Shown here: positions 1 through 64,000 of the stretch, one piece after another
Layout of the letters: every line of letters starts with the position of its first letter
Numbering within the stretch: the first letter of the stretch is position 1
NCBI GenBank assembly: GCA_951799405.1
Contig: OX637353.1
Location: 16,430,001-16,494,000 of the forward strand
Reading direction: 5' to 3'
DNA length: 64,000 nucleotides
DNA from: Agapetus fuscipes
Lineage: Eukaryota; Arthropoda; Insecta; Trichoptera; Glossosomatidae
The notes under the pieces: generated by a model
Seen by the model: the letters and a program-made list of their open reading frames with translations, nothing else
Databases searched by the model: none
Told to the model about the DNA's origin: nothing
Position numbers and translations under genes: made by a program

Positions 1-175
1 GAACCAGCCCCCCGGGAGCTGGGAAACTCCCACTTCAACTGAAAGTGGTTGGTGTGAGGCCGGCCCCCTTACCTGTAAAAATAAATAGGTCCCGAAGCGC
101 CACATGCGATCCCTTCGGGGATAACGCAGGCAAGAAGTTACACTATATGTGTAGCTTAGTTGCGTTTTTTTTTTT
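1..175 (+). mobile_element. SINE B copy, 5'-truncated at window edge
   Basis: This is the 3' two-thirds of SINE B, a tRNA-derived family with full copies at 43745-44087, 44951-45287 and 54240-54616. It shares their body (CCCCGGGAGCTGGGAAAC, the GGCCGGCCCC block, CTTCGGGGATAACGC) and ends in TAGCTTAGTTGCG followed by a T run. The tRNA-like head would lie left of the window. Confidence 0.8.
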
Positions 176-566
176 TAGTTGCGAGGGGACTAATCTAATC
201 TAATCTATGTTGCAAAGATATGCAACATTGAGGATTCACATTATATGCATTCTCACAAACAGACACGTAAAAGTTCACGCTTGCACATGCCGCATGTGAA
301 CCAACAACATAAAAACCCAAATATCAAATGGACATGCGACCCCGTCGGGGATAACGCAGGCAAGAAGTTACACTATATGTGTAGCTTAGTTGCGTATTTT
401 TTTTTTGGTTGCGAGGGGACTAATCTAATCTAATCTATGTTGCAACGATATGCAACATTGAGGATTCACATTATATGCATTCTCACAGACACGTAAAAGT
501 TCACGCTTGCACATGCCGCATGTGAACCTACAACATAAAAACCCAAATATCAAATGGACATACACC
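107..566. repeat. 230-bp tandem duplication (two units)
   Basis: ATAACGCAGG recurs at 121 and 351, and the CTAATC run recurs at 191 and 421, so the period is 230. Each unit joins the 3' end of SINE B to an inverted part of family A. The second unit runs on into normal family A sequence. This is a segmental duplication of a chimeric SINE junction; the two units differ at only a few bases. Confidence 0.8.
190..335 (-). mobile_element. Family A SINE-like repeat, partial
   Basis: On the minus strand this reads as the 3' half of family A and ends in the TTAGATTAGATT tail (seen here as CTAATC repeats). It lies inside the first unit of the 230-bp duplication and breaks off where SINE B sequence resumes. 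Confidence 0.75.
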
Positions 567-680
567 CTGCAACTCTTAACGACCTTCCCTGAAACAGAGG
601 TGACATTGGCAGAGTGAACCATTTTCTACAGCATGGGTGGTCAGCCACATACCAGCCTATAAATCAAGGAAGTTACACAA
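420..680 (-). mobile_element. Family A SINE-like repeat, near full length
   Basis: The minus strand starts near 680 with the family A head (CCTTGATTTATAGG, then GGCTGACCACCC), continues through TGGTTCACTCTGCC, and ends at 420 in the TTAGATT tail. The short ORFs here are chance frames through the repeat. Confidence 0.8.
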
Positions 681-689
681 CAATACGTG

Positions 690-2435
690 ACCTGTGCCAA
701 ACATTGACATACTAACTCTATGGTACTAAATAATAATATCATAATATTGAGAGATGCTTCCTACAACACATACCTACTCGTAGACGTCATTGTGTCTGCA
801 TCCACTAGCAAATAGGGACCAAAAATATATTTTGTGCGTTAATCTTTATAAATTATCTGTTAATATCCTTAACGTATAGGATGATATGAGGTTGAACACT
901 CATACTGCAAAATTGGTGCAATTTTGATAATGTTATATCATTAGTGCTACGGGTACCTATAGTCTAAAATAACAGGCATTTTTTGTTTGTTTTTTTTTCA
1001 ATATTTTTTTTGAGTCCTGTATTGCATATTAATCCCAGTGTAATTGGAAAGTACTTTTTGTACTCTGTGTGATATGAACCTTCTTTCTTCATGTGAGGAG
1101 TCCGAGGTGTAACAACTAGATCTTGAACGATTTATATGAACTTATAAAACACACACCAATCTTTGTGGTCAATCTTGGTGTCGCAGTCGTTTATCGATAT
1201 TGGATAGTATGAAAAGGATCTTTAAAAATATCAAGCTTATGTAGATATAATTTTTATACATGCATTATTGTATTAATATTAAAATTTCAAGTAGTACTCA
1301 AAAACATGCTAAAAAGTAAAATAGTTTGAAGACATAATGTTTATTTACTGTTTTGCAATCACGAAAAATACAAAACCACTTATCAATAAGTTTTGATTCA
1401 TAAACAAAAGTATGTTTATTCAACCCTGAAAATGATACAATATTATTTTGCTCAATATGGCATAGCAGGACGTGTCCATGCCTCGTATAGTTGAGCTATA
1501 GCTGTATAGTTATATAGATGCAGATGTCTATACGACATGGCTCGGAATTTTTATACATATACAGCTGATGTGTATATACATGAGCGGTCCGTCAGACCCA
1601 TTGGTCGGACTTGAAGTAAACTGTTTTATCATCACTGTCGGTCAAAATATCGCAATTGGGGACACCAGCGCCATCTGTGTAACAAATAAAACAATAAACA
1701 AATAGAGAATTACAATAATTATTTAAAAATTAGGTGTTTAAGTAAAAGAAATGAAACTTTTACGAAAATAATCAAAAATATTTCGTTCATATCATCGCGA
1801 TGTTATCTTTGCGGAAGATTACTCGGAGGAACTTAAAACGCGTACGAAAAAAAATTACGTAAATACATTTTCAAAAAAATTAATAACTCAGTAACTAAGT
1901 AAATAATGAATTTTCGGAAATCGTCGTAATTTAGCTGAATAAATACTCTATCATTAAATTGAATATTTGGATTTGAAATATCAATAAAAGAACCGTGAGT
2001 TGCCTTGGAAAATGAGCCTTTTTAAATTGGTTTTTTGCATATTTCCAGCTGACTTGAAGGAAAAAAAAAATTAAAAAAATATTTTCATTTCTTTTAAATA
2101 TATAGAAAGACAACCGTATATTTTTTTTTTGAACAGCCAAAGTTGTTTTGGTTCTCAAATCCCCCTTAACTCCCTGCGATCGCGTAAATCGAAAATATAT
2201 ATATGAAAACTAAATCACTCACAAGGAGTTCCATCGTATATTCCATACATTTAATGTATACGTGATCGAAGGGAGTTAATGTAAATGCTTTACACTCGGT
2301 TCAAAGTACTGCGGTACTTTTCTGTGAGAGTCCTCTGCAATCATCGCCGTGAAGAAAGTTTACCATGCTGTGGGTTCACACGGAGACAGTGCCAGCTAAA
2401 TTACTGACTACTAATGTACAAACATCCCACGGCGA
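690..2435. other. AT-rich unassigned sequence
   Basis: No coding frame with family features, tandem array or repeat shared with the rest of the window was recognised. Homopolymer runs and scattered stop codons suggest neutral intergenic DNA. Confidence 0.5.
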
Positions 2436-2660
2436 CTTTCTACTATGATGATGAGTTGGTGATTGCTTTATAGCGCCGTTTCGTGATGCAGTCACTCCAA
2501 GGGCGCTTGTGCATGTAAAACGCAACTGTGTGATGCCAGAAATTTGCTTGTCTTCAGTGCATTCCGGAACTTTTCATAGTCTTCTAGCTCTCTCACATTA
2601 TGAGGCAGGCGGTTCCAGACCAGAGGACCAGCAACTGTAAATGCACGTTTTCCAAGCACT
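2436..2660 (-). pseudogene. L2-like LINE 3' end (RT C-terminal tail)
   Basis: The minus strand encodes GKRAFTVAGPLVWNRLP, the conserved tail downstream of the reverse transcriptase in CR1/L2-type LINEs. It is followed by AAGCGCCCTTGGAGTGAC, GAAACGGCGCT and an (ATC)n tail. The same 3' end is at 46650-46735 and 29668-29735. It is a 5'-truncated dead copy. Confidence 0.7.
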
Positions 2661-2847
2661 GTGTACACTCTTCTTATGATTTTGAAAGGATGTTGTTACA
2701 TGGTGAGTAGGTAAGGATAGAGAAGACCAATAAATGGCTAAAGGAAAAAGGAATTTAATGGTCTGTGACCTATAGACAAAATACCTACCTACAAATTTGC
2801 TCAAACACCATAAAAACCATAAAACCTTGCGTTGACTTTAAGTAACC

Positions 2848-3180
2848 GGTTCGTAATCCGGTGGCAGCACTTGGGACTCGTAAATGGGAGGTTGTGGGTT
2901 CGAATCTCGGCGGATCACAGAAAATATACCATTTATATTTCCAAATATGCTATACGCTGAGTTGAAAAAATCATAAAACCTTTACCAAAGACCGGCCACT
3001 CAAGGTCCATCCAGTCTTACAGCAACTGGGTCTTGCTTAAGTATTTGCGCTTTGTAGCGGCGACCAAGCTCGTAAACAACATCTCTGCGGCACTACAGCA
3101 AGTATCATAGACCCTTAGAGTCTCTGAAATCTGGGTAGTCTCCCGCACAGGATTTCTTAAAAAAATAGGCAAGGACTGGA
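2848..3180 (+). mobile_element. SINE C copy (tRNA-derived)
   Basis: The head has the tRNA-type B box GGTTCGAATCTC and a GTAATCCGGTGG A-box-like segment. The body then reads ATATACCATTTATATTTCC, CCAGTCTTACAGCAACTGGG and GTCTCCCGCACAGG. It ends in an A run after GATTTCTT. Equivalent copies are at 33760, 37880, 51898 and 54005. Confidence 0.8.
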
Positions 3181-3694
3181 TTGAATAACGTCGATCCATC
3201 AAAGCATTGATTGTGAAGACGAGAGTAAAACTGTCTTCTTTGCGTGTGATGTATTGTAAGTAGACCTCGTTAGGAATAGGACTTGTAAGATAATTGTTCG
3301 TGTGCCTGTACACGGTGACGCTGATCTTAGGTGACGCGGCTGTACTGCATGAGGAGGACGCTCATCATCAATCTTCCTCCTACGAGTGTTCCCAGAACAT
3401 ATAATAGACGAAAATGCTTTGAAAATTTCAAATAAAATATAACACCGTCATTGTATAAGGTTTTTTTTAAATGAGGCGCATGCGCTGACAACGATTTATG
3501 AGTGTTAACCATTCAGGTACAAGGAATGTCAATGCTGCAAGCGCAATCCACCTTATGCATAAAAAGGTCTTCGCTTTTAAACCAGTATAAAGTCGGTGTT
3601 CTCATACTAACAAGCTAGTTTAACTCTGGCTTTAGGTTCAAACAATCTAATGAATAAGGCCGAATGTGAACATTCAATATGATGTGCTGAACCG
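3181..3694. other. Unassigned sequence
   Basis: The minus-strand ORFs at 3017-3313 and 3327-3512 lack recognisable domains, and the first runs through SINE C. No shared repeat was identified. Confidence 0.4.
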
Positions 3695-3890
3695 CTAATC
3701 CTTAGTGCTTGACTGTGTCTTATGAAAACTGTAAATTGATTTTAAAAATATTTCAAACAACTCTCACATTATCGTGATTTAAGTTTTTTCTTGTGTAGAA
3801 TGTGCTTCTTAATAATATTTCATTGAAAGGTCATCTTTGAATCAAATGGTATCCACCATTTGCCAATCAAGCACTGGGGTGACGAAACGC
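3695..3890 (+). mobile_element. Family J TIR element (MITE-like), internal deletion
   Basis: It matches 37483-37731: TTAGTGCTTG at the left, TCTTATGAAAACTG in the middle, AAGGTCAT.TTTGAAT, and AATCAAGCACTGGGG at the right. Left and right ends are inverted (TAGTGCTTG / CAAGCACTG). The left third is shortened here. Confidence 0.6.
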
Positions 3891-3901
3891 TGTATGAAGT
3901 G

Positions 3902-4083
3902 TAAGATACCGTTTCCACTTGTCGGGTGTCGGTTCCGTATATTCATCGGAGGTTCCAGTTGCAGGATATTTCGGACAAAATCTGTTTCCGACAAGTGTGA
4001 ATAGCTCCATACATAATGTTCTGACACTGGAACCTCCCATTAATATACGGATCCGACACCCGACAAGTGGGAACGGGCTCTTA
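3902..4083. mobile_element. Palindromic MITE with ~55-bp arms
   Basis: The left arm reads CCACTTGTCGGGTGTCGG and the right arm is its reverse complement, ending CCGACAAGTGGGAACGG. The outermost bases are TAAGA and TCTTA. A second copy at 52740-52895 runs into the assembly gap. There is no coding capacity. Confidence 0.8.
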
Positions 4084-4439
4084 GGCAGCGCTTATCTTTG
4101 TACTTAGACATATTTAACACCGCAAGTAAAATACACAACAGCGACAGTTTAAAGTGCTGTTCTAATCAATAACCTATATTTCCGATGTGGCCACACACTA
4201 GGTAGAGTTGTCAGGTCAGGTGCGCTGCCATGGCTGCCAACGCAACGTCAACAACTGCATCAGTGCCATGCTTGTGACATGGATGACCCATTTCTTGAAA
4301 TGTAATCGTTCACAAAACATGCCATAACTCCATTAGAAACAAGTAAAAAATTCCAAAGTGTAGCATATATATACAATATGCGTTGGACTTTGATCCTTCT
4401 AATAATAATTTTAATAGGTACAGGACAGGTTTGAAGAGA

Positions 4440-4835
4440 TTCTTTCTGCGGGGCCAATATTAATTGTTGTTTTACTTATGTATTATTTGTATTTTTTTTT
4501 TTTTTTAAATGAGTGACTTTTGCATTGTATATCTGCTTTTTGAATTGCATTTTTTTCTTTTTCTTTTTTTAATTAAGCTTCTCGTAAATATATTGTTTTC
4601 ACCATATTATTTAATATTTCTGATATAAGTTATTACCTTACTATACTTAAGTTTTACCTACCTATTGTAAATTATCATATTATCATTTTGCACTAGCATA
4701 TCTTTTTTATTCACTGTAATTTAATACATGTTGTTCTTTTTGGTATTTTTATGTATTTGTATTATTTTTTAAACTCTGTATCTATTTAATGTAAAAGGCA
4801 CTAAGTGCCGTTAATAAATAAATAAATAAATAAAA
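4440..4835 (+). mobile_element. Possible LINE 3' end with (AAAT)n tail
   Basis: A T-rich, gene-poor stretch ends in GGCACTAAGTGCCGTTAATA followed by an AAATAAATAAAT run, an arrangement typical of non-LTR retrotransposon 3' ends. No reverse transcriptase sequence is attached, so the call rests on the tail alone. Confidence 0.35.
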
Positions 4836-4934
4836 ATAAATTTAAAAATGTGAACTAAACTTTTATTTTTTTGTGATAAAACTTTTTCAGGTATATAATT
4901 TTTTGAAACTTAATAATTAAGATAAATAATCAAT

Positions 4935-5045
4935 AAACACGCCTGATTTTTTTCATTACTGTAACTCTTTTGCTGAGACCATAAAGTGTAAGAAACAAAA
5001 ACGGCAGATTTAGGGTATAGAGTGCTCTTACTAAAATATGTTCGC
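4935..5045 (+). mobile_element. Family I foldback element, single-arm fragment
   Basis: CATTACTGTAACTCTTTTGC, GACCATAAAGTG, AAACAAAAACGGCAGATTT and GAGTGCTCTTA match the arms of the foldback element at 33322-33626. Only one arm is present. Confidence 0.55.
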
Positions 5046-5995
5046 TAGCACTCTTGATCCCCGCGGTATATAAGGAAATCAATTTCCAATACTTGTCTGT
5101 TTGACGAGTAAAGTGTTCATAAATAGAAGATCGCGATAAAAATCACCAGCAAGTGAGTGAGCTTTCATTTCCATTAACTGAGGGAGGGAGGGAGGAGGGA
5201 GGGGGCACCACTCCCACAAGGGAGGAAAACAAAAGTAAAATCATCGAGGAAATTGGGTCACAGCAGTGGGTGGTGGGTAGGGAGGAATCTAGTAGGTCAT
5301 CATCAGCCCCCCACTTGAGGCTGGGAGAAGCACGACTCTTTTACCGATTACACCCCTGCCTTAGGGTTGATTCACTTTCCATATCACTTGCGTATAATTA
5401 TCTAGTTTACAATTAAAATATTGAAAGTATTAGATTTTAGAAAAAGAAAAAAATACGAGCATCACATCCGTAAATAATGTCTTTCTTTTTCCAGGAAGCT
5501 AATTTTGCATTGAGACATAAATAAAGATAGGAGTTATATCCTCTCTAATCAGTGTTTAACCTGGGGGTGAAAATTACTAAAGAAGCGATGGCGCTAAAGG
5601 AAGTGACAGTACTTCGAAACCTGCTCCTATCCCTCCTCCTGTATCGACAGCTTATTTTGAAACGAAGTTAGATGTTGATAGTTTCAGTTTCCCTCCTCCT
5701 ACGAATTTCAACATAAGGGGCGATGGGATTATCTATTATGCATGAAGGGGCGATGGGCGATAATAGGTTGGGAAACACTGTCTTAACTTAAGGAAAAGCT
5801 GTGTAAGACCTGAAATGCATTGCAGAGGTTCAGAAAGGCTATTAAAGGGATATTTTCAATTGACTCAACAACCCTTACAGCATGTTGGCTATAATTACTG
5901 ATGTGCGACCTCAGCCGGCAGGATGCGACGTTTACCTACAACTCTGTAACAGCTAACAAGCGTGGCAATGACATGGTTAACGTCACAGAGTCGGC
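5046..5995. other. Unassigned sequence with a G-rich run
   Basis: A polypurine run of GGGA repeats at 5181-5206 could form a G-quadruplex. The ORF at 5153-5416 runs through it and shows no domain. Nothing else was recognised. Confidence 0.4.
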
Positions 5996-5997
5996 GT

Positions 5998-6490
5998 GAC
6001 GTCACCTTAGTGCTTGTTTGTCTTATCTCCAACAGAGGTAATTTCACATGAGCAACGCTAGCATGTGCACTGGACCAATGTGGCTTATGAAAACTGGAAA
6101 TCTTTTTTTTTTTGGTGCACAACTTCTTATTCTTCTTTTTGTGCCACTTATATCGAAGATCAGCGATCATCATGTCTATCATCATTCATTCTTTCCACAT
6201 GCCCAAACCATCTCATCACATTCTTTTGTAACTTAACTTTCACATCCTCTTTCAAATTATTATACATTCTTTCTTTACCTATTCATTCCTATCTCTATCC
6301 TTCAGAGTTTTTCCATTGGTATACGAAATAGATCATGACCTTGCCCCCGATTGTAATTTGAATAATACTGTATTACGTTTTTTTCTTACCTCAGATTTTG
6401 TAGAATGTGATTCTTAAGAAAATTCCCTTGAATGGTCATCTTTGAATCAAATGTTAGATACGTCAAACAAGCACTGACCAGCCTTGTTAT
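5998..6490 (+). mobile_element. Family J TIR element split by a LINE fragment
   Basis: The left part (5998-6110) has CACCTTAGTGCTTGTTTGTC and CTTATGAAAACTGGAAAT. The right part (6370-6490) has GTAGAATGTGATTCTTAAG, CTTTGAATCAAATG and CAAACAAGCACTG. The intervening 6115-6365 is foreign and includes a minus-strand LINE fragment. The order of the two halves shows an insertion into an older MITE. Confidence 0.65.
6165..6330 (-). pseudogene. Non-LTR retrotransposon fragment (family G)
   Basis: CATTCTTTCCACATGCCC, CAAACCATCTCATCACAT and TTAACTTTCACATCC also occur at 32330-32430. Related sequence at 62555-62640 reads on the minus strand as a LINE C-terminal segment (RMRWF...HLERM-like). This copy is a short non-coding remnant. 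Confidence 0.55.
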
Positions 6491-6819
6491 GATGCTTATC
6501 AGATGAGATAAGCCGTTGACTTAGTGATGGTGGAGACGAAACTAGATTTCGGCATTGTAACATACTATGGGACTCACCAGTCAGCCGGACCTGTCAAACA
6601 CCGCAGAATGCTTAATAATCATGTGAAATTGTATGTTTTCTTGCTCTCTCCATCTTGTGGTTTCGACACCCAATAATTACACGTGCCGTTATGTTTTATA
6701 TGTATTTTTTCTTTCAAAAATTGACAAATTCACCGACAATAATAGTTGCAACGCGTGCGCACAATTTCTGCGCATAGAAGACACTATAATAATGCAGACA
6801 AAAATTCTAACAACTGTAC

Positions 6820-7008
6820 ATATAGGTTGGTATGAGGCTGACCCTCCATGCTATAAAAACTTGGTTCAATTTTGTCAATGCCACCCGGTTTCAGAGAAAC
6901 GTGGCAGGAGCAACATAATTTATGTTCATGTGAGGCTTTATTTTGCATGTAGCATGTGTGCCTGCTAGTAGATATGCATCAAATATCAACATATCTTCGT
7001 AACTTAGA
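6820..7008 (+). mobile_element. Family A repeat, divergent
   Basis: It opens with ATAGGTTGGTATGAGGCTGA, keeps GGTTCAATTTTGTCAATG and CATGTAGCATGTGTG, and ends at AACTTAGAG without a long tail. It is much more diverged than the copies at 9515 or 31500. Confidence 0.65.
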
Positions 7009-7251
7009 GTACAGATAGTTGTGCCTTTTGCCTGTTTATATTATGTCGACACTCAGCGTATCATTGTTCTCTTTCTTAGTAACGATTTGTGTACATAGCA
7101 TCTACTTGCATCGAAATAGTTTCATCTCCACTGTATGATAATGCAATGAGATAATCAGCTTTCTAGCACACATCCCATCCTGTTGTTGAGTGAGGGAGAG
7201 AACGCCGGGAGAGGAGAGGCGGTCACTGCTTAGTGGACAATGGCGTAATGC

Positions 7252-8129
7252 GTGGCGCCAACATTTCATGGGCGACCTCCTGCGTGGGCAGGGACGTGCA
7301 GGGCGCTGAGACAAGCAGTGAGGAGACACGCACATGATGGGACATGTACCTAACTGCCTAGTGGCGCCAACATTTCATGGGCGACCTCCTGCGTGGGCAG
7401 GGACGTGCAGGGCGCTGAGACAAGCAGTGAGGAGACACGCACATGATGGGACATATGTCCAACTGCCTAGTGGCGCCAACATTTCATGGGCGACCTCCTG
7501 CGTGGGCAGGGACGTGCAGGGCGCTGAGACTACGCAGTGAGGAGACACGCACATGATGGGACATATGTCCAACTGCCTAGTGGCGCCAACATTTCATGGG
7601 CGACCTCCTGCGTGGGCAGGGACGTGCAGGGCGCTGATACTACGCAGTGAGGAGACACGCACATGATGGGACATATGTCCAACTGCCTAGTGGCGCCAAC
7701 ATTTCATGGGCGACCTCCTGCGTGGGCAGGGACGTGCAGGGCGCTGAGACTACGCAGTGAGGAGACACGCACATGATGGGACATATGTCCAACTGCCTAG
7801 TGGCGCCAACATTTCATGGGCGACCTCCTGCGTGGGCAGGGACGTGCAGGGCGCTGAGACTACGCAGTGAGGAGACACGCACATGATGGGACATATGTCC
7901 AACTGCCTAGTGGCGCCAACATTTCATGGGCGACCTCCTGCGTGGGCAGGGACGTGCAGGGCGCTGAGACTACGCAGTGAGGAGACACGCACATGATGGG
8001 ACATATGTCCAACTGCCTAGTGGCGCCAACATTTCATGGGCGACCTCCTGCGTGGGCAGGGACGTGCAGGGCGCTGAGACTACGCAGTGAGGAGACACGC
8101 ACATGATGGGACATGTACCTAACTGCCCA
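7252..8129. repeat. 110-bp minisatellite, 8 units
   Basis: GTGGCGCCAACATTTCATGG recurs at 7252, 7361, 7470, 7580, 7690, 7800, 7910 and 8020, so the period is 109-110. Units are nearly identical. The first two and the last have edge variants (ATGTACCTAACTGCC instead of ATATGTCCAACTGCC). GC content is well above the flanks. Minus-strand ORFs in the array are a by-product of stop-free repeats. Confidence 0.95.
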
Positions 8130-8589
8130 ATTAGCCGCGGCAGGATGCTCAGCGGTGCGCTACTGTCACACACTCACACTCACGCACGTACAAGCACTTA
8201 AGCCATCATCTCAAGGAAGATCTTACATGTGGATATAGATGTGTAGATTCGAGATAAGGGACACCGAGGTTTCTGCGACGAATTAGATAATTTTTCTAAG
8301 TCATTACAATGCATATTACAGTAGGTATAATGTATCACACACATTCTCAGAATATGCCTACAATAAAATCTACAGAAATAAACAAATATGCTCAAACCCT
8401 CCTCGTACCCGTCCTGTATGTATGTGTCAGAAGGACCCACAGCACATGGACGCTCATGCAAAGCTATATATTTTCTCAATTGGCGAAAGGCCTTCCCGTG
8501 AAGTGAAAGCAACGGCACGACAAAACAAGAACCTCTAGGTCAGAGGCGTGCCCATGACTCTAAAAGTAAATGGTTCGATGTTACTGAAG
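8130..8589. other. Unassigned sequence
   Basis: ORFs at 8198-8518 (minus) and 8309-8506 (plus) overlap on opposite strands and neither shows a domain. No shared repeat was recognised. Confidence 0.4.
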
Positions 8590-8699
8590 CTAATAGCATA
8601 CCTCGGGTGGCACTCCTTGTGGGATTGTTGCTAGATCACGAGTAGCGTGAATAATGATACACATAATACGAAATAATAATAATTTAAATCTAAGGACAG

Positions 8700-9130
8700 G
8701 ATTACTGTGAATCCGCTGCGGATGCAGCTTGGCAAAATGAAGCGCAAAATCGCTCAAAAGCGGAGAAATTTGATTTTGTAGCAACAAAGTCTGCGTAACC
8801 GACTGGGCCAATGGCCGGCCGTACTGCAGCAAGGAGCGCAACCCGATCAGAGTGTCGCAATGGACAGTACCATAATATATGAGGCACGTCCTGGGAGCTG
8901 GCGCCGCAAGGGCACTCTGCTGATAAGATGGATGGGATACCCAGCTGGTGTAGTTTGGCTTTAAAGTTTCCGTGGCCAGTTAAAAACTGGCTGGTAAAGT
9001 GGTTCGGGACAAGCCACTTTGCAGCCAAGCGCTGCTCGACGGAGGGGAAAAAAGAGTACAATAGGTTTTTACTTTTACAATACTGAAGATAAATTTGGAA
9101 TCGATTATTCTTCTTCTTTTGATGCCAATT
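8700..9130 (-). pseudogene. Non-LTR retrotransposon ORF2 C-terminus (R1/I-like)
   Basis: The minus frame of 8702-9154 carries FLTGHGNFKAKLHQLGI followed by a zinc-knuckle-like CPCGASSQDVPHILWYC, the arrangement seen after RT or RNase H in R1/I-type LINEs. The reading frame is open for about 140 residues, but nothing upstream encodes RT, so this is a 5'-truncated copy. The N-terminal residues of the ORF come from a separate repeat. The 3' UTR probably extends to about 8600. Confidence 0.7.
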
Positions 9131-9149
9131 CTGTCGAAGATCGCCGATC

Positions 9150-9225
9150 ATCATGTCCCTGTTCTACTTTCAATCTTACCCTGTATGGTGATACGAAGAC
9201 GTCATTTCTTACATCGCGACCGAAT
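9150..9225 (+). repeat. Short shared fragment (also at 25155-25230)
   Basis: CAATCTTACCCTGTATG and the bases after it occur at both places, followed by related ATTTCTTACATCG / CATTTCTCAAAACG sequence. The family is unknown. Confidence 0.35.
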
Positions 9226-9511
9226 GATTAGATTATAATTATTCATTACTAAACATTTGATTGTTCACTAGGAAACGTATTTTACAGCGTCTTTTGTAAT
9301 ATGAAGGTTTTCCTAGTTTTTAATTATTGAAGTACACAATAAATACCCTGCAGAACTCTGCCAGACATGTCATCAGGCATCAACAACTTAAGTTGTGTCT
9401 CAGCAGTGGGTCCCATGTCACAACAAAATGTCCACCAACATTACGTTAAATGTATATATTTGTATATATTGTTATTTTATTGATTTTAAAAATGTAATTT
9501 GTCATGTATGT

Positions 9512-9777
9512 TCCTTGACTTATAGGTTGTTATGCGGCTGACCACCCATACTGTAAAAAAAATTGGTTCACTTTGCCAATGTCACCCCTGTTTCAGGGAA
9601 GGACGGCAAGAGTTGCAAGGCTTATGTTCATTTGAGATTGGGTTTTTATATTGTAGGTCCACATGCGGCATGTGTTAGCGCGAAATTATACATATCTGCT
9701 TGTGGGAATGCATTTAATATAAATCTTAAATGATATATATCTTTGCAGCTTAGATTAGATTAGATTAGATTAGATCA
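9512..9777 (+). mobile_element. Family A SINE-like repeat, full length
   Basis: It begins CCTTGACTTATAGGTTG, has the GGCTGACCACCCATACTG and GGTTCACTTTGCCAATGTC blocks, CCACATGCGGCATGTG, and ends in a (TTAGA)n tail. The copy at 31500-31766 is nearly the same. Confidence 0.85.
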
Positions 9778-10395
9778 CAATCATAATGCCCACATTTTGT
9801 CGGTGGACATTCTGCCGGTTGACTATGGACATTTTGTCGTTGCACCGTTGGCGTTAGTCCGCTCTCTGTTGCTAGGCGGTAATTCCTCTATAGCTGTTCT
9901 CTTTCGCAGACCGCTCACCACCGCTGTTAAGGTTTACCAGATCCCGCCACGGTTGGGCGCCGCTGCGGTGAGTGGTGACCACCACTGACACTAATGCCTG
10001 ACGCAGCTCTGAGTATGACGTCCACCTAATCATAAATATATTTTTTGTGCGGGCTCCCAGGTGAACAGCGACATCCGCCTCCTATAGCGCTATCTACATC
10101 AAAGCAGCGAGACCTCCAAAGAACTCAATGGCATCCATTCCTAATGGGTTATGCACGTAAAAAACAAAAACAATAACCAACAGCAGAAACCTCATTACTT
10201 CTCCATTTAGCGTCCATTCACATCCGACAAATCTATGGCTCATCCTCCACCTAAACCATATTTTAAATACAAAAAAACGAGAATCCATGGATCCAATGTG
10301 TTGTGAATAGTCCACACAGTCCATAAGACTTGAAATCGCGGGCATTCCTTGAACGCTCACAAGTCACAACCATTTATCTAGTTTTGTTTGGCTTA
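9778..10395. other. Unassigned sequence
   Basis: Short ORFs on both strands show no domain. A loose repetition of GACATTTTGTCG-like words occurs at 9790-9845. Confidence 0.35.
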
Positions 10396-10397
10396 CT

Positions 10398-10625
10398 TGA
10401 ACTCAAAACATGGGTTTCTCAGTAAATGCACCTATTTTCCTATTTTCTACGAGATAAAACACTATAAAAGTGTGAAAACCCGTAATTCAGAAGTTCGTCA
10501 TGAACCCTTCCTTATAATTAGTTCACTTACTGTGAGAAGTTACACACAGTAAAATGTTTTACCCACGATTCTCAAATCAGTGAATCAGCACTTACTCACT
10601 TTTAGCTTTAAGGTGGCGACATGGA
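10398..10625 (-). repeat. Family L interspersed repeat
   Basis: Read on the minus strand it matches 28475-28708: a block with CTTTAAGGTGGC, a CACGATTCTCAAAT-type block, a TTATAATTAGTTCA-type block and GGGTTTCTCAG appear in the same order in inverse orientation. About 230 bp, non-coding. Confidence 0.6.
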
Positions 10626-10978
10626 AGTTGAATATTTCATAAGGATATGAAAAATATTTTCCTTTTTTTTTTAAACAAACGATCCTCACGAACGCAGAAA
10701 ACAACAATAGAAAGCGACTTCCGGCTCATTACTCGTATATCTTCCTAGTCTCGAATAGTTCCTAGTTGTGCATGATGGTGCTGGGACTGCTTGACCTTGA
10801 TTGATTGTGAAGACGTGTTTATTCCTATTGATCCCCACACGGGAGCATCCCCTGCTGTGTATGTAGGTAGGCCTGGATTAAGGGCGGTTTGTGCGGTGCG
10901 ACCGAACCAGGCCCCACATCCAGAAAAACTCTTTTTTTTCAGTGCCCAGGTCTTCACGGGCATTTGCAACCAATGAGC

Positions 10979-11215
10979 TTTCCTTGACTTAAAGGATGGT
11001 ATGAGGCTGATCACCCATACTGAAAAAATGGTTCACTTTGCAAATGTCACCCCTGATTCAGGGAAGATCGGCAAGAGTTGCAGGGTTTATGTTTTTTTGA
11101 GGTTTGGATTTAATTTGTAAGTACACATTCAGCATTTGTAAGCGCGAACTACACGTGTTTGTTTGTGGGCATGCATTTGATATTTATACCCTGATTACAG
11201 AAATAATATAAATTT
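10979..11215 (+). mobile_element. Family A repeat, 3'-truncated
   Basis: It starts TCCTTGACTTAAAGGATGG and has GTTCACTTTGCAAATGTC, GAAGATCGGCAAGAGTTG and GTTTGTGGGCATGCATTTGA, but lacks the TTAGATT tail. It belongs with the sub-family at 55711 and 61080 (TAAGTACACATTCAGCATTT). Confidence 0.75.
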
Positions 11216-11344
11216 GTTAAAAATGCATTAGGTACAACAAAAACATATTTGTTGCTCAAGTCTTACATACGTACATGAATATATGGCATAGGTGACCAAG
11301 GAGCCTCACAGAGGCTAAAACTATTGTATCCAAAATATTTAAAC

Positions 11345-11600
11345 ATTGTTTTCTCGGGAAAATATATGCATCTTGTCGGTGCAATGTCCGTGGGAGTCAA
11401 GTCGCTGTTCTTGACTAGCGTATTTGGAACAGAATACGTTGGTTCGAATCCCGTCTGGCCCATTCGACCATAACTTCGACCCTGGTTCAACAGATGCCAT
11501 TGCATACACACAAGCTTCTGTTTTGTATGAAGACAACTGGCCGGAAAAAAATTGTTTGTGAATCGCATTCCTCTTCACAAATCTATAAATAAAGCGGGAG
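11345..11600 (+). mobile_element. Family K SINE, class II tRNA-derived
   Basis: GGGAGTCAAGTCGCTGTTCT, a long variable-arm-like segment (GTATTTGGAACAGAATACG) and the B box GGTTCGAATCCC resemble a Leu/Ser-type tRNA. The body holds CGACCCTGGTTCAACAGATG and ends near GTGAATCGCATTCCTCTTCA. An inverted copy is at 39252-39518. The poor cloverleaf and attached body argue against a functional tRNA. Confidence 0.6.
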
Positions 11601-12363
11601 GTAATTTTCAGAGATGGGGGCGTATAGGGGGCACCGAGTTCTCCCCGCACCAGGGCCCCCACAGGGGTTAATCCAGCCCTGTGTGTAGGAAGGAGTACGC
11701 CTGTATATATGTAGAACACCCACCAGATTTTCTCGGCGAGGAAATGTGTTACGCAATAATCGATACACAGCGAGTACTCGGCCAAGCCGGCATTTGCATT
11801 TTAATAAAGAAATTTCCTGAACAGTGCCCCTAGTATATACAGCAGTGCGCGAAACTCATCACGATGGAGTAAATAAAATAAATATGAAAGCTAGATTTCC
11901 CTTTAGGGGTAGCGTCGTTTATTCCATACATTATTGATTTACGTAATCGAGGTGAGTTATACACTATATTAAATACTCGGTCCACAGTACTTATCTGATC
12001 AGAATGAGTTTATTTGAAAGTTTTTTCATCACCGGCCACACAGTGTGAACTGAAACTTAAATTACTTATTTTCATGAAGTTAACGTCGCGAAAACCTTCT
12101 GTGCCGAATATGTAAGAGACATAATGGCACCTGGGGGAAATATCGGTGACAGTATGGAACAGCACAGTGACAAAATAACACATGACACAACATCACATGA
12201 CTTTACAACACAAGGATAAAACCTAAAACAGAATTTTGAAAAAATTTTTTTGTGAAACACTGTGGAAATTCATTTTAAAAAATTGATTATTTTTCAATAA
12301 AAAATTAAAAAATAAAAGAAATTAAAAACTTTGTTTTATTCCACTTTTATTGTTTTTGAGTAT

Positions 12364-12403
12364 GTTACAAACGTTTTCGGAATACCTTCCATCATCGGGT
12401 AAC
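12364..12403 (-). ncRNA. Hammerhead ribozyme-like motif (left arm)
   Basis: This is the inverted counterpart of 12546-12585, with identical core, stem II and helix I sequences read on the minus strand. It carries the same core-position-4 change. Confidence 0.5.
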
Positions 12404-12545
12404 AACAATTACTAAAATCAAACTTAAAAATTAAGACATGGGTGTGGGATCTATTGGTGGTAAGGGAGGGGGTAGCAAGGTAGGTATGTGGGAGGGAGAT
12501 GGTGAGTTTTTAAGTTAATTTTTAAGTTTGATTTTAGTAATTGTT

Positions 12546-12585
12546 GTTACCCGATGATGGAAGGTATTCCGAAAACGTTTGTAAC
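12546..12585 (+). ncRNA. Hammerhead ribozyme-like motif (right arm)
   Basis: GUUAC (12546-12550) pairs with GUAAC (12581-12585) as helix I. CCGAUGA (12551-12557) stands for the CUGANGA core, GGAA/UUCC forms helix II, and GAAAACGUUU supplies the GAAA core, a two-pair helix III and the cleavage U. The U4-to-C change may reduce or abolish activity. The left arm has the same motif on the minus strand at 12364-12403. Confidence 0.55.
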
Positions 12586-13224
12586 ATACTCAAAAACAAT
12601 AAAAGTGGAATAAAACAAAGTTTTTAATTTCTTTTATTTTTAATTTTTTATTGAAAAATAATCAATTTTTTTTCTAAAACAGAACATACCATTGACTACA
12701 CCACATGAAAAAACATCACAAACATTTGTTAATTAATGCGTACTAAGCCGTTGCAAAATATATGTAGGTATGTGTTCCATTTTCTCATGTTGCTTTTGCT
12801 GTTTTTCGAATTTTCTGTTTTGGGTATCTGATGTTTTTTCCGTATTTGGTATGTGTAGCTTTTGAACTTTCCTGCGATGTTTTGTCATTGTGATGTGACG
12901 TTATGTCATGTAATTTTTATCACTGTGCCGTTCTAACATTGAAACAAAAAAATATCATTGGAACATCAAAACAACTCCTTTGTTTTTTTTTGTATTTTCA
13001 TTTCAAATTAAGTTAATTTTTTTTATGATTAAATTTTATTAAACGCGGTATCAGAATCTGAAAACATAAAACGTCGCACTTTGTCGTGACCCTTTTTGCA
13101 ACATTGCGTTCATTTCTCTGTCGTATTGATTTCTTAGTTTCTCGGCGTCATCCCCTACCTAGTTCCCATGGAGTTCATGAATGGAAGCCGTGCCGGGACT
13201 AGGCAGCCTGCAGACCTGCCCCAA

Positions 13225-13412
13225 GGTGACCTTGGGCGTTATTGGGCGTCGAAATAAAAAATGGAGGAAGCAAGAAAACATAAGATTTTACAGATAAGAA
13301 CGTGTTTTGTATGACAACACCACTGCTGTGCTAGACAGACAGGACTGGGGACAACCTATGCCCCATAGTATGTATCAATGCCGTAAGTAAGTTTCTACTC
13401 CTCTATATTATA
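13225..13412 (+). repeat. Family M interspersed repeat
   Basis: ATTGGGCGTCGAAATAAAAA, GCAAGAAAACATAA, GTTTTGTATGAC, GACAGGACTGGG and TAGTATGTATCAATGC recur in order at 51397-51570. The family is not recognised and is non-coding. Confidence 0.65.
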
Positions 13413-13419
13413 ACGCAAC

Positions 13420-13712
13420 TAATCTACACATATAATACAACTTCTTGCCGCTTTATCCCCGAAGGGTTTTGCATGTGGGTAATAGAACCTATTTATTTTT
13501 ACAGGTAAAGGGGCCGGCCTTACGACACCCACTTCATTTGTATTGGGGTTTTCAGCTCCCAATAGGGTAGATACTCATTCCTTCTAAAGGCTGAGTAAAC
13601 CTTGCCAGTATTTTATTTTGGGTTTTGAAATCATTTGAATAATCAATCATTTCTGACACCTCGGTGGGATTCAAACCCAAGCTCTCGGCATTGAATGCAA
13701 ACAATCCAACCT
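13420..13712 (-). mobile_element. SINE B copy
   Basis: Minus strand: a diverged tRNA-like head near 13712, GTCAGAAATGATTG, the body and the GGCCGGCCCC block, ending CTTATTCTTGCC-like. It is more decayed than the 43.7 and 45 kb copies. Confidence 0.75.
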
Positions 13713-14195
13713 GGACTCAATGATAAATAACTTCTCCTCCCCCTGACTTCCGTTTCCTCTCCACTACCTCTCCTGAAGTTGTCACCCTCCATTGTTGCCT
13801 GCAAGTCACCGGCGCTCCAACTACTAATCTTTCCGTTTGAAATCAACAACCGCGTTAACCAAAGAAATGCATGAAAGCGCAAACAACGTCTCTAGCGAAC
13901 GTTTCACTTTGCATATATTTTTGATAAAACGCTATGGTTGATTGAATAGTCAGTAGGAGGGATTGGTGTCTCTCCATCAAGCACTGTCGCCATCGATCAG
14001 AGCGACAGCTGACGGCTTTCTCTGCTTTTTGCTCAGCAGTGCCACTAATACTAAATACATTACAATGTATTCAGCGTGGATCGTGAAATTGATTATTAAA
14101 TGTAGTAACTGCGTAGATAGTAAACTCACTGAATATATGCTTGGTTTCTTCACTGAAACACATGTTTATAATATGAATAATAAAATTAGGATTAG
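13713..14195. other. Unassigned sequence
   Basis: The ORF at 13963-14346 begins here and runs into the family A copy. It has no domain. Confidence 0.4.
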
Positions 14196-14197
14196 TT

Positions 14198-14446
14198 CCC
14201 TGACTTACAGTTGGTATGCGGCTGACCACCCATCCTGTAAAAATGGTTCACTTTGCCAATATCACCCGTGTTTCAGGGAAGGACGGCAAGAGTTGCAGGG
14301 TGTATGTCCATTTGAGATTTGGTTTTTATGTTGTAGGTTCACATGAGGCATGTGAAAGCGCGAACTTGTACGTGTCTGGTTGTTGGAATGCATGTAATTT
14401 GAATCTCCAATGTAACATATCTTTGCAACTTAGATTAGATTAGATA
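14198..14446 (+). mobile_element. Family A SINE-like repeat
   Basis: It starts CCCTGACTTACAGTTGG, contains GGCTGACCACCCATCCTG, GGTTCACTTTGCCAATATC and GTTCACATGAGGCATGTG, and ends in TTAGATTAGATTAGAT. Confidence 0.85.
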
Positions 14447-14641
14447 AGGATGATTTCTTTGGTGAGCGCCGATTTTTAGAGCCCTCTGCGAGCTTGGTCG
14501 CCGCTATAGAAAGTGCCAATTCTCAAGTACTGTAAGGATGGATGGACCTTTGATGACCGGCCTTTTGTAAAGGTATATAATTTTTTCAACCCCACGAAGA
14601 GCGTATTTGAAAATATAAATGGTTTATTATTGTGCTCGGAT
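14447..14641 (-). mobile_element. SINE C variant
   Basis: On the minus strand: AAACCATTTATATTTTCAAA, CTTTACAAAAGGCCGGTCAT, GGTCCATCCATCCTTACAG and GCGACCAAGCTCGCAGAGGG, ending GGCGCTCACCAAAGAAATC. That 3' end differs from the main form and is shared with 60115-60160 and 62196-62288. Confidence 0.65.
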
Positions 14642-15060
14642 AGAATGGCATCCTATCTGCGCATGGTTCACTAAATAATGGAGAACAATGCGTAATAAAT
14701 TGCACGTTTAATTGAATCCCGGTTTATTTGTAATTATTGCGCGATAATTAATCCCATTAGAGGATGATGGTTGTATGTTGTTAGGGTTCCTGTCGCGGGA
14801 ACAATAGTCCCTGTAGCGACCTGCCTACACACATACATACATAGCAGGCTGTGACGAGCTTTAGGGGTAGGTCATGGGGGCCTGGAAAATAGTGGGGAGA
14901 GAGGAAAAGGTTGATTATAACAGCATCAGAGTGCCGCCGGAAGAGGCAGTTAGAGTTGTTGCTTTGCCAGGTTGGGGTAAGCAACATCCCGAGTACAAAC
15001 CCACTTAAGAAGTATGTATTTAGAACAGAAATATTTGCTGTATTTCTAAGGCTTCCTCGT
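14642..15060. other. Unassigned sequence
   Basis: Opposite-strand ORFs (14781-15149 minus, 14911-15198 plus) overlap and run into SINE sequence. No domain was seen. Confidence 0.4.
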
Positions 15061-15432
15061 TCACAGCAATTGGGTCTTGATGAGAATTGGCCCTTTGTAG
15101 CGACCACCCAGCTCGTAAAAAGTCCGCTCAGTTGGTATAATGCTTGCATTCCATGCCGAGAGCAAGGGTTCGATCCCCACCGCGGGTGTCAGAAATGATT
15201 CTCGTTTCGGTGTTCATTTCAAACTCAAAATGAATACCGGGAAGGTGTACAAAGCCTTCACAAGAAATGAGAACTAGCTTTCTCGCGAGACGGGATACCC
15301 ACACGTCAACTGGAGTGGGTTGACGTGAGGCCGGCCCCCTTACCCGTAAAAATGAATAGGTTCCGAATCCCCACAAGCGACCCCTTCAGGGATAACGCAG
15401 ACAAGGCTTTATGTGTAGCTTAGTTGCGTGTC
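15061..15432 (+). mobile_element. SINE C-SINE B composite (C 5'-truncated)
   Basis: The C part (15061-15120) holds CAGCAATTGGGTCTTGATGA and ends CAGCTCGTAAAAAGTC. B starts at GCTCAGTTGGTATAATGC with B box GGTTCGATCCCC and ends TAGCTTAGTTGCGT at about 15429. The C-B joint is the same as at 34003 and 54240. Confidence 0.75.
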
Positions 15433-15589
15433 CCTGCGATATTCAAGGGAAAATACAAATTCCCAGAAAGCGAAAAATAAAACATAGAAGATGAAGTGAC
15501 CCAGCTAAGTGGGCAACTTACGGTAAAGTAATGCCCTGTAGCAGGCCGAGACCCGAGCACACAGAGCGGCCTGCTGTCCACGGTGACCT

Positions 15590-15980
15590 GCACAGTGACA
15601 GAACGACACATGACAGAACATCACTATGACAAAACATCACAAACTACACAAACATTTATTTTGCTTCCATACGCCATATGAGACTCCTTCGGGGATGACG
15701 CGGTAAGACGTTGCTCTTTATGTGGAGCTTAGTTAGTTTTTTTTATCCAATAATGATAATCGGAAGCGTTAATTTTTTTTACTAGACTAACCAAATAATA
15801 TATGCGTGAGTCCCATTTCCTCATGTCTCACTTTTTTGTCATGCCGTTTATGATGTTTTCTGAATTTGGGATGTTTTGTCATTGTGATGTAATTTCCTGT
15901 GTTGTTTTGTCAAAGTGATGCCTTGTCATGTGATGTACTATCATTGTGATGTTCTGTTATATGTCGTTCTGTAACTGTAA
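15590..15980. mobile_element. Family H foldback element with SINE B fragment
   Basis: The left arm has CACAGTGACAGAACGACACA and ATGACAAAACATCACAAAC. The right arm has GATGTTTTGTCATTGTGATG and GTTATATGTCGTTCTG. Between them, 15663-15735 is the end of SINE B (CTCCTTCGGGGATGACGCGG). It is a third copy of the family, with its own insertion history. Confidence 0.6.
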
Positions 15981-15984
15981 GTGT

Positions 15985-16085
15985 AACTCAGCAATTGCGC
16001 AAGAGGCAAACAGATCCTTATGGACAAGCCGATCAAACAATAATATCTGATTGTACGTGGAAGACAATAACCCAGAAGACAGCTA
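15985..16085 (+). repeat. Family N repeat (~100 bp)
   Basis: GCAATTGCGCAAGAGGCAAA, ACAAGCCGATCAAACAAT and GTACGTGGAAGACAATAACC recur at 37777-37880 with few differences. Function unknown. Confidence 0.65.
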
Positions 16086-16317
16086 GGGCGAGCGTCTTGG
16101 CCGAATAACTCAACAGACGAGAATCGGGTGGACGTTGTTGCAACAACTATTCTGCTAAATTCCTTACGACCTAAAGGCAACGAGGTAGCGATTCGTGTCC
16201 AAAAATAAGGTGTAGTGTGATTTTATATCTATGGAGTTCTTTCGCAAGCGTTAGCAAGCTCCAACTTGGATTGATATCCATAGTATAAGGAATTTAATAA
16301 AATAGCGCTTCTGCATC

Positions 16318-16395
16318 CCTTAATGTCTTGTAACGGTAGCTGTAGCTCTGTCGCCATTCCGCTAGGGGTAGCCAGAGCCTCTGCAGAGTTCTGTC
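16318..16395 (-). pseudogene. Family G LINE 3'-end fragment
   Basis: The minus strand has CTCTGCAGAGGCTCTGGC, ACCCCTAGCGGAATGG and a repeated GTTACA/GCTACA ending. It matches the 3' ends at 16950-17030, 32063-32110 and 52211-52285. Confidence 0.5.
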
Positions 16396-16769
16396 ATGTG
16401 TCGTTTTGTCACTGTGTCGTTCTCTCATGAGCCGCTGTCTACTGGCAATACCTCTGCAGGCTGTAACTACGTGTCCATTGTAGGAAGGAGGTTGTGCAAA
16501 GATTGATTTGGCGGGAAATGGAGCGTAACGCTGAACGCGCCCGCACAAGCGAGACCTCATCGCGATGCCTCTCCTCCCCCTTCCACCCCGCGCTGTCCCG
16601 GCGGCATGTTGTTACACTTATTAGCTGTCAGAATAAGGTCGCGCGGTGCAATGCTGCCCACTGTTGGCTCTAGCAATATTTGCACGATAAACGGCAATCA
16701 ATACTGCGCCACATACAGAGCGTTCAATAACTACGGAGATATTTACTTAAAAAACACAATACAAGGGAC

Positions 16770-17034
16770 TGACAAAGTATATATACAGAGGAAGTGTCAA
16801 AGGAAAAAGAGGTAAGGGATGACCGAGAAAAGTATGGAGTGATCAGATTGAGGTGATTGTGAAAGAATGGGATTTACAAAGTGAGCATAAAAGAAGAAAA
16901 TGCATGAAAAAGATGATGTATATGAATGAATTAAAAGAGGTATGTAAAGATAGGAAGGAAATGAAGGCAGCTCTTCAGAGGCTCTGGCCACCCCTAACGG
17001 AATGACGACATGGTCACAGTTACAAATGTATCAT
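16770..17034 (+). pseudogene. Family G LINE C-terminal fragment
   Basis: It matches the minus-strand ORF at 32089-32313, which reads KRGKGRPRKVWSDQI and CMKKVMDTNELKEVCKD, a tail typical of non-LTR ORF2 proteins. The frame here is broken. The 3' end AGAGGCTCTGGCCACCCC is conserved. The full-length I-type LINE inserted just downstream of it. Confidence 0.6.
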
Positions 17035-17091
17035 ATTACACATTCAACGTGGATTTTTACGTCCACATTTCCTCAGCAATGATAAGAGTTG

Positions 17092-17104
17092 AACCGATTG
17101 CCGT
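17092..17104 (+). repeat. 5' target-site duplication of the I-type LINE
   Basis: AACCGATTGCCGT is repeated at 25115-25127, immediately after the LINE poly(A). The first two A are ambiguous with the tail, so the duplication is 11-13 bp. It fixes the element's ends. Confidence 0.9.
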
Positions 17105-17356
17105 GACTCTCACGCGAGCTCGCAAGCTGAACGGACGTGTCTTATTATTCTCTCTACGTACAAATACAATATTCGTTAAATATACTTATGTTTTTGTTTT
17201 TTGTTCTTTCTCACAATTAAGTTTAATTTCTCTAAATGTGAATAAAGTTCTGTGTTTTGTGAACTGTTCAAAATATCTGTGAATTAGTTGTGTTTTTGTG
17301 AAATATTTTGCTAATCTAATAATTTCCTACCTACACATACCTACATAAAATTCAAT
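17105..17356 (+). promoter_or_regulatory. LINE 5' UTR, presumed internal promoter region
   Basis: Complete LINE 5' UTRs in this group carry an internal Pol II promoter (family knowledge). Here the segment lies between the target duplication and the ORF1 start at 17357. I see no TATA box and no clear downstream promoter element by eye. Confidence 0.45.
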
Positions 17357-18662
17357 ATGAGTAAACCGCCTGATATTGAGAATCCAATGCCACCTGACAG
17401 GGTCTCAGCCAAGAGGAAAAAAGTAGATTTATCAAATATGAGTGATGGCCCGGCGTCTTCGGAGTCCGCTGAGCAGCCAGGAGTGTCTGCTGGCGAGGGA
17501 AGCTACCCTCCCACGGCCCTTCCACCTTTTATAGTAACGGTAGAGAGCACTACAAAGGGGAAAAGAGTGCACCCCATGGTGTTGGGGAATATTCTTTCTA
17601 AGACCAAAATGGAAGGTATAACTTCTGGTGGAGTGAAGGCGGATGGAGGTCGCAGAATCACAGTATCCTTTTCAACTACAAAGCACGCAAATCTATTTTT
17701 AAAATCGGAAGTGCTATCTATCAACAATCTGAAAGCATACATCCCAAGCTATAGGCTTTATAAAAGTGGTCTCATCAGAGGAATCCCCACAGACCTAACG
17801 AGTGAGGACGTTTGCGGGGGTATTGAAGTTCCATCATCATGTGGCAAGGTCGTTAAGATGAGACGCCTCAATAGAAGAACAACCATTGACGGAAAAACGG
17901 AGTGGGTACCTTCAACTACTGTCCTTTTAACATTTGAAGGTCAAAGTCTCCCAGAACATGTCTACCTTTTTTACAATTCAATAAAAGTAGAATTATACGT
18001 TCCTCCATCCTATATCTGCCATAAATGCCTAAGATATGGGCACACCCATAAATTTTGCCAAAATTTACCAAGATGTGCGAAATGCGGCGAAGGTCACGAA
18101 AGTGCTACCTGTAACAATACAAATGATACCCACCCAACAATATGTGTGAACTGTAAAAGGAGAACACGCATCTACAAGCATCTCATGTCCGGAGCTACAG
18201 AGGCAAAAGGGCATAAGGCACATTATGGCATCTGAGGGAATCTCCTTTATTCAGGCTTCCCAAAAAACACTCCCATTAAAAAAAACATTTAGCGAAGCAG
18301 TCTCTGCCCAAGCTGGCCACAAAAAAACAATATTTCAGAAACCGAAACAACACTCATTTCGCTCAAATATAGACCACATAGACCACGATGCTATTAAAAC
18401 TCTTTTGATGTACCCAAATGGACAGCTACATTCCTCAAAAAATGGCTGTGGTCTACCCACCACAAGGAGTGAAGCTCCCAACACCTCACCTTCATCATCT
18501 ACAAATCTGCCAATTCCCGAACTCCTACAAAACTCACAGATTATTAAGCTGATGTCCCAAATTTTTACTTACCTTTTGACAAATATTAACAGTGATTCTC
18601 CACTTGACATTATACCTTCCTCTGCAATTAAATCTGGATCTGACTCCACTGTACAGAAATGA
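17357..18662 (+). pseudogene. LINE ORF1 (gag-like nucleic-acid-binding protein), frameshifted
   Basis: ORF1 proteins of this type bind element RNA. The first frame (17357-18235) gives 292 residues. It has a basic N terminus (AKRKKVDL) and a central RNA-binding-like region with RGIPTDLTSEDV. The zinc knuckles are C221-C234 (CHKCLRYGHTHKFC), C240-C252 (CAKCGEGHESATC) and the start of a third (CVNC, 263-266). The third knuckle breaks at an AAAA run (18155-18158). In the next frame it continues GEHASTSISCPELQ and then MASEGISFIQAS to the stop at 18660-18662. One extra A therefore explains the break; the intact form would be about 434 residues. The stop overlaps the ORF2 start as ATGA. Confidence 0.88.
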
Positions 18663-21600
18663 ATAGATCCAATAGAGTCATCTCTGTTCTACAGTGGAAT
18701 GCACGTAGTGCTATAAGCAATAAACCAGATATTTTATACCTTTTAAACAATCACAAAATTCAAATTGCCGCAATATCAGAAACCTGGATAAGGCCACACT
18801 TCACCTTCAATATACCAGGGTATTCGTGTGTAAGGTGCGATAGAATGGAGGGAAGGGGGGGTGGGGCAGCACTGCTGGTGTGTTCAGCCCTCACTTTCAC
18901 ACAAATTAGCTTACCTTACAATCCACTTCTAGAAGTTGTTGCCATAATAGTAAACAACATAGGATTTGTTTCCCTGTATATCCCTCCGGATACTGGATTT
19001 GATAAATATTACTGGGATTCTATAATCCATCTTCTCCCCCCCTCTTTCTTCCTCCTTGGAGATTTTAACGCGCATAGCCCAGTATGGGGCTGCCATAATA
19101 CAAATAGTGCAGGAAACCGACTGTTAAACTTTATTGATGCCCATGACATGTGCATCCTTAATGATGGCTCTGCTACTAGGCTGGCACCAGCGAACCAGAA
19201 TCAAAGTGCGCTGGACCTGTCCCTATGCACTAAAGAGCTGGCGAGCATCGTGGATTGGATGATAACATACGACTCATTATCCAGTGATCACTTCCCTATA
19301 ATCTTATCTATTAGGACAAACTCTTATCATGACACCTCAAAGAGCTACCGAAGCCTTTACAACATACACAAGGCTGACTGGGGTAGGTTTATAGAAACAT
19401 TGGAGAGTGAGATCAGCAATATTGAAAAGTCTTTCAACAAAAATGCTTCTGTTCAAAATAACTACAATAACTTCTTTCAAATAATCCAAAAGGCAGCTGA
19501 TGAAGCAATTCCTAAGAAAACAGGAGGTATGAAGCCAAGAAAATACACTCCATGGTGGGATGGGGAGTGTGATCAATTGATTGAAACACGGAAAAAAGCT
19601 ATGCTGAAATATAAATTAGATATGTCTATGGAGAACTTCCTGGATGCAAAAGCCGTTCAAGCTAAAACCAAAAAAATACTGAGACAGAAGAAACGAGATG
19701 GGTGGAGTAAATTTTGCTCCTCTCTATCCCCAAATTCACCTTCATCATACGTATGGAATATGATTAAACGTTTTAGAGGCTCAATGGTTCCCCCTCGCCA
19801 GCTCCAGCACACTAGTACGTGGCTACCGGAATTTGTTAGATCTCTGGCTCCACTGTACGTTCCAAACTCTACTGAGACACCCCTTGAGGCTCAGCCAATG
19901 GTTGTTGATAATAATATACACAAGATCAACGCTTTTACGTTGGACGAGCTTAAATTATCTCTGAGCAAGACTAAAAACTCTTCGCCCGGTCTTGATTTAA
20001 TCCCATACGCTGTCATAAGGAAACTTCCCGAGTCATATCTCAAATTTCTACTTAATATATACAATCAGACCTTATCTCAGGCTTCCATTCCCCATGAATG
20101 GAAGTACCAACTAGTTGTCCCAATCCCGAAACCAGGAAGAGATCCGACTCTTGGATCATCGTATCGGCCCATAGCATTGTCCTCCTGCATAGCGAAGGTA
20201 CTCGAGCACCTTATTAAAACACGGGTAGAATGGTTTTTGGAGAAGAATATTCTCCTGCCTAAATACCAATTCGGTTTCCGAAGGTCACTCAGCTGCATAG
20301 ATAATATATGTACCCTTGTTACAGATATCCAACTCGGGTTCTCTAAGAAAGAATTTGTTGTAGCAGCGTTTTTAGACATTGACGCCGCGTATGATAACGT
20401 CTGCCTCTATATGTTGTATAACAAACTAATAGAATTATCTATTCCAGTCCCTTTAGCAAAAGTAATATTTAACTTGTTAATTGATAGAAAAATTGTCGTT
20501 AAGAACGATCAAGAAGAAATTACTAGAACAACCTGGAAGGGTCTACCACAAGGCTCTGTGCTAAGCCCACTCCTCTTCAACGCATACTGCTATGACATCC
20601 AAAACGGCATGCACCAGGATTGCAACTTAATACAATATGCAGACGACATAGTCATGTACGCCGCAAATAAAAATATTGATAAAGCCGTTAACACATTATC
20701 CGTTTCGCTTAACAAACTAAACAACTGGTTATTAGCACATTCGCTGAACATTTCCCCGCATAAATCAAAGATTCTAGTTTTCTCCAGAAAACACAAGAAT
20801 CCAACTGTGTCAATCTACCTTAACGGTTTTCATATCCCCCAAGTTGAAGAGATAAAATTCCTGGGAGTCAACATAGATAGGAAATTATCTTGGGCACAAT
20901 TCATTAACTCAATAACGACTAAGTGCGAACAGAACACAAATATACTACGGGCAATTGCAGGGGTCTCGTGGGGCTCTCATCCATCCACCATGAGAAATAT
21001 ATACAACGCTCTGATTCGTTGCCATCTTGATTACGCCTGTTTTATATTAGATTCTCTCCCTATTCACCTGGAAACTAAACTGGAAAGAGTGCAGTCTAAA
21101 TGTCTTAGGCTTATTGTTGGCGCTATGCAGTCGACTCCTATCAATGCTCTACAAGTAGAATGTTGCGAGATGCCAATACCCATTAGGAGGCGATACCTTG
21201 CAGAGAGATTTCTTCTCAAACGCATAAGCTATCTCAACCATCCTCTCTTTAACAATATAGTCAAGTTAACACAATCTTATGACTCAAACAGATACTGGGC
21301 AAAAAAACGTAACCCTGTTTTATGTGTAGCGTATTCTACCATAACAAATACATATAAAGGACCTAAATTTCTCTTCCCTTCTCCCGTCTACAATGTGCCA
21401 ATCAAAGCTCTGCAAAAACTTCCCCACATTGTTGAAAACATTGGATTGAACAAGAGCTGCAATAAAGTTCATGAAGACTATAATGAGACATTCAACTCAT
21501 ATGTGAGAGAAAAATGGCCTGATCACACTCACATTTTTACAGACGGTTCTAAATTAACTCCAGACGGGAACAGTGGCTCTGCATTTGTAATCCCCATACT

Positions 21601-22420
21601 CGATATCGAGTCGGGATTCAAATTACCCCCGGAGGCCTCTGTCTACACGGCTGAATGTTTTGCCATGGAAAAAGCATTGCGCTCTTCTATAACATTAAAT
21701 GAACATCGCTTTATAATTTTCTCCGACTCCCTCTCCCTCATTAACTGCTTGGCATCTCCACTTTCCATATTTTCGAGGAACCAATTAATCATAAATATTC
21801 GCTTACTCCTGCTAAAACTTGAAGAAAGGGGCAAGGATGTGGTGATTGTGTGGATCCCTGCACACTGTGGGATTGAGGGAAATGAAAGGGCCGATTCCCT
21901 AGCCAAGCGGGCTGTTCAGCAAGGGAGTGCCCCGTCTGGATTTTCTATCCCAGAGAGCGACCAACTAAGGATCTTGGAGCGTGCCGCTGTTAGGAGGTGG
22001 AATGCCTCTTGGCATGGGAGCTCCAAGGGCCTCCGCTATAGAGGTGTTCAGGGAGCCATTCCATCTGGACCATGGTTTGCTGGAGCCAGACTGTCTAGAA
22101 ACCACATCACCATTATCTGTCGTATGCGCTTTGGACACGTCAGACTAAACAACCATTTGTTTAAGTTGGGGCTTGTCGAATCCCCGGACTGTGACTGCGG
22201 CCAAGATCTTGAAACTATAGATCATATTTTTTTTGGATGCCCCTTACGAGATGCATTAGATATTTATTTCAAATTCAAAAACATTTCATTTCCGGTAAAC
22301 ATAGAACACCTCTTGGCACTTAATTCCTCTAAAATTAATAGTATTGTAACGAAATACACTGGTAGATGTTTATTGGTGTACGTGTGTTTTGAGAGAATGT
22401 TCTGGCCCAGACGATTGTAA
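18659..22420 (+). CDS. LINE ORF2: endonuclease, reverse transcriptase, RNase H (3' end replaced by LTR)
   Basis: This is the enzyme that nicks target DNA and reverse-transcribes the LINE RNA. The endonuclease (about 1-215) shows N14, E41 (AISETW), GDFNAHSPVWG from 134 and SDHFPI (D210, H211). In RT (about 430-720), the palm has FLDIDAAYDN (D573), GLPQGSVLSPLLFN and YADD at 660-663. RNase H (about 957-1083) keeps the D-E-D-D set: D962 in TDGS, E999, D1023 in SDS and D1079 in GNERAD. A cysteine motif starts at C1178 (CDCGQDLETIDHIFFGC). The frame is open throughout. From residue 1229 on, the codons belong to the LTR. The original end resumes at 24963 and stops at 25000-25002, so the true protein was 1241 residues. 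Confidence 0.93.
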   Translation: MNRSNRVISVLQWNARSAISNKPDILYLLNNHKIQIAAISETWIRPHFTFNIPGYSCVRCDRMEGRGGGAALLVCSALTFTQISLPYNPLLEVVAIIVNNIGFVSLYIPPDTGFDKYYWDSIIHLLPPSFFLLGDFNAHSPVWGCHNTNSAGNRLLNFIDAHDMCILNDGSATRLAPANQNQSALDLSLCTKELASIVDWMITYDSLSSDHFPIILSIRTNSYHDTSKSYRSLYNIHKADWGRFIETLESEISNIEKSFNKNASVQNNYNNFFQIIQKAADEAIPKKTGGMKPRKYTPWWDGECDQLIETRKKAMLKYKLDMSMENFLDAKAVQAKTKKILRQKKRDGWSKFCSSLSPNSPSSYVWNMIKRFRGSMVPPRQLQHTSTWLPEFVRSLAPLYVPNSTETPLEAQPMVVDNNIHKINAFTLDELKLSLSKTKNSSPGLDLIPYAVIRKLPESYLKFLLNIYNQTLSQASIPHEWKYQLVVPIPKPGRDPTLGSSYRPIALSSCIAKVLEHLIKTRVEWFLEKNILLPKYQFGFRRSLSCIDNICTLVTDIQLGFSKKEFVVAAFLDIDAAYDNVCLYMLYNKLIELSIPVPLAKVIFNLLIDRKIVVKNDQEEITRTTWKGLPQGSVLSPLLFNAYCYDIQNGMHQDCNLIQYADDIVMYAANKNIDKAVNTLSVSLNKLNNWLLAHSLNISPHKSKILVFSRKHKNPTVSIYLNGFHIPQVEEIKFLGVNIDRKLSWAQFINSITTKCEQNTNILRAIAGVSWGSHPSTMRNIYNALIRCHLDYACFILDSLPIHLETKLERVQSKCLRLIVGAMQSTPINALQVECCEMPIPIRRRYLAERFLLKRISYLNHPLFNNIVKLTQSYDSNRYWAKKRNPVLCVAYSTITNTYKGPKFLFPSPVYNVPIKALQKLPHIVENIGLNKSCNKVHEDYNETFNSYVREKWPDHTHIFTDGSKLTPDGNSGSAFVIPILDIESGFKLPPEASVYTAECFAMEKALRSSITLNEHRFIIFSDSLSLINCLASPLSIFSRNQLIINIRLLLLKLEERGKDVVIVWIPAHCGIEGNERADSLAKRAVQQGSAPSGFSIPESDQLRILERAAVRRWNASWHGSSKGLRYRGVQGAIPSGPWFAGARLSRNHITIICRMRFGHVRLNNHLFKLGLVESPDCDCGQDLETIDHIFFGCPLRDALDIYFKFKNISFPVNIEHLLALNSSKINSIVTKYTGRCLLVYVCFERMFWPRRL
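22341..22344 (+). repeat. LTR element target duplication, left (GTAT)
   Basis: GTAT precedes the 5' LTR and recurs at 24959-24962 after the 3' LTR. Removing the element and one copy restores the ORF2 frame, which supports the call. Four to six bp is usual for integrase-mediated insertion. Confidence 0.9.
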
Positions 22421-22798
22421 TTGTAAGGTGTGTATGTAGGTAGGAAATGGACTCTTCATGAAATAAATATGTCCAGAATCGTCTATACAACTGTGGTAGT
22501 GGAAGTTTCTAGGGCAGGCTGGAATGGCCCCTAGGTTCCGCTATAAGAAGGGCGACAATGGGCTGAAGCGGGTCAGTCTTCGAAGCACTCACACAGAGGA
22601 GTATCTAGTTGCCAGGGCGACCAATAAGGTGTAAAATAAATGTAATCTGTACGAAATAAATAAGTGTGTTAAAATAAATCTGTTAGAATAAGTCTGTTAA
22701 AAATAAATCTATTGTAAGAAAGTCTGTGTAAATAAACTGTATGGCTAACTTGTGTTAAACTTGTGTTTTAATTAAAAGAACCCAGGAAAAACGTAACA
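22345..22798 (+). repeat. 5' LTR
   Basis: It is 454 bp, TG...CA, with near-inverted ends (TGTAACG / CGTAACA). Several AATAAA words lie in the second half (first at 22635-22640). By eye it is identical to 24505-24958. Its first 76 bases are translated as the false C terminus of LINE ORF2. Confidence 0.95.
22541..22577 (+). promoter_or_regulatory. LTR core promoter (TATA box and TCAGT initiator)
   Basis: TATAAG at 22542-22547 is followed by TCAGT at 22573-22577, putting the initiator A 33 bases downstream of the first T. TCAGT is the classical arthropod initiator. This would set the U3/R border near 22574. The same pair occurs at 24702 and 24733 in the 3' LTR, where it could drive downstream sequence. 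Confidence 0.65.
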
Positions 22799-22799
22799 G

Positions 22800-22815
22800 T
22801 GGTGTCCGGTGCATC
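22800..22815 (+). other. Primer-binding site
   Basis: TGGTGTCCGGTGCATC starts two bases after the LTR end with TGG, the complement of a tRNA CCA terminus. The tRNA is not identified. The site overlaps the open reading frame of the gag-like part. Confidence 0.7.
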
Positions 22816-23079
22816 AAGGACCTCAAAGTCTATGAGCTTAAGAATGAGCTTCTGGAGAGGGACCTGGAGACCTCAGGAGGGAAGGCGGCCTTACAGGCAC
22901 GCCTCATGGAGGCCTTGGAACAGTCAGGCGAAGACCCGGCATATTTTGTCATGGCGTCTGGAGGGGACCGCGAGCGAGCCGTGGAAGAGTTTAAAACAAA
23001 GATGGCTGCCAACTTCAAGAGCTTGAGGGAAGACCTAGCTGGTTGGAAGGAGGAGAGGGCTAAAAACCTAGCCTTAAAA
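22801..23079 (+). CDS. SAP-domain gag-like N-terminal module of the LTR element
   Basis: In frame with the downstream ORF, 22813-22920 reads IKDLKVYELKNELLERDLE, then TSGGKAALQARLMEALEQSG, a complete SAP helix-loop-helix with the conserved L, G and K positions. A charged, probably coiled stretch follows (AVEEFKTKMAANFKSLREDL). SAP-like N termini are known in gag proteins of several invertebrate LTR elements, so I read this as the element's own remnant. The first in-frame ATG (22906) lies inside the SAP fold and the frame is open back to 22759 without an ATG. Initiation therefore requires a non-AUG codon, splicing or a lost start. Confidence 0.6.
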
Positions 23080-24504
23080 ATGTCGGTGGACACTGATAGT
23101 GTAAAATTAAGTGATAATCAGGATGACAAAAAGGCCGATATGTCAACTGAGGATGAGTCGTCTCAGAAGTTGGGGAAGGGAGACCTGAAGGCCAAAAACA
23201 ACGGCCAGCTTAAGGCTGAGGACGCAGCTGACAGCAAAGATGACAAAGATGATGTCAAGTCGGCTGAAAACGGCAAGAGTGACTCGGCCGAGGTGAAGGC
23301 TGACAAGGATGCGAAGGAGGAGACGGACGCCAAGGAGGAGGATGAGGACGCCAAGGACAAGAAGGGCAAGCCCAAGAAGGCCAACAGTGTGAAGAAGAAG
23401 CCCGCGCCCAAGAAGAAGGTGGAGGAGGCCGTGGAGGAGGCTCTCAAGAAGAAGAAGGCCGTGGAGCCGCCGGTGCCCGTGCCCGCGGGCCGGGGCATCC
23501 CCATCGACCACATCCCCGACGTGGAGGTGGCCATCTCCAGGTTCAAGATGGAGGACCTCAAGTTCCGGTACAATCAATTGTGCCGCACGAACCTCATCAA
23601 GCGCAACAAAAAGAAGTTCAAGGGCTACGAGTTTGAGAAGGACACGCCTGAGCACAAGGCCAAGCTGGAGGAGGTGCAGAAGCTGAAGCCCAAGCAGCTG
23701 CGGACGCTGTGTGAGAAGCTGGGCTTGGACAAGAGGGGCGCGCCCACGGAGCTGGCCAGCAGGGTGGTGGGCTTCCTGCTGCTGCCAAAGCAGGTCTCCT
23801 CGCACGCCAGGGGGCTGATGAAGGAGAGGCCGGTGACTGACCGCGGCGAGGCCACGGGAGGCAGGCCCAGAAGGTCCGCTGCTGCTATTGTCAAGAGAGG
23901 TTACTCTAACGAGGAGTATGAAACAGATCCGGAAACCAAAGTGCGGGGATCCAAAGTCAGCAGGGATGAATTAGGGGATTCAGATGGCTCGTACAACCCG
24001 AGTGGCTCCGGACAGGAGGCGGACTCTGACTTTGACCCGTCAGTGGGGGAGGGGGGCGCTCCCTCCCGCAGGCGCCGCGCCCCCGCCCGCAGGGGCTCAG
24101 CCAAGCAGAGCAAGCAGAAGGGACGACCCAAGCATGGCGCGGCAGGAAGCCACTCAGCGAGTCAGAGGACGAGAGCGAGAGTGAGAACTTCGCTTCCGAG
24201 CAGGAGAGCGGCTCCGACAAACAAGGATTCTGATCCTTTGACGCCGGCGAGCAAGCGGGGCCTAGGAGCGGTGGCCGCCCGGGGACGCAAAGCGGTGCCC
24301 CCAGCCAAGGAAAGGCGCCCATACCGGCCGCCAAGAGGAAAGCACCCCCCCCCACACCAGCCAGCAATGACGGGCAAAACCCTAAGGGGAAAATTCCGTG
24401 GAACGTCATTTTTCCTGACCACTGGATGCAACTGTGGGTCAAACTGCCCGTACCTTCTTAAAGAAAAGACTGTTCCGGGGCGGAACAGTCTAAGGGGGGG
24501 ATAA
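22906..24504 (+). CDS. Gag-DEK-like fusion ORF (captured host chromatin gene)
   Basis: DEK is a nuclear DNA- and histone-binding protein. From the ATG at 23080 the ORF turns acidic, then lysine-rich (GKPKKANSVKKKPAPKKK). It then enters a DEK-type core: GIPIDHIPDVEVAISRFK, FKGYEFEKDTPEHKAK, and a SAP/SAF-box part KLKPKQLRTLCEKLGLDKRG with FLLLPKQ. Arg-Arg-Ser and Asp-Ser linkers follow, as in DEK. At about 24135-24143 the frame slips: the next frame continues RKPLSESEDESESENFASEQ, a DEK-like acidic tract, then meets TGA at 24231 and ends at 24461. The listed frame runs to TAA at 24502, just before the LTR, with unnatural composition. The DEK C-terminal domain is not seen. High GC and CpG set it apart from its surroundings. 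Confidence 0.8.
   Translation: MEALEQSGEDPAYFVMASGGDRERAVEEFKTKMAANFKSLREDLAGWKEERAKNLALKMSVDTDSVKLSDNQDDKKADMSTEDESSQKLGKGDLKAKNNGQLKAEDAADSKDDKDDVKSAENGKSDSAEVKADKDAKEETDAKEEDEDAKDKKGKPKKANSVKKKPAPKKKVEEAVEEALKKKKAVEPPVPVPAGRGIPIDHIPDVEVAISRFKMEDLKFRYNQLCRTNLIKRNKKKFKGYEFEKDTPEHKAKLEEVQKLKPKQLRTLCEKLGLDKRGAPTELASRVVGFLLLPKQVSSHARGLMKERPVTDRGEATGGRPRRSAAAIVKRGYSNEEYETDPETKVRGSKVSRDELGDSDGSYNPSGSGQEADSDFDPSVGEGGAPSRRRRAPARRGSAKQSKQKGRPKHGAAGSHSASQRTRARVRTSLPSRRAAPTNKDSDPLTPASKRGLGAVAARGRKAVPPAKERRPYRPPRGKHPPPHQPAMTGKTLRGKFRGTSFFLTTGCNCGSNCPYLLKEKTVPGRNSLRGG
24469..24489 (+). other. Perfect hairpin just upstream of the polypurine tract
   Basis: ACTGTTCCG and CGGAACAGT form a 9-bp stem with a GGG loop. 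It sits two bases before the TAAG that opens the polypurine tract. Its role is unknown; RNA packaging, processing or strand transfer are all possible. Confidence 0.7.
24492..24501 (+). other. Polypurine tract
   Basis: AAGGGGGGGA lies three bases before the 3' LTR, the expected place for plus-strand priming. Confidence 0.85.
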
Positions 24505-24958
24505 TGTAACGAAATACACTGGTAGATGTTTATTGGTGTACGTGTGTTTTGAGAGAATGTTCTGGCCCAGACGATTGTAATTGTAAGGTGTGTATGTAGG
24601 TAGGAAATGGACTCTTCATGAAATAAATATGTCCAGAATCGTCTATACAACTGTGGTAGTGGAAGTTTCTAGGGCAGGCTGGAATGGCCCCTAGGTTCCG
24701 CTATAAGAAGGGCGACAATGGGCTGAAGCGGGTCAGTCTTCGAAGCACTCACACAGAGGAGTATCTAGTTGCCAGGGCGACCAATAAGGTGTAAAATAAA
24801 TGTAATCTGTACGAAATAAATAAGTGTGTTAAAATAAATCTGTTAGAATAAGTCTGTTAAAAATAAATCTATTGTAAGAAAGTCTGTGTAAATAAACTGT
24901 ATGGCTAACTTGTGTTAAACTTGTGTTTTAATTAAAAGAACCCAGGAAAAACGTAACA
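24505..24958 (+). repeat. 3' LTR
   Basis: Same length and, by eye, same sequence as 22345-22798. It is followed by the second GTAT (24959-24962) and the last 40 bases of LINE ORF2. Confidence 0.95.
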
Positions 24959-24962
24959 GTAT

Positions 24963-25116
24963 TTTGTTCAAATCAATTCTTAAAAACTGTATAAAAATCT
25001 AAAATCAACACAAATAAGTTAAAAATTAATTCTTAAACATTCCTGCAACTAACAGATGAATCCACGGCTGTAACATCCTTCAGGGTGAGATGCCACAAAA
25101 AAAAAAAAAAAAAAAA
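24963..25116 (+). other. LINE ORF2 3' remainder, 3' UTR and poly(A)
   Basis: Codons continue in the ORF2 frame from 24963 and stop with TAA at 25000-25002. A 93-base 3' UTR and a 21-base A run follow. The second target duplication overlaps the last two A (25115-25127). Confidence 0.88.
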
Positions 25117-25284
25117 CCGATTGCCGTTGAATCATTGTCGCAGCCAGCCACGATGTCATTCTCCCCTCAATCTTACCCTGTATGATAAGATAAAGAAGGC
25201 GGTATTCCTCATTTCTCAAAACGTCACTATTGCAACTGGATTGTCGAGAGGTTAATTTTAATAAAATAAACGATGATTTTTTAA

Positions 25285-25540
25285 ATTAAATAAATTTATT
25301 GTCAAGAGTTTCGACCCTGAATTTGAGTAGTCTACGGATAGAAGATGCTGAAGGCAAGATGGTAAAGTTGACATAACAATCCCTTCTTCAGTTTTGTTTG
25401 TAAACACGACAATACTAATTAAAAGGCCAGCGTTGTTTCTAGAACACCAGATCCTATAAGAAGATCACAGCGACTAGCCAACCGCTGATAATGCCCATCG
25501 GAGCAATGGGCGAAACTGTCCGGAAAGAATCAACCAGACC
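25285..25540 (+). pseudogene. Penelope-like 3' end with hammerhead-like motif
   Basis: Upstream of the ribozyme motif a short frame reads PIRRSQRLANR and stops within the core, resembling other Penelope ORF ends that run into the ribozyme. No GIY-YIG or RT sequence remains. The structure at 25482-25523 is the main evidence. Confidence 0.45.
25482..25523 (+). ncRNA. Hammerhead ribozyme-like motif, core mutated
   Basis: CCG (25482-25484) pairs with CGG (25521-25523) as helix I. CUGAUAA replaces CUGAUGA, changing the catalytic G8. GCCCAU/AUGGGC is a six-pair helix II. GAAACUGUC gives the remaining core, a minimal helix III and the cleavage C. The G8 change should inactivate it. Confidence 0.55.
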
Positions 25541-26520
25541 ACGCCTACATAGCCCGGAAAAAAGTGATTGTCATGTCAACAAAAACCGGCCGTGAAAGCT
25601 TGAATGTACAATTAAGATGGTAAAGGTTCAACTGTGACCTTCCTTCCTCCGTGGGGTCTATGTTTCCACTTTTTTTTGGATAAATTGGATCCCTTGGATC
25701 CTGCAGGAGGGTGGCTTGGCTAGCCAGATATAAACAATAAAGGCGTACGATTCTCGGCCCTGCAGATGGTAAATGTCATGTTACACCTCATGTGACAGGG
25801 TGTTCGAACCGTAACAGTGACCGAAGTACATCAGCTTTCTCTGCTTAATGGTTGGCAGCAGTTCCTTTGTGGTGCGCATACGCTGAAATATAAATGGCTC
25901 CAATGTCTACGAGCTTCACTTTATCAGCAAACAATTCACAATGTTTTCCAGCTTGCAGTTGATCAAATAATAAAATGTCTTTTCACTAAACGTCAAGGGG
26001 ACGTGACGAAATGTTCGGCTACAGCGATTAATTATATTTTTAGTTCTCGCTCGTGAGCGGCCATTGAGAGACTGACTAGAAAGTTGAATGTCGCAAGTTC
26101 ACGTTTTGGATTTTATAAAAAAAGAAATGTAGAGTGTGCTGGCTGGGCTGGTGCGCGTTCATCAGCATCATCACGTCCTCTGCTACAAAAGCTTGCTGCA
26201 ATACAAAACCACACAGACCTCGCGCACCGCGTTCTGTGAGACGCCATTGAAAAATGAAAATAATTAACCGACCGAAAATTTGCTCAAATACGAATTGGAT
26301 GAAATAAAAACCTTACTTTTAGTTTGGAGTTTCTATTCATGACTGAGAATTTATGTGGTTTTTATAAAAAAAAGCGCAACAAAGAAATGAAGTACAAAAT
26401 GAGTTCTTTACACCAAATAACAGCTCGATGATGCTGATGATGATGCACCTCCGATACTTTCCTGGTTCTCACAGACTCGACCTACAAATCTAGGTGATTT
26501 GGTAACAACTATCTTCTATA
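25541..26520. other. Unassigned sequence
   Basis: The ORF 25817-26056 shows no domain. No repeat shared with other parts of the window was recognised. Confidence 0.4.
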
Positions 26521-26523
26521 ATT

Positions 26524-26655
26524 CCGGTGGATAGCTTAGTTGGTAGAGTGCTTGCACTCCATGCCGAGAGCTCGGGTTCGAATCCCACCGAGGGTGTCAA
26601 AAATGATTTCGCGTTTCGGTGTTTATTTCAAACCCAAATACCGGCAAGGTTGTTT
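26524..26655 (+). mobile_element. SINE B head fragment
   Basis: GGTGGATAGCTTAGTTGG (A box) and GGTTCGAATCCCACCG (B box) are followed by GTGTCAAAAATGATTTC and TTTCGGTGTTTATTTCAAAC. It stops after AAATACCGGCAAGGTTG. The tRNA-like part is well kept but is the family head, not an isolated tRNA gene. Confidence 0.8.
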
Positions 26656-27690
26656 TTTGTGTGTTTTTACTTGTGTGGGTGTGTCTATGGCTCTAGATGT
26701 AGATGTTTAAATAATTATTCTTGTATTTGTTCGATGGTGTGAGCATTTGCTCGAATCTTCTAAATTAGAATATTCTAGCGTGGTCTCTATTCTGGCGTGT
26801 GCCAGAATAACCCTCAGACACCGATAAATAGAGATCGAGATGCTTTGAAGGGAGACTTGTATCAAAGCTGGCGAGCAACGCAGTACAAAAATTAACTCTG
26901 TTCGACCCAAATGTGAAAGGTATCTGAAAATAACTTAACCGAAGTTTTTATTTAATTGAACCCGTAAGATGTATAAATATTATTCCTTACGTATACAGTT
27001 ATACATCCCTTCAGGAGATGAACGCATTAATCTAGTACTACGAGGCCGCAGATGAGTAGAGAGTCAATTATGTAAGTCCAGAGCAGTCCGTGAGGCCTTT
27101 CCCTCCCCCCCCTTCCTGGGAAGTGGAGGCGCTTACTAATTACCCACAACTTCCTCCCCACTGCGGCAATTATTTATTTTCATCCGACAAATGAGAATCG
27201 AGGTTATTAGAGCTTCGTGTGCCTTATTTATGAAGTGGTCGGGGACGATATTTCCTTGGGAGTTTTAAATAATTTTTCTTTTTCACGACCGCAGATTAAG
27301 AATACAACAAGAACAATGTTCTGCAAGTTTGAGGGCATTTGAATATTAAATTATTCAGTATTAAAAAACTGCTGAAATGGTGAGCTTGAAAGGAGTTCAT
27401 GGGGACAAGAGGCGGCAGCACGAAATGGAGTCAAGTGGTGTGTTGGAATTTTTAAATGTTTCATTATTATTTTCTTTAGCTGACTTCTGAAATAATGTAT
27501 AAGGTCAACATTGCGTGTTTGCGGGGTGGATATTTAGAGAGTGGCCCTCTACGCTGGTGGAGGAGTCGGGGAGGTCACAGAGGTGGGTCAGGGCGCCCAA
27601 TGCCACCTTTGGCTGGCACGCACCACAGACCTCAAAAAAGCGATAATAATCACAGAGCACGCACGCATACACCTTGGCTGGTGTTGAAGC
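26656..27690. other. Unassigned sequence
   Basis: It contains a small inverted repeat near 26785-26815 (ATTCTGGCGTGTGCCAGAAT). No coding evidence. Confidence 0.4.
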
Positions 27691-27691
27691 C

Positions 27692-28203
27692 TGACGTCAC
27701 TCCGCCGCGCTTGATGGAGTGCTGCTGCTGCTCCTCCTGTGTCTCCACCTCCTGCAGATCTCCCCGACTTCCCGTGACTTGCCGCAGTTCCGTGACGTCA
27801 CTCCGCCGCGCTTGATGGAGTGCTGCTGCTGCTCCTCCTGTGTCTCCACCTCCTGCAGATCTCCCGACTTCCCGTGACTTGCCGCAGTTCCGTGACGTCA
27901 CTCCGCCGCGCTTGATGGAGTGCTGCTGCTGCTCCTCCTGTGTCTCCACCTCCTGCAGATCTCCCGACTTCTCGTGACTTGCCGCAGTTCCGTGACGTCA
28001 CTCCGCCGCGCTTGATGGAGTGCTGCTGCTGCTCCTCCTGTGTCTCCACCTCCTGCAGATCTCCCGACTTCCCGTGACTTGCCGCAGTTCCGTGACGTCA
28101 CTCCGCCGCGCTTGATGGAGTGCTGCTGCTGCTCCTCCTGTGTCTCCACCTCCTACAGATCTCCCCGACTTCCCGTGATTTGCCGCAGTTCCGTGACGTC
28201 ACG
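27692..28203. repeat. 100-bp satellite, 5 units, each with a TGACGTCA box
   Basis: TGACGTCA starts units at 27692, 27793, 27893, 27993 and 28093, with a sixth box at 28194. Period 100-101. Each unit also has a CTGCTGCTGCTCCTCCTG run and CTCCACCTCCTGCAGATC. Units differ by a few bases. Minus-strand ORFs of 83-99 residues are artefacts of the array. Confidence 0.95.
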
Positions 28204-28474
28204 TCTGCGGGCAGCTGGGTCTACTTTGCTTCGTGCCTACATTATTAACTTAAGCAGTGATACGCAACTTCATAACAGCAACTACGACAAATATATATTC
28301 TACTAAACATTCTGAACATGTTAGTCCCTGGATGTCTAAAAACACATTTGTAAGTAAGTTATTTAATATACCTACATAAGCATCGCTGGTTCATCATTTT
28401 TCACACCTTTCGGTGCTTGAACTCAAAATCTTCCGTAAACCAACAGATGCTATGCGCAGTGATCTATAGACGAG

Positions 28475-28708
28475 ATCATATCGCCACCTTAAAGCCCTTA
28501 AAGGTTAAACTGAATAAGTGCCGATTCACTAATTTGAGAAATCGTGGATAAAGCATCTTATTTGTGTAACTTCTTATAGTATGTAAATGAACTAATTATA
28601 AGGAAGCATTCATGACAAACTTCCAAAAGCACTGGATTTTCACACTTCGTTGGTGTTTTCTCTCGTAGAAAATAGGAGAAAGCTGCATTTATCTGAGAAA
28701 CCCATGTT
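28475..28708 (+). repeat. Family L interspersed repeat
   Basis: The counterpart of 10398-10625 in opposite orientation, sharing CACCTTAAAG, GAACTAATTATAAGGAAG and AGAAACCCATGTT. Confidence 0.6.
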
Positions 28709-29667
28709 AGCTTCATATGTCACTTATTCAGTTATACCTTTAAGGTATCGATATTGTGATGCCGTCAACTTCAAAGTCCATCTGAGTCCCTGTAAGAACA
28801 GTAGAAGCCAGATATTGGCTGGTGAACCTCAGATGGCCCATTACTGAATTGAAGGCATCGGCGCGAGTGTAGGATTATCCGCCAATATTTTTGGGTTTAG
28901 TTCCTCAGTGTGCTCCACTTCCTGCTCACTAGCCCCACTACCACCACGTCACCAGCACTTACAAGGTCACGTTCTCACAATCTCTCAAGCCGCTCGACTC
29001 TCTTTCCTCAATAATCTTTAAAAAAAATAAAGGAAATACGAGTAAGTTCATGATGAGACGAAGGTCGATATGCAAATTTCCTCGCAAAAAACTAATTGCA
29101 GTACTTTTTGTATTTATTTATGGAAGTTAATCTCATCGTATGACTTCACTTCTCACTGGGGCCATGGAATATGAACCGGCAGGTAAAAAATATCGCATCA
29201 GCATGTGAAAACTTTTTCCACTTCATAATAAATTACTGGAGTACTTCACGCAGTTTGGTGATTTTTCATTAACTTCGCCTACACTTCACAGCTTTGTTGA
29301 GAGACCGAGGTAATTAAGTGCCCAACACAAAGTCTCTGTAGCTCAGATAATGTCATGTAATGCAATGATACGCCGCCATTGTGATGGGAAAAGTAAAGCG
29401 TAGACCAGGCAAGGCGACAAGATGGATGTGGCCGTCATCAAACGTGCTCCGCTTGTGGGCGTGCTACGTGTCTAGGAGAGTACAGGGTTGCGGTTTCATT
29501 GACTGATGAAAGACACTTTTTTTTCTCACTACACTTGTCTTGCCAATTTTGTAACAGTGTCCTCTTGAAAGTGACGTAAGCAAGTCGAAAGTACTTGAGG
29601 TGAAATAGACGCTTAATTTGGGAAAATAAAACTCTGTGTTACTAAAAAAATATATACACTCTCATAT
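28709..29667. other. Unassigned sequence
   Basis: No domain-bearing frame and no recognised repeat. Moderately AT-rich. Confidence 0.4.
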
Positions 29668-29735
29668 ATGATGATGATGATCAGTTTTTCTTTATAGCGC
29701 CGTTTCGTGATGTAGTCACTTCTAGGGCGATATAA
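29668..29735 (-). pseudogene. L2-like LINE 3' terminus
   Basis: Minus strand: CGCCCTAGAAGTGACTACAT, GAAACGGCGCTATAAAG and an (ATC)n tail, the same 3' end as at 2436-2510 and 46650-46735. Confidence 0.65.
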
Positions 29736-29775
29736 TTTCCTGCTAAGGAAATGCTATGACAACACACAATAAAGC

Positions 29776-29930
29776 AGCAAACACTCAAATTGACTGAGTC
29801 GACGTTCAAAACCTCTTAGCCACTCCAGCTCCCCCAGACCACGGCAACAGATCCCGGAAAGCCAACTTTCCAGCATCATCAGGCAGCCGGGTAAGCCTAA
29901 AACTCTCATATAAAACCTCTTTCTTGATAT
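29776..29930 (-). repeat. Family F repeat
   Basis: CCACGGCAACAGATCCC and GTAAGCCTAAAACTCT are shared with 44215-44290, and part of it in the other orientation with 35060-35100. Likely an internal piece of a larger element. Confidence 0.5.
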
Positions 29931-30004
29931 CGCTAAATAGCAATACGTAATAAGAACCTCGAGTATAAAACACTGCATAAATAGTCAGCCATCGGCACTG
30001 CACC

Positions 30005-30330
30005 CCCATGTCTCGCTGAGCTATGCTCTGTCGATGGAACTTCAAAAAGACCACTACGCTCTGCCCTTACTGCTGTCAACAAGGTTATAGTGCCCAATAG
30101 AGCAAACACATCAAACTTTGCAGACAGAAGCTTTGCGGTGGCCGGGCCGGTGGCCTGGAACAATTTACCCATCGGTGTTCGCGCGAACCAGCCTACCACC
30201 ACCTTCAGAAAGGAACTGAAGACACTACTTTTCTCCAGAAGCCATGGCGCCCTTGAGATGGTCCTGGACCATTAAATGGCGCCACAGGAAAGAAATCATC
30301 CATCATCATCATCATCATCATCATCGTGTA
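30005..30330 (+). pseudogene. L2-like LINE C-terminal fragment
   Basis: It encodes NTSNFADRSFAVAGPVAWNN, then LPIGVR and FRKELKTLLF, the conserved CR1/L2 tail, with a stop at 30273-30275. GGCGCCACAGGAAAGAAATC and an (ATC)n tail follow. The upstream frame (PPCLAELCSVDGTSKRPLRS) is only partly open. 5'-truncated. Confidence 0.75.
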
Positions 30331-30795
30331 AGCGACGCGACGTACACACAACAAATGTATGCAAGGTACAACAGCGCACCTTGTGAGTTTATTAGTTAAC
30401 ATACATGTTTCTCTGTTCGGGCGATGCTTGAGAATTTACGTAATATTATATACTAGGGGCAAAGGTATAACTTATTACAAAAAAAAAAACATTTACTGAG
30501 CTTCGTAAAACCTAATCCTTTGAGCGCAACATGGTACATGGCCACGGCTGGGCTGCATCTTGAAGCTTTTACAAATATTAAAGCTGTGAGGAGTCTCTCT
30601 CTGTGCGTCAGCTGGGCGGTGGGGAGGACAACATCAGCTGCATTATGATAGTATGATGTGAGGGATTTAAAATCCTTCCCTACTAACGTAATACGAGTAG
30701 TATGTCAGTGATAAATGTACCAGCCGCAATGCGGGCACTGAATACGTTTTAAAAACTCTTACCCTCAGTTTATTTTAAAAATGATTTTTTTTTTG

Positions 30796-31048
30796 TATGT
30801 TCCTTGACGTATAGGTTGGTATGCGGCTAAGCACCCATGCTGTAGAAAATGGTTCACTTTACCAATATCACCCCTGTGTCAGGAAAGGTCGGCAAGGCTT
30901 GCAGGGTGTATGCTCATTTGAGATTTGGGTTTTAATGTTTAGGTTCACATGCAGCATGTGCAAGCACAAACTTATATGTGTGCTTGTGAGAATGCATGTA
31001 ATGTGATGCCCCAATGTTACATATCTTTGCAACTTAGATTAGATTAGA
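30796..31048 (+). mobile_element. Family A SINE-like repeat
   Basis: CCTTGACGTATAGGTTGG head, GGTTCACTTTACCAATATC middle, GTTCACATGCAGCATGTG, TTAGATTAGATTAGAG tail. Confidence 0.85.
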
Positions 31049-31216
31049 GAAAAAAAGCAGATAGCCATAGGTGTATTACTGGTAATCTTTATTATTAAAA
31101 TAAAACAGTCGCCTGTGTTGTGCTGTTCAGCTGCCGGCACACAGATCCGCATACAGCATTCTGGTTGATATTTGTGATAAATTGGCCTCAACAGTCGTGC
31201 CGAAATATGAGGAGCC

Positions 31217-31278
31217 TAATACAATATACTACATAATACAATATACTACATAATACAATATACTACATAATACAATAT
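31217..31278. repeat. 17-bp tandem repeat (~3.5 units)
   Basis: AATACAATATACTACAT is repeated head to tail, decaying at the right edge. Confidence 0.85.
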
Positions 31279-31499
31279 TATACTATTAAAGCATTAAATA
31301 CTAAAGAATGACTCATAGAAATCAGCGCGTTAGTCAGTGACCCCCGAGATCTCCAGGCAGTCGTGACTTGGAAGTGTATTCATCCTCAAGTCTTCTCCAA
31401 ATATTTGTGTTGCTTTTATAAAAAAAAAAGTGCGAAGTCACTCCTCACGCAATATACCTTTTATATAAATTAATTAATATTTACATAATATTAATATTA

Positions 31500-31766
31500 C
31501 TTTCCTTGACTTATAGGTTGGTATGCGGCTGACCACCCAAACTGTAAAAAATGGTTCACTTTGCCAATGTCACCCCTGTTTCAGGGAAGGAAGGCAAGAG
31601 TTGCAGAGCTTATGTTCATTTGAGATTGGATTTTTATATTGTAGGTCCACATGCGGTATGTGTTAGCACGAAATTATACATGTCTGCTTGTGGGAATGCA
31701 TTTAATATAAATCTTAAATGATATATATCTTTGCAGCTTAGATTAGATTAGATTAGATTAGATACA
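31500..31766 (+). mobile_element. Family A SINE-like repeat, full length
   Basis: The closest match to the family consensus: CCTTGACTTATAGGTTGG, GGCTGACCACCCAAACTG, GGTTCACTTTGCCAATGTC, CCACATGCGGTATGTG and four to five TTAGA units. Confidence 0.88.
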
Positions 31767-31856
31767 TACAAACAAGAATTCCCAACCGCAGCGAGGTAAA
31801 CCCAAATTCAGTAAAGTTCAACGCATAACGCAACAAAGCTACGCATATAATAATAG

Positions 31857-32062
31857 TACAACTTCTTGCCGCGTTATTTCCGGATGGAACCTATTTATTT
31901 TTACAGGTAAGGGGCCGGCCTTACGCCAACCACTTTAGTTGAAGTGGTGGTTTCCCAGCTCCCGAAGGGGCTGGTACTCATTTATTGTGAAGGCTGAGTA
32001 AGCCTTCCGAGCTCTCGTCATGGAATGCAAGCACTCTACCAACTGAGCATCGACCGGATACT
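31857..32062 (-). mobile_element. SINE B copy, internally deleted
   Basis: Minus strand: head GGTCGATGCTCAGTTGG, then a jump to CTTACTCAGCCTTCACAA, the body and CAAGAAGTTG. The B box and following 50 bases are missing. Confidence 0.75.
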
Positions 32063-32470
32063 GTAACTGTAACTCTGTCGCCATTCTGCTAAGGGTGGCC
32101 AGAGCCTCTGCAGAGCTGCCTCCATTTTTTACTATCCTTACATACCTCTTTCAATTCATTCGTATCCATCACCTTTTTCATGCATTTTCTTCTTTTACGT
32201 TCGATTTGTAAATCCCATTCTTTCACAATCTCCACAATCTGATCACTCCATACTTTTCTCGGTCGTCCCTTACCTCTTTTTCCTCTCACACTACCTCTGT
32301 ATAGCGTATACATACTTTGTCAGTTTATCATCATTCATTCTTTCCACATGCCCAAACCATCTCATCACATTATTTTGTACCTTAACTTTCATATCCTTTT
32401 TCAAATTACATTATTTCTTTACCCATTCATTCCTAACTCTATCCCTTTTTCAGAGTTTTTCCTGGTTTTC
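32063..32470 (-). pseudogene. Family G LINE C-terminal fragment
   Basis: The ORF 32089-32313 reads GSVRGKRGKGRPRKVWSDQI, KKVMDTNELKEVCKDSKKW and RQLCRGSGHP, the basic tail found at the end of many non-LTR ORF2 proteins. Upstream (32314-32470) the same product continues with broken frame. The 3' end GGCCACCCTTAGCAGAATGG plus GTTACAGTTACAG matches 16980-17030 and 52240-52285. Confidence 0.65.
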
Positions 32471-32694
32471 CTGTTAATTATAGAATAGTGTTTTTGGTGC
32501 GGCTCAAACGCTGACGAATATTTGTGATGAGTGTTTCTCGGTATTTTCCCAAATCAATCAAAACTTCTAAATGTCAACTGAAGAGTCAAACACAAGTCTG
32601 TTTACTCGCCGCACAGTGATGGGCACTCTTCAAGAGCGACAAAAGCACAACACTCCACTGCATACACGCATATCCTAAACCAGCAGGCCGCGCT

Positions 32695-32775
32695 TACTAT
32701 TGTTTAGAGTGCTCTATACCCTTAAGCTGTCTTAATAAAAAAAACCTTGAACTTTATGGTCTTAGTAAACGAGTG
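32695..32775 (-). mobile_element. Family I foldback, single-arm fragment
   Basis: TAGAGTGCTCTATACCCTTA and ACTTTATGGTCTTAGTAAAC correspond to 4965-5040 in inverse orientation and to the arms at 33322-33626. Confidence 0.5.
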
Positions 32776-32778
32776 GCT

Positions 32779-33045
32779 AAATCTAATATAAATCTAAATC
32801 TAAGCTGCAAAGATATGTATCATTTGAGATTCATATTAAATGCATTCCCACAAGCAGACACGCATAATTTCGCGCTCACACATGCCGCATGTGGGCCTAC
32901 AATATAAAAAACTCAACCTCAAATGAACATAAGCCCTGCAACTCTTGCCGACCTTCCCTGAAACAGGGGTGACATTGGCAAAGTGAACCATTTTTTACAG
33001 TATGGGTGGTCAACCTCATACCAACCTGTCAGTCAAGGAATACAA
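32779..33045 (-). mobile_element. Family A SINE-like repeat
   Basis: Minus strand: CCTTGACTGACAGGTTGG head, GGTTGACCACCCATACTG, GGTTCACTTTGCCAATGTC, CCACATGCGGCATGTG, and a degenerate TTAGATTTAGATT tail at 32779. Confidence 0.85.
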
Positions 33046-33321
33046 GCAATTAAATGGTGGCAGTAATGAAAAATGAAAATAAGGCGTGTGTGTTGAGTAT
33101 TAGGTTAAATAAATATATTATTTATAATAATACATAATAACTTAAAAAGTGTCATCACATCTTTTTTAAATAACGACGTCTTCAACGCAAAATAGCTACA
33201 TTCATAAAAGGTGATTAATTGTTAGTCATTCACAAGTTCATCAGTCGACACTAGTTAATGTCGTTATGAGGAGTTAGACTAACGAGTAGTGGCAGGTTTT
33301 ACTGAATACCAATCTACAGAA

Positions 33322-33626
33322 TACATTTAGTCAGCGCTCGTACTTGCTTCAGTACCCTTAGTACGAGTTGCAAAACTTGAGAAAAGTAAAGTTTACGGAA
33401 AATATTAAAGAGTGATTTCTCCCAAAACCTGCCGTTTTTGTTTCTTACACTTTATGGTCTTAGCAAAAGAGTTACAGTGATGAAGAAAATCAAGTTCAAA
33501 CAAACAAAAACGGCAGATTTTGGGGATAATCACTCTTTAATAATTGCCGTAAACTTTAAATTACTCAAGTTTTGCAACTCGTACTTAGGGTACTGGAGGA
33601 ACGAGATCGTGTCCGACAAAAAGTAC
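33322..33626. mobile_element. Family I foldback element (long inverted arms)
   Basis: Arms 33322-33455 and 33480-33626 are inverted copies: GTACGAGTTGCAAAACTTGA, AAGTTTACGG, ATTAAAGAGTGATT and CTGCCGTTTTTGTTT occur left and their complements right. The spacer is short (TATGGTCTTAGCAAAAGAG). The plus ORF 33438-33692 lies in the right arm and shows no domain. Confidence 0.8.
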
Positions 33627-33759
33627 GTTAAAAACATGCACGAGCGTCAGGGGGAAAGTTTATACTGTCTGGTGTTAGAAAATAGAATTTAAAAAGTAAA
33701 TAAATTGAACGCCATACATAACAGTACATCAATCAGAATAAAAACCTGAATCAATTATA

Positions 33760-34002
33760 ATGACCGGTCCGTAGTTCAGTGGTAACACTTCGGACACTGA
33801 ATGGATGGTTGTGGGTTCGAATCCCGGCGGAGCACAAAATATATACCATTTAGGTATATTTTTAAATTTGTTCTTCGCTGGGTTGAAAAATTCATAAACC
33901 TTTACCAATGACCGGTCACCAAAGGTCCATCCAGCCTTACAGCAACTGGGTTTTGCTTGAGAATTGGCGCTTTGTAGCGACGACGACCAAGCTCGTAAAA
34001 AG
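33760..34002 (+). mobile_element. SINE C part of a C-B composite
   Basis: GACCGGTCCGTAGTTCAGTG (A box) and GGTTCGAATCCCGGCGGA (B box), then the CCAGCCTTACAGCAACTGGG body. It ends CAAGCTCGTAAAAAG exactly where SINE B begins. Confidence 0.85.
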
Positions 34003-34258
34003 GTCGATAGCTCAATGGTAGAATGCTTGCATTCCATGCCGAGAGCAAGGGTTCGATCTCAAGGTTTACTCAGCCTTCACAAGAAATGAGAACCAGCCTC
34101 CCGGGAGCTGGGAAACCCCTACTTCAACTGAAATTGGTTGGTGTGAGGCCGGCCCCCTTACCCGTAAAAATAAATAGGTCCTGAATCGCCACATGCGACC
34201 TCTTCGGGGATAACGCAGGCAAGAAGTTACACTATATGTGTAGCTTAGTAGCGAATTA
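34003..34258 (+). mobile_element. SINE B part of a C-B composite
   Basis: GTCGATAGCTCAATGGTAG head with a decayed B box (GGTTCGATCTC). About 70 bases after the head are deleted. The body runs from CAAGGTTTACTCAGCCTTC to TAGCTTAGTAGCG. Confidence 0.85.
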
Positions 34259-34324
34259 TCTAGGTAATAGTAGGTACTTGTATATTAAGATACAGGAGAC
34301 GATGTACATCAAGTGAAAAGGGAA

Positions 34325-34600
34325 ATCTCTAAGGGTTCCATTGTAGAACAGCAAAGTGACAAAACAGCACGTGACATAACATCACATGACTTAATATATC
34401 ATGACAAAACACCACACTACAATAACACATACCTGAAAGAGAGCATACCATAAACTGTAGAGAAAATGGAACACATGCATAGATATATTTTGCAACGGCA
34501 TAGTACGCATTAATTAATAAAGGTTATGTTGTTTGTGATGTTTTGACATGTGATGTTTATGGCATGTTCTATGCAGATGTTTTACCAAAATACGAGCTGA
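34325..34600. mobile_element. Family H foldback element
   Basis: The left arm AACAGCAAAGTGACAAAACA and CATCACATGAC match the inverse of the right arm TTTGTGATGTTTTGACATGT. The core around 34485-34530 is shared with 12725-12775. Only moderate decay. Confidence 0.65.
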
Positions 34601-34917
34601 AGGACATATGAGCTGAAGACCGTGTCATATTTTGATTAATCGACACATTACACATCATGTGAGGTAATAGCTAATAGCACATCCATACAGCTGGAGATGC
34701 GCAGGTTTGGTTGGAGATTTCATTACGCAACGCGTCACCACATTACAGGTCGGCCAGCACAGCCATTACACGACACTAATATCGGTTATTTATGTGAAAA
34801 TAAACGCAGAGTGACATCAGCAGATTCGGCTTTCTCGTTCCTTGAGAGTAGGTACGCGATCAATCACAATCATGTATTACGCTAAGAGATTTTTTCGTAG
34901 TTAGAACAACTGGGCGC

Positions 34918-35025
34918 ATTGACTTATAATATAGTGGAGTCGAAACTATATCCGTTTCAACTTACCTCAAATAGAAAGAGAAGTTTAGTTAGAAAGAGAA
35001 CAATGATACTCCGAGTGTCACCACA
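34918..35025 (+). repeat. Family Q repeat
   Basis: TTGACTTATAATAT, TTCAACTTACCT and TAGAAAGAGAACAA recur in order at 48407-48530. Unknown type. Confidence 0.45.
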
Positions 35026-35394
35026 CTGGCAACAGGCAAAATGTACAGTTGAACAGGAGTTTTAGGCTTACACAACTGGAAAGCAACTATCCAGCATCAA
35101 AAGGTCTAGTTGTTAGAATTATTCTGATTGTTGGCGTTACTCAAATGTAGGTATTTCCTGCGCGGAGCGCGTGCCGCACGCGTTACAATTATTAAGGTCG
35201 GTGAATTTGACAATTTTGAAAGACAAATGGCATTATTATTAAGCATAATGGCATGTTTAATTGTTGGGCGTCCAAAGAAAATATACAGAAGACATAGGAT
35301 TTCACATGATTATTAAGTATTCTGTAGTGTTTGACCGCTCTGTGCTTGAAAGGCCCGGTTGACAAGCAGGCCTCATAAGCTTCTTGATCGTCTC

Positions 35395-35860
35395 CAGATG
35401 GCCTTCAACGCTTCTGCCAGGATGATATAAAGAAGAGATAAATACTGCCACATCTCCCCGTTGCTGCAGGAGTGCACTGGCTGAGGGTCCGTGAGAGGGT
35501 CGAGTTCAAGCTATGTCTCACAGTCCACAAGGCCTTAAAGGGTACGGCACCCCCATGTCTCGCTGAACTATGTCCTGCTGACGTCGCTACAAGGCGACCA
35601 CTGCGCTCTGCCTCTACTGCTGTCAACAGGATCATATAACCCATAAGAGCAAATACCTCTAATTTTTGGGACAGGAGCTTTGGGGTAGCTGGGCCAGTTG
35701 CCTGGAACAAGCTGCCTGTCGACCTTTGCTCTGACCAGCCCATCAACTTCAGAAGAGGACTTAAGAAAATTATGTTTTCGAAGAGCCATGGCGTCCTTGA
35801 GATGGTCTGTGATCATTAAACGGCGCCACCGGAAATAAATCCTCCATCATCATCATCATA
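35395..35860 (+). pseudogene. L2-like LINE C-terminal fragment
   Basis: The product reads LHWLRVRERVEFKLCLTVHK, ALKGTAPPCLAELC, DRSFGVAGPVAWNKLPVDL and FRRGLKKIMF, the post-RT tail of CR1/L2 LINEs, with at least two in-frame stops. GGCGCCACCGGAAATAAATC and a short (ATC)n tail follow. Same sub-family as 30005-30330. Confidence 0.78.
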
Positions 35861-36286
35861 AGATTTTACAATGACGTGAAATTGCGAAATCCCAGCCTCA
35901 CACCCGTTCCGTATAAACGCTTACATCCGGGGAAACGTATCACATCAAGCTCATGCAATGCTATATTTTTTTGTTCTGGCGGAAGGCTTTCCCGATGGTC
36001 GTGACCCAACCCAGCAGTGATTCAAGATGTACCTATTCGTACACTAGAGAAGCATAAAAAACTCAAAGTTACTGACTCGGTGCAATGTCTATGAAGTCGC
36101 TACTTCGTGCCAATCACAAAGGATGTGCTGATGGCGTTCTCAATCTACTGGGAGGAGATCCAGCCGGGGTCCACATAGGAGACGCAGAAGCGCCTGAAGG
36201 CTTGCTGGTTATCCCTTGTGGACACGAAGTCGGCGTAACCTACATATCTAAGTTACATAGCTTCGTCTCCGCCAATACTCTAACGG

Positions 36287-36346
36287 TGATATTCTTAGAC
36301 ATTTTAGTCGTCCGTTGAGCCCACGCTTTGACAAACTAATGATGCA
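36287..36346 (+). mobile_element. Family O MITE, left-end fragment
   Basis: GATATTCTTAGACATTTTAG to ACAAACTAATGATGCATT repeats 36516-36580 almost exactly. No right end follows within 160 bases. Confidence 0.6.
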
Positions 36347-36520
36347 TTGGTACTGACAATTGTCACCCGCGTCCTTGTTTGTCTCCATATTGCGTGAGAT
36401 TGTACGTAAGCAAGTATGACTTGAAAATAATCGCAAAAAACATGGAACACATGATGAAATAATGAGTGCTTTTACATTTTGGAGAGAGAATTGGAATAAT
36501 TCAAAGAAACTCATTCGGTG

Positions 36521-36754
36521 ATATTCTTAGACATTTTAGTCGTCTGTTGAGCCCACGCTTTGACAAACTAATGATGCATTTGGATGAAGACCTGTCAATC
36601 AAAGTTGGCCGCAAGTGAACAGCTTATTTGTCTTCATACAAATATTACCAAAATTCAGTACGTAAGAATGACCGTGGTGATGAGACTTCCAGCCCAGGCA
36701 TCATTAGTTTGTCAAAGCGTGGGCTCAACGCACGACCAAAATGTCTAAGAATAG
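36521..36754. mobile_element. Family O MITE with ~57-bp inverted ends
   Basis: The left end TTAGACATTTTAGTCGTC...GAGCCCACGCTTTGACAAAC is inverted at 36698-36754 (GTTTGTCAAAGCGTGGGCTC...ATGTCTAA). 234 bp, no coding capacity. Superfamily not assigned. Confidence 0.75.
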
Positions 36755-37186
36755 CACTGTTTGTCAATGGGTAGACACGTTTCGTCAGTCAGATTAGCCG
36801 AGTTGATCACTTTCACTGCGCTGAGCGGGGACCTCGCCTACTGCGGGATTAGCAGGCTTGGGTTAGTGCGGTACAGTCTTAGCACTCACATCATCTCACT
36901 GCCACAAACACCATACATAACCATCATTATTCACGCATCAAACACTGCCATAATGTTACATGCAGGCACATGGAGCACACATGAAGTTGTGTAACGGCGC
37001 GCATGATGCTTTGTTCTATTTAATGATGAAATTGCAATACTCAAGAACCATTGATTATATTTTTAAACTAAACATTAACCATTCTGAATTTGTATTACTT
37101 TTCACATGTATTTTTGCATATTTATCATCTTTAGTGTTTATTTTTTCAACTGTTAAGCACAATATTCAAGCGCCAATTTTTAAGCA

Positions 37187-37365
37187 AGACGCAATAGCTG
37201 TAAGGCTGGATAGACCTTTGATGACCGGTCTTTGGTGAAGGCCTATGAATTATCGAAACCAGCGAAGAGCATATAAGATTTTTTGTGCTCCGCAGGGAAT
37301 CGAACTCACGACCTTGCGAATACGAGTCCGTAGCGTTAACCACTAGACTACGGACCGGTCGCACA
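37187..37365 (-). mobile_element. SINE C copy, 3'-truncated
   Basis: Minus strand: GACCGGTCCGTAGTCTAGTG, B box GAGTTCGATTCCCTGCGGA, then GGTCATCAAAGGTCTATCC. It ends after CCTTACAGC. Confidence 0.8.
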
Positions 37366-37482
37366 ATACTTTGCACGGAGAATGTCGGCTAGTGTTGCCG
37401 CGATTGTGATCAGCTCAGTAATGATGTGCATCTAGTTGTCTGTCTCGGTCTGATGAGTGGCGCTAGCTTAGTGATGTCGTCT

Positions 37483-37731
37483 CCTTAGTGCTTGATTGTC
37501 TTATCTCCATCAGAAGTAATTTCAAATGAGCAATGTTGGTATGTGTACTGGAACAATGTGTCTTATGAAAACTGGAAATTCATTTAAAAAATATTTAAAA
37601 CAACTCTCACATTATTGTGTTTTATGTTTTCTTCTTAGCTCAGATTGTGAAGAATGTGATTCTTAAGACAGCTCCATTGAAAGGTCATGTTTGAATGTAA
37701 TGATAGATAAGCCAAACAAGCACTGGGGGGA
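37483..37731 (+). mobile_element. Family J TIR element, full length
   Basis: CCTTAGTGCTTGATTGTCTT at the left and GATAAGCCAAACAAGCACTG at the right are imperfect inverted repeats. The middle matches 3695-3890 and 5998-6490. About 249 bp and non-coding, so a MITE-type element. Confidence 0.65.
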
Positions 37732-37774
37732 CGATGTGCTAGACCCCATTACCGCCGCGGCGCTGGGTGCAGAC

Positions 37775-37880
37775 AGGGCTGCAGCAGTTGCGCAAGAGGC
37801 AGACAGATCCTCACAGACAAGCCGATCAAACAATTATCTCTCATTGTACGTGGAAGACAATAACCCAGAACACAGCTAGG
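37775..37880 (+). repeat. Family N repeat
   Basis: Near copy of 15985-16085. It ends where SINE C begins. Confidence 0.6.
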
Positions 37881-38195
37881 GCCGTAGTCTAGTGGTAACA
37901 CTACGGACTACTAAATGGAAGGTTGTGGATTCGAATCCCGGCGGAGCACAAATAATATAATATTTATATTTCCAAATATGCTCTTCGCTGAGTTGAAACA
38001 AATCATAAAAACCTTTACCAAAGACCGGTCACTAAAGGTCCATCCAACCTTACAGCAACTGGATCTTGCTTGAGTAATGGCGCTTTGTAGCGACGACCAA
38101 GCTCGTACACCTCTGCGGCACTACAACAGGTGTCATAGACCCCTAGAGTTTATAGAATCTAGGGAGTCTCCCGCACAGGATTTCTTAAAAAAAAA
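37880..38195 (+). mobile_element. SINE C copy, full length
   Basis: GGCCGTAGTCTAGTGGTAAC, B box GGATTCGAATCCCGGCGG, body, CACCTCTGCGGCACTACAAC, GTCTCCCGCACAGGATTTCT and an A run. A good example of the complete family. Confidence 0.88.
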
Positions 38196-38205
38196 TGAAG
38201 GTGTA

Positions 38206-38446
38206 CGTTCCTTGACTTATAGGTTGGTATGCGGCTGACCACCCATGCTCTAAAAATGGGTCACTTTGACAATTTAACCCCAAGCAAGAGTTGCAGGGTG
38301 TATGTCCATTTGAGAATTGGGTTTTTATATTATAGGTTCAAATGCGGCATGTGCAAGCGCGAACTTGTACGTGTCTGCTGGTGAGAATGCATATAATGTG
38401 AATCTCCAATGCAACATATCTTTGCAACTTAGATTAGATTAGATTG
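38206..38446 (+). mobile_element. Family A SINE-like repeat, internal deletion
   Basis: CCTTGACTTATAGGTTGG, GGCTGACCACCCATGCTC, then a deletion of about 20 bases after ATTTAACCCC. GCAAGAGTTGCAGGG, AAATGCGGCATGTG and the TTAGATTAGATT tail follow. Confidence 0.83.
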
Positions 38447-38642
38447 GAATAACATGAGATATCCCTCAATGTCCAGTAATGAAGTGTACGTGCCTGAGTA
38501 TACACGTGCATCGTTCTCTGCAACTTAGATTAGACAGATCGGAAAGTGTTGAAGAAACATTTACAAGTACAATCAAAATCATTGATTGATGAGACATTCA
38601 TTTTGTAACCCTTCATTAAAAAATCGAAATAAATTGTACGTG

Positions 38643-38770
38643 GGTACAGGGCGAGAGAAATTCATTTATGTACGACCGGTTTCATACGCAATATTCACAT
38701 CGTCAGGTATAATAAACATTGTTTACTACGAAACCGGTCGTACATAAATAAACTGTATTCGCCCCGTAAC
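38643..38770. mobile_element. Palindromic element with hammerhead-like motif
   Basis: Arms 38643-38687 and 38725-38770 are inverted copies around ATGTACGACCGGTTTC / GAAACCGGTCGTAC, with a 37-base spacer. A hammerhead-like core spans the left arm and spacer on the minus strand. It probably derives from Penelope-like ends. Confidence 0.7.
38670..38706 (-). ncRNA. Hammerhead ribozyme-like motif
   Basis: Minus strand: CUGACGA, a wobble-containing AUGUG/CGUAU stem, then GAAAC, a CG loop and GGUC. This satisfies the CUGANGA...GAAA core with a two-pair helix III and C17. Helix I pairing is weak, so self-cleavage might need a partner strand. Confidence 0.5.
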
Positions 38771-39008
38771 TACACACAATTTTAAGCATAATCGACAGTT
38801 AGATTTACGTGAGTAGTGACTTACATTACATATTTTAGTGTGGAGAGTTCCCCTGCAGGGGCGCGCCCGCTGTATAGGCAACCAGACTTACCTGCAACAC
38901 ACGTAATTCAAATCATTAACAGCGATTCATATAAGCAGTACAGAATCATAGACGGAAATCTAGGTATTTGTTTATCGAAAAGGAGATAAATGTATATCAG
39001 ATAAATTG

Positions 39009-39235
39009 ATCCGGTCGATAGCTCAGTTGGCAGAGTGCTTGCATTCCATGCCGAGAGCTCAGGTTCGAATCTCATTGAGGGTGTCAAAATTATATACATC
39101 CCGTTTCGGTGCTTCTTTCAAACCAAAAATAAAATACGCATCCTTCACAAGAAATGAGTACCAGCCCCCTCGGGAACTGAAAAAAATACACACTCAAACT
39201 AAAGGCCCGCCCACCTTAATCTGTAATGTAGGTTG
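39009..39235 (+). mobile_element. SINE B copy, 3'-truncated
   Basis: GGTCGATAGCTCAGTTGGC and GGTTCGAATCTCATTGAG boxes, TTTCGGTGCTTCTTTCAAAC, CAAGAAATGAGTACCAGCCC. It degrades after CACACTCAAACT. Confidence 0.8.
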
Positions 39236-39251
39236 CGAATATGTTTTTTTT

Positions 39252-39518
39252 TTTTAAATAGATTTGTGAAGAGGAATGCACTTCACCAGCCTATTCTGCC
39301 TGGCCAGAAACAGGTATTAATATCATCAATTAATAATTCATCATTGTTTATTTTAATGAATTATTAAATTATAATTACCCAATAACATCTGTTGAACCAG
39401 GGTCAAAGTTATGGTCAAATGACCCAGGCGGGGATCGAACCAACGTTATTCTATTTCAAATACGCTAGAAAGATCAGCCCGCTTGGCCCCCCTCGGCCAT
39501 TACACCGACGTTATCATT
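39252..39518 (-). mobile_element. Family K SINE, class II tRNA-derived
   Basis: Minus strand: GGTGTAATGGCCGAGG head, CTAGCGTATTTGAAATAGAA variable-arm-like part, B box GGTTCGATCCCC, then TTGACCCTGGTTCAACAGAT. The body ends GCATTCCTCTTCACAAATC. Same family as 11345-11600. Confidence 0.65.
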
Positions 39519-39740
39519 TAAGATTCATATTAAGTGCGTGCCCACAAACAGACACGTGTAATTTCGCTTTTACAAATGCTGCATGTGTACCTACTTACAA
39601 ATGAAAAATCCAAACCTCAAATGAACATAAGCTCTGCGACTTTTGCCGCCCTTCCCTGAAACAGGGGTAACATTGACAAAGTGAACCTTTTTAAACAGTA
39701 TGGGTGGTCAGCCTCACACCAACCTAAAAGGCAAGGAATA
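39519..39740 (-). mobile_element. Family A repeat, tail missing
   Basis: Minus strand from CCTTGCCTTTTAGGTTGG through GGCTGACCACCCATACTG and GTTCACTTTGTCAATGTTAC to the AATCTTAAATGATAAC end. It abuts family K directly. Confidence 0.8.
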
Positions 39741-39784
39741 ATAATACTAATTGGCTAGTTTAGTCGCACTAGCCACCCCAACGG

Positions 39785-39860
39785 TGCACTCGCCACATGC
39801 GACCCCTTCGGAGAAAATGCGGCAAAAAGTTACACTATATGTGTAGCTTAGTAGCGAAGT
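39785..39860 (+). mobile_element. SINE B 3'-end fragment
   Basis: CGCCACATGCGACCCCTTCG, AAGTTACACTATATGTGTAG and CTTAGTAGCG only. Confidence 0.75.
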
Positions 39861-40334
39861 GCCAGTAAATACCATTATATATGTTTACAAACAATTATCT
39901 GGTACTTGAAAAAAATCCCAGATTACATGAGGAAGTCGTACAGGGAAAAATAGTTGACAAGGAAAATGGCGTCTCGCCCGCAGTGACGCCCAAGGTGACA
40001 AAATATGTATCAGCTGATGCCTGATAATCTGGTCTGAGGAGGTAGGTACCATAACAACAACAACTAGGTACTTTATATGTATGCTTCCTTAATTTCATGC
40101 TCGACTTACATTTATTACAACAAAAACTGCACATTTTCCATATTTATTGAAGCAGTTTTTATTCTGTAGTATTTTTTATAACATGTCCTTCAATTTGAAA
40201 TAAACACAACTTTAGGCAGAGAAGACGGAAGAGAAATTTTGTCAAACTAAATCATCGATTTTCATCTTTTTGACTTGACGCAGGAGAGCGACTTAGTATC
40301 CTGAGTAACTAAGTATTTTATATCCTGACAAGTC

Positions 40335-40425
40335 TCAACTGGCCCGTAGTTTATAATTAACGCTTCGGACTCGTTAATAAATGGTTGTCGGTTCAAATCC
40401 CGGCGGAGCGCATTTCTGAATAGAT
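40335..40425 (+). mobile_element. SINE C head fragment
   Basis: GCCCGTAGTTTATAATTAAC, CTTCGGACTCGTTAATAAAT and B box GGTTCAAATCCCGGCGGAG. The body is absent. Confidence 0.7.
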
Positions 40426-40673
40426 AAGATCTGTGGAAAACTCGTCCCTCCTAGCTTCCGCAATTTGTCATCGTGCTCGACTTGTGCAATACCTGCATGA
40501 GCGCAAACATACAAGTCGTACAACGTATTGTGTATCTACTTGCTGGGGGGGATGTGAGGACAACACCTGAGACGCGACGGCAGACAAAAGGAGGAAACAC
40601 TAGTAGGTAGATCCAGTTAGTCACACTCACGTGAAGCGCTTAATTAAGGTGACATGATCCTTGATCCATGATC

Positions 40674-40674
40674 C

Positions 40675-40773
<99 letters not shown>

Positions 40774-40775
40774 AT
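40674..40775. repeat. (AAAT)n microsatellite, ~25 units
   Basis: An uninterrupted AAATAAATAAAT run. A length of about 100 bases suggests it could be polymorphic. Confidence 0.97.
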
Positions 40776-41037
40776 GACCGATATTTCCACTTAAAAACTA
40801 CTTATTCGTAAGTTGACGAAATTATTCAGCCAACTTCTCTGGTTCACAGATATGCTGCTTGTTTGAACAATAATATGCAAAGAAGCAAAGGAAAAAAAGT
40901 AATATATTGTTACGAACTTGAAGTACCTACGTGCGACTGTACATGCATACATACATACCAGTCTGGCACTAGTATGATGGTGATAGTGTTACCAACTACG
41001 AACTTTGAAGCACCTACGTACGCCTGTGCAGGTATAA

Positions 41038-42017
41038 TGCCCGCTTTCCACTGCGAGCGGGAAATAGCTGAGCGGGAGCGGGAAATAGCTGAGCGGAGCG
41101 TAGTGAAATAGTTTTGGCCTTCCATTGCGAAAGAGTTTTAAAAAATAATGGTATTTGCCTTCCACAGCTAACGAGCTCGGCGGAGTGAGCTAGGCGAGAA
41201 ATGAGATGAGTCAGATGAAAGAGTTGTTTGCCTTCCATCTACAGCTGGCTTAGCGGAGCCAACTAGTGTGTGACAGCTCGTTGCAGCCTACGCCCAGATC
41301 AAACGTTTTAATTATTAGTAAAAAAAGTTTTTTTTTTTGTTTCGAAAAATAAAAAGTAATATATTATTTTGCTTTAATACATAAAAAGTAGATGTTTGAA
41401 ATAAAACATACATTTTAATATTTTCAAATTTATAAAATAATGTATGATGTGCAGTGTGTGACAGCTCGTTGCAGCCTACGCCCAGATCAAACGTTTCAAT
41501 TATTAATAAAAGATTTTTTTTTTGTTTCGAAACATAAAAAGTAATGTATTATTTTGCTTTAAACATAAAATGTAGATGTTTGAAATAAAACATACATTTT
41601 AATATTTTCAAATTAATAAAATAATGTATGATGTGTTTTTGTAAATCATGTATGATGTGTTTTATCGCTGTCACGCAACTACGCGGGTTGGCGCGGGGGG
41701 CACGGGGGAGCGAAGTCAGTTGAAAACTAGCGGCCGAGACCATGACACAGCGGAGTCATTTTTACTCGCTCAGCCTGCTCCGCTCACTCCGCTGTCGGTG
41801 GAAGCACTTCTATGAAATTTACTGTTGCTAGTCGAGCGGAGTCCGTACGGAGTCCGCTGGAAACTCGCTCAACTCTGCGACCACTTTCGTAACTCTTTGT
41901 ACTCGCTCAGTCCGCTCCGCTGACTCGCTGTCGGTGGAAGCACTTCTATGAAATTTACTGTTGCTAGTCGAGCGGAGTCCGTACGGAGTCAGCTCCGCTC
42001 GCAGTGGAAAGCGGGCA
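41038..42017. mobile_element. 980-bp TIR element with TAA target duplication (PIF/Harbinger-like, non-autonomous)
   Basis: TGCCCGCTTTCCACTGCGAG at the left is exactly inverted at the right end (41994-42017). TAA flanks both sides (41035-41037 and 42018-42020). TWA duplications are the hallmark of PIF/Harbinger. An alternative reading is ATAAT with the TIR starting at GCCC. The interior holds a 188-bp direct duplication (41273 and 41461) and a 136-bp repeat (41795 and 41931), with GAGCGGAGTC-type words near both ends. No transposase frame is present. Confidence 0.85.
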
Positions 42018-42020
42018 TAA

Positions 42021-43740
42021 TAGTGTGTGTAAAACCATCTGGTATAATCCATCATGATAGTCGAACGGCTGTCTAGTACATCTAGAACAGAGATAGAATA
42101 TTCTGGAATATGCAAGAGAGATCTATGTTGTACCTATACAAAGGGATTGCAATGGAGCAGCAGCGGAGATCGTCGATTAAAACATTGAACTGTGAAGTCG
42201 GAAAGAAAAAGGTAGAAATCAATAGTTGTAAATTGTGAAACAAACCGTGTGAAAGAAATTCTGTTAAAATAATTAATTGCAGTTTAATAAAAAGAGGAAC
42301 ACAGAAAAATCATAACAATATCAAGATAACTTCCAATCCATCAACACAGTAAAGGTATCAGTGTGGTGAACGTCTCCCCGCCAGGAGGGAATGTATGGAA
42401 CCTGCTCCCTGCAAGGGCGGCAGTGGAACTCGCAGTAGGGCGGATATTACAAGGGAAATGGAAGTCTCTCTCAAAAAGAAAACGTCTAAATATCTCACTC
42501 GCAACTTCATGTGTCTCAACTCTCAAGTGATCCAGAAAAACATGCCAAACAATTTATATTATTTGATTCTTTCGTAAACAGATTTCAGCTTTCGATAAAA
42601 TCAAAAATAATTCAAAAACATTGATGTTAGATTGCCTGTTGATGAGTAAAACTTGAAAAGAACAGTGATCCTGCTTACGCTGTATACACTGATGGCAAGT
42701 TATTACAATATCCCGCACAGAGAAATGTTTACATCTGCTGAGATGAAAAATCAGCTTTTTCGCATCAGAATGTAAACGGCATTGTTTACTGAATCAGATT
42801 TATGAGAGGGGAAGAACTTCAATCTTTTGCAAGAAATCTTCAGTCGCAATAAGTTATTCGTTCATCATATTATTATTTTTAGAAAAACTACAGCTACCAA
42901 TACTTGTAGAGGAGATTTACAAAAGACGGAAGTAGCCTGTGATCCCTTTGTAGATGTAAGCAGGAAGTCGTGTTGCCCAGGAGGGCTTCACGGAGGACCG
43001 GATATCCGTGACGTGGGGCTGGGCAAGTATGAGGGATGCAGGGAGGAGCCTGCTATGAGGTGGTTGACGAACAACATCTAGACTACAAGTCCAGACTCCA
43101 GCGTGCTTCATATACACGCACGTATAATATTATCATTATCAAACGCATTAAACCACAAAACTCGATTCAGGTCCAGTAAGCTGTCATGTACATTTTTATG
43201 ATTAAGAAATAACGTGAGACGCAAACCGCGAATACCGTAAAGGCTCAAGAATGTAGGATCGCAAAGCAAGAAGAATTTGAAGCTTCACAGTCTTTGCTTT
43301 GAACTTACTCCTAGTTCAGTTGTTATCGTTAATTCACAACATTGAAATGAACCGCTTCGCTAGTGTAAACGGCAGAAAGTAAGACTTTCCCTCAGCTATT
43401 CCCATCTTCCCTATCAATCCCTACATTAAACAACTCGACACTGGAGCCCCTGCTGTATGCGGGAATCCACCACAATGAAGAAGAAGAAGAAAGTAAGACT
43501 TTGAGTGTCATCTATCAAATAAATTGATATTGTCTTAGAGGCGAAGGGAAAGAGAGGGAAGCGCAGTTAGGCCCATTTTAGAAACAACGCATTCTGTCCG
43601 GTTCGTCTAAGGTTGTTTCTATCCAGTGCCGGGTCGGGAGACTAGTAATGTAAGATCTATTAAAGCTTTCACACAGTTTGTCCAGTAATCCATAGACAAG
43701 TCGGGCAGAGTGCGTTGTGTCTGACATGGACCTTAGGAGA
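42021..43740. other. Unassigned sequence
   Basis: Several ORFs of 60-95 residues (for example 42341-42526 minus and 42827-43081 plus) show no domain I recognise. Locally GC-richer pieces at 42360-42440 and 42960-43070 could be decayed exons or transposon coding remnants, but nothing supports a name. Confidence 0.4.
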
Positions 43741-43744
43741 GAGG

Positions 43745-44087
43745 AGATAAAAACGCAAAAACGCAACTAAGCTACACATATAGTGTAACTTCTTGCCGCG
43801 TTATCCCCGAAGGGGTCGCATGTGGCGAGTTGAACCTATTTATTTTTACAGGTAAGGGGGCCGGCCTTACGCCAACCACTTCAGTTGAAGTGGAGGTTTC
43901 CCAGCTCCCGAGAGTGCTGGTACTCATTTCTTGTGAAGGCTGAGTAAACCTTGCCGGTATTTTATTTTGGGGTTTTGAAATAAACACCGAAACGGGAAAT
44001 CATTTCTGACACCCTCGGTGGGATTCGAACCCGAGCTTTCGGCATGGAATGCAAGCACTCTACCACCTGAGCTATCGACCGGTCTAA
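43745..44087 (-). mobile_element. SINE B copy, full length
   Basis: Minus strand: GACCGGTCGATAGCTCAGG, B box GGTTCGAATCCCACCGAG, TGATTTCCCGTTTCGGTGTT, body, GGCCGGCCCCCTTACCTG, GGGGATAACGCGGCAAGAAG, TAGCTTAGTTGCG. It serves as a family reference. Confidence 0.9.
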
Positions 44088-44179
44088 ATCCAGGGCGCTA
44101 ATGGGAGCATCAGGTTACACAATCACGCAGCTTGTGAGAGAGGGGTGGAGAGTGGACACACAGGGGAGAGACATACACT

Positions 44180-44330
44180 TAATGCTGTAGAGATGTTGCC
44201 GTGGAAGCTCCAGTTCCCATAGACCACGGCAACAGATCCCAGAAAACAACTCTCCAGAATCAACAACCGGCTGTGTAAGCCTAAAACTCTTATTCGACAT
44301 GGACTTAGCTCAGAACCAAGGTGGAAGAGA
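44180..44330 (-). repeat. Family F repeat
   Basis: It shares GACCACGGCAACAGATCCC and GTAAGCCTAAAACTCT with 29835-29910. Confidence 0.5.
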
Positions 44331-44809
44331 TTGAAATGCATGAAAAATAAACAAATGCAAGCTGAGAATGAATTCGCCGCGTCACGGATTTAAATCGATT
44401 GTTTTAGAAAATTGTCAGTTGCGACCACAGAGTTGGGATAATCGCCGTGACGTCACCCAGAATCAACGCTCTGTTGCGTGGCGGTGACGGCTCCTACGCT
44501 GGAGCACGCTGGTCCGTAGTCACAGTGGTCACAGTGGTCACCAACATTACACGGCATTCCCTGGCGCGGTGACAGCACGCAAATAAACACGCGCGCAAAT
44601 AGTGGACGTGCGTGGAGAGAAAGTGCTCGCGCGGGAAGCGGGGAGCTGGCTGGTAAACATGTCGCTAAACCCACAAGGGGCGCGGCCAGGAATAGCCAGA
44701 GACAATATGGCAGCAACTAGCGCGCCTACTCCACGAGAACGTCCTCATTCTGTAAGGACAAGCTGTGTCGCTGCTACAAAACACACATCGAGCACGTGGG
44801 CAGACTCTA

Positions 44810-45420
44810 CGATCATCGGACTCGGCCAAGACTCCTCCAGATCCCAAAAAGATCGACAAGGACAGTGTTTGGAGACCATGCTTTTTGCACAGCGGCACCG
44901 GTGGCCTGTAACTCGCTGCCCGCATATCTGTGGGAGTCTTCGACAGAGGCAACGCAAAAAACGCAACGCAACTAAGCTACACATATAGTGTAACTTCTTG
45001 CCGCGTTATCCCCGAAGGGGTCGCATGTGGCGAGTTGAACCTTTTTATTTTTACAGGTAAGGGGGCCAGCCTTACGCCAACCACTTCAGTTGAAGTGGAG
45101 GTTTCCCAGCTCCCGAGGTGCTGGTACTCATTTCTTGTAAAGGCTGAGTAAACCTTGCCGGAATTTTATTTTGGGGTTTGAATTAAACACCGAAACGGGA
45201 AATCATTTCTGACACCCTCGGTGGGATTCGAACCCGAGCTTTCGGCATGGAATGCAAGCACTCTACCACCTGAGCTATCGACCGGACGAGGCGGGTTTCA
45301 AAAAAAGCCTCAAGACGCACCTGTTTCCAGGATCACACCATGCCGCTCTGTGGTGATGGAGTGGAGCCTCCTAATGAGGGAGGCGACCGTTAGGAGAAAA
45401 GAACCCAACTGTGTGCAGTT
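44810..45420 (+). pseudogene. L2-like LINE C-terminal fragment split by SINE B
   Basis: LLQIPKRSTRTVFGDHAFC and NSLPAYLWESSTE (44822-44950) continue after the SINE as AGFKKSLKTHLF (45291-45325). Deleting 44951-45287 and one GAGGC copy rejoins the frame exactly. This is the post-RT tail of a CR1/L2-type LINE, 5'-truncated, and older than the SINE. Confidence 0.75.
44951..45287 (-). mobile_element. SINE B copy with target duplication
   Basis: GAGGC lies at 44946-44950 and 45288-45292. On the minus strand it starts CGTCCGGTCGATAGCTCAGG and ends in a tail of GCGTT units and T runs. It defines the family ends (about 337 bp). Confidence 0.9.
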
Positions 45421-45745
45421 ACGCACGAAGGCGTTATAAAAAAAATAATGCATTTCATTTCATCTGCATTCTACATGCACGGATCAACACGGCTTACACT
45501 GAACGTGGTGAAAGGCGAAAATAACGTCGCCATCTTGTTAAACGTCACTTCTAGTATCTAGTTAAATGTGATGTTAGCTGAATTGCTAAAACTTGAAAAA
45601 AGGAGTATTTTGTCGTTGAAGAAAAACCAAATAATAGCTATTGGATTTAGAAGTTTGAAGGCCGCAAAGTCATTACACCGTCCTCCTTTGGATGTCATCT
45701 GAATTCATTTAAAAGGGTGGTTAGATCGCTGCGGGCAGCGCAGTC

Positions 45746-45993
45746 AAGATAGAACTGGAGAAGAGTGGTTGCTTCCACACGGGGCACAAGCCTCAGCAAT
45801 GAGGAACAAGATAGAACTGGAGAAGAGTGGTTGCTTCCACACGGGGCACAAGCCTCAGCAATGAGGAACAAGATAGAACTGGAGAAGAGTGGTTGCTTCC
45901 ACACGGGGCACAAGCCTCAGCAATGAGGAACAAGATAGAACTGGAGAAGAGTGGTTGCTTCCACACGGGGCACAAGCCTCAGCAATGAGGAAC
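45746..45993. repeat. 62-bp tandem repeat, 4 units
   Basis: AAGATAGAACTGGAGAAGAG recurs at 45746, 45808, 45870 and 45932. The units are identical by eye except at the right edge. Confidence 0.95.
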
Positions 45994-46124
45994 TAGATTG
46001 AGAAGACATTTTTTATTTATTTATTTATTTGAGAAAACTACAGCTTTATAAAAAGTAATTACAATGGTGTTCTTAAAAATTAATATAAGCCAAAATTGTG
46101 ATATATACCGTTATATATATACCG

Positions 46125-46735
46125 TAAAATATCTACCGTTGGAAGCTAAAAGGTCACTCGTCAACGCTTTTGTAGTATCCAAAGTGGACTACTGTAATGG
46201 CATTTATGCAGCCCAACCACAGTGTGAATTAAGTCGGTTGCAGTCAGTAATGAATGCAGGCGCGCGGCTTATATTCAACCAAACCAAACACTGTCACATA
46301 ACTCCGCTTTTGGAGCGACTCCACTGGCTGAGGTTTCCTCAACGCGTCAAATTTAAACTTGGCCTTATCACATACAAAGCTCTCCATGATGCAGCTCCTT
46401 TCTACATCCAAGAGCTGATTGTCTCAAAAGTCCTGAGCTCAAGGGAGCAAACACTAAGATCAGCAGAGAACGGAGCGGAAACCCTGCTAAATGAACCTAG
46501 AAGAAAAATTGCCACTGTTTTCGGAGACCGTGCTTTTGCGGTGGCCGGCCCTGCGACCTGGAATCATCTACCACTAGAAATCCGGAGGTCTAAGACGATT
46601 GAGGACCTAAAGAGGAGGATGAAGACATTTTTCTTCGCCCAGTAAATTGCTAAGCGCCCTTGGAGTGACATTGAGTTACGAAACGGCGCTGAAAAGGAAA
46701 TCATCATAATCATCATCATCATCATTGTTTCTTCT
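46125..46735 (+). pseudogene. L2-like LINE: end of RT and C-terminal tail
   Basis: The frame 46064-46645 reads LPLEAKRSLVNAFVVSKVDY (RT thumb region), HWLRFPQRVKFKLGLITYKA, GDRAFAVAGPATWNHLPLE and DLKRRMKTFF, then stops. AAGCGCCCTTGGAGTGAC, GAAACGGCGCT and an (ATC)n tail follow. It is open for about 170 residues, so a fairly young 5'-truncated copy. The catalytic RT domain is absent. Confidence 0.85.
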
Positions 46736-46739
46736 ATTT

Positions 46740-48050
46740 AAAATTATAGAGATAGAATTATAATTTGATCAGTATGCTGAGCTAGTATTGACATATAATA
46801 GAAAATTGAGAAGACAAGAAAATAAAAATAAAAAGAGAGCAAAACAAAAAACAAAAAGCAAAAAGACACAAGTTGACAAGCAACAGAAAAGAAAAAAAAG
46901 AAACAAGGTGTAAAAAAATAAAATTAAAAGTAAAAGTAAAGTGGAAAGGAATGAGGAAAAGGAGGGATTATTACGTAAGTGAAGGAGCTTGATTGAGGGA
47001 GTTAGGGGACAGAGTTGAAAAATATCTCAATTTATTGCGAAAGGTTGTTAATGAGTCATGGAAAATATCTAGATTTTTGAAATTTTGGTTATAGTCACGC
47101 TGTATTCTGAATAAAGTTGAGTGGTATCGGTAATTGGTATGACAGATGGGTAGGTGAAATAAATTTTGCGAGCGGGTATGTCTGTTTGGTATAAGAAATG
47201 ATATGTTACATAATAAATCAGGGGAGTCAATTGCATTATTGCATATTTTGTACAAAAGTAATTGATCAAAGTAAGTCCTTCTATCTTGTAGTGTGTTAAT
47301 ATTGAAAAATTCTATGGAAGATTTGTAATCGGTGTGTTCAATGTATTGTCGTTTCTCTAAATATTTAACAAAAATCTTTTGAATATTTTCAATACGGTTA
47401 GTGTGAATTTTGTAGTGCGGATTCCATATTGGAGTACAAAATTCTAAATGAGGGCGTATATGTGAAAGGTATAGTGTTTTTAAAGTGTTGATATTCTTAA
47501 ATTGTTTACCGGTGCGGATGATAAAACCCAACATTCGGTAAGCTTTGGAGGTAATTGAGTCAATATGCTTGTCATACGTCAATTTGGAATCCAATAAAAC
47601 TCCCAGATCTCTCACACTATCAACCTTTTTCAATAACAAACCATTTATGGAATAAGAGTGTGTTATAAGGGTGTTTTTGCGAGAAAATGTTAAAAAGGCA
47701 CATTTGGACACATTGATGTCGATTTTATTTTTATAGCAATACACACTTAGTCAATTGATGTCATTTTGTAAATTAATGCAGTCATTTATATTATTAATTG
47801 TTGCGTAAATTTTCATGTCATCAGCGAAACCTGAAAAGTGTGAGGATTGGAAGCAAAATTGTAAGTCATATATGTAAATATTAAAAAGAATGGGACCTAG
47901 GTGTGAGCCCTGGGGTACACCCGACGGGACACGAGTGAAATTGGACTTACAGCCGCCCACAACCACTGCCTGTTGTCTGCAGGAACTGCAGGAACATATC
48001 GCGTGATGACTATTGACAACGTTATGATTCAACATTCCTGCCACAACTTA
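46740..48050 (-). pseudogene. Jockey-like LINE, RT 3' half, one nonsense codon
   Basis: The minus strand has SGVPQGSHLGPILFNIYIYD (RT motif B), FADDMKIY (catalytic motif C), VSVRD-type VRDLGVLLDSKLTYDKHID and the Jockey-group tail SHIRPHLEFCTPIWNPHYK. A TGA at 47748-47750 splits the frame (47751-48044 and 46971-47744). The sister element at 49441-49902 has DINRL at this place, so a CGA-to-TGA change is likely. The 5' part is missing beyond 48050. The 3' UTR (46740-46970) is purine-rich on the plus strand. Confidence 0.85.
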
Positions 48051-48406
48051 AACTATGTTAGTTGGCTGTAAAGAAAAGGAGTGTTAGGGGGAGATCATGT
48101 ATGGAAATTTCTCCGTCATTAAGATCAACTAAATCGACACCCTCCCAAGATGTCTCGTTCAGTTTTCCATACTTCCACACTCCCTCCTGCTCGCACACAC
48201 CCCTCCACGCTCCCAGTATCTATCTACGCGCCAGCAGGACAGATGTTCCCGCGTAACCTCAATTCTCTCCCAAAATAAATAAAACACGGAGCAGAGAGCC
48301 ATTCCCGTAGCTCTGTAATATTCACATTATTCGCGCTATTTTCACATTTTCCCTCTCCCCACACACACACACACATGTAGTCGTGCTGCAGTTGGGTTTA
48401 GACATT

Positions 48407-48530
48407 GACTTATAATATCTGTTGACTAGAAATTATTTTAACGAAAATAGGCAATATAATTATATCTGCTTCAACCTACTTACGAAAATAGGCATTAGTA
48501 AGAAAGAGAACAAAGAACTTCGCAGTTGCA
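48407..48530 (+). repeat. Family Q repeat
   Basis: Counterpart of 34918-35025. Confidence 0.45.
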
Positions 48531-48654
48531 TTTCCGTGTGTACAAAAAAACTTGGAAAGGTGGCAGCATTGCCGCGTGCGTACTATGCCCGGAGCAGTCC
48601 GAGCATAGAAGCATGCGGTATGATGATGATGATGCTGGGCATTATTTGAAGGCA

Positions 48655-51370
48655 TTTTTATTTTATTTTATTTTATTTTTAACGAGAAAAAACAGATACA
48701 GACACAAAAACAAATACAAGAAAAATGTAAACATAAACAGTAGTGTGCCTTAATCCTAAAGAATTCCCACAGATATGTAAAAACAATAAAATAGCTGACG
48801 AAAAATAAAAACATAAAAGAAATCGATGAGGTAAAAAGTAAATCAAATTAACAGAAATAAAAATAAGAGGAAAGAAAAAAAAAAAGTGAAAAGAGAAACT
48901 AAGAATAAACAAAAAATATACAAAAAAAGATAAAAAGAAAACCCATTCAAGATATAATGAATAGCACGGACATTTTATAAATACTTTTTAATAGGTCAGA
49001 TCTAAAGGAGTACTTCACTTTACTAAATATATCTAAATCACTAAAATATATATTAAAATCACTGCACATTCTATACATAGGAGCTCTTTGACCTGAGTTT
49101 GTTCGACATTTGGGCAGAGAAAATATTTGTAACGAACGGGATGCACTTCTTGGTATGCGAAAATTAATCTGACATAGAAGACCAGGGCAATCCGTTTCAG
49201 ATAGACAAATACTCCTCAAAGTTAACGCACTCAATAATAAACGCCGATTGTCAAGACTAATTAGGTTTAAGTGAACTAGGCGGTTTTCGTAAGTGCGGTT
49301 GACGAAGCTTAAACGATGGAATAGTATTTTTGTAAATCTTCTTTGTACGGACTCTATAAGAGTCTTGTACACATTATAAAAAGGATTCCATATAGTCACA
49401 GCAAATTCTACTTGAGATCGTATTAATGAATGATATAAGGTCATATAACTAGATAACATTTTAATTTTTTTGTTACACGAAACACAAATCCCATCATTTG
49501 AAAGGCCTTATTGACAACGGCATCAATATGCACGTCAAACAAAAGTTTCGAATCGAAAGTCACACCTAGGTCACGTATGCACGATACTCTTTCAAGTGTG
49601 TGATTGGAAATCTTGTAATTGTATTTGATCAGAATGCGTTTCCTCGAGAAGGTTATAATTTTACATTTTTCAAAGGCGAGTGACAGTTTGTTAATCGAAC
49701 AGTATAAACTGAGCCGATTGATGTCTTCCTGTAGTAATAAACAGTCGTTAATATTATCAACTTTTTTAAAAAATTTCATATCATCAGCGAATAATAATAA
49801 TTTACTGTTTTTAAAGCATTTATGGATATCAGATATGAAAATTGTGAATAAAAAAGGACCCAATATGGAACCCTGAGGAACGCCAGAGCTTATCGCACAC
49901 AATGGTTTATGGTTTGTTTTCGCTCCAAGCGAGACGGAGTGTTCTGGACCTAATGTTCCTATTCAAACTCATCCGGGGTAACGTGTCTTGCTCCGAACTC
50001 CTGTCTGAAGTGGGAATCCGAGTGCCTAGGATGACGTCAAGAAACACCAAAATCCAGCTCTATATTCCGTCTCACAGAACAAATTCATACGGAAACTCAT
50101 TCCTCTTGAGAGCTTCGCGGTTGTTCAATGAAAAGTTTAGTGAACTGGATATTTTTTACCAATCGACCAATACTTTGAAAAAGTTAACGACGGCCATACT
50201 TTGCCCTTAATTCTTGATTAATGATGTAAAATAATAATAATAATAATTGTAATTGTAATAATAATAGAAACGTGTTCATGAAATATAATGAATTCTGATT
50301 AGAATTTCAGTGTGTAGGTATTAGTGAGTGGGAAAAATTAAAATTATAATTAAAAATATTGGCATGTTCAAGTGAATGTAAGGCTGATTTGATATATGTA
50401 ATTCTGTTTTTATCTCTTATTGTTTGGTGTCATTACGGTTATCATGATTATTTTAATAGGTTTTTATATTTTGTGTTTGAAAAAGAAAAAAAAAAATATC
50501 TTACTATCATTAGTATTTATATTTATATTCTCTTCTTTTTTTTATTTTAATACTTATATTTAATGTCAACATTGTATGAAAAAATATCTTACTGTCATTA
50601 GTATTTATATTTATATTCTTTTTTATATTCTTTTTATTTTTAATACTTATATTTAATGTCAACATTGTAATTGGGAAGGTACAACATCAATTGTATATAT
50701 TTTTATTATTGTTTTATATATTTTAATGTATTTTCCTGTTTTGTTGAATAAATTATTTAAAAAAAAAAAAAAAAAAAAACAATGATGAGGTGTATCCATT
50801 CAGGGTAACAGTTTGATATCTCGATTCAAGATATGAAGAAAACCACCTAAATAAGTTACCTTGGACTCCATTGAAGTGAAGCTTTTTAAGTAATATAAGG
50901 TGATCTACCTTATCGAAAGCTTTACGGAAATCAGTGTACACGCTATCAACAGAGGAGCCCTGGTCAAATGTCTCAAAAATAAAATTAGAATACAGTAACA
51001 AATTAGAAACTATAGATCGTGATCTGACAAATCCATGTTGACTATCAGGAATACAGTGCTTAAGTAGTGGATATATTTTACTATGGACCAATTTTTCAAA
51101 AATTTTAGTAATACAAGAGAGGATAGATATAGGTCTGTAGTTAGAGATGTCATTTATCGCTCCTGCTTTATGTAAGGGTATGATGTTAGCAGTTTTCCAT
51201 ATGCTTGGTATATTACCTTCAGATAAACTTTTGTTGAAAATGAGTGTAAGAGGTTTAACAAGGGCATTCGAGGTCATTTTAAGGAAAAAAGCACTTAGTT
51301 TATCCGGACCAGCCCCTTTATTAATGTCAATAAGATAAAGTGCATCCCTTACATCGTTTTCAGATAGAAA
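48655..51370 (-). pseudogene. Jockey-like LINE with RT, split by another LINE
   Basis: The minus strand from 51370 reads AGPDKLSAFFLKMTSNALVK, NYRPISILSCITKIFEKLVH, VYTDFRKAFDKVDH (motif A) and ESRYQTVTLNGYTSS (end 50785). After the foreign insert 49905-50784 it continues CAISSGVPQGSILGPFLFT (motif B), FADDMKFF (motif C) and DLGVTFDSKLLFDVHIDAV. A frameshift at about 49450-49475 precedes YHSLIRSQVEFAVTIWNPFY and the C-terminal tail, with the stop at 48947. A TAAAA-repeat tail lies at 48655-48690. The endonuclease and ORF1 are absent. Confidence 0.87.
49905..50779 (+). pseudogene. LINE C-terminal end with poly(A), inserted antisense
   Basis: 49914-50210 encodes LQARRSVLDLMFLFKLIRGN, VPRMTSRNTKIQLYIPSHRT and RLFNEKFSELDIFYQS, a Jockey-group C terminus, then a stop. 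A 550-base AT-rich 3' UTR and a poly(A) ending at 50779 follow. ACAATG at 49899-49904 recurs at 50779-50784 (first base shared with the A run). Removing the insert rejoins the minus-strand RT frame, proving a 5'-truncated retroposition. Confidence 0.87.
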
Positions 51371-51396
51371 CAAAAAAAAAAAAAAGCATTGTGGCA

Positions 51397-51570
51397 TTTG
51401 CTGTAATTGGGTGTCAAAACAAAAAATGGAGAGCAAGAAAACATAAAATTTGACACGAAGAACATGTTTTGCATGACTGCACAACTGCAAAGTTTGACAG
51501 GACTGAGACAAATGTGGTAGGTAGTATGTATCAATGCAGTAAGTTAGTTTCTCTTCCTCTATGTTATACT
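51397..51570 (+). repeat. Family M interspersed repeat
   Basis: Counterpart of 13225-13412, with ATTGGGTGTCAAAACAAAAA, GCAAGAAAACATAAAATTT and TAGTATGTATCAATGCAGTA. Confidence 0.65.
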
Positions 51571-51852
51571 AAATGGGTTAAGATTCCTGTCCGCGCGAAC
51601 GTAAACATGGCGCGCTCCTCTCGCCAACTTTAAAATACTTTATTTTGCAATATGAAACATATTATTGTTTATGCAGGAAAATATGTGCGAAATAAAATAT
51701 GTGAATGAGATACATAGACAAAAATAATTCTCTCTACATTTCATGAAATTGTCAGCACAACGGCTACAATAATTAATCTGACAACGAAAATGATTTCTCA
51801 TATTTTATATTTATTATTTCTCATAAACTTACTACTGTCTATATTGCCATCA
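51571..51852. other. Unassigned AT-rich sequence
   Basis: No repeat or coding signal recognised. Confidence 0.35.
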
Positions 51853-52205
51853 CTATGACAAAACGACACAGAAAATACATCACATGACAAAACATCACCG
51901 ATGGCTAACACTTGACTCGTAAATGGAAGGTTGTGGATTCGGATCCCGGCGGAGCACAAAAAATATACCATTTATATTTCCCAAATATGCTCTTCGCTGG
52001 GTTGAAAAAAATCATAAAACCTTTACCAAAGACCGGTCATTAAAAAGGTCCATCCAGCCTTACAGCAACTGGGTCTTGCTTGAGAATTGGCGCATTGTAG
52101 CGACGACCAAGCTCGTACACCTCTGCGGCACTACAACAAGTGTCATAGACCCCTAGAGTCTCTAGAATCTAGGTAGTCTCCCGCACAGGATTTCTTTAAA
52201 AAAAA
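51853..52205 (+). mobile_element. SINE C copy preceded by a family H fragment
   Basis: 51853-51897 (ACTATGACAAAACGACACAG, CATGACAAAACATCACC) is family H. SINE C follows with a shortened head (GGCTAACACTTGACTCG), GGTTGTGGATTCGGATCCC, and a full body to GTCTCCCGCACAGGATTTCT plus A run. Confidence 0.78.
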
Positions 52206-52285
52206 AGGATAGGAAGACATGGAGGCAGCTCTGCAGAGGCTCTGGCCACCCCTGGTGGAATGTCGACAGAGTTACAGTTACAGAT
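52206..52285 (+). pseudogene. Family G LINE 3'-end fragment
   Basis: GATAGGAAGACATGGAGG, AGAGGCTCTGGCCACCCC and GTTACAGTTACAG match 16955-17030. Confidence 0.55.
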
Positions 52286-52398
52286 AAACCATTATGTACA
52301 CACACACACACCCACACTCCCTCCCTACAGGGCAGGGTATAAGGCTGTGAGTCAGGTCAGGCTTCCCGCCATTCAAGCGCCTGGCCCAGTGGCGCCCT

Positions 52399-52446
52399 GT
52401 GGGGGGGGGGGGGGGAGGGAGGTGGGAGGTGGGAGCAGGGGGAGGC
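52399..52446 (+). other. G-rich tract, possible G-quadruplex
   Basis: A run of about 15 G is followed by GGGAGG, TGGGAGG and AGCAGGGGGAGG, giving more than four G-triplets within 48 bases. Confidence 0.7.
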
Positions 52447-52509
52447 AGAACACTGCGACCTTCACAACAATACACCCCACTATACAGGGTGCTCGGCTGA
52501 CCTTTCTTA

Positions 52510-52895
52510 AGGCTAGTTCGGACAAGGCGACTATTTTAGTCGAGTAGCGAGTAATTTAGTGGCTAAACGTGTGCGAACCACAAAAAATTAGTCGAGTAGT
52601 TTATTCAATGGTTTAGTCGAGTCGATCCATTTCACTCTATTTTTTCGGGCGAGTAGCGCCCCCCACCACCGTCCGTGGCCGAGTGTGGCCGAGTAGCCAC
52701 GGACAAGTCCGAGTCCGAGTGGGATCCGACATCCGACGGGAATCCGAGCGGGATCTGAGATCCGACACCCGACAAGTTCCCACTTGTCGGGTGTCGGATC
52801 CGTATATTAATCGGAGGTTCGAGTTGCAGAACATTTCGGACAAAATCGGTTTCCGACAAGTGTGAATAGCTCCATACATAATGTTCTGCCACTGG
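52510..52895. mobile_element. MITE fragments next to the gap
   Basis: GGCTAGTTCGGACAAGGCGA after CTTAA looks like a TIR-element end with repeated TAGTCGAGTAG words. From 52740 the sequence matches the palindromic MITE at 3902-4083 (CCACTTGTCGGGTGTCGG, TCCATACATAATGTTCTG) and is cut by the gap. Confidence 0.5.
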
Positions 52896-53095
52896 NNNNN
52901 NNNNNNNNNNNNNNNNNNNNNNNNNNNNNNNNNNNNNNNNNNNNNNNNNNNNNNNNNNNNNNNNNNNNNNNNNNNNNNNNNNNNNNNNNNNNNNNNNNNN
53001 NNNNNNNNNNNNNNNNNNNNNNNNNNNNNNNNNNNNNNNNNNNNNNNNNNNNNNNNNNNNNNNNNNNNNNNNNNNNNNNNNNNNNNNNNNNNNNN
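52896..53095. other. Assembly gap (200 N)
   Basis: Exactly 200 N, so probably a placeholder of unknown true size. The flanking palindromic MITE may have caused the break. Confidence 0.98.
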
Positions 53096-53860
53096 GTTGA
53101 TCCTGTGAGCGCGGGATGTTGAGCTCCGTGAGCAACGGTCGTGAGCACGCTGTTAGCAGACACATCGTAATCTCAATAGCAAACAACAATATCATCACGC
53201 ACGTCACAAATAATACATCAGCCTGGAAGACAGGTGGACAACAACTCTGGGAAGTCGTTTCCAAATATGTAAAAACAACGCAGACACATACAAATAATAA
53301 GATGACCTCAACCCCGGGAACAGTAGCGCGCATCCGTGTGTTTGGTGGCATGAGGGAGACTGAAGAGCATGGAAATCATAATTATTGCATGAGAATCTGA
53401 ACGTCAGTGATTGAGTGTAGAACTCCACTAGTTCTTATTGTGTGTGTATAACTTGAAAACGCACTGTTCTAGATCTGGTCGTATAGCACCACATTATTTT
53501 ACTGTATGCAACACTTCATAAAAATAAAAAATAGCATGTCCGGTCATGCAAATACGACGGGGAAATCAAACAACTGAATGATGGAGGCAGCAGCGTGGGA
53601 GGAGGGGGAGAAGCCCTGCAGGGACAGAGGAAGCCCCACACGCCCCCTCCCAGGCGGGGAGCAGCTTCAGCTGGTGACGAGGTGCGAGGGGCCAGCACAG
53701 TAACGAGATTAAGGCATAAGCCCTCAAGGAGCAAGGTCGCCTGGACTCACAACACGCGAGCAGGTAACAAGAACAGAGAGCAAGCAGGAGCCTAGGAGCT
53801 GGCATCTGCCCAAGGCAAGCAGACGACGTCAACGGGAATCTTACAATGCGTGTAGGTGGC
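53096..53860. other. Unassigned sequence, GC-rich at 53580-53820
   Basis: ORFs on both strands overlap in the GC-rich part, which suggests composition rather than a gene. No domain seen. Confidence 0.4.
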
Positions 53861-53892
53861 CAAGGAAAGAAATATTTGAAAAGGTGCTAGAG

Positions 53893-54000
53893 TCAACGAC
53901 GATACCATGTTGAAAGCACCGGTTCTCATCAGATCACCAAAGTTAAGAAACATTGGGCGCTGATGTTACCTGGATGGGTGACCGCTCAGGTTGTTGGCAT
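53893..54000 (+). pseudogene. 5S rRNA-derived head
   Basis: ACGATACCATGTTGAAAGC, ACCGGTTCTCATCAGATCAC, AAAGTTAAG (box A region) and ACCTGGATGGGTGACCGC (box C) follow the 5S rRNA order almost from its first base. About ten bases before the terminal TTGTTGGCAT are missing, and A box changes are visible, so this is a SINE promoter head or pseudogene and not a 5S gene. Confidence 0.8.
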
Positions 54001-54004
54001 TTCT

Positions 54005-54240
54005 TGGACCGGTCCGTAGTCCAGTGACAACACTTTGGACTCGTAAAATTGAAGGTTGTGGGTTCGAATCCTGGCGGAGCACAAAAAATATACTATTCAT
54101 CTTTTCAAAATTGCTCTTCGCTGGGTGAAAAATTCATAAACCTTTAAGTACCAAAAACCAGTCATCACAAGGTCCATCCAACCTTACAGGGTATTGCTTG
54201 AGAATTGGCGCTTTGTAGGGACAACCAAGCTCGCAAAAAG
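54005..54240 (+). mobile_element. SINE C part of the composite
   Basis: GGACCGGTCCGTAGTCCAGTG, B box GGTTCGAATCCTGGCGGA and the body, ending CAAGCTCGCAAAAAGTCC. Confidence 0.85.
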
Positions 54241-54616
54241 TCCGATCGATATCTCAGTTGGCAGAATGCTTGCATTCCAAACCGAGAGCAAGGGTTCGAT
54301 CCCCACCGAGGGTGTCAGAAATGATTTCCCGTTTCGGTGTCTATTTCAACCTAAAATAAATACCGGCAAGGTGCACTCTGCCTTTCCCACAAGAAATGAA
54401 AACCAGCCCCCCCGGGAGCTGGGAAACGCCCACTCCTCACACCAATGCCTCACACCAACCACTTCAACTGAAGTGGTTGGTGTGAGGCCGGCTCACTTAC
54501 CCGTAAAAATAAATAGGTCTCGAATCGCCACATGCAACTTCTTCGGGGATAACGCAGGCAAGAAATTACGCTACATGTGTAGCTTAGTTGCGTTTAGTTG
54601 CGTTTGCGTATGTGGG
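54241..54616 (+). mobile_element. SINE B part of the composite, with local duplication
   Basis: GATCGATATCTCAGTTGGC, B box GGTTCGATCCCCACCGAG and the body. Around 54440-54490 CTCACACCAA is duplicated and CACTTCAACTGAAGTGG forms a palindrome. It ends TAGCTTAGTTGCGTTTAG and GTTGCGTTTGCG. Confidence 0.85.
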
Positions 54617-54648
54617 CAAGGAAAGAAATATTTGAAAAGGTGCTAGAG

Positions 54649-54779
54649 GTGTTCTATAGGAGGGGCAAGAGAAGGATAATAACGAACAGTCGGTTTTAAC
54701 TTTGTTATGTCGAGATATGGAATGAATGAGCCACTTACATCATGTCACTTGGAATGATTTTTCTGTTCCTGTCATACAA
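54649..54779. other. Unassigned sequence
   Basis: Nothing recognised. Confidence 0.3.
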
Positions 54780-55115
54780 AGGTTCATCCAGTCTTACAAC
54801 AAATGGGTCTTGCTTGAAAAACTAGCGTTCACTAGCGACGAATGGTCACGTTATCTATAGACCGAATAAACTAGCGTTCACTAGCGACGAATGGTCACGT
54901 TATCTATAGACCGAATAAACTAGCGTTCACTAGCGACGAATGGTCACGTTATCTATAGACCGAATAAACTAGCGTTCACTAGCGACGAATGGTCACGTTA
55001 TCTATAGACCGAATAAACTAGCGTTCACTAGCGACGAATGGTCACGTTATCTATAGACCGAATAAACTAGCGTTCACTAGCGACGAATGGTCACGTTATC
55101 TATAGACCGAATAAA
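54780..55115. repeat. 49-bp minisatellite (6 units) grown from SINE C
   Basis: ACTAGCGTTCACTAGCGACG recurs at 54821, 54870, 54919, 54968, 55017 and 55066. Just before the first unit, GGTTCATCCAGTCTTACAAC and TGGGTCTTGCTTGA are SINE C. The unit start is the mutated SINE C segment (GGCGCTTTGTAGCGACGA), so the array arose inside the SINE. Confidence 0.9.
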
Positions 55116-55315
55116 ACTTAAAATGCTATTTGTTTAAGGTAACTCCGCGGCCTTTCTACTTAAATCGGCTTAGCGGGTGTCTGGTAGATCGCGAGTGCTG
55201 GCTGCCCTTGGGGTAGAGGGCTCTTGAGGTGTGATTTTCGCAGAACAGCGCTCGACAAATATATAAGCCAAAAATTGATTTATTTAGTGATGTCTGGAGT
55301 GGTGTTTTATGAGGT

Positions 55316-55346
<31 letters not shown>

Positions 55347-55354
55347 TTTATTGA

Positions 55355-55600
55355 AACAATATGACGAAGAAAGTGTATGCTGCAAGAATTGATGGATGTC
55401 GTGGAAGAGGAAGACCGAGAAAGGTATGGATGGACCAAATTTTCTAAATAGCGAGTGAATGGGATATCCAGACTCATAATAAAATGAGAACTTGTATGAA
55501 AAAGGTTATGACTCTGGATGAAATGAAAGAAGTATGCAAGGACAGGAAGAAGTGGCGGCTAATCTGCAATGCTGATTTGTAATGTTGGTATATTAGTTTG
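55355..55600 (+). pseudogene. Family G-like LINE C-terminal fragment
   Basis: RGRGRPRKVWMDQIF-type product (55395-55445) with a stop, then MRTCMKKVMTLDEMKEVCKD and RKKWRLICNAD. Same layout as 32089-32313. 5'-truncated. Confidence 0.6.
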
Positions 55601-55710
55601 CTACATTTTTTGCATAAGAAATTTTTGACTTTTTTTGTATAGATTTATTTTTAAGATTTTGTTGTTTTTTTTTATTTTTTGTTTATACTTAAATGTTATT
55701 TATTACTAGT

Positions 55711-55905
55711 ATTCCTTGACTTATAGGTTGGTATGACGCTGACCACCCATACTGTAAAAAATGGTTCACTTTGCCAATGTCACCCCTGTTTCAGGGAATG
55801 TCGGCAAGAGTTGCAGGACTTATGTTCATTTGAGGTTTGGATTTTATTTGTAAGTACACAATCAGCATTTGTAAGCGCGAAATACCCGTGTTTGTTTGTG
55901 GGTGC
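55711..55905 (+). mobile_element. Family A repeat, 3'-truncated
   Basis: CCTTGACTTATAGGTTGG, GCTGACCACCCATACTG, GGTTCACTTTGCCAATGTC, TAAGTACACAATCAGCATTT. It stops at GTTTGTGGGTGCC. Confidence 0.83.
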
Positions 55906-56108
55906 CATATAGGATACCATAAAGTTATAATGTAATACAAGTATTATAAAAATAAAACAATATTTTATGCAAAAAAAATCAAAACAATATAAGTGTATCA
56001 TTCTAACATTCGTCTTTCTAGCAGAACCTTCCATTCCCGCATCAGTCCATTCATTCTATTATTAAATATATCCAGATGTGGTGAGGATGGCATGTATAGG
56101 GCCGATAT

Positions 56109-56890
56109 GAGCCTTTCGTTACGGCTACAGCTGTCAGGGGCTGCCTCATCACCTTGGAAATATGGTGGACAGCTGACCTGCCTGCAAGTGGCAGCTGACC
56201 TGCCTGCAAGTGACAGCTGACCTGCCTGCAAGTGGCAGCTGACCTGCCTGCAAGTGACAGCTGACCTGCCTGCAAGTGACAGCTGACCTGCCTGCAAGTG
56301 GCAGCTGACCTGCCTGCAAGTGACAGCTGACCTGCCTGCAAGTGACAGCTGACCTGCCTGCAAGTGGCAGCTGACCTGCCTGCAAGTGGCAGCTGATCTG
56401 CCTGCAAGTGACAGCTGACCTGCCTGCAAGTGGCAGCTGACCTGCCTGCAAGTGACAGCTGACCTGCCTGCAAGTGACAGCTGACCTGCCTGCAAGTGAC
56501 AGCTGACCTGCCTGCAAGTGACAGCTGACCTGCCTGCAAGTGACAGCTGACCTGCCTGCAAGTGACAGCTGACCTGCCTGCAAGTGACAGCTGACCTGCC
56601 TGACCTGCCTGCAAGTGCCTGCAAGAGCCTTTCGTTACGGCTACAGCTGTCAGGGGCTGCCTCATCACCTTGGAAATATGGTGGACAGCTGACCTGCCTG
56701 CAAGTGACAGCTGACCTGCCTGCAAGTGGCAGCTGACCTGCCTGCAAGTGACAGCTGACCTGCCTGCAAGTGACAGCTGACCTGCCTGCAAGTGACAGCT
56801 GACCTGCCTGCAAGTGACAGCTGACCTGCCTGCAAGTGACAGCTGACCTGCCTGCAAGTGACAGCTGACCTGCCTGCAAGCGTCAGCTGG
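56109..56890. repeat. 22-bp minisatellite in two blocks (20 and 9 units)
   Basis: CAGCTGACCTGCCTGCAAGT plus two bases repeats every 22 from 56170 to 56588 and from 56686 to 56862. Both blocks are preceded by the same roughly 60-bp segment (GAGCCTTTCGTTACGGCTAC... at 56112 and 56627), so the whole module was duplicated. Because 22 is not a multiple of 3 and no frame has a stop, minus-strand ORFs of 144, 293 and 352 residues appear; these are not genes. Confidence 0.95.
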
Positions 56891-58199
56891 CATCATGGGT
56901 GCAGATGAAACTGAGAGCTGAGGAACTTCATTAGTAAGCCCACTACTCTTCCACGACCTTAATTCCATACTCCTCTCACAACTACAACATTTCATGCCAT
57001 GATAATCATAGAACACTATTTCTATGAAGATTTGTATGAAAACTAACGATGAAATTAAAAGAAAACTTCTAGATTGATAATAAATAAATCTTAAGAAGCG
57101 CATGAACACACTTGTGTAGCGTTTGGCGTTTCATGTAAAATTAAAATCAATAAAAATCACCATGCCAACCAGCTGTCTCCGCAAACTAGCCAAGACGTCA
57201 ACTCACAAATAATGGTGAAGTCTCGCGCCTCCGTGCGGAACTAGGAGATGAGAGTTCTTAATATTGACAATATAATACATTCTCAATGCACTTTAAGTCA
57301 TTGCAGTTTAAATATATGATTTCCAGATGAATTACAGCGAGCTGCAGGAGCTACAAAATAACAACATTGATTTATTTACAAAGGATTATTGATGAAAGTG
57401 GAGTCGAGGGAGAAGCGCGACTTACCCCATAAACCAGTCGACAGTGTCTCTCAGGTACTCTGGTAGGCGCTCCAGCTTGTCGAATTGTGAGAACTCCTCT
57501 TATCACTGAAGTAACCCCGGGCTGTCCCAGGACTATTCCCGAACCCCCAACTGTCAAGTCTTCGCGGAAAATGTCAAAACTTCCTACCCCTCACAACAAA
57601 ATCACACAACTGACGGTCACCGCGCACAGAGAATGCAATTAGAAATACATCGACAGTGAAGCTTGAAAAAATCGCGTGCACGCGTCTCTCAAAAAAATGT
57701 TATTCATGACAAATTTATTGAGATACATCGCCTTTTCAAAGGCAAGCAGCTGAGCGAAAATTCGCCATCTTGTCTGGGAAAACTGGGGATACCATACTGC
57801 AAACAAATCTAATGTTGGTAAAGACCACTGACTGTTCATTAAAATCGCTATACTTTCTTCAATTTAGTAAAACAACTTTTAAATATTTACAAAACTAGTT
57901 AAAGAGCAAAGGAATAAGTTAATTTAATTGATAAAATTTTAAATAGAAAAGACATATTGTGAAAATGAGATTTGATTTATTATGAAACTGAAAATATGTA
58001 GCTTACAGAATTAAAACTAAATATCTGCCAAGTTATTCCTTTGAAAAATTAATGTGTTGCATTTTTTCGATTTTTGTTGCAAATTCTTCATCTTCTATTA
58101 AATTAGATCTAACGCATTTTCACGTAGCTACGATTATTGATTATACTTTTAACGATGCTGCCAACAAGTTGAAAAGTATAAAATATATTTTGAGAGTAA
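56891..58199. other. Unassigned AT-rich sequence
   Basis: No shared repeat or domain-bearing frame. The part next to 58200 may be the 3' flank or terminal repeat of the Penelope fragment. Confidence 0.4.
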
Positions 58200-58908
58200 A
58201 TTACTTAAAAGTTGTAATACATAAATCACTTTTTGTGTTCTTTCGGGTTTGACCATGTTCCACTTGCAGCTCCCACATCTGCCGACGTTTCGCTTTCACG
58301 AGCAGAAAGTATCTTCAGGGCGAGTTTTCAAAGCGTTGTGGCGGTTTTCGTTGTTTTCGCGGAAGCGCATTGGTGTAAACTGATAGGGAATGCGATGCGT
58401 TGTTCTCATCTTCCTTCGCTCTGAGGGGGGGTAGGTGTGACGGAGGGTGGGGGTGGTGACGCTGGGGTCAGCGCGGGTGTGTGCGCAGACGCGTGCGCCA
58501 GTAGGGGTGCGCAGGGTGGACCCGGTCTCACTTGGGTCGTGACAGGTACCTGTTTTACCGACTGGTCGACTAAGTCGATAGAAGTAGGGGGCGGTTTTAC
58601 CGATCGGGGCGGCAAAGCTGATCTCCATATTTTGTTTAATTTCAGGCCTTCTTTTTTGTTGAAATTTTTGTGCTGGTGGATTTCAATGCACTCTCTATAC
58701 ATTCTAGAAAAATAGCTCTTTATTTTTGCCAATATCTTGGTTTTTTTCGAATAAAATATCGTGGTAGTCCAAGCAGGCGTGCTCCGCTACCGCTGATTCT
58801 TCATATTGGCCTATACGGCAGTTCCTTTTATGCTTTTTTAGCCTCGGGCCCGTAAATCTTTTGGTCGTACCGATGTAGGCCGATGAAGTATTAATACCGG
58901 CCATGAAA
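58200..58908 (-). pseudogene. Penelope-like element: GIY-YIG endonuclease end and ribozyme region
   Basis: Penelope-like elements fuse RT to a GIY-YIG nuclease. The minus strand 58904-58704 reads SSAYIGTTKRF, LKKHKRNCRIGQYEESAVAE and HACLDYHDILFEKNQDI, matching the AYIG, the xxAxAEH helix and the glutamate region. A 1-base frameshift near 58730 leads to SYFSRMYRECIEIHQHKNFN and KKEGLKLNKIW, the usual C-terminal tail. It is followed by a proline-rich extension to 58406. The RT and the first GIY half are absent (5' truncation at about 58905). A hammerhead-like motif lies downstream. Confidence 0.82.
58281..58322 (-). ncRNA. Hammerhead ribozyme-like motif downstream of Penelope ORF
   Basis: Minus strand: GCC, CUGAAGA (58318-58312), CUUUC/GAAAG helix II with a seven-base loop, GAAAC (58291-58287), GUC, GGC. 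All core bases are present; helix I is GCC/GGC. Helix III is reduced to AC/GU without a loop, as reported for Penelope hammerheads that act as dimers. Confidence 0.65.
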
Positions 58909-59384
58909 GTGAAAGTGAAAGTTTTTAACTTTATTTACTTAAAAGTTCTTTGATTTTCCATTGTTTTTTGAGTCTTCATCACCCAGATAGCAGGTCAGTT
59001 TGCAGCAAGTTTGATTTGTACTTGAATTTATATTGTCATGTCAAATATGACAAAATTAGTTTATTGCAATATTGCTGCAAGCTTGCTTTTTGCATCATGC
59101 TTCAAAGATGAATAAACAAGTTTGCTTTTTGTTTGATACAAACTTGCGTGACGGGCTGTCAAAAATACGATTAGCAGTGTTGCCGTTTTATCGATTTTGC
59201 TAGAGGTTTCGAGCTCTTTTTTTTTTTAATCTCGCGACTTTTGGTTTTTCCCAGCGGCAGCACTGATTAGACACGAGTTAACAGAATAAATGGTGACGCG
59301 CATGCCTAGGAATCTTCGGGCATATTTGGTTCTGGCAACATTATTTATGAATTTACTCTCTCTGTGGCTGTTTCTCAAACAACT
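58909..59384. other. Unassigned sequence
   Basis: GTGAAA triplication at 58905-58922, then AT-rich sequence with repeated CAAGTTTG / CAAACTTG words between 59005 and 59150, possibly a decayed inverted repeat. Confidence 0.35.
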
Positions 59385-59460
59385 TTGAAATGACGTCACG
59401 AGAGACGCCCCCACGTGACCGCGTGTGGCGGGTGGCCGGCCGCCATTTGTGTTCACATTA
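59385..59460 (+). promoter_or_regulatory. Promoter-like cluster (CRE, E-box, YY1-like)
   Basis: TGACGTCA (59391-59398), CACGTG (59412-59417) and GGCCGCCATTT (about 59438-59448) lie within 60 bases of locally CpG-rich sequence, some 75-130 bases upstream of the THAP-like ATG. Such clusters mark housekeeping promoters. No expression evidence. Confidence 0.4.
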
Positions 59461-59521
59461 GTTTGCACGAGTACCGCTCGCCTTGTCAATTTCTTAAATT
59501 TTTGTTATTTTGCGTTTTGTA

Positions 59522-59782
59522 ATGTCCAGTCGCCTTTGTTATGTACCTCATTGTTTCAATACGGAAGTTAAAGGAATCAGATACGTGTTTATTTGACGAT
59601 TAGTAATGTACTTACTGGAGAAAGAGAAAAGTTTGGATGAACTGGAAATGTGTGCTTGTTTTAGAAAAGATTCCTATAAGAGATCGCAAAAGCTTTAATA
59701 AATGGTTTCAAGCCATTGGAAGTTCGAAGAAAGCCGTCTTTTAAAATGTTTCGGCATGCTGTTCCTACATTATTTTTACCAG
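59522..59782 (+). pseudogene. THAP-like zinc-finger first exon, broken
   Basis: THAP domains bind DNA through a C2CH zinc site and end with AVPT. The start reads MSSRLCYVPHCFNTEVKG, matching the THAP N terminus with the first Cys pair (C6, C11), then stops at a TGA (about 59594). In another frame the end reads KPSFKMFRHAVPTLFLPG, matching the THAP C-terminal end. The middle Cys-His pair is not clear. The block closes with CAG and GTATGT at 59783, a consensus splice donor, and many THAP genes have an intron there. Frameshifts suggest a dead exon, of a host gene or a P-element-like transposon. Confidence 0.45.
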
Positions 59783-60234
59783 GTATGTAAAACTATTTCT
59801 TTTTGAATAGGTACTTAAGTAGGACGTGTTTGATGTACTTTTTGTAGAAATAAGAAATGTGTATTATCTAGATTTTGGCACTTACTTGTTGAACTTACGT
59901 TTTTATTTATTTCAAATATTTTTACGTAAAAATTTTAAAGTAAATTTTAGCAAAGTTGTTTGTAACCTAAATGTGACATATTCTGTGAAAATAAGTTGCA
60001 AAATTAGTTCTATGAAGCCATTTGATGTATGTTGATAAAACTGGCAGTGCTTATAATATAATATGATATCCGGGGCTAGGGAAACTAAGCCCCGGATAAC
60101 AATAATAATATGGGGATAATTTCTTTGGTGAGCGCTGTTTTATTGTGAATCATACATCAAAATTTATTCAGAAGCTTCAAAGAACCCCCAACATTTATTG
60201 ATTGTTATTACACTTGTTTCAGTTCCTCTAACCC
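59783..60234. other. Unassigned sequence, SINE C-variant end at ~60112-60160
   Basis: TTTCTTTGGTGAGCGCTG near 60118 matches the 3' end of the SINE C variant at 14447 and 62196. The rest is AT-rich without features. Confidence 0.4.
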
Positions 60235-60490
60235 TTGAGCCCTCGAGGGTTGACAACAAAAAGCTCTTATAAATCTACAGTACTGCCTTTTCGGACATTG
60301 TGGCGTCACAGTTTCTTGAGCTCTGTGCACCGATTGACTATGGAGCCGTGGGAGAGACTGCGTCCGAGCGAGAAGCTCCCACCTGGACAGGATCGTGAGT
60401 TGTCTCTATGGATGGCCCTAAACAGGTTGAGAACGGGTGTTGGCAGAGCGCATTGTAACATTGTAACACATGAAGAAGTATCATCCTATT
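60235..60490 (+). pseudogene. Possible R1/I-like LINE C-terminal scrap
   Basis: The frame contains PPGQDRELSLWMALNRLRTG and VGRAHCNIVTHE. W.ALNRLRTGVGR is reminiscent of the segment before the zinc knuckle in R1/I-type ORF2 proteins. No knuckle follows. Weak. Confidence 0.35.
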
Positions 60491-60893
60491 TGCAATAAAA
60501 ATAAGTACACAGTTAAAATTTATTCATATGATATTATATTTTTATGTGTTTTCATGCATAACTCCTTACAGGGCAATCAGATCTTGGTATTTAATAATAT
60601 ATGCTTTAATTCAAGATTTTCTTTATTTTCTTTATTCAAGATTGACTTTATTTCAAGATTTCTCATTATTTTATTCCACCTTGCTCATAATATTAATCTG
60701 TTTATGGAAAATGGGCCCTTAGTTATGCAATTTTTTTCTTTCATTTGAATCATATTGAATCATAGTCGACAACCTAGTAATAAATAAATGGAAACACAGA
60801 AAACCATTTCCATGTAAGTATATAATTATTTTCTAGTTAATATCCGGGATGGTCATCTTTTATTCCGTATTGGCATACCAGTGTACTCATTTA

Positions 60894-61047
60894 GGCCCCT
60901 TACGCACTAGCGGCTGGCCGCTTAGGCGGTTCGGCGGTTTAAAGCTGTTTTAGTGCATACGATCACCAGCGTTGCATACTAAATTGGAAAAGCGGCAGGT
61001 CTCGCGGCTAACCGCCTAGGCGGTTAACCGCTAGTGCGTAAGGGGGC
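60894..61047. mobile_element. 154-bp MITE with TTA target duplication (PIF/Harbinger-like)
   Basis: GGCCCCTTACGCACTAGCGG at the left and its complement, with one mismatch, at the right. TTA at 60891-60893 and 61048-61050. Sub-terminal GCGGTT / AACCGC words extend the symmetry. Confidence 0.88.
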
Positions 61048-61079
61048 TTAGTTTGTATAACAAATGTAGATTTTTCACC

Positions 61080-61345
61080 AATTCCTTGACTTATAGGTTG
61101 GTATGAAGCTGACCACTTATACTGTAAAAAATGGTTCACTTTGCCAATGTCACCCCTGTTTCAGGGAATGTCGGCAAAAGTTGTAGGGCTTATGTTCATT
61201 TGAGGCTTGAATTTTATTTGTAAGTACACATTCAGCATTTGTAAGCGCGAACTACACGTGTTTGTTTGTGGGCATACATCTGAGAGCTTTAAATGAATAT
61301 ATCCTTGCAACTTAGATTATAGATTATAGATTATTATAATAATTT
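61080..61345 (+). mobile_element. Family A repeat, full length
   Basis: CCTTGACTTATAGGTTGG, GCTGACCACTTATACTG, GGTTCACTTTGCCAATGTC, TAAGTACACATTCAGCATTT. The tail has TTATAGA units rather than TTAGA. Confidence 0.83.
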
Positions 61346-61529
61346 CTAAGAAAACGGAGTACCGTGGAACAAATTTCTAAAAAGAAAATTAAAACTGTTT
61401 ATAATGAAATCAGTACTTAGTGTATATTGCATCCTTAATTATAAATGTTTTGTAATATAATTACTAAAAATAGCCTTGTTTTTTTGTTACATAGCTGAGA
61501 GACAAAGCAACGGGGCTAGGGGAATAATG

Positions 61530-61870
61530 TACCTGAGTGTGACTAGAAACATATGGTGAAGAAGATATAGCTCCGAATTGTATAAGCTGTACCAGGACGC
61601 TGATGTGGTCCTCTCAATAAAGGTCAACAGACTGTTTTGGCTGGGACACATTCAGCAAATGGACCATCATAGCCTGGAGAATACGATTGTGATGACGAAC
61701 TTGGAGGGACGGCGGACAGTGAGAAGACCACGTTCAAGATAGCTGGATGGAGTGGTGGTGGATTGTCGTGCAGTGGGAATATGGGACTGGAGGAGGAAGA
61801 CGTTGGATAGACAGCGCTGGCAGCGGTTGCTGAGGGAGGTCGTGCCAATGATGATGATGATGTGACTATT
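61530..61870 (+). pseudogene. Non-LTR LINE ORF2 C-terminal fragment
   Basis: The product reads YSSELYKLYQDADVVLSIKV, NRLFWLGHIQQMD, LEGRRTVRRPRSR, a stop, then IWDWRRKTLDRQRWQRLL. It fits the common RT tail (KR-RW-GH...GRRPVGRPR...DR-RWR). A GATGAT tail follows. 5'-truncated, one nonsense codon. Confidence 0.7.
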
Positions 61871-62195
61871 ATAAAACTTTGTTACTACTATAAGCAAACT
61901 GTAAATAAAATAAAATAAAACTATTTTATCTTTTTATTCTAATTTTGTTTTTTTAAATATTATAATAATATTAATAAATTGCACAGAATCTGCACTCGAC
62001 TTTCTTGCAAAAATTAACCCACTGTATGACGTATGTAAAGCTATAATCATCTACCAGCTTATGCAGTTTCAATGAAAATATAATATATCGATAATAAATC
62101 AATTTTATTCCACGGCGGTGTGTACCTGCATACCCGTGCGAGTATGGAAATAGCCATATAAATTCTTAAGTGAATAAAAAATATTTAGATGATTT

Positions 62196-62288
62196 ATTTG
62201 GTGAGCGCCGTTTTGTGTGAATCACACCTCAAGAGTCCTCTGCGAGGTTGGTCTTCTCTGGAAAAAGCGCCAATTACACAAGAAAGAT
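62196..62288 (-). mobile_element. SINE C variant, 3'-end fragment
   Basis: ATTTGGTGAGCGCCGTTTTG, CACACCTCAAGAGTCCTCTG and AAAAAGCGCCAATT parallel 14447-14520 on the minus strand. Confidence 0.5.
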
Positions 62289-63217
62289 CCTCGACTCATA
62301 GGTTGGTATGAAGCTGATTTCTGTACTGTACTGTACTGTATCCTGCCACCGTTTCATTAGGGGTGGCCGGTACCTCCGCAGATGCGCCTCCACTTTTTGC
62401 TGTCATCACCTTTTTCATACATACTCTTCTCTTATTCTCACTCTGCAGGATCCATTCTTTCGCAATCTCACCTATTTGGTCTAATCATTCTTTCCTCAGC
62501 CTTCCCCTTCCACGCTTTCCTCTGACATTTCCTTTGTACACTTTCTGCATTAGTTGTTCATCATCCATTCTTTCAAGATGTCTGAACCATCTCATCGTAC
62601 TTTTTTGTACTTTCATTCTCATATTCTCTTTTATACCACACTCGTTCATCACTCAAGCATTACGTACTCTATCACTCAGTGTCTTTCCAGCCATTGCTCT
62701 CAGGTAAGCCATTTCAACCGTACTTACATACTTTACTCAGCTCACATTCATTAAGCCTCACTTCCACCAACCAATATGCCATTGTGGACCGCCGATCTCA
62801 TATTCTTCGTAAGTTTCCTATTCCTTGTAATGCTTCCAATCATTTCCATTACACTTCTTCCTCTACTAGCGCGCTTTTCCAATTATTTCGTCAATTTCGC
62901 ATTCGACTCAAACTTGCTTCCCAGATAATCAAATTCTTTCACGACCTCCACTCTTTTTTCATTCAATCTTATCTCAATTTTCTCGCCTTTCTCAGTCCTC
63001 CTAAAGTGTAAAAAATAATTCACTTTGTTAATGTCACCCCTGTTTCAAGGAAGGTCGGCAAGAGTTGCAGGTTTTATGTTCATTTGAGATTTGGTTTTAA
63101 TTTGTAAGTACAAATTCAGCATTCGTAAGCGCGAACTTACACGTACCTGTTTGTGGGCATGCATTTCATATTAGTTTTGAATGTTTATATTTCATTGCAA
63201 CTTTATTCTAGATTATT
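62289..63217 (+). mobile_element. Family A repeat split by a family G LINE
   Basis: The head (CGACTCATAGGTTGGTATGA, 62292-62316) and the rest (GTGTAAAAAATAATTCACTT onward, 63004-63217) belong to one family A copy. The LINE fragment 62318-63003 lies between them. The tail ends in TTATTCTAGATTATT. Confidence 0.65.
62318..63003 (-). pseudogene. Family G LINE, RT end and C-terminal tail
   Basis: Minus strand: EIRLNEKRVEVVKEFDYLGS (RT thumb), MEMIGSITRNRKL, then broken frames to RMRWFRHLE-like and KGNVRGKRGRGRLRKE. CMKKV sequence and GGCCACCCCTAATGAAACGG follow, with a (TACAG)n tail. Many stops, so an old copy; the longest of this family in the window. Confidence 0.65.
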
Positions 63218-64000
63218 ATAGATGGTAATTGAACCCTTCTGTATGCAAACTAGGACTTTGTATGGTGGGTAAACTTATTAGTTATATTTTGAAAAAGTAA
63301 CGACTGATTATTATTGGTATTTATAAAATTTTAAGAATGGCAGCCTTTTATCTATTTTTAACCCTTTGACTACCAAGAAAATTGCTAATACATTTTGTAT
63401 GGAAAATTTTCACTTTGTATGGCGGCTATACTTTTGATTCACTTTTTGGAAAAAATAATGATGGCAATATATAGGTTATTATTATTGTTTTACATTTGCT
63501 CTACATTATTTTTTTATTAACCCTCTAACTGCCGAGAATTTTTCCATTATTTTTTTCTTTTATATGGCAACTCCCTAAACCGAGATTATGATGAAGAAAT
63601 TATTATAATTATTAGATAGCACTATTATTTAAATGGATTCACAAAAAAATTAAGAAAAATCGTCGGAGCGGTTTTTGAGAAAATCGCATTTTAAATTTTC
63701 AGCTCTTCGGAAGCCATCTTGAATTTCAAAAAAGTAAAAAAAAAATGATTACAAATTAAATAATTAAGCTTGTTCTTTCTAAAAAATTTAAAACAAATTT
63801 AAATATCTTGCATTTTAATAGGTTTTTGTAATATTTTCGATTTAAAATTTCAGGTCGTGTAAACGGTGCTTTATATTTATTTTTTCAAAAAAATTTTTTT
63901 GTTAATTTGTAGAAATTTATGTTGTCCATAATATTGTAGATAATTATATTTTTGTTGACCCCTTAACTTTCGAGAAAATCACAATCGTTTGTTTTTTTCA
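63218..64000. other. AT-rich sequence with decayed ~160-bp periodicity
   Basis: AACCCTTTGACTACCAAGAA (63360), AACCCTCTAACTGCCGAGAA (63523) and CCCCTTAACTTTCGAGAAAA (63959) are variants of one phrase. TTTGTATGG..GG.TA.AC words precede at 63256 and 63415. It may be a degenerate tandem array. No gene. Confidence 0.4.

Follow-up and report, generated by a model that had tools for sequence, protein, structure and literature searches.

The window analysed here was a 64-kb stretch of DNA, C21:16430001-16494000 of a 618-Mb assembly, and a compact LTR retrotransposon was located on its plus strand at 22345-24958. The 5' LTR (22345-22798; 454 bp, TG...CA) and the 3' LTR (24505-24958) were identical, and the element was flanked by the target-site duplication (TSD) GTAT on the left (22341-22344) and on the right (24959-24962). 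Motif matches to TATAAG (about 22542), TCAGTC (about 22573) and AATAAA signals were detected inside the 5' LTR; we take these motifs to play their customary roles, TCAGTC being presumably an arthropod initiator-like sequence. A primer-binding-site (PBS)-like motif, TGGTGTCCGG, followed at 22800-22809, with TGGTGTCGG as its counterpart in other copies, and no tRNA gene was found in the 64-kb window. The polypurine tract (PPT) AAGGGGGGG was positioned at 24492-24500. The two LTRs, the short TSD, the PBS-like site and the PPT together identified the element as an LTR retrotransposon.

The interior consisted of a single frame, 22801-24504, which was open from end to end. Its first part (22801-23072) was gag-like, with a SAP domain (E=2.5e-9, Pfam) and a coiled coil. 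The second part (23073-24360) was the captured cDNA of a host DEK gene, comprising exons 1-9 with 7 nt of 5' UTR and the start codon at 23080, and it included the DEK core (pseudo-SAP/SAP, 213 codons, 23422-24060), which carried a 4-codon in-frame deletion relative to the host gene and served for the codon comparisons below. The last part was a 3' tail (24361-24504) holding the stop codon (24502-24504). Protease, reverse transcriptase, RNase H and integrase domains were all missing from the frame of the window copy in the Pfam search, and this absence, together with the many copies in the genome, defined a non-autonomous LTR element. The first in-frame ATG of the window copy was at 22906, within the gag-like part, because the leader and the gag ATG had been deleted; both were retained by the other complete copies examined, L025, L029 and L026, where an AT-rich leader lay upstream of ATGGCTAAGGTGAACATCAAGG. 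The window copy is a deletion derivative. IMG/VR yielded no relative. The first-pass annotation had described the same LTR element without enzymes, and both points held; its further proposal of a SAP-domain gag-like start fused to DEK stood as regards the two similarities (SAP, and DEK at E=5.4e-13), but the window copy has lost the gag ATG and DEK_C is missing.

A LINE frame (18659-22420, plus strand) had received the insertion at its 3' end; this frame encoded a 1253-aa ORF2 with endonuclease, reverse transcriptase and RNase H, and its final residues were read from the LTR. The LINE ORF1 (17357-18235, plus strand) was CCHC-type by eye. Minisatellites with units of 22, 49, 100 and 110 bp were also present in the window at 56168-56889, 54819-55115, 27692-28202 and 7252-8114, respectively, their copies mostly matching at 97-100%. 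One frame (52632-53351) contained consecutive unknown residues, which reflect a stretch of N in the assembly.

DEK similarity and the host gene

DEK is a chromatin protein. In the element frame, DEK similarity began at the first Met of DEK, after the SAP/gag part, and human DEK chains (8kcy and 2jx3) matched with E=5.4e-13. Five protein relatives were retrieved from the database, all aligning as DEK, with local phmmer values of 6e-44 to 1e-55; four of them were named as coming from Phthorimaea, Scirpophaga, Danaus and Eumeta, two of these four moth and butterfly proteins carried the name Protein DEK, and the fifth bore no name. On these relatives, the host insect is probably a moth or something closely allied to moths. 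The core of the window copy was 55-58% identical to the four longer DEKs, which were 83-93% identical to one another. An old capture, suggested by these values, was abandoned once the divergent DEK of the host itself had been located. The acidic N-part and the SAP core were common to the element and the DEK proteins of human and insects, whereas the element differed from them in the absent DEK_C domain, the 4-codon core deletion, a rearranged tail and the gag part at its N-terminus. In the structure prediction of the fusion, the mean pLDDT was 51.8 and confidence was low outside the gag coiled coil and the DEK SAP box, the latter (about residues 283-326) reaching block means of 82-94.

The host DEK gene was found on C11 by a DEK_C query (C11:946574-946729, minus strand, 94%), which matched only the host gene (one of two candidates). 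Host exon 1 lay near C11:960423-960374 and exons 1-9 reached C11:950038. Window 23073-24360 corresponded to the nine host exons in order with the introns missing, and AG/GT borders were present in the host at the exon joints of the match. Exon 1 agreed with the element at 48/50 aligned bases, starting at window 23073; exons 2-9 agreed at 92.1-97.3% of aligned bases with gaps left out, exon 3 having a 48-base gap, and around exon 5 the window copy shared 86% of residues with the host. The acidic 5' part of exon 4 and the exon 7/8 border were shortened in the element. The 3' boundary of exon 9 (host CACCAG, followed by gtacaa) was precisely where the match stopped, and no convincing match to the C11 host DEK loci was obtained for window 24361-24504. 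Relative to an identified parent gene, the introns had been lost, as in a retrocopy. Within the host locus (C11:945074-963229, L036-L039), core pieces were 53-70% identical to the DEK proteins P0003 and P0005, and the DEK_C exon was 96-100% identical to the four longer DEK relatives.

The comparison with the species' own DEK gene, which the first-pass annotation had proposed, supported its claim that an intronless host DEK had been transduced (92-97% of aligned bases), and the outcome that would have spoken against it, a DEK similarity confined to gag genes, did not occur. Because the host gene was matched exon by exon, it is very unlikely that the DEK-like stretch is a standard part of full-length gag-pol elements. 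Much of the element protein is rich in Lys and Glu, as would be expected of a chance low-complexity resemblance to DEK; nevertheless, nine host exons were matched at the DNA level, intron boundaries included, and this explanation, which is almost certainly wrong, was rejected. Another route to an intronless DEK part is a processed pseudogene, made by a LINE inside an LTR element and then spread with it; at least one LINE is nearby, as the host of this very insertion. Against this, the poly-A, the 3' UTR and DEK_C are all absent from the captured DEK, the copy does not extend beyond exon 9, it is placed between gag and the PPT with the tail following directly, and a target-site duplication of its own around the DEK part was not noticed. 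A LINE-made pseudogene was rejected as the main reading on the missing poly-A and the stop at exon 9, and is highly improbable.

Copy number, dispersal and subfamilies

Across the 618-Mb genome, a 22-nt pattern spanning the gag-DEK junction matched 292 places (146+146) with at most one mismatch, while the reversed pattern used as control gave 0+0; the 100 of the 292 places that were listed were all exact. A junction shared by 292 places therefore points to one capture that was amplified, and the suggestion of the first-pass annotation that the element had spread or could spread was borne out. The genome-wide LTR search that it had recommended for other copies returned 1088 candidates, of which 40 were scored, all given as 100% identical. 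The LTR matches on C2-C9 (18 of the 40 scored) lay within 2.2 kb of a listed junction in 18/18 cases. For the DEK-protein matches on C1 and C3-C10 (20 of the 67 scored), a junction was found within 2 kb in 17/20; the remaining three were at C1:18071619 (L030, with an older junction), C1:13745882 and C6:7463337. With P0003 as the DEK query, 1314 candidates were obtained, and the match was free of stops in 62 of the best 67, a count that concerns the best-scoring copies and hence a biased sample.

In the complete elements examined, the LTR pairs showed 0/453 mismatches (4/4) and 4-bp TSDs were present (4/4). The insertion of these four copies is therefore recent. A 202-kb sample of C1 contained one LTR of 94% identity (L003), a pair of LTR fragments 33-34 bases long (both in L018) and a decayed gag relative without DEK (L004). 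The LTR in L003 (4912-5357, minus strand) was flanked on either side by GTAT and had no partner LTR within its 10-kb locus; it is probably a solo LTR. Contig C1 itself began with CCTAA repeats, the insect telomere type.

Older and younger copies differed at the junction. The DEK part of the window element started 7 nt before the DEK start codon, compared with 11-15 nt in older copies, and the junction in the older copies L040 and L042 read ...GGAACAGAGCTCTTAAAAATG (GAACTC in L042) against ...CCCACAGAGCTCTTAAAAATG in the host. The capture thus began some 15 nt upstream of the ATG; were CCCACAG a splice site, the distance would be 11 nt. The young subfamily lacked, by in-frame deletion, a segment of the gag coiled coil that extended to the junction. 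Two older copies, L030 and L034, as well as L031, kept the host-like LHQF/LHKF stretch, which was gone from the other 7/10 copies, the window copy included, through a 12-nt in-frame deletion. The LTRs of L034 were about 92% identical to those of the window. In the old copy L030, exon 9 was followed by a differing 3' tail and then by a truncated, partial LTR at 77% (L041, 1-436), and this copy is possibly another recombinant. L031 (C20:11045700-11046850) was the sole aligned copy keeping 40 extra bases at the exon 7/8 border; it grouped with the young clade, in which inner support was weak, and may be a recombinant. In L024 (element C8:19538973-19542341), the basic C-terminal tail was tandemly duplicated in frame, a difference of 294 nt.

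Codon changes and indels in the gag-DEK frame

Between the host and 10 copies, dS was 0.14-0.17 and dN 0.006-0.036 over 212-218 core codons, and among the copies dS was 0-0.08. Fifteen synonymous changes and two replacements from the host were common to 10/10 copies, with five more sites changed in 9/10, and these common changes are consistent with one capture. However, one recent capture within the lineage does not simply predict a host-copy dS of 0.14-0.17 when the maximum among copies is 0.08. The 15 synonymous differences common to all copies, and a distance to the host about twice the deepest distance among copies, would suit a capture in a related species with the chimera arriving by horizontal transfer. 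The comparison covers 10 copies and older ones may be unsampled, and 3 replacements in 212 codons separate L030 from the host protein; an arrival by horizontal transfer is considered unlikely.

Codon comparisons among the copies were searched for strong purifying selection within the family, and none was found. The dN/dS ratios were 0.35-0.53 against L030, 0.91-1.62 for L034 against the other eight copies and 0.30-2.78 among the eight young copies, two pairs being undefined, and all three ranges are based on few changes. The stem of the young clade carried 6 replacement changes and 1 synonymous change, which became 7 and 3 when the stem shared with L034 was included; on the stems after the L030 split, constraint was therefore little.

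The indels presented another pattern. Events were separated by eye from the gap list, and with the indels private to L030/L040 left out, 12/13 in the frame were multiples of three (P=2e-5 against an expectation of one third), as were 8/9 outside the acidic repeats (P=1e-3). The single out-of-frame case among the 13 was a 40-nt difference where exons 7 and 8 meet. Among the indels private to the decayed copy L030/L040, 3/6 were in frame. Within triplet repeats, the in-frame bias could be mutational in origin. The frame was thus kept open, while the constraint on its amino acids looks weak.

Whether DEK does anything for the element was weighed on the same data. That DEK is functionless in the element, its frames being intact merely through the youth of the copies, has a probability somewhat short of even. 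The excess of replacement changes on the two stems and the pairwise dN/dS among young copies agree with this, as do the loss of DEK_C, a tail partly read in a shifted frame relative to the host, and a GC-rich sequence that is open in a second frame as well (141 aa); the multiples of three in 12/13 indels, some of them common to whole subfamilies, the stop-free matches in 62 of the best 67 scored copies and the in-frame young gag deletion upstream of the junction argue against it. It is rather doubtful that the fusion protein was retained as a chromatin or nucleic-acid tether for the RNA or cDNA of the element, or that the DEK copies feed small RNAs acting on host DEK. For the latter, Masc-derived copies in Plutella are described as feeding small RNAs that act on the host gene (PMC9674220).

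Proposed origin and relation to known systems

A non-autonomous LTR family was very probably born by capture of a spliced host DEK mRNA and was then amplified to about 292 copies. This proposal starts from observations: the LTR anatomy, an intron-bearing host gene, its intronless copy, a shared junction, the copy number and, in the four complete copies examined, recent insertion. For the steps between them we infer template switching, help in trans and translation of the fusion. The RNA of a SAP-gag element and a spliced DEK mRNA would have been packed in one particle. Minus-strand synthesis would begin at the PBS/R region of the element, cross into the DEK mRNA and return, the reverse-transcription steps following the known LTR cycle (PMC5408686). 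The resulting chimera would be laid out as LTR, PBS, leader, gag start, DEK (exons 1-9), tail, PPT and LTR, with full cis signals; for a random switch, a capture that stops precisely at the 3' boundary of exon 9 would be a coincidence. A related, enzyme-bearing element would supply reverse transcriptase and integrase in trans, and amplification may have proceeded via successive subfamilies with one long gag-DEK frame held open, perhaps because it is needed in cis, or merely because an open frame avoids RNA decay. Of the whole proposal, a role for translation of the fusion in the spread of the element is least certain.

Acute transforming retroviruses carry host cDNA in place of viral genes, often fused to gag, and depend on helpers. 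The DEK element, by contrast, shows no sign of env or of an infectious agent, and its family is scattered over an insect genome. To our knowledge, host-gene transduction by LTR elements is represented mostly by low-copy decayed retrocopies or by oncogenic retroviruses of vertebrates.

The mechanism itself is already known from LTR-mediated retroposition, Bs1 and Pxyfem. In LTR-mediated retroposition (Tan et al. 2016, as cited in PMC9674220 and PMC8232201), intronless chimeras with host mRNA are produced by template switching, as here; the DEK chimera went on to become a mobile family, about 292 copies strong, in which the gag-host frame is open. Pxyfem, the W-linked PxyMasc retrocopies of Plutella xylostella, is akin to the DEK element, since the cDNA of a moth gene is flanked by gag remnants of LTR elements; the authors could not identify its LTRs and its copies form tandem arrays (PMC9674220), whereas the LTRs, the TSDs and the host gene of the DEK element are known and its copies are dispersed. 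Maize Bs1 is likewise an LTR element with pieces of host genes, but according to PMC13317346 and PMC5408686 it holds pieces of three genes, unlike the DEK element. Among the papers listed by the literature searches, which covered titles and the openings of abstracts and lack most subscription journals, there was neither a DEK-bearing LTR element nor an insect LTR family in which a gag-host fusion reaches about 292 copies alongside the donor gene.

If the tether reading is true, a chromatin tether of host origin would have evolved in a non-autonomous element. Whether a domain taken from the host aids the spread of an element is testable in this system. Since the donor gene, the junction, old and young subfamilies and hundreds of young copies occur together in a single genome, the path between capture and amplification is open to direct testing. 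The family is thus a well-preserved example of a mobile element that has taken and multiplied a host gene.
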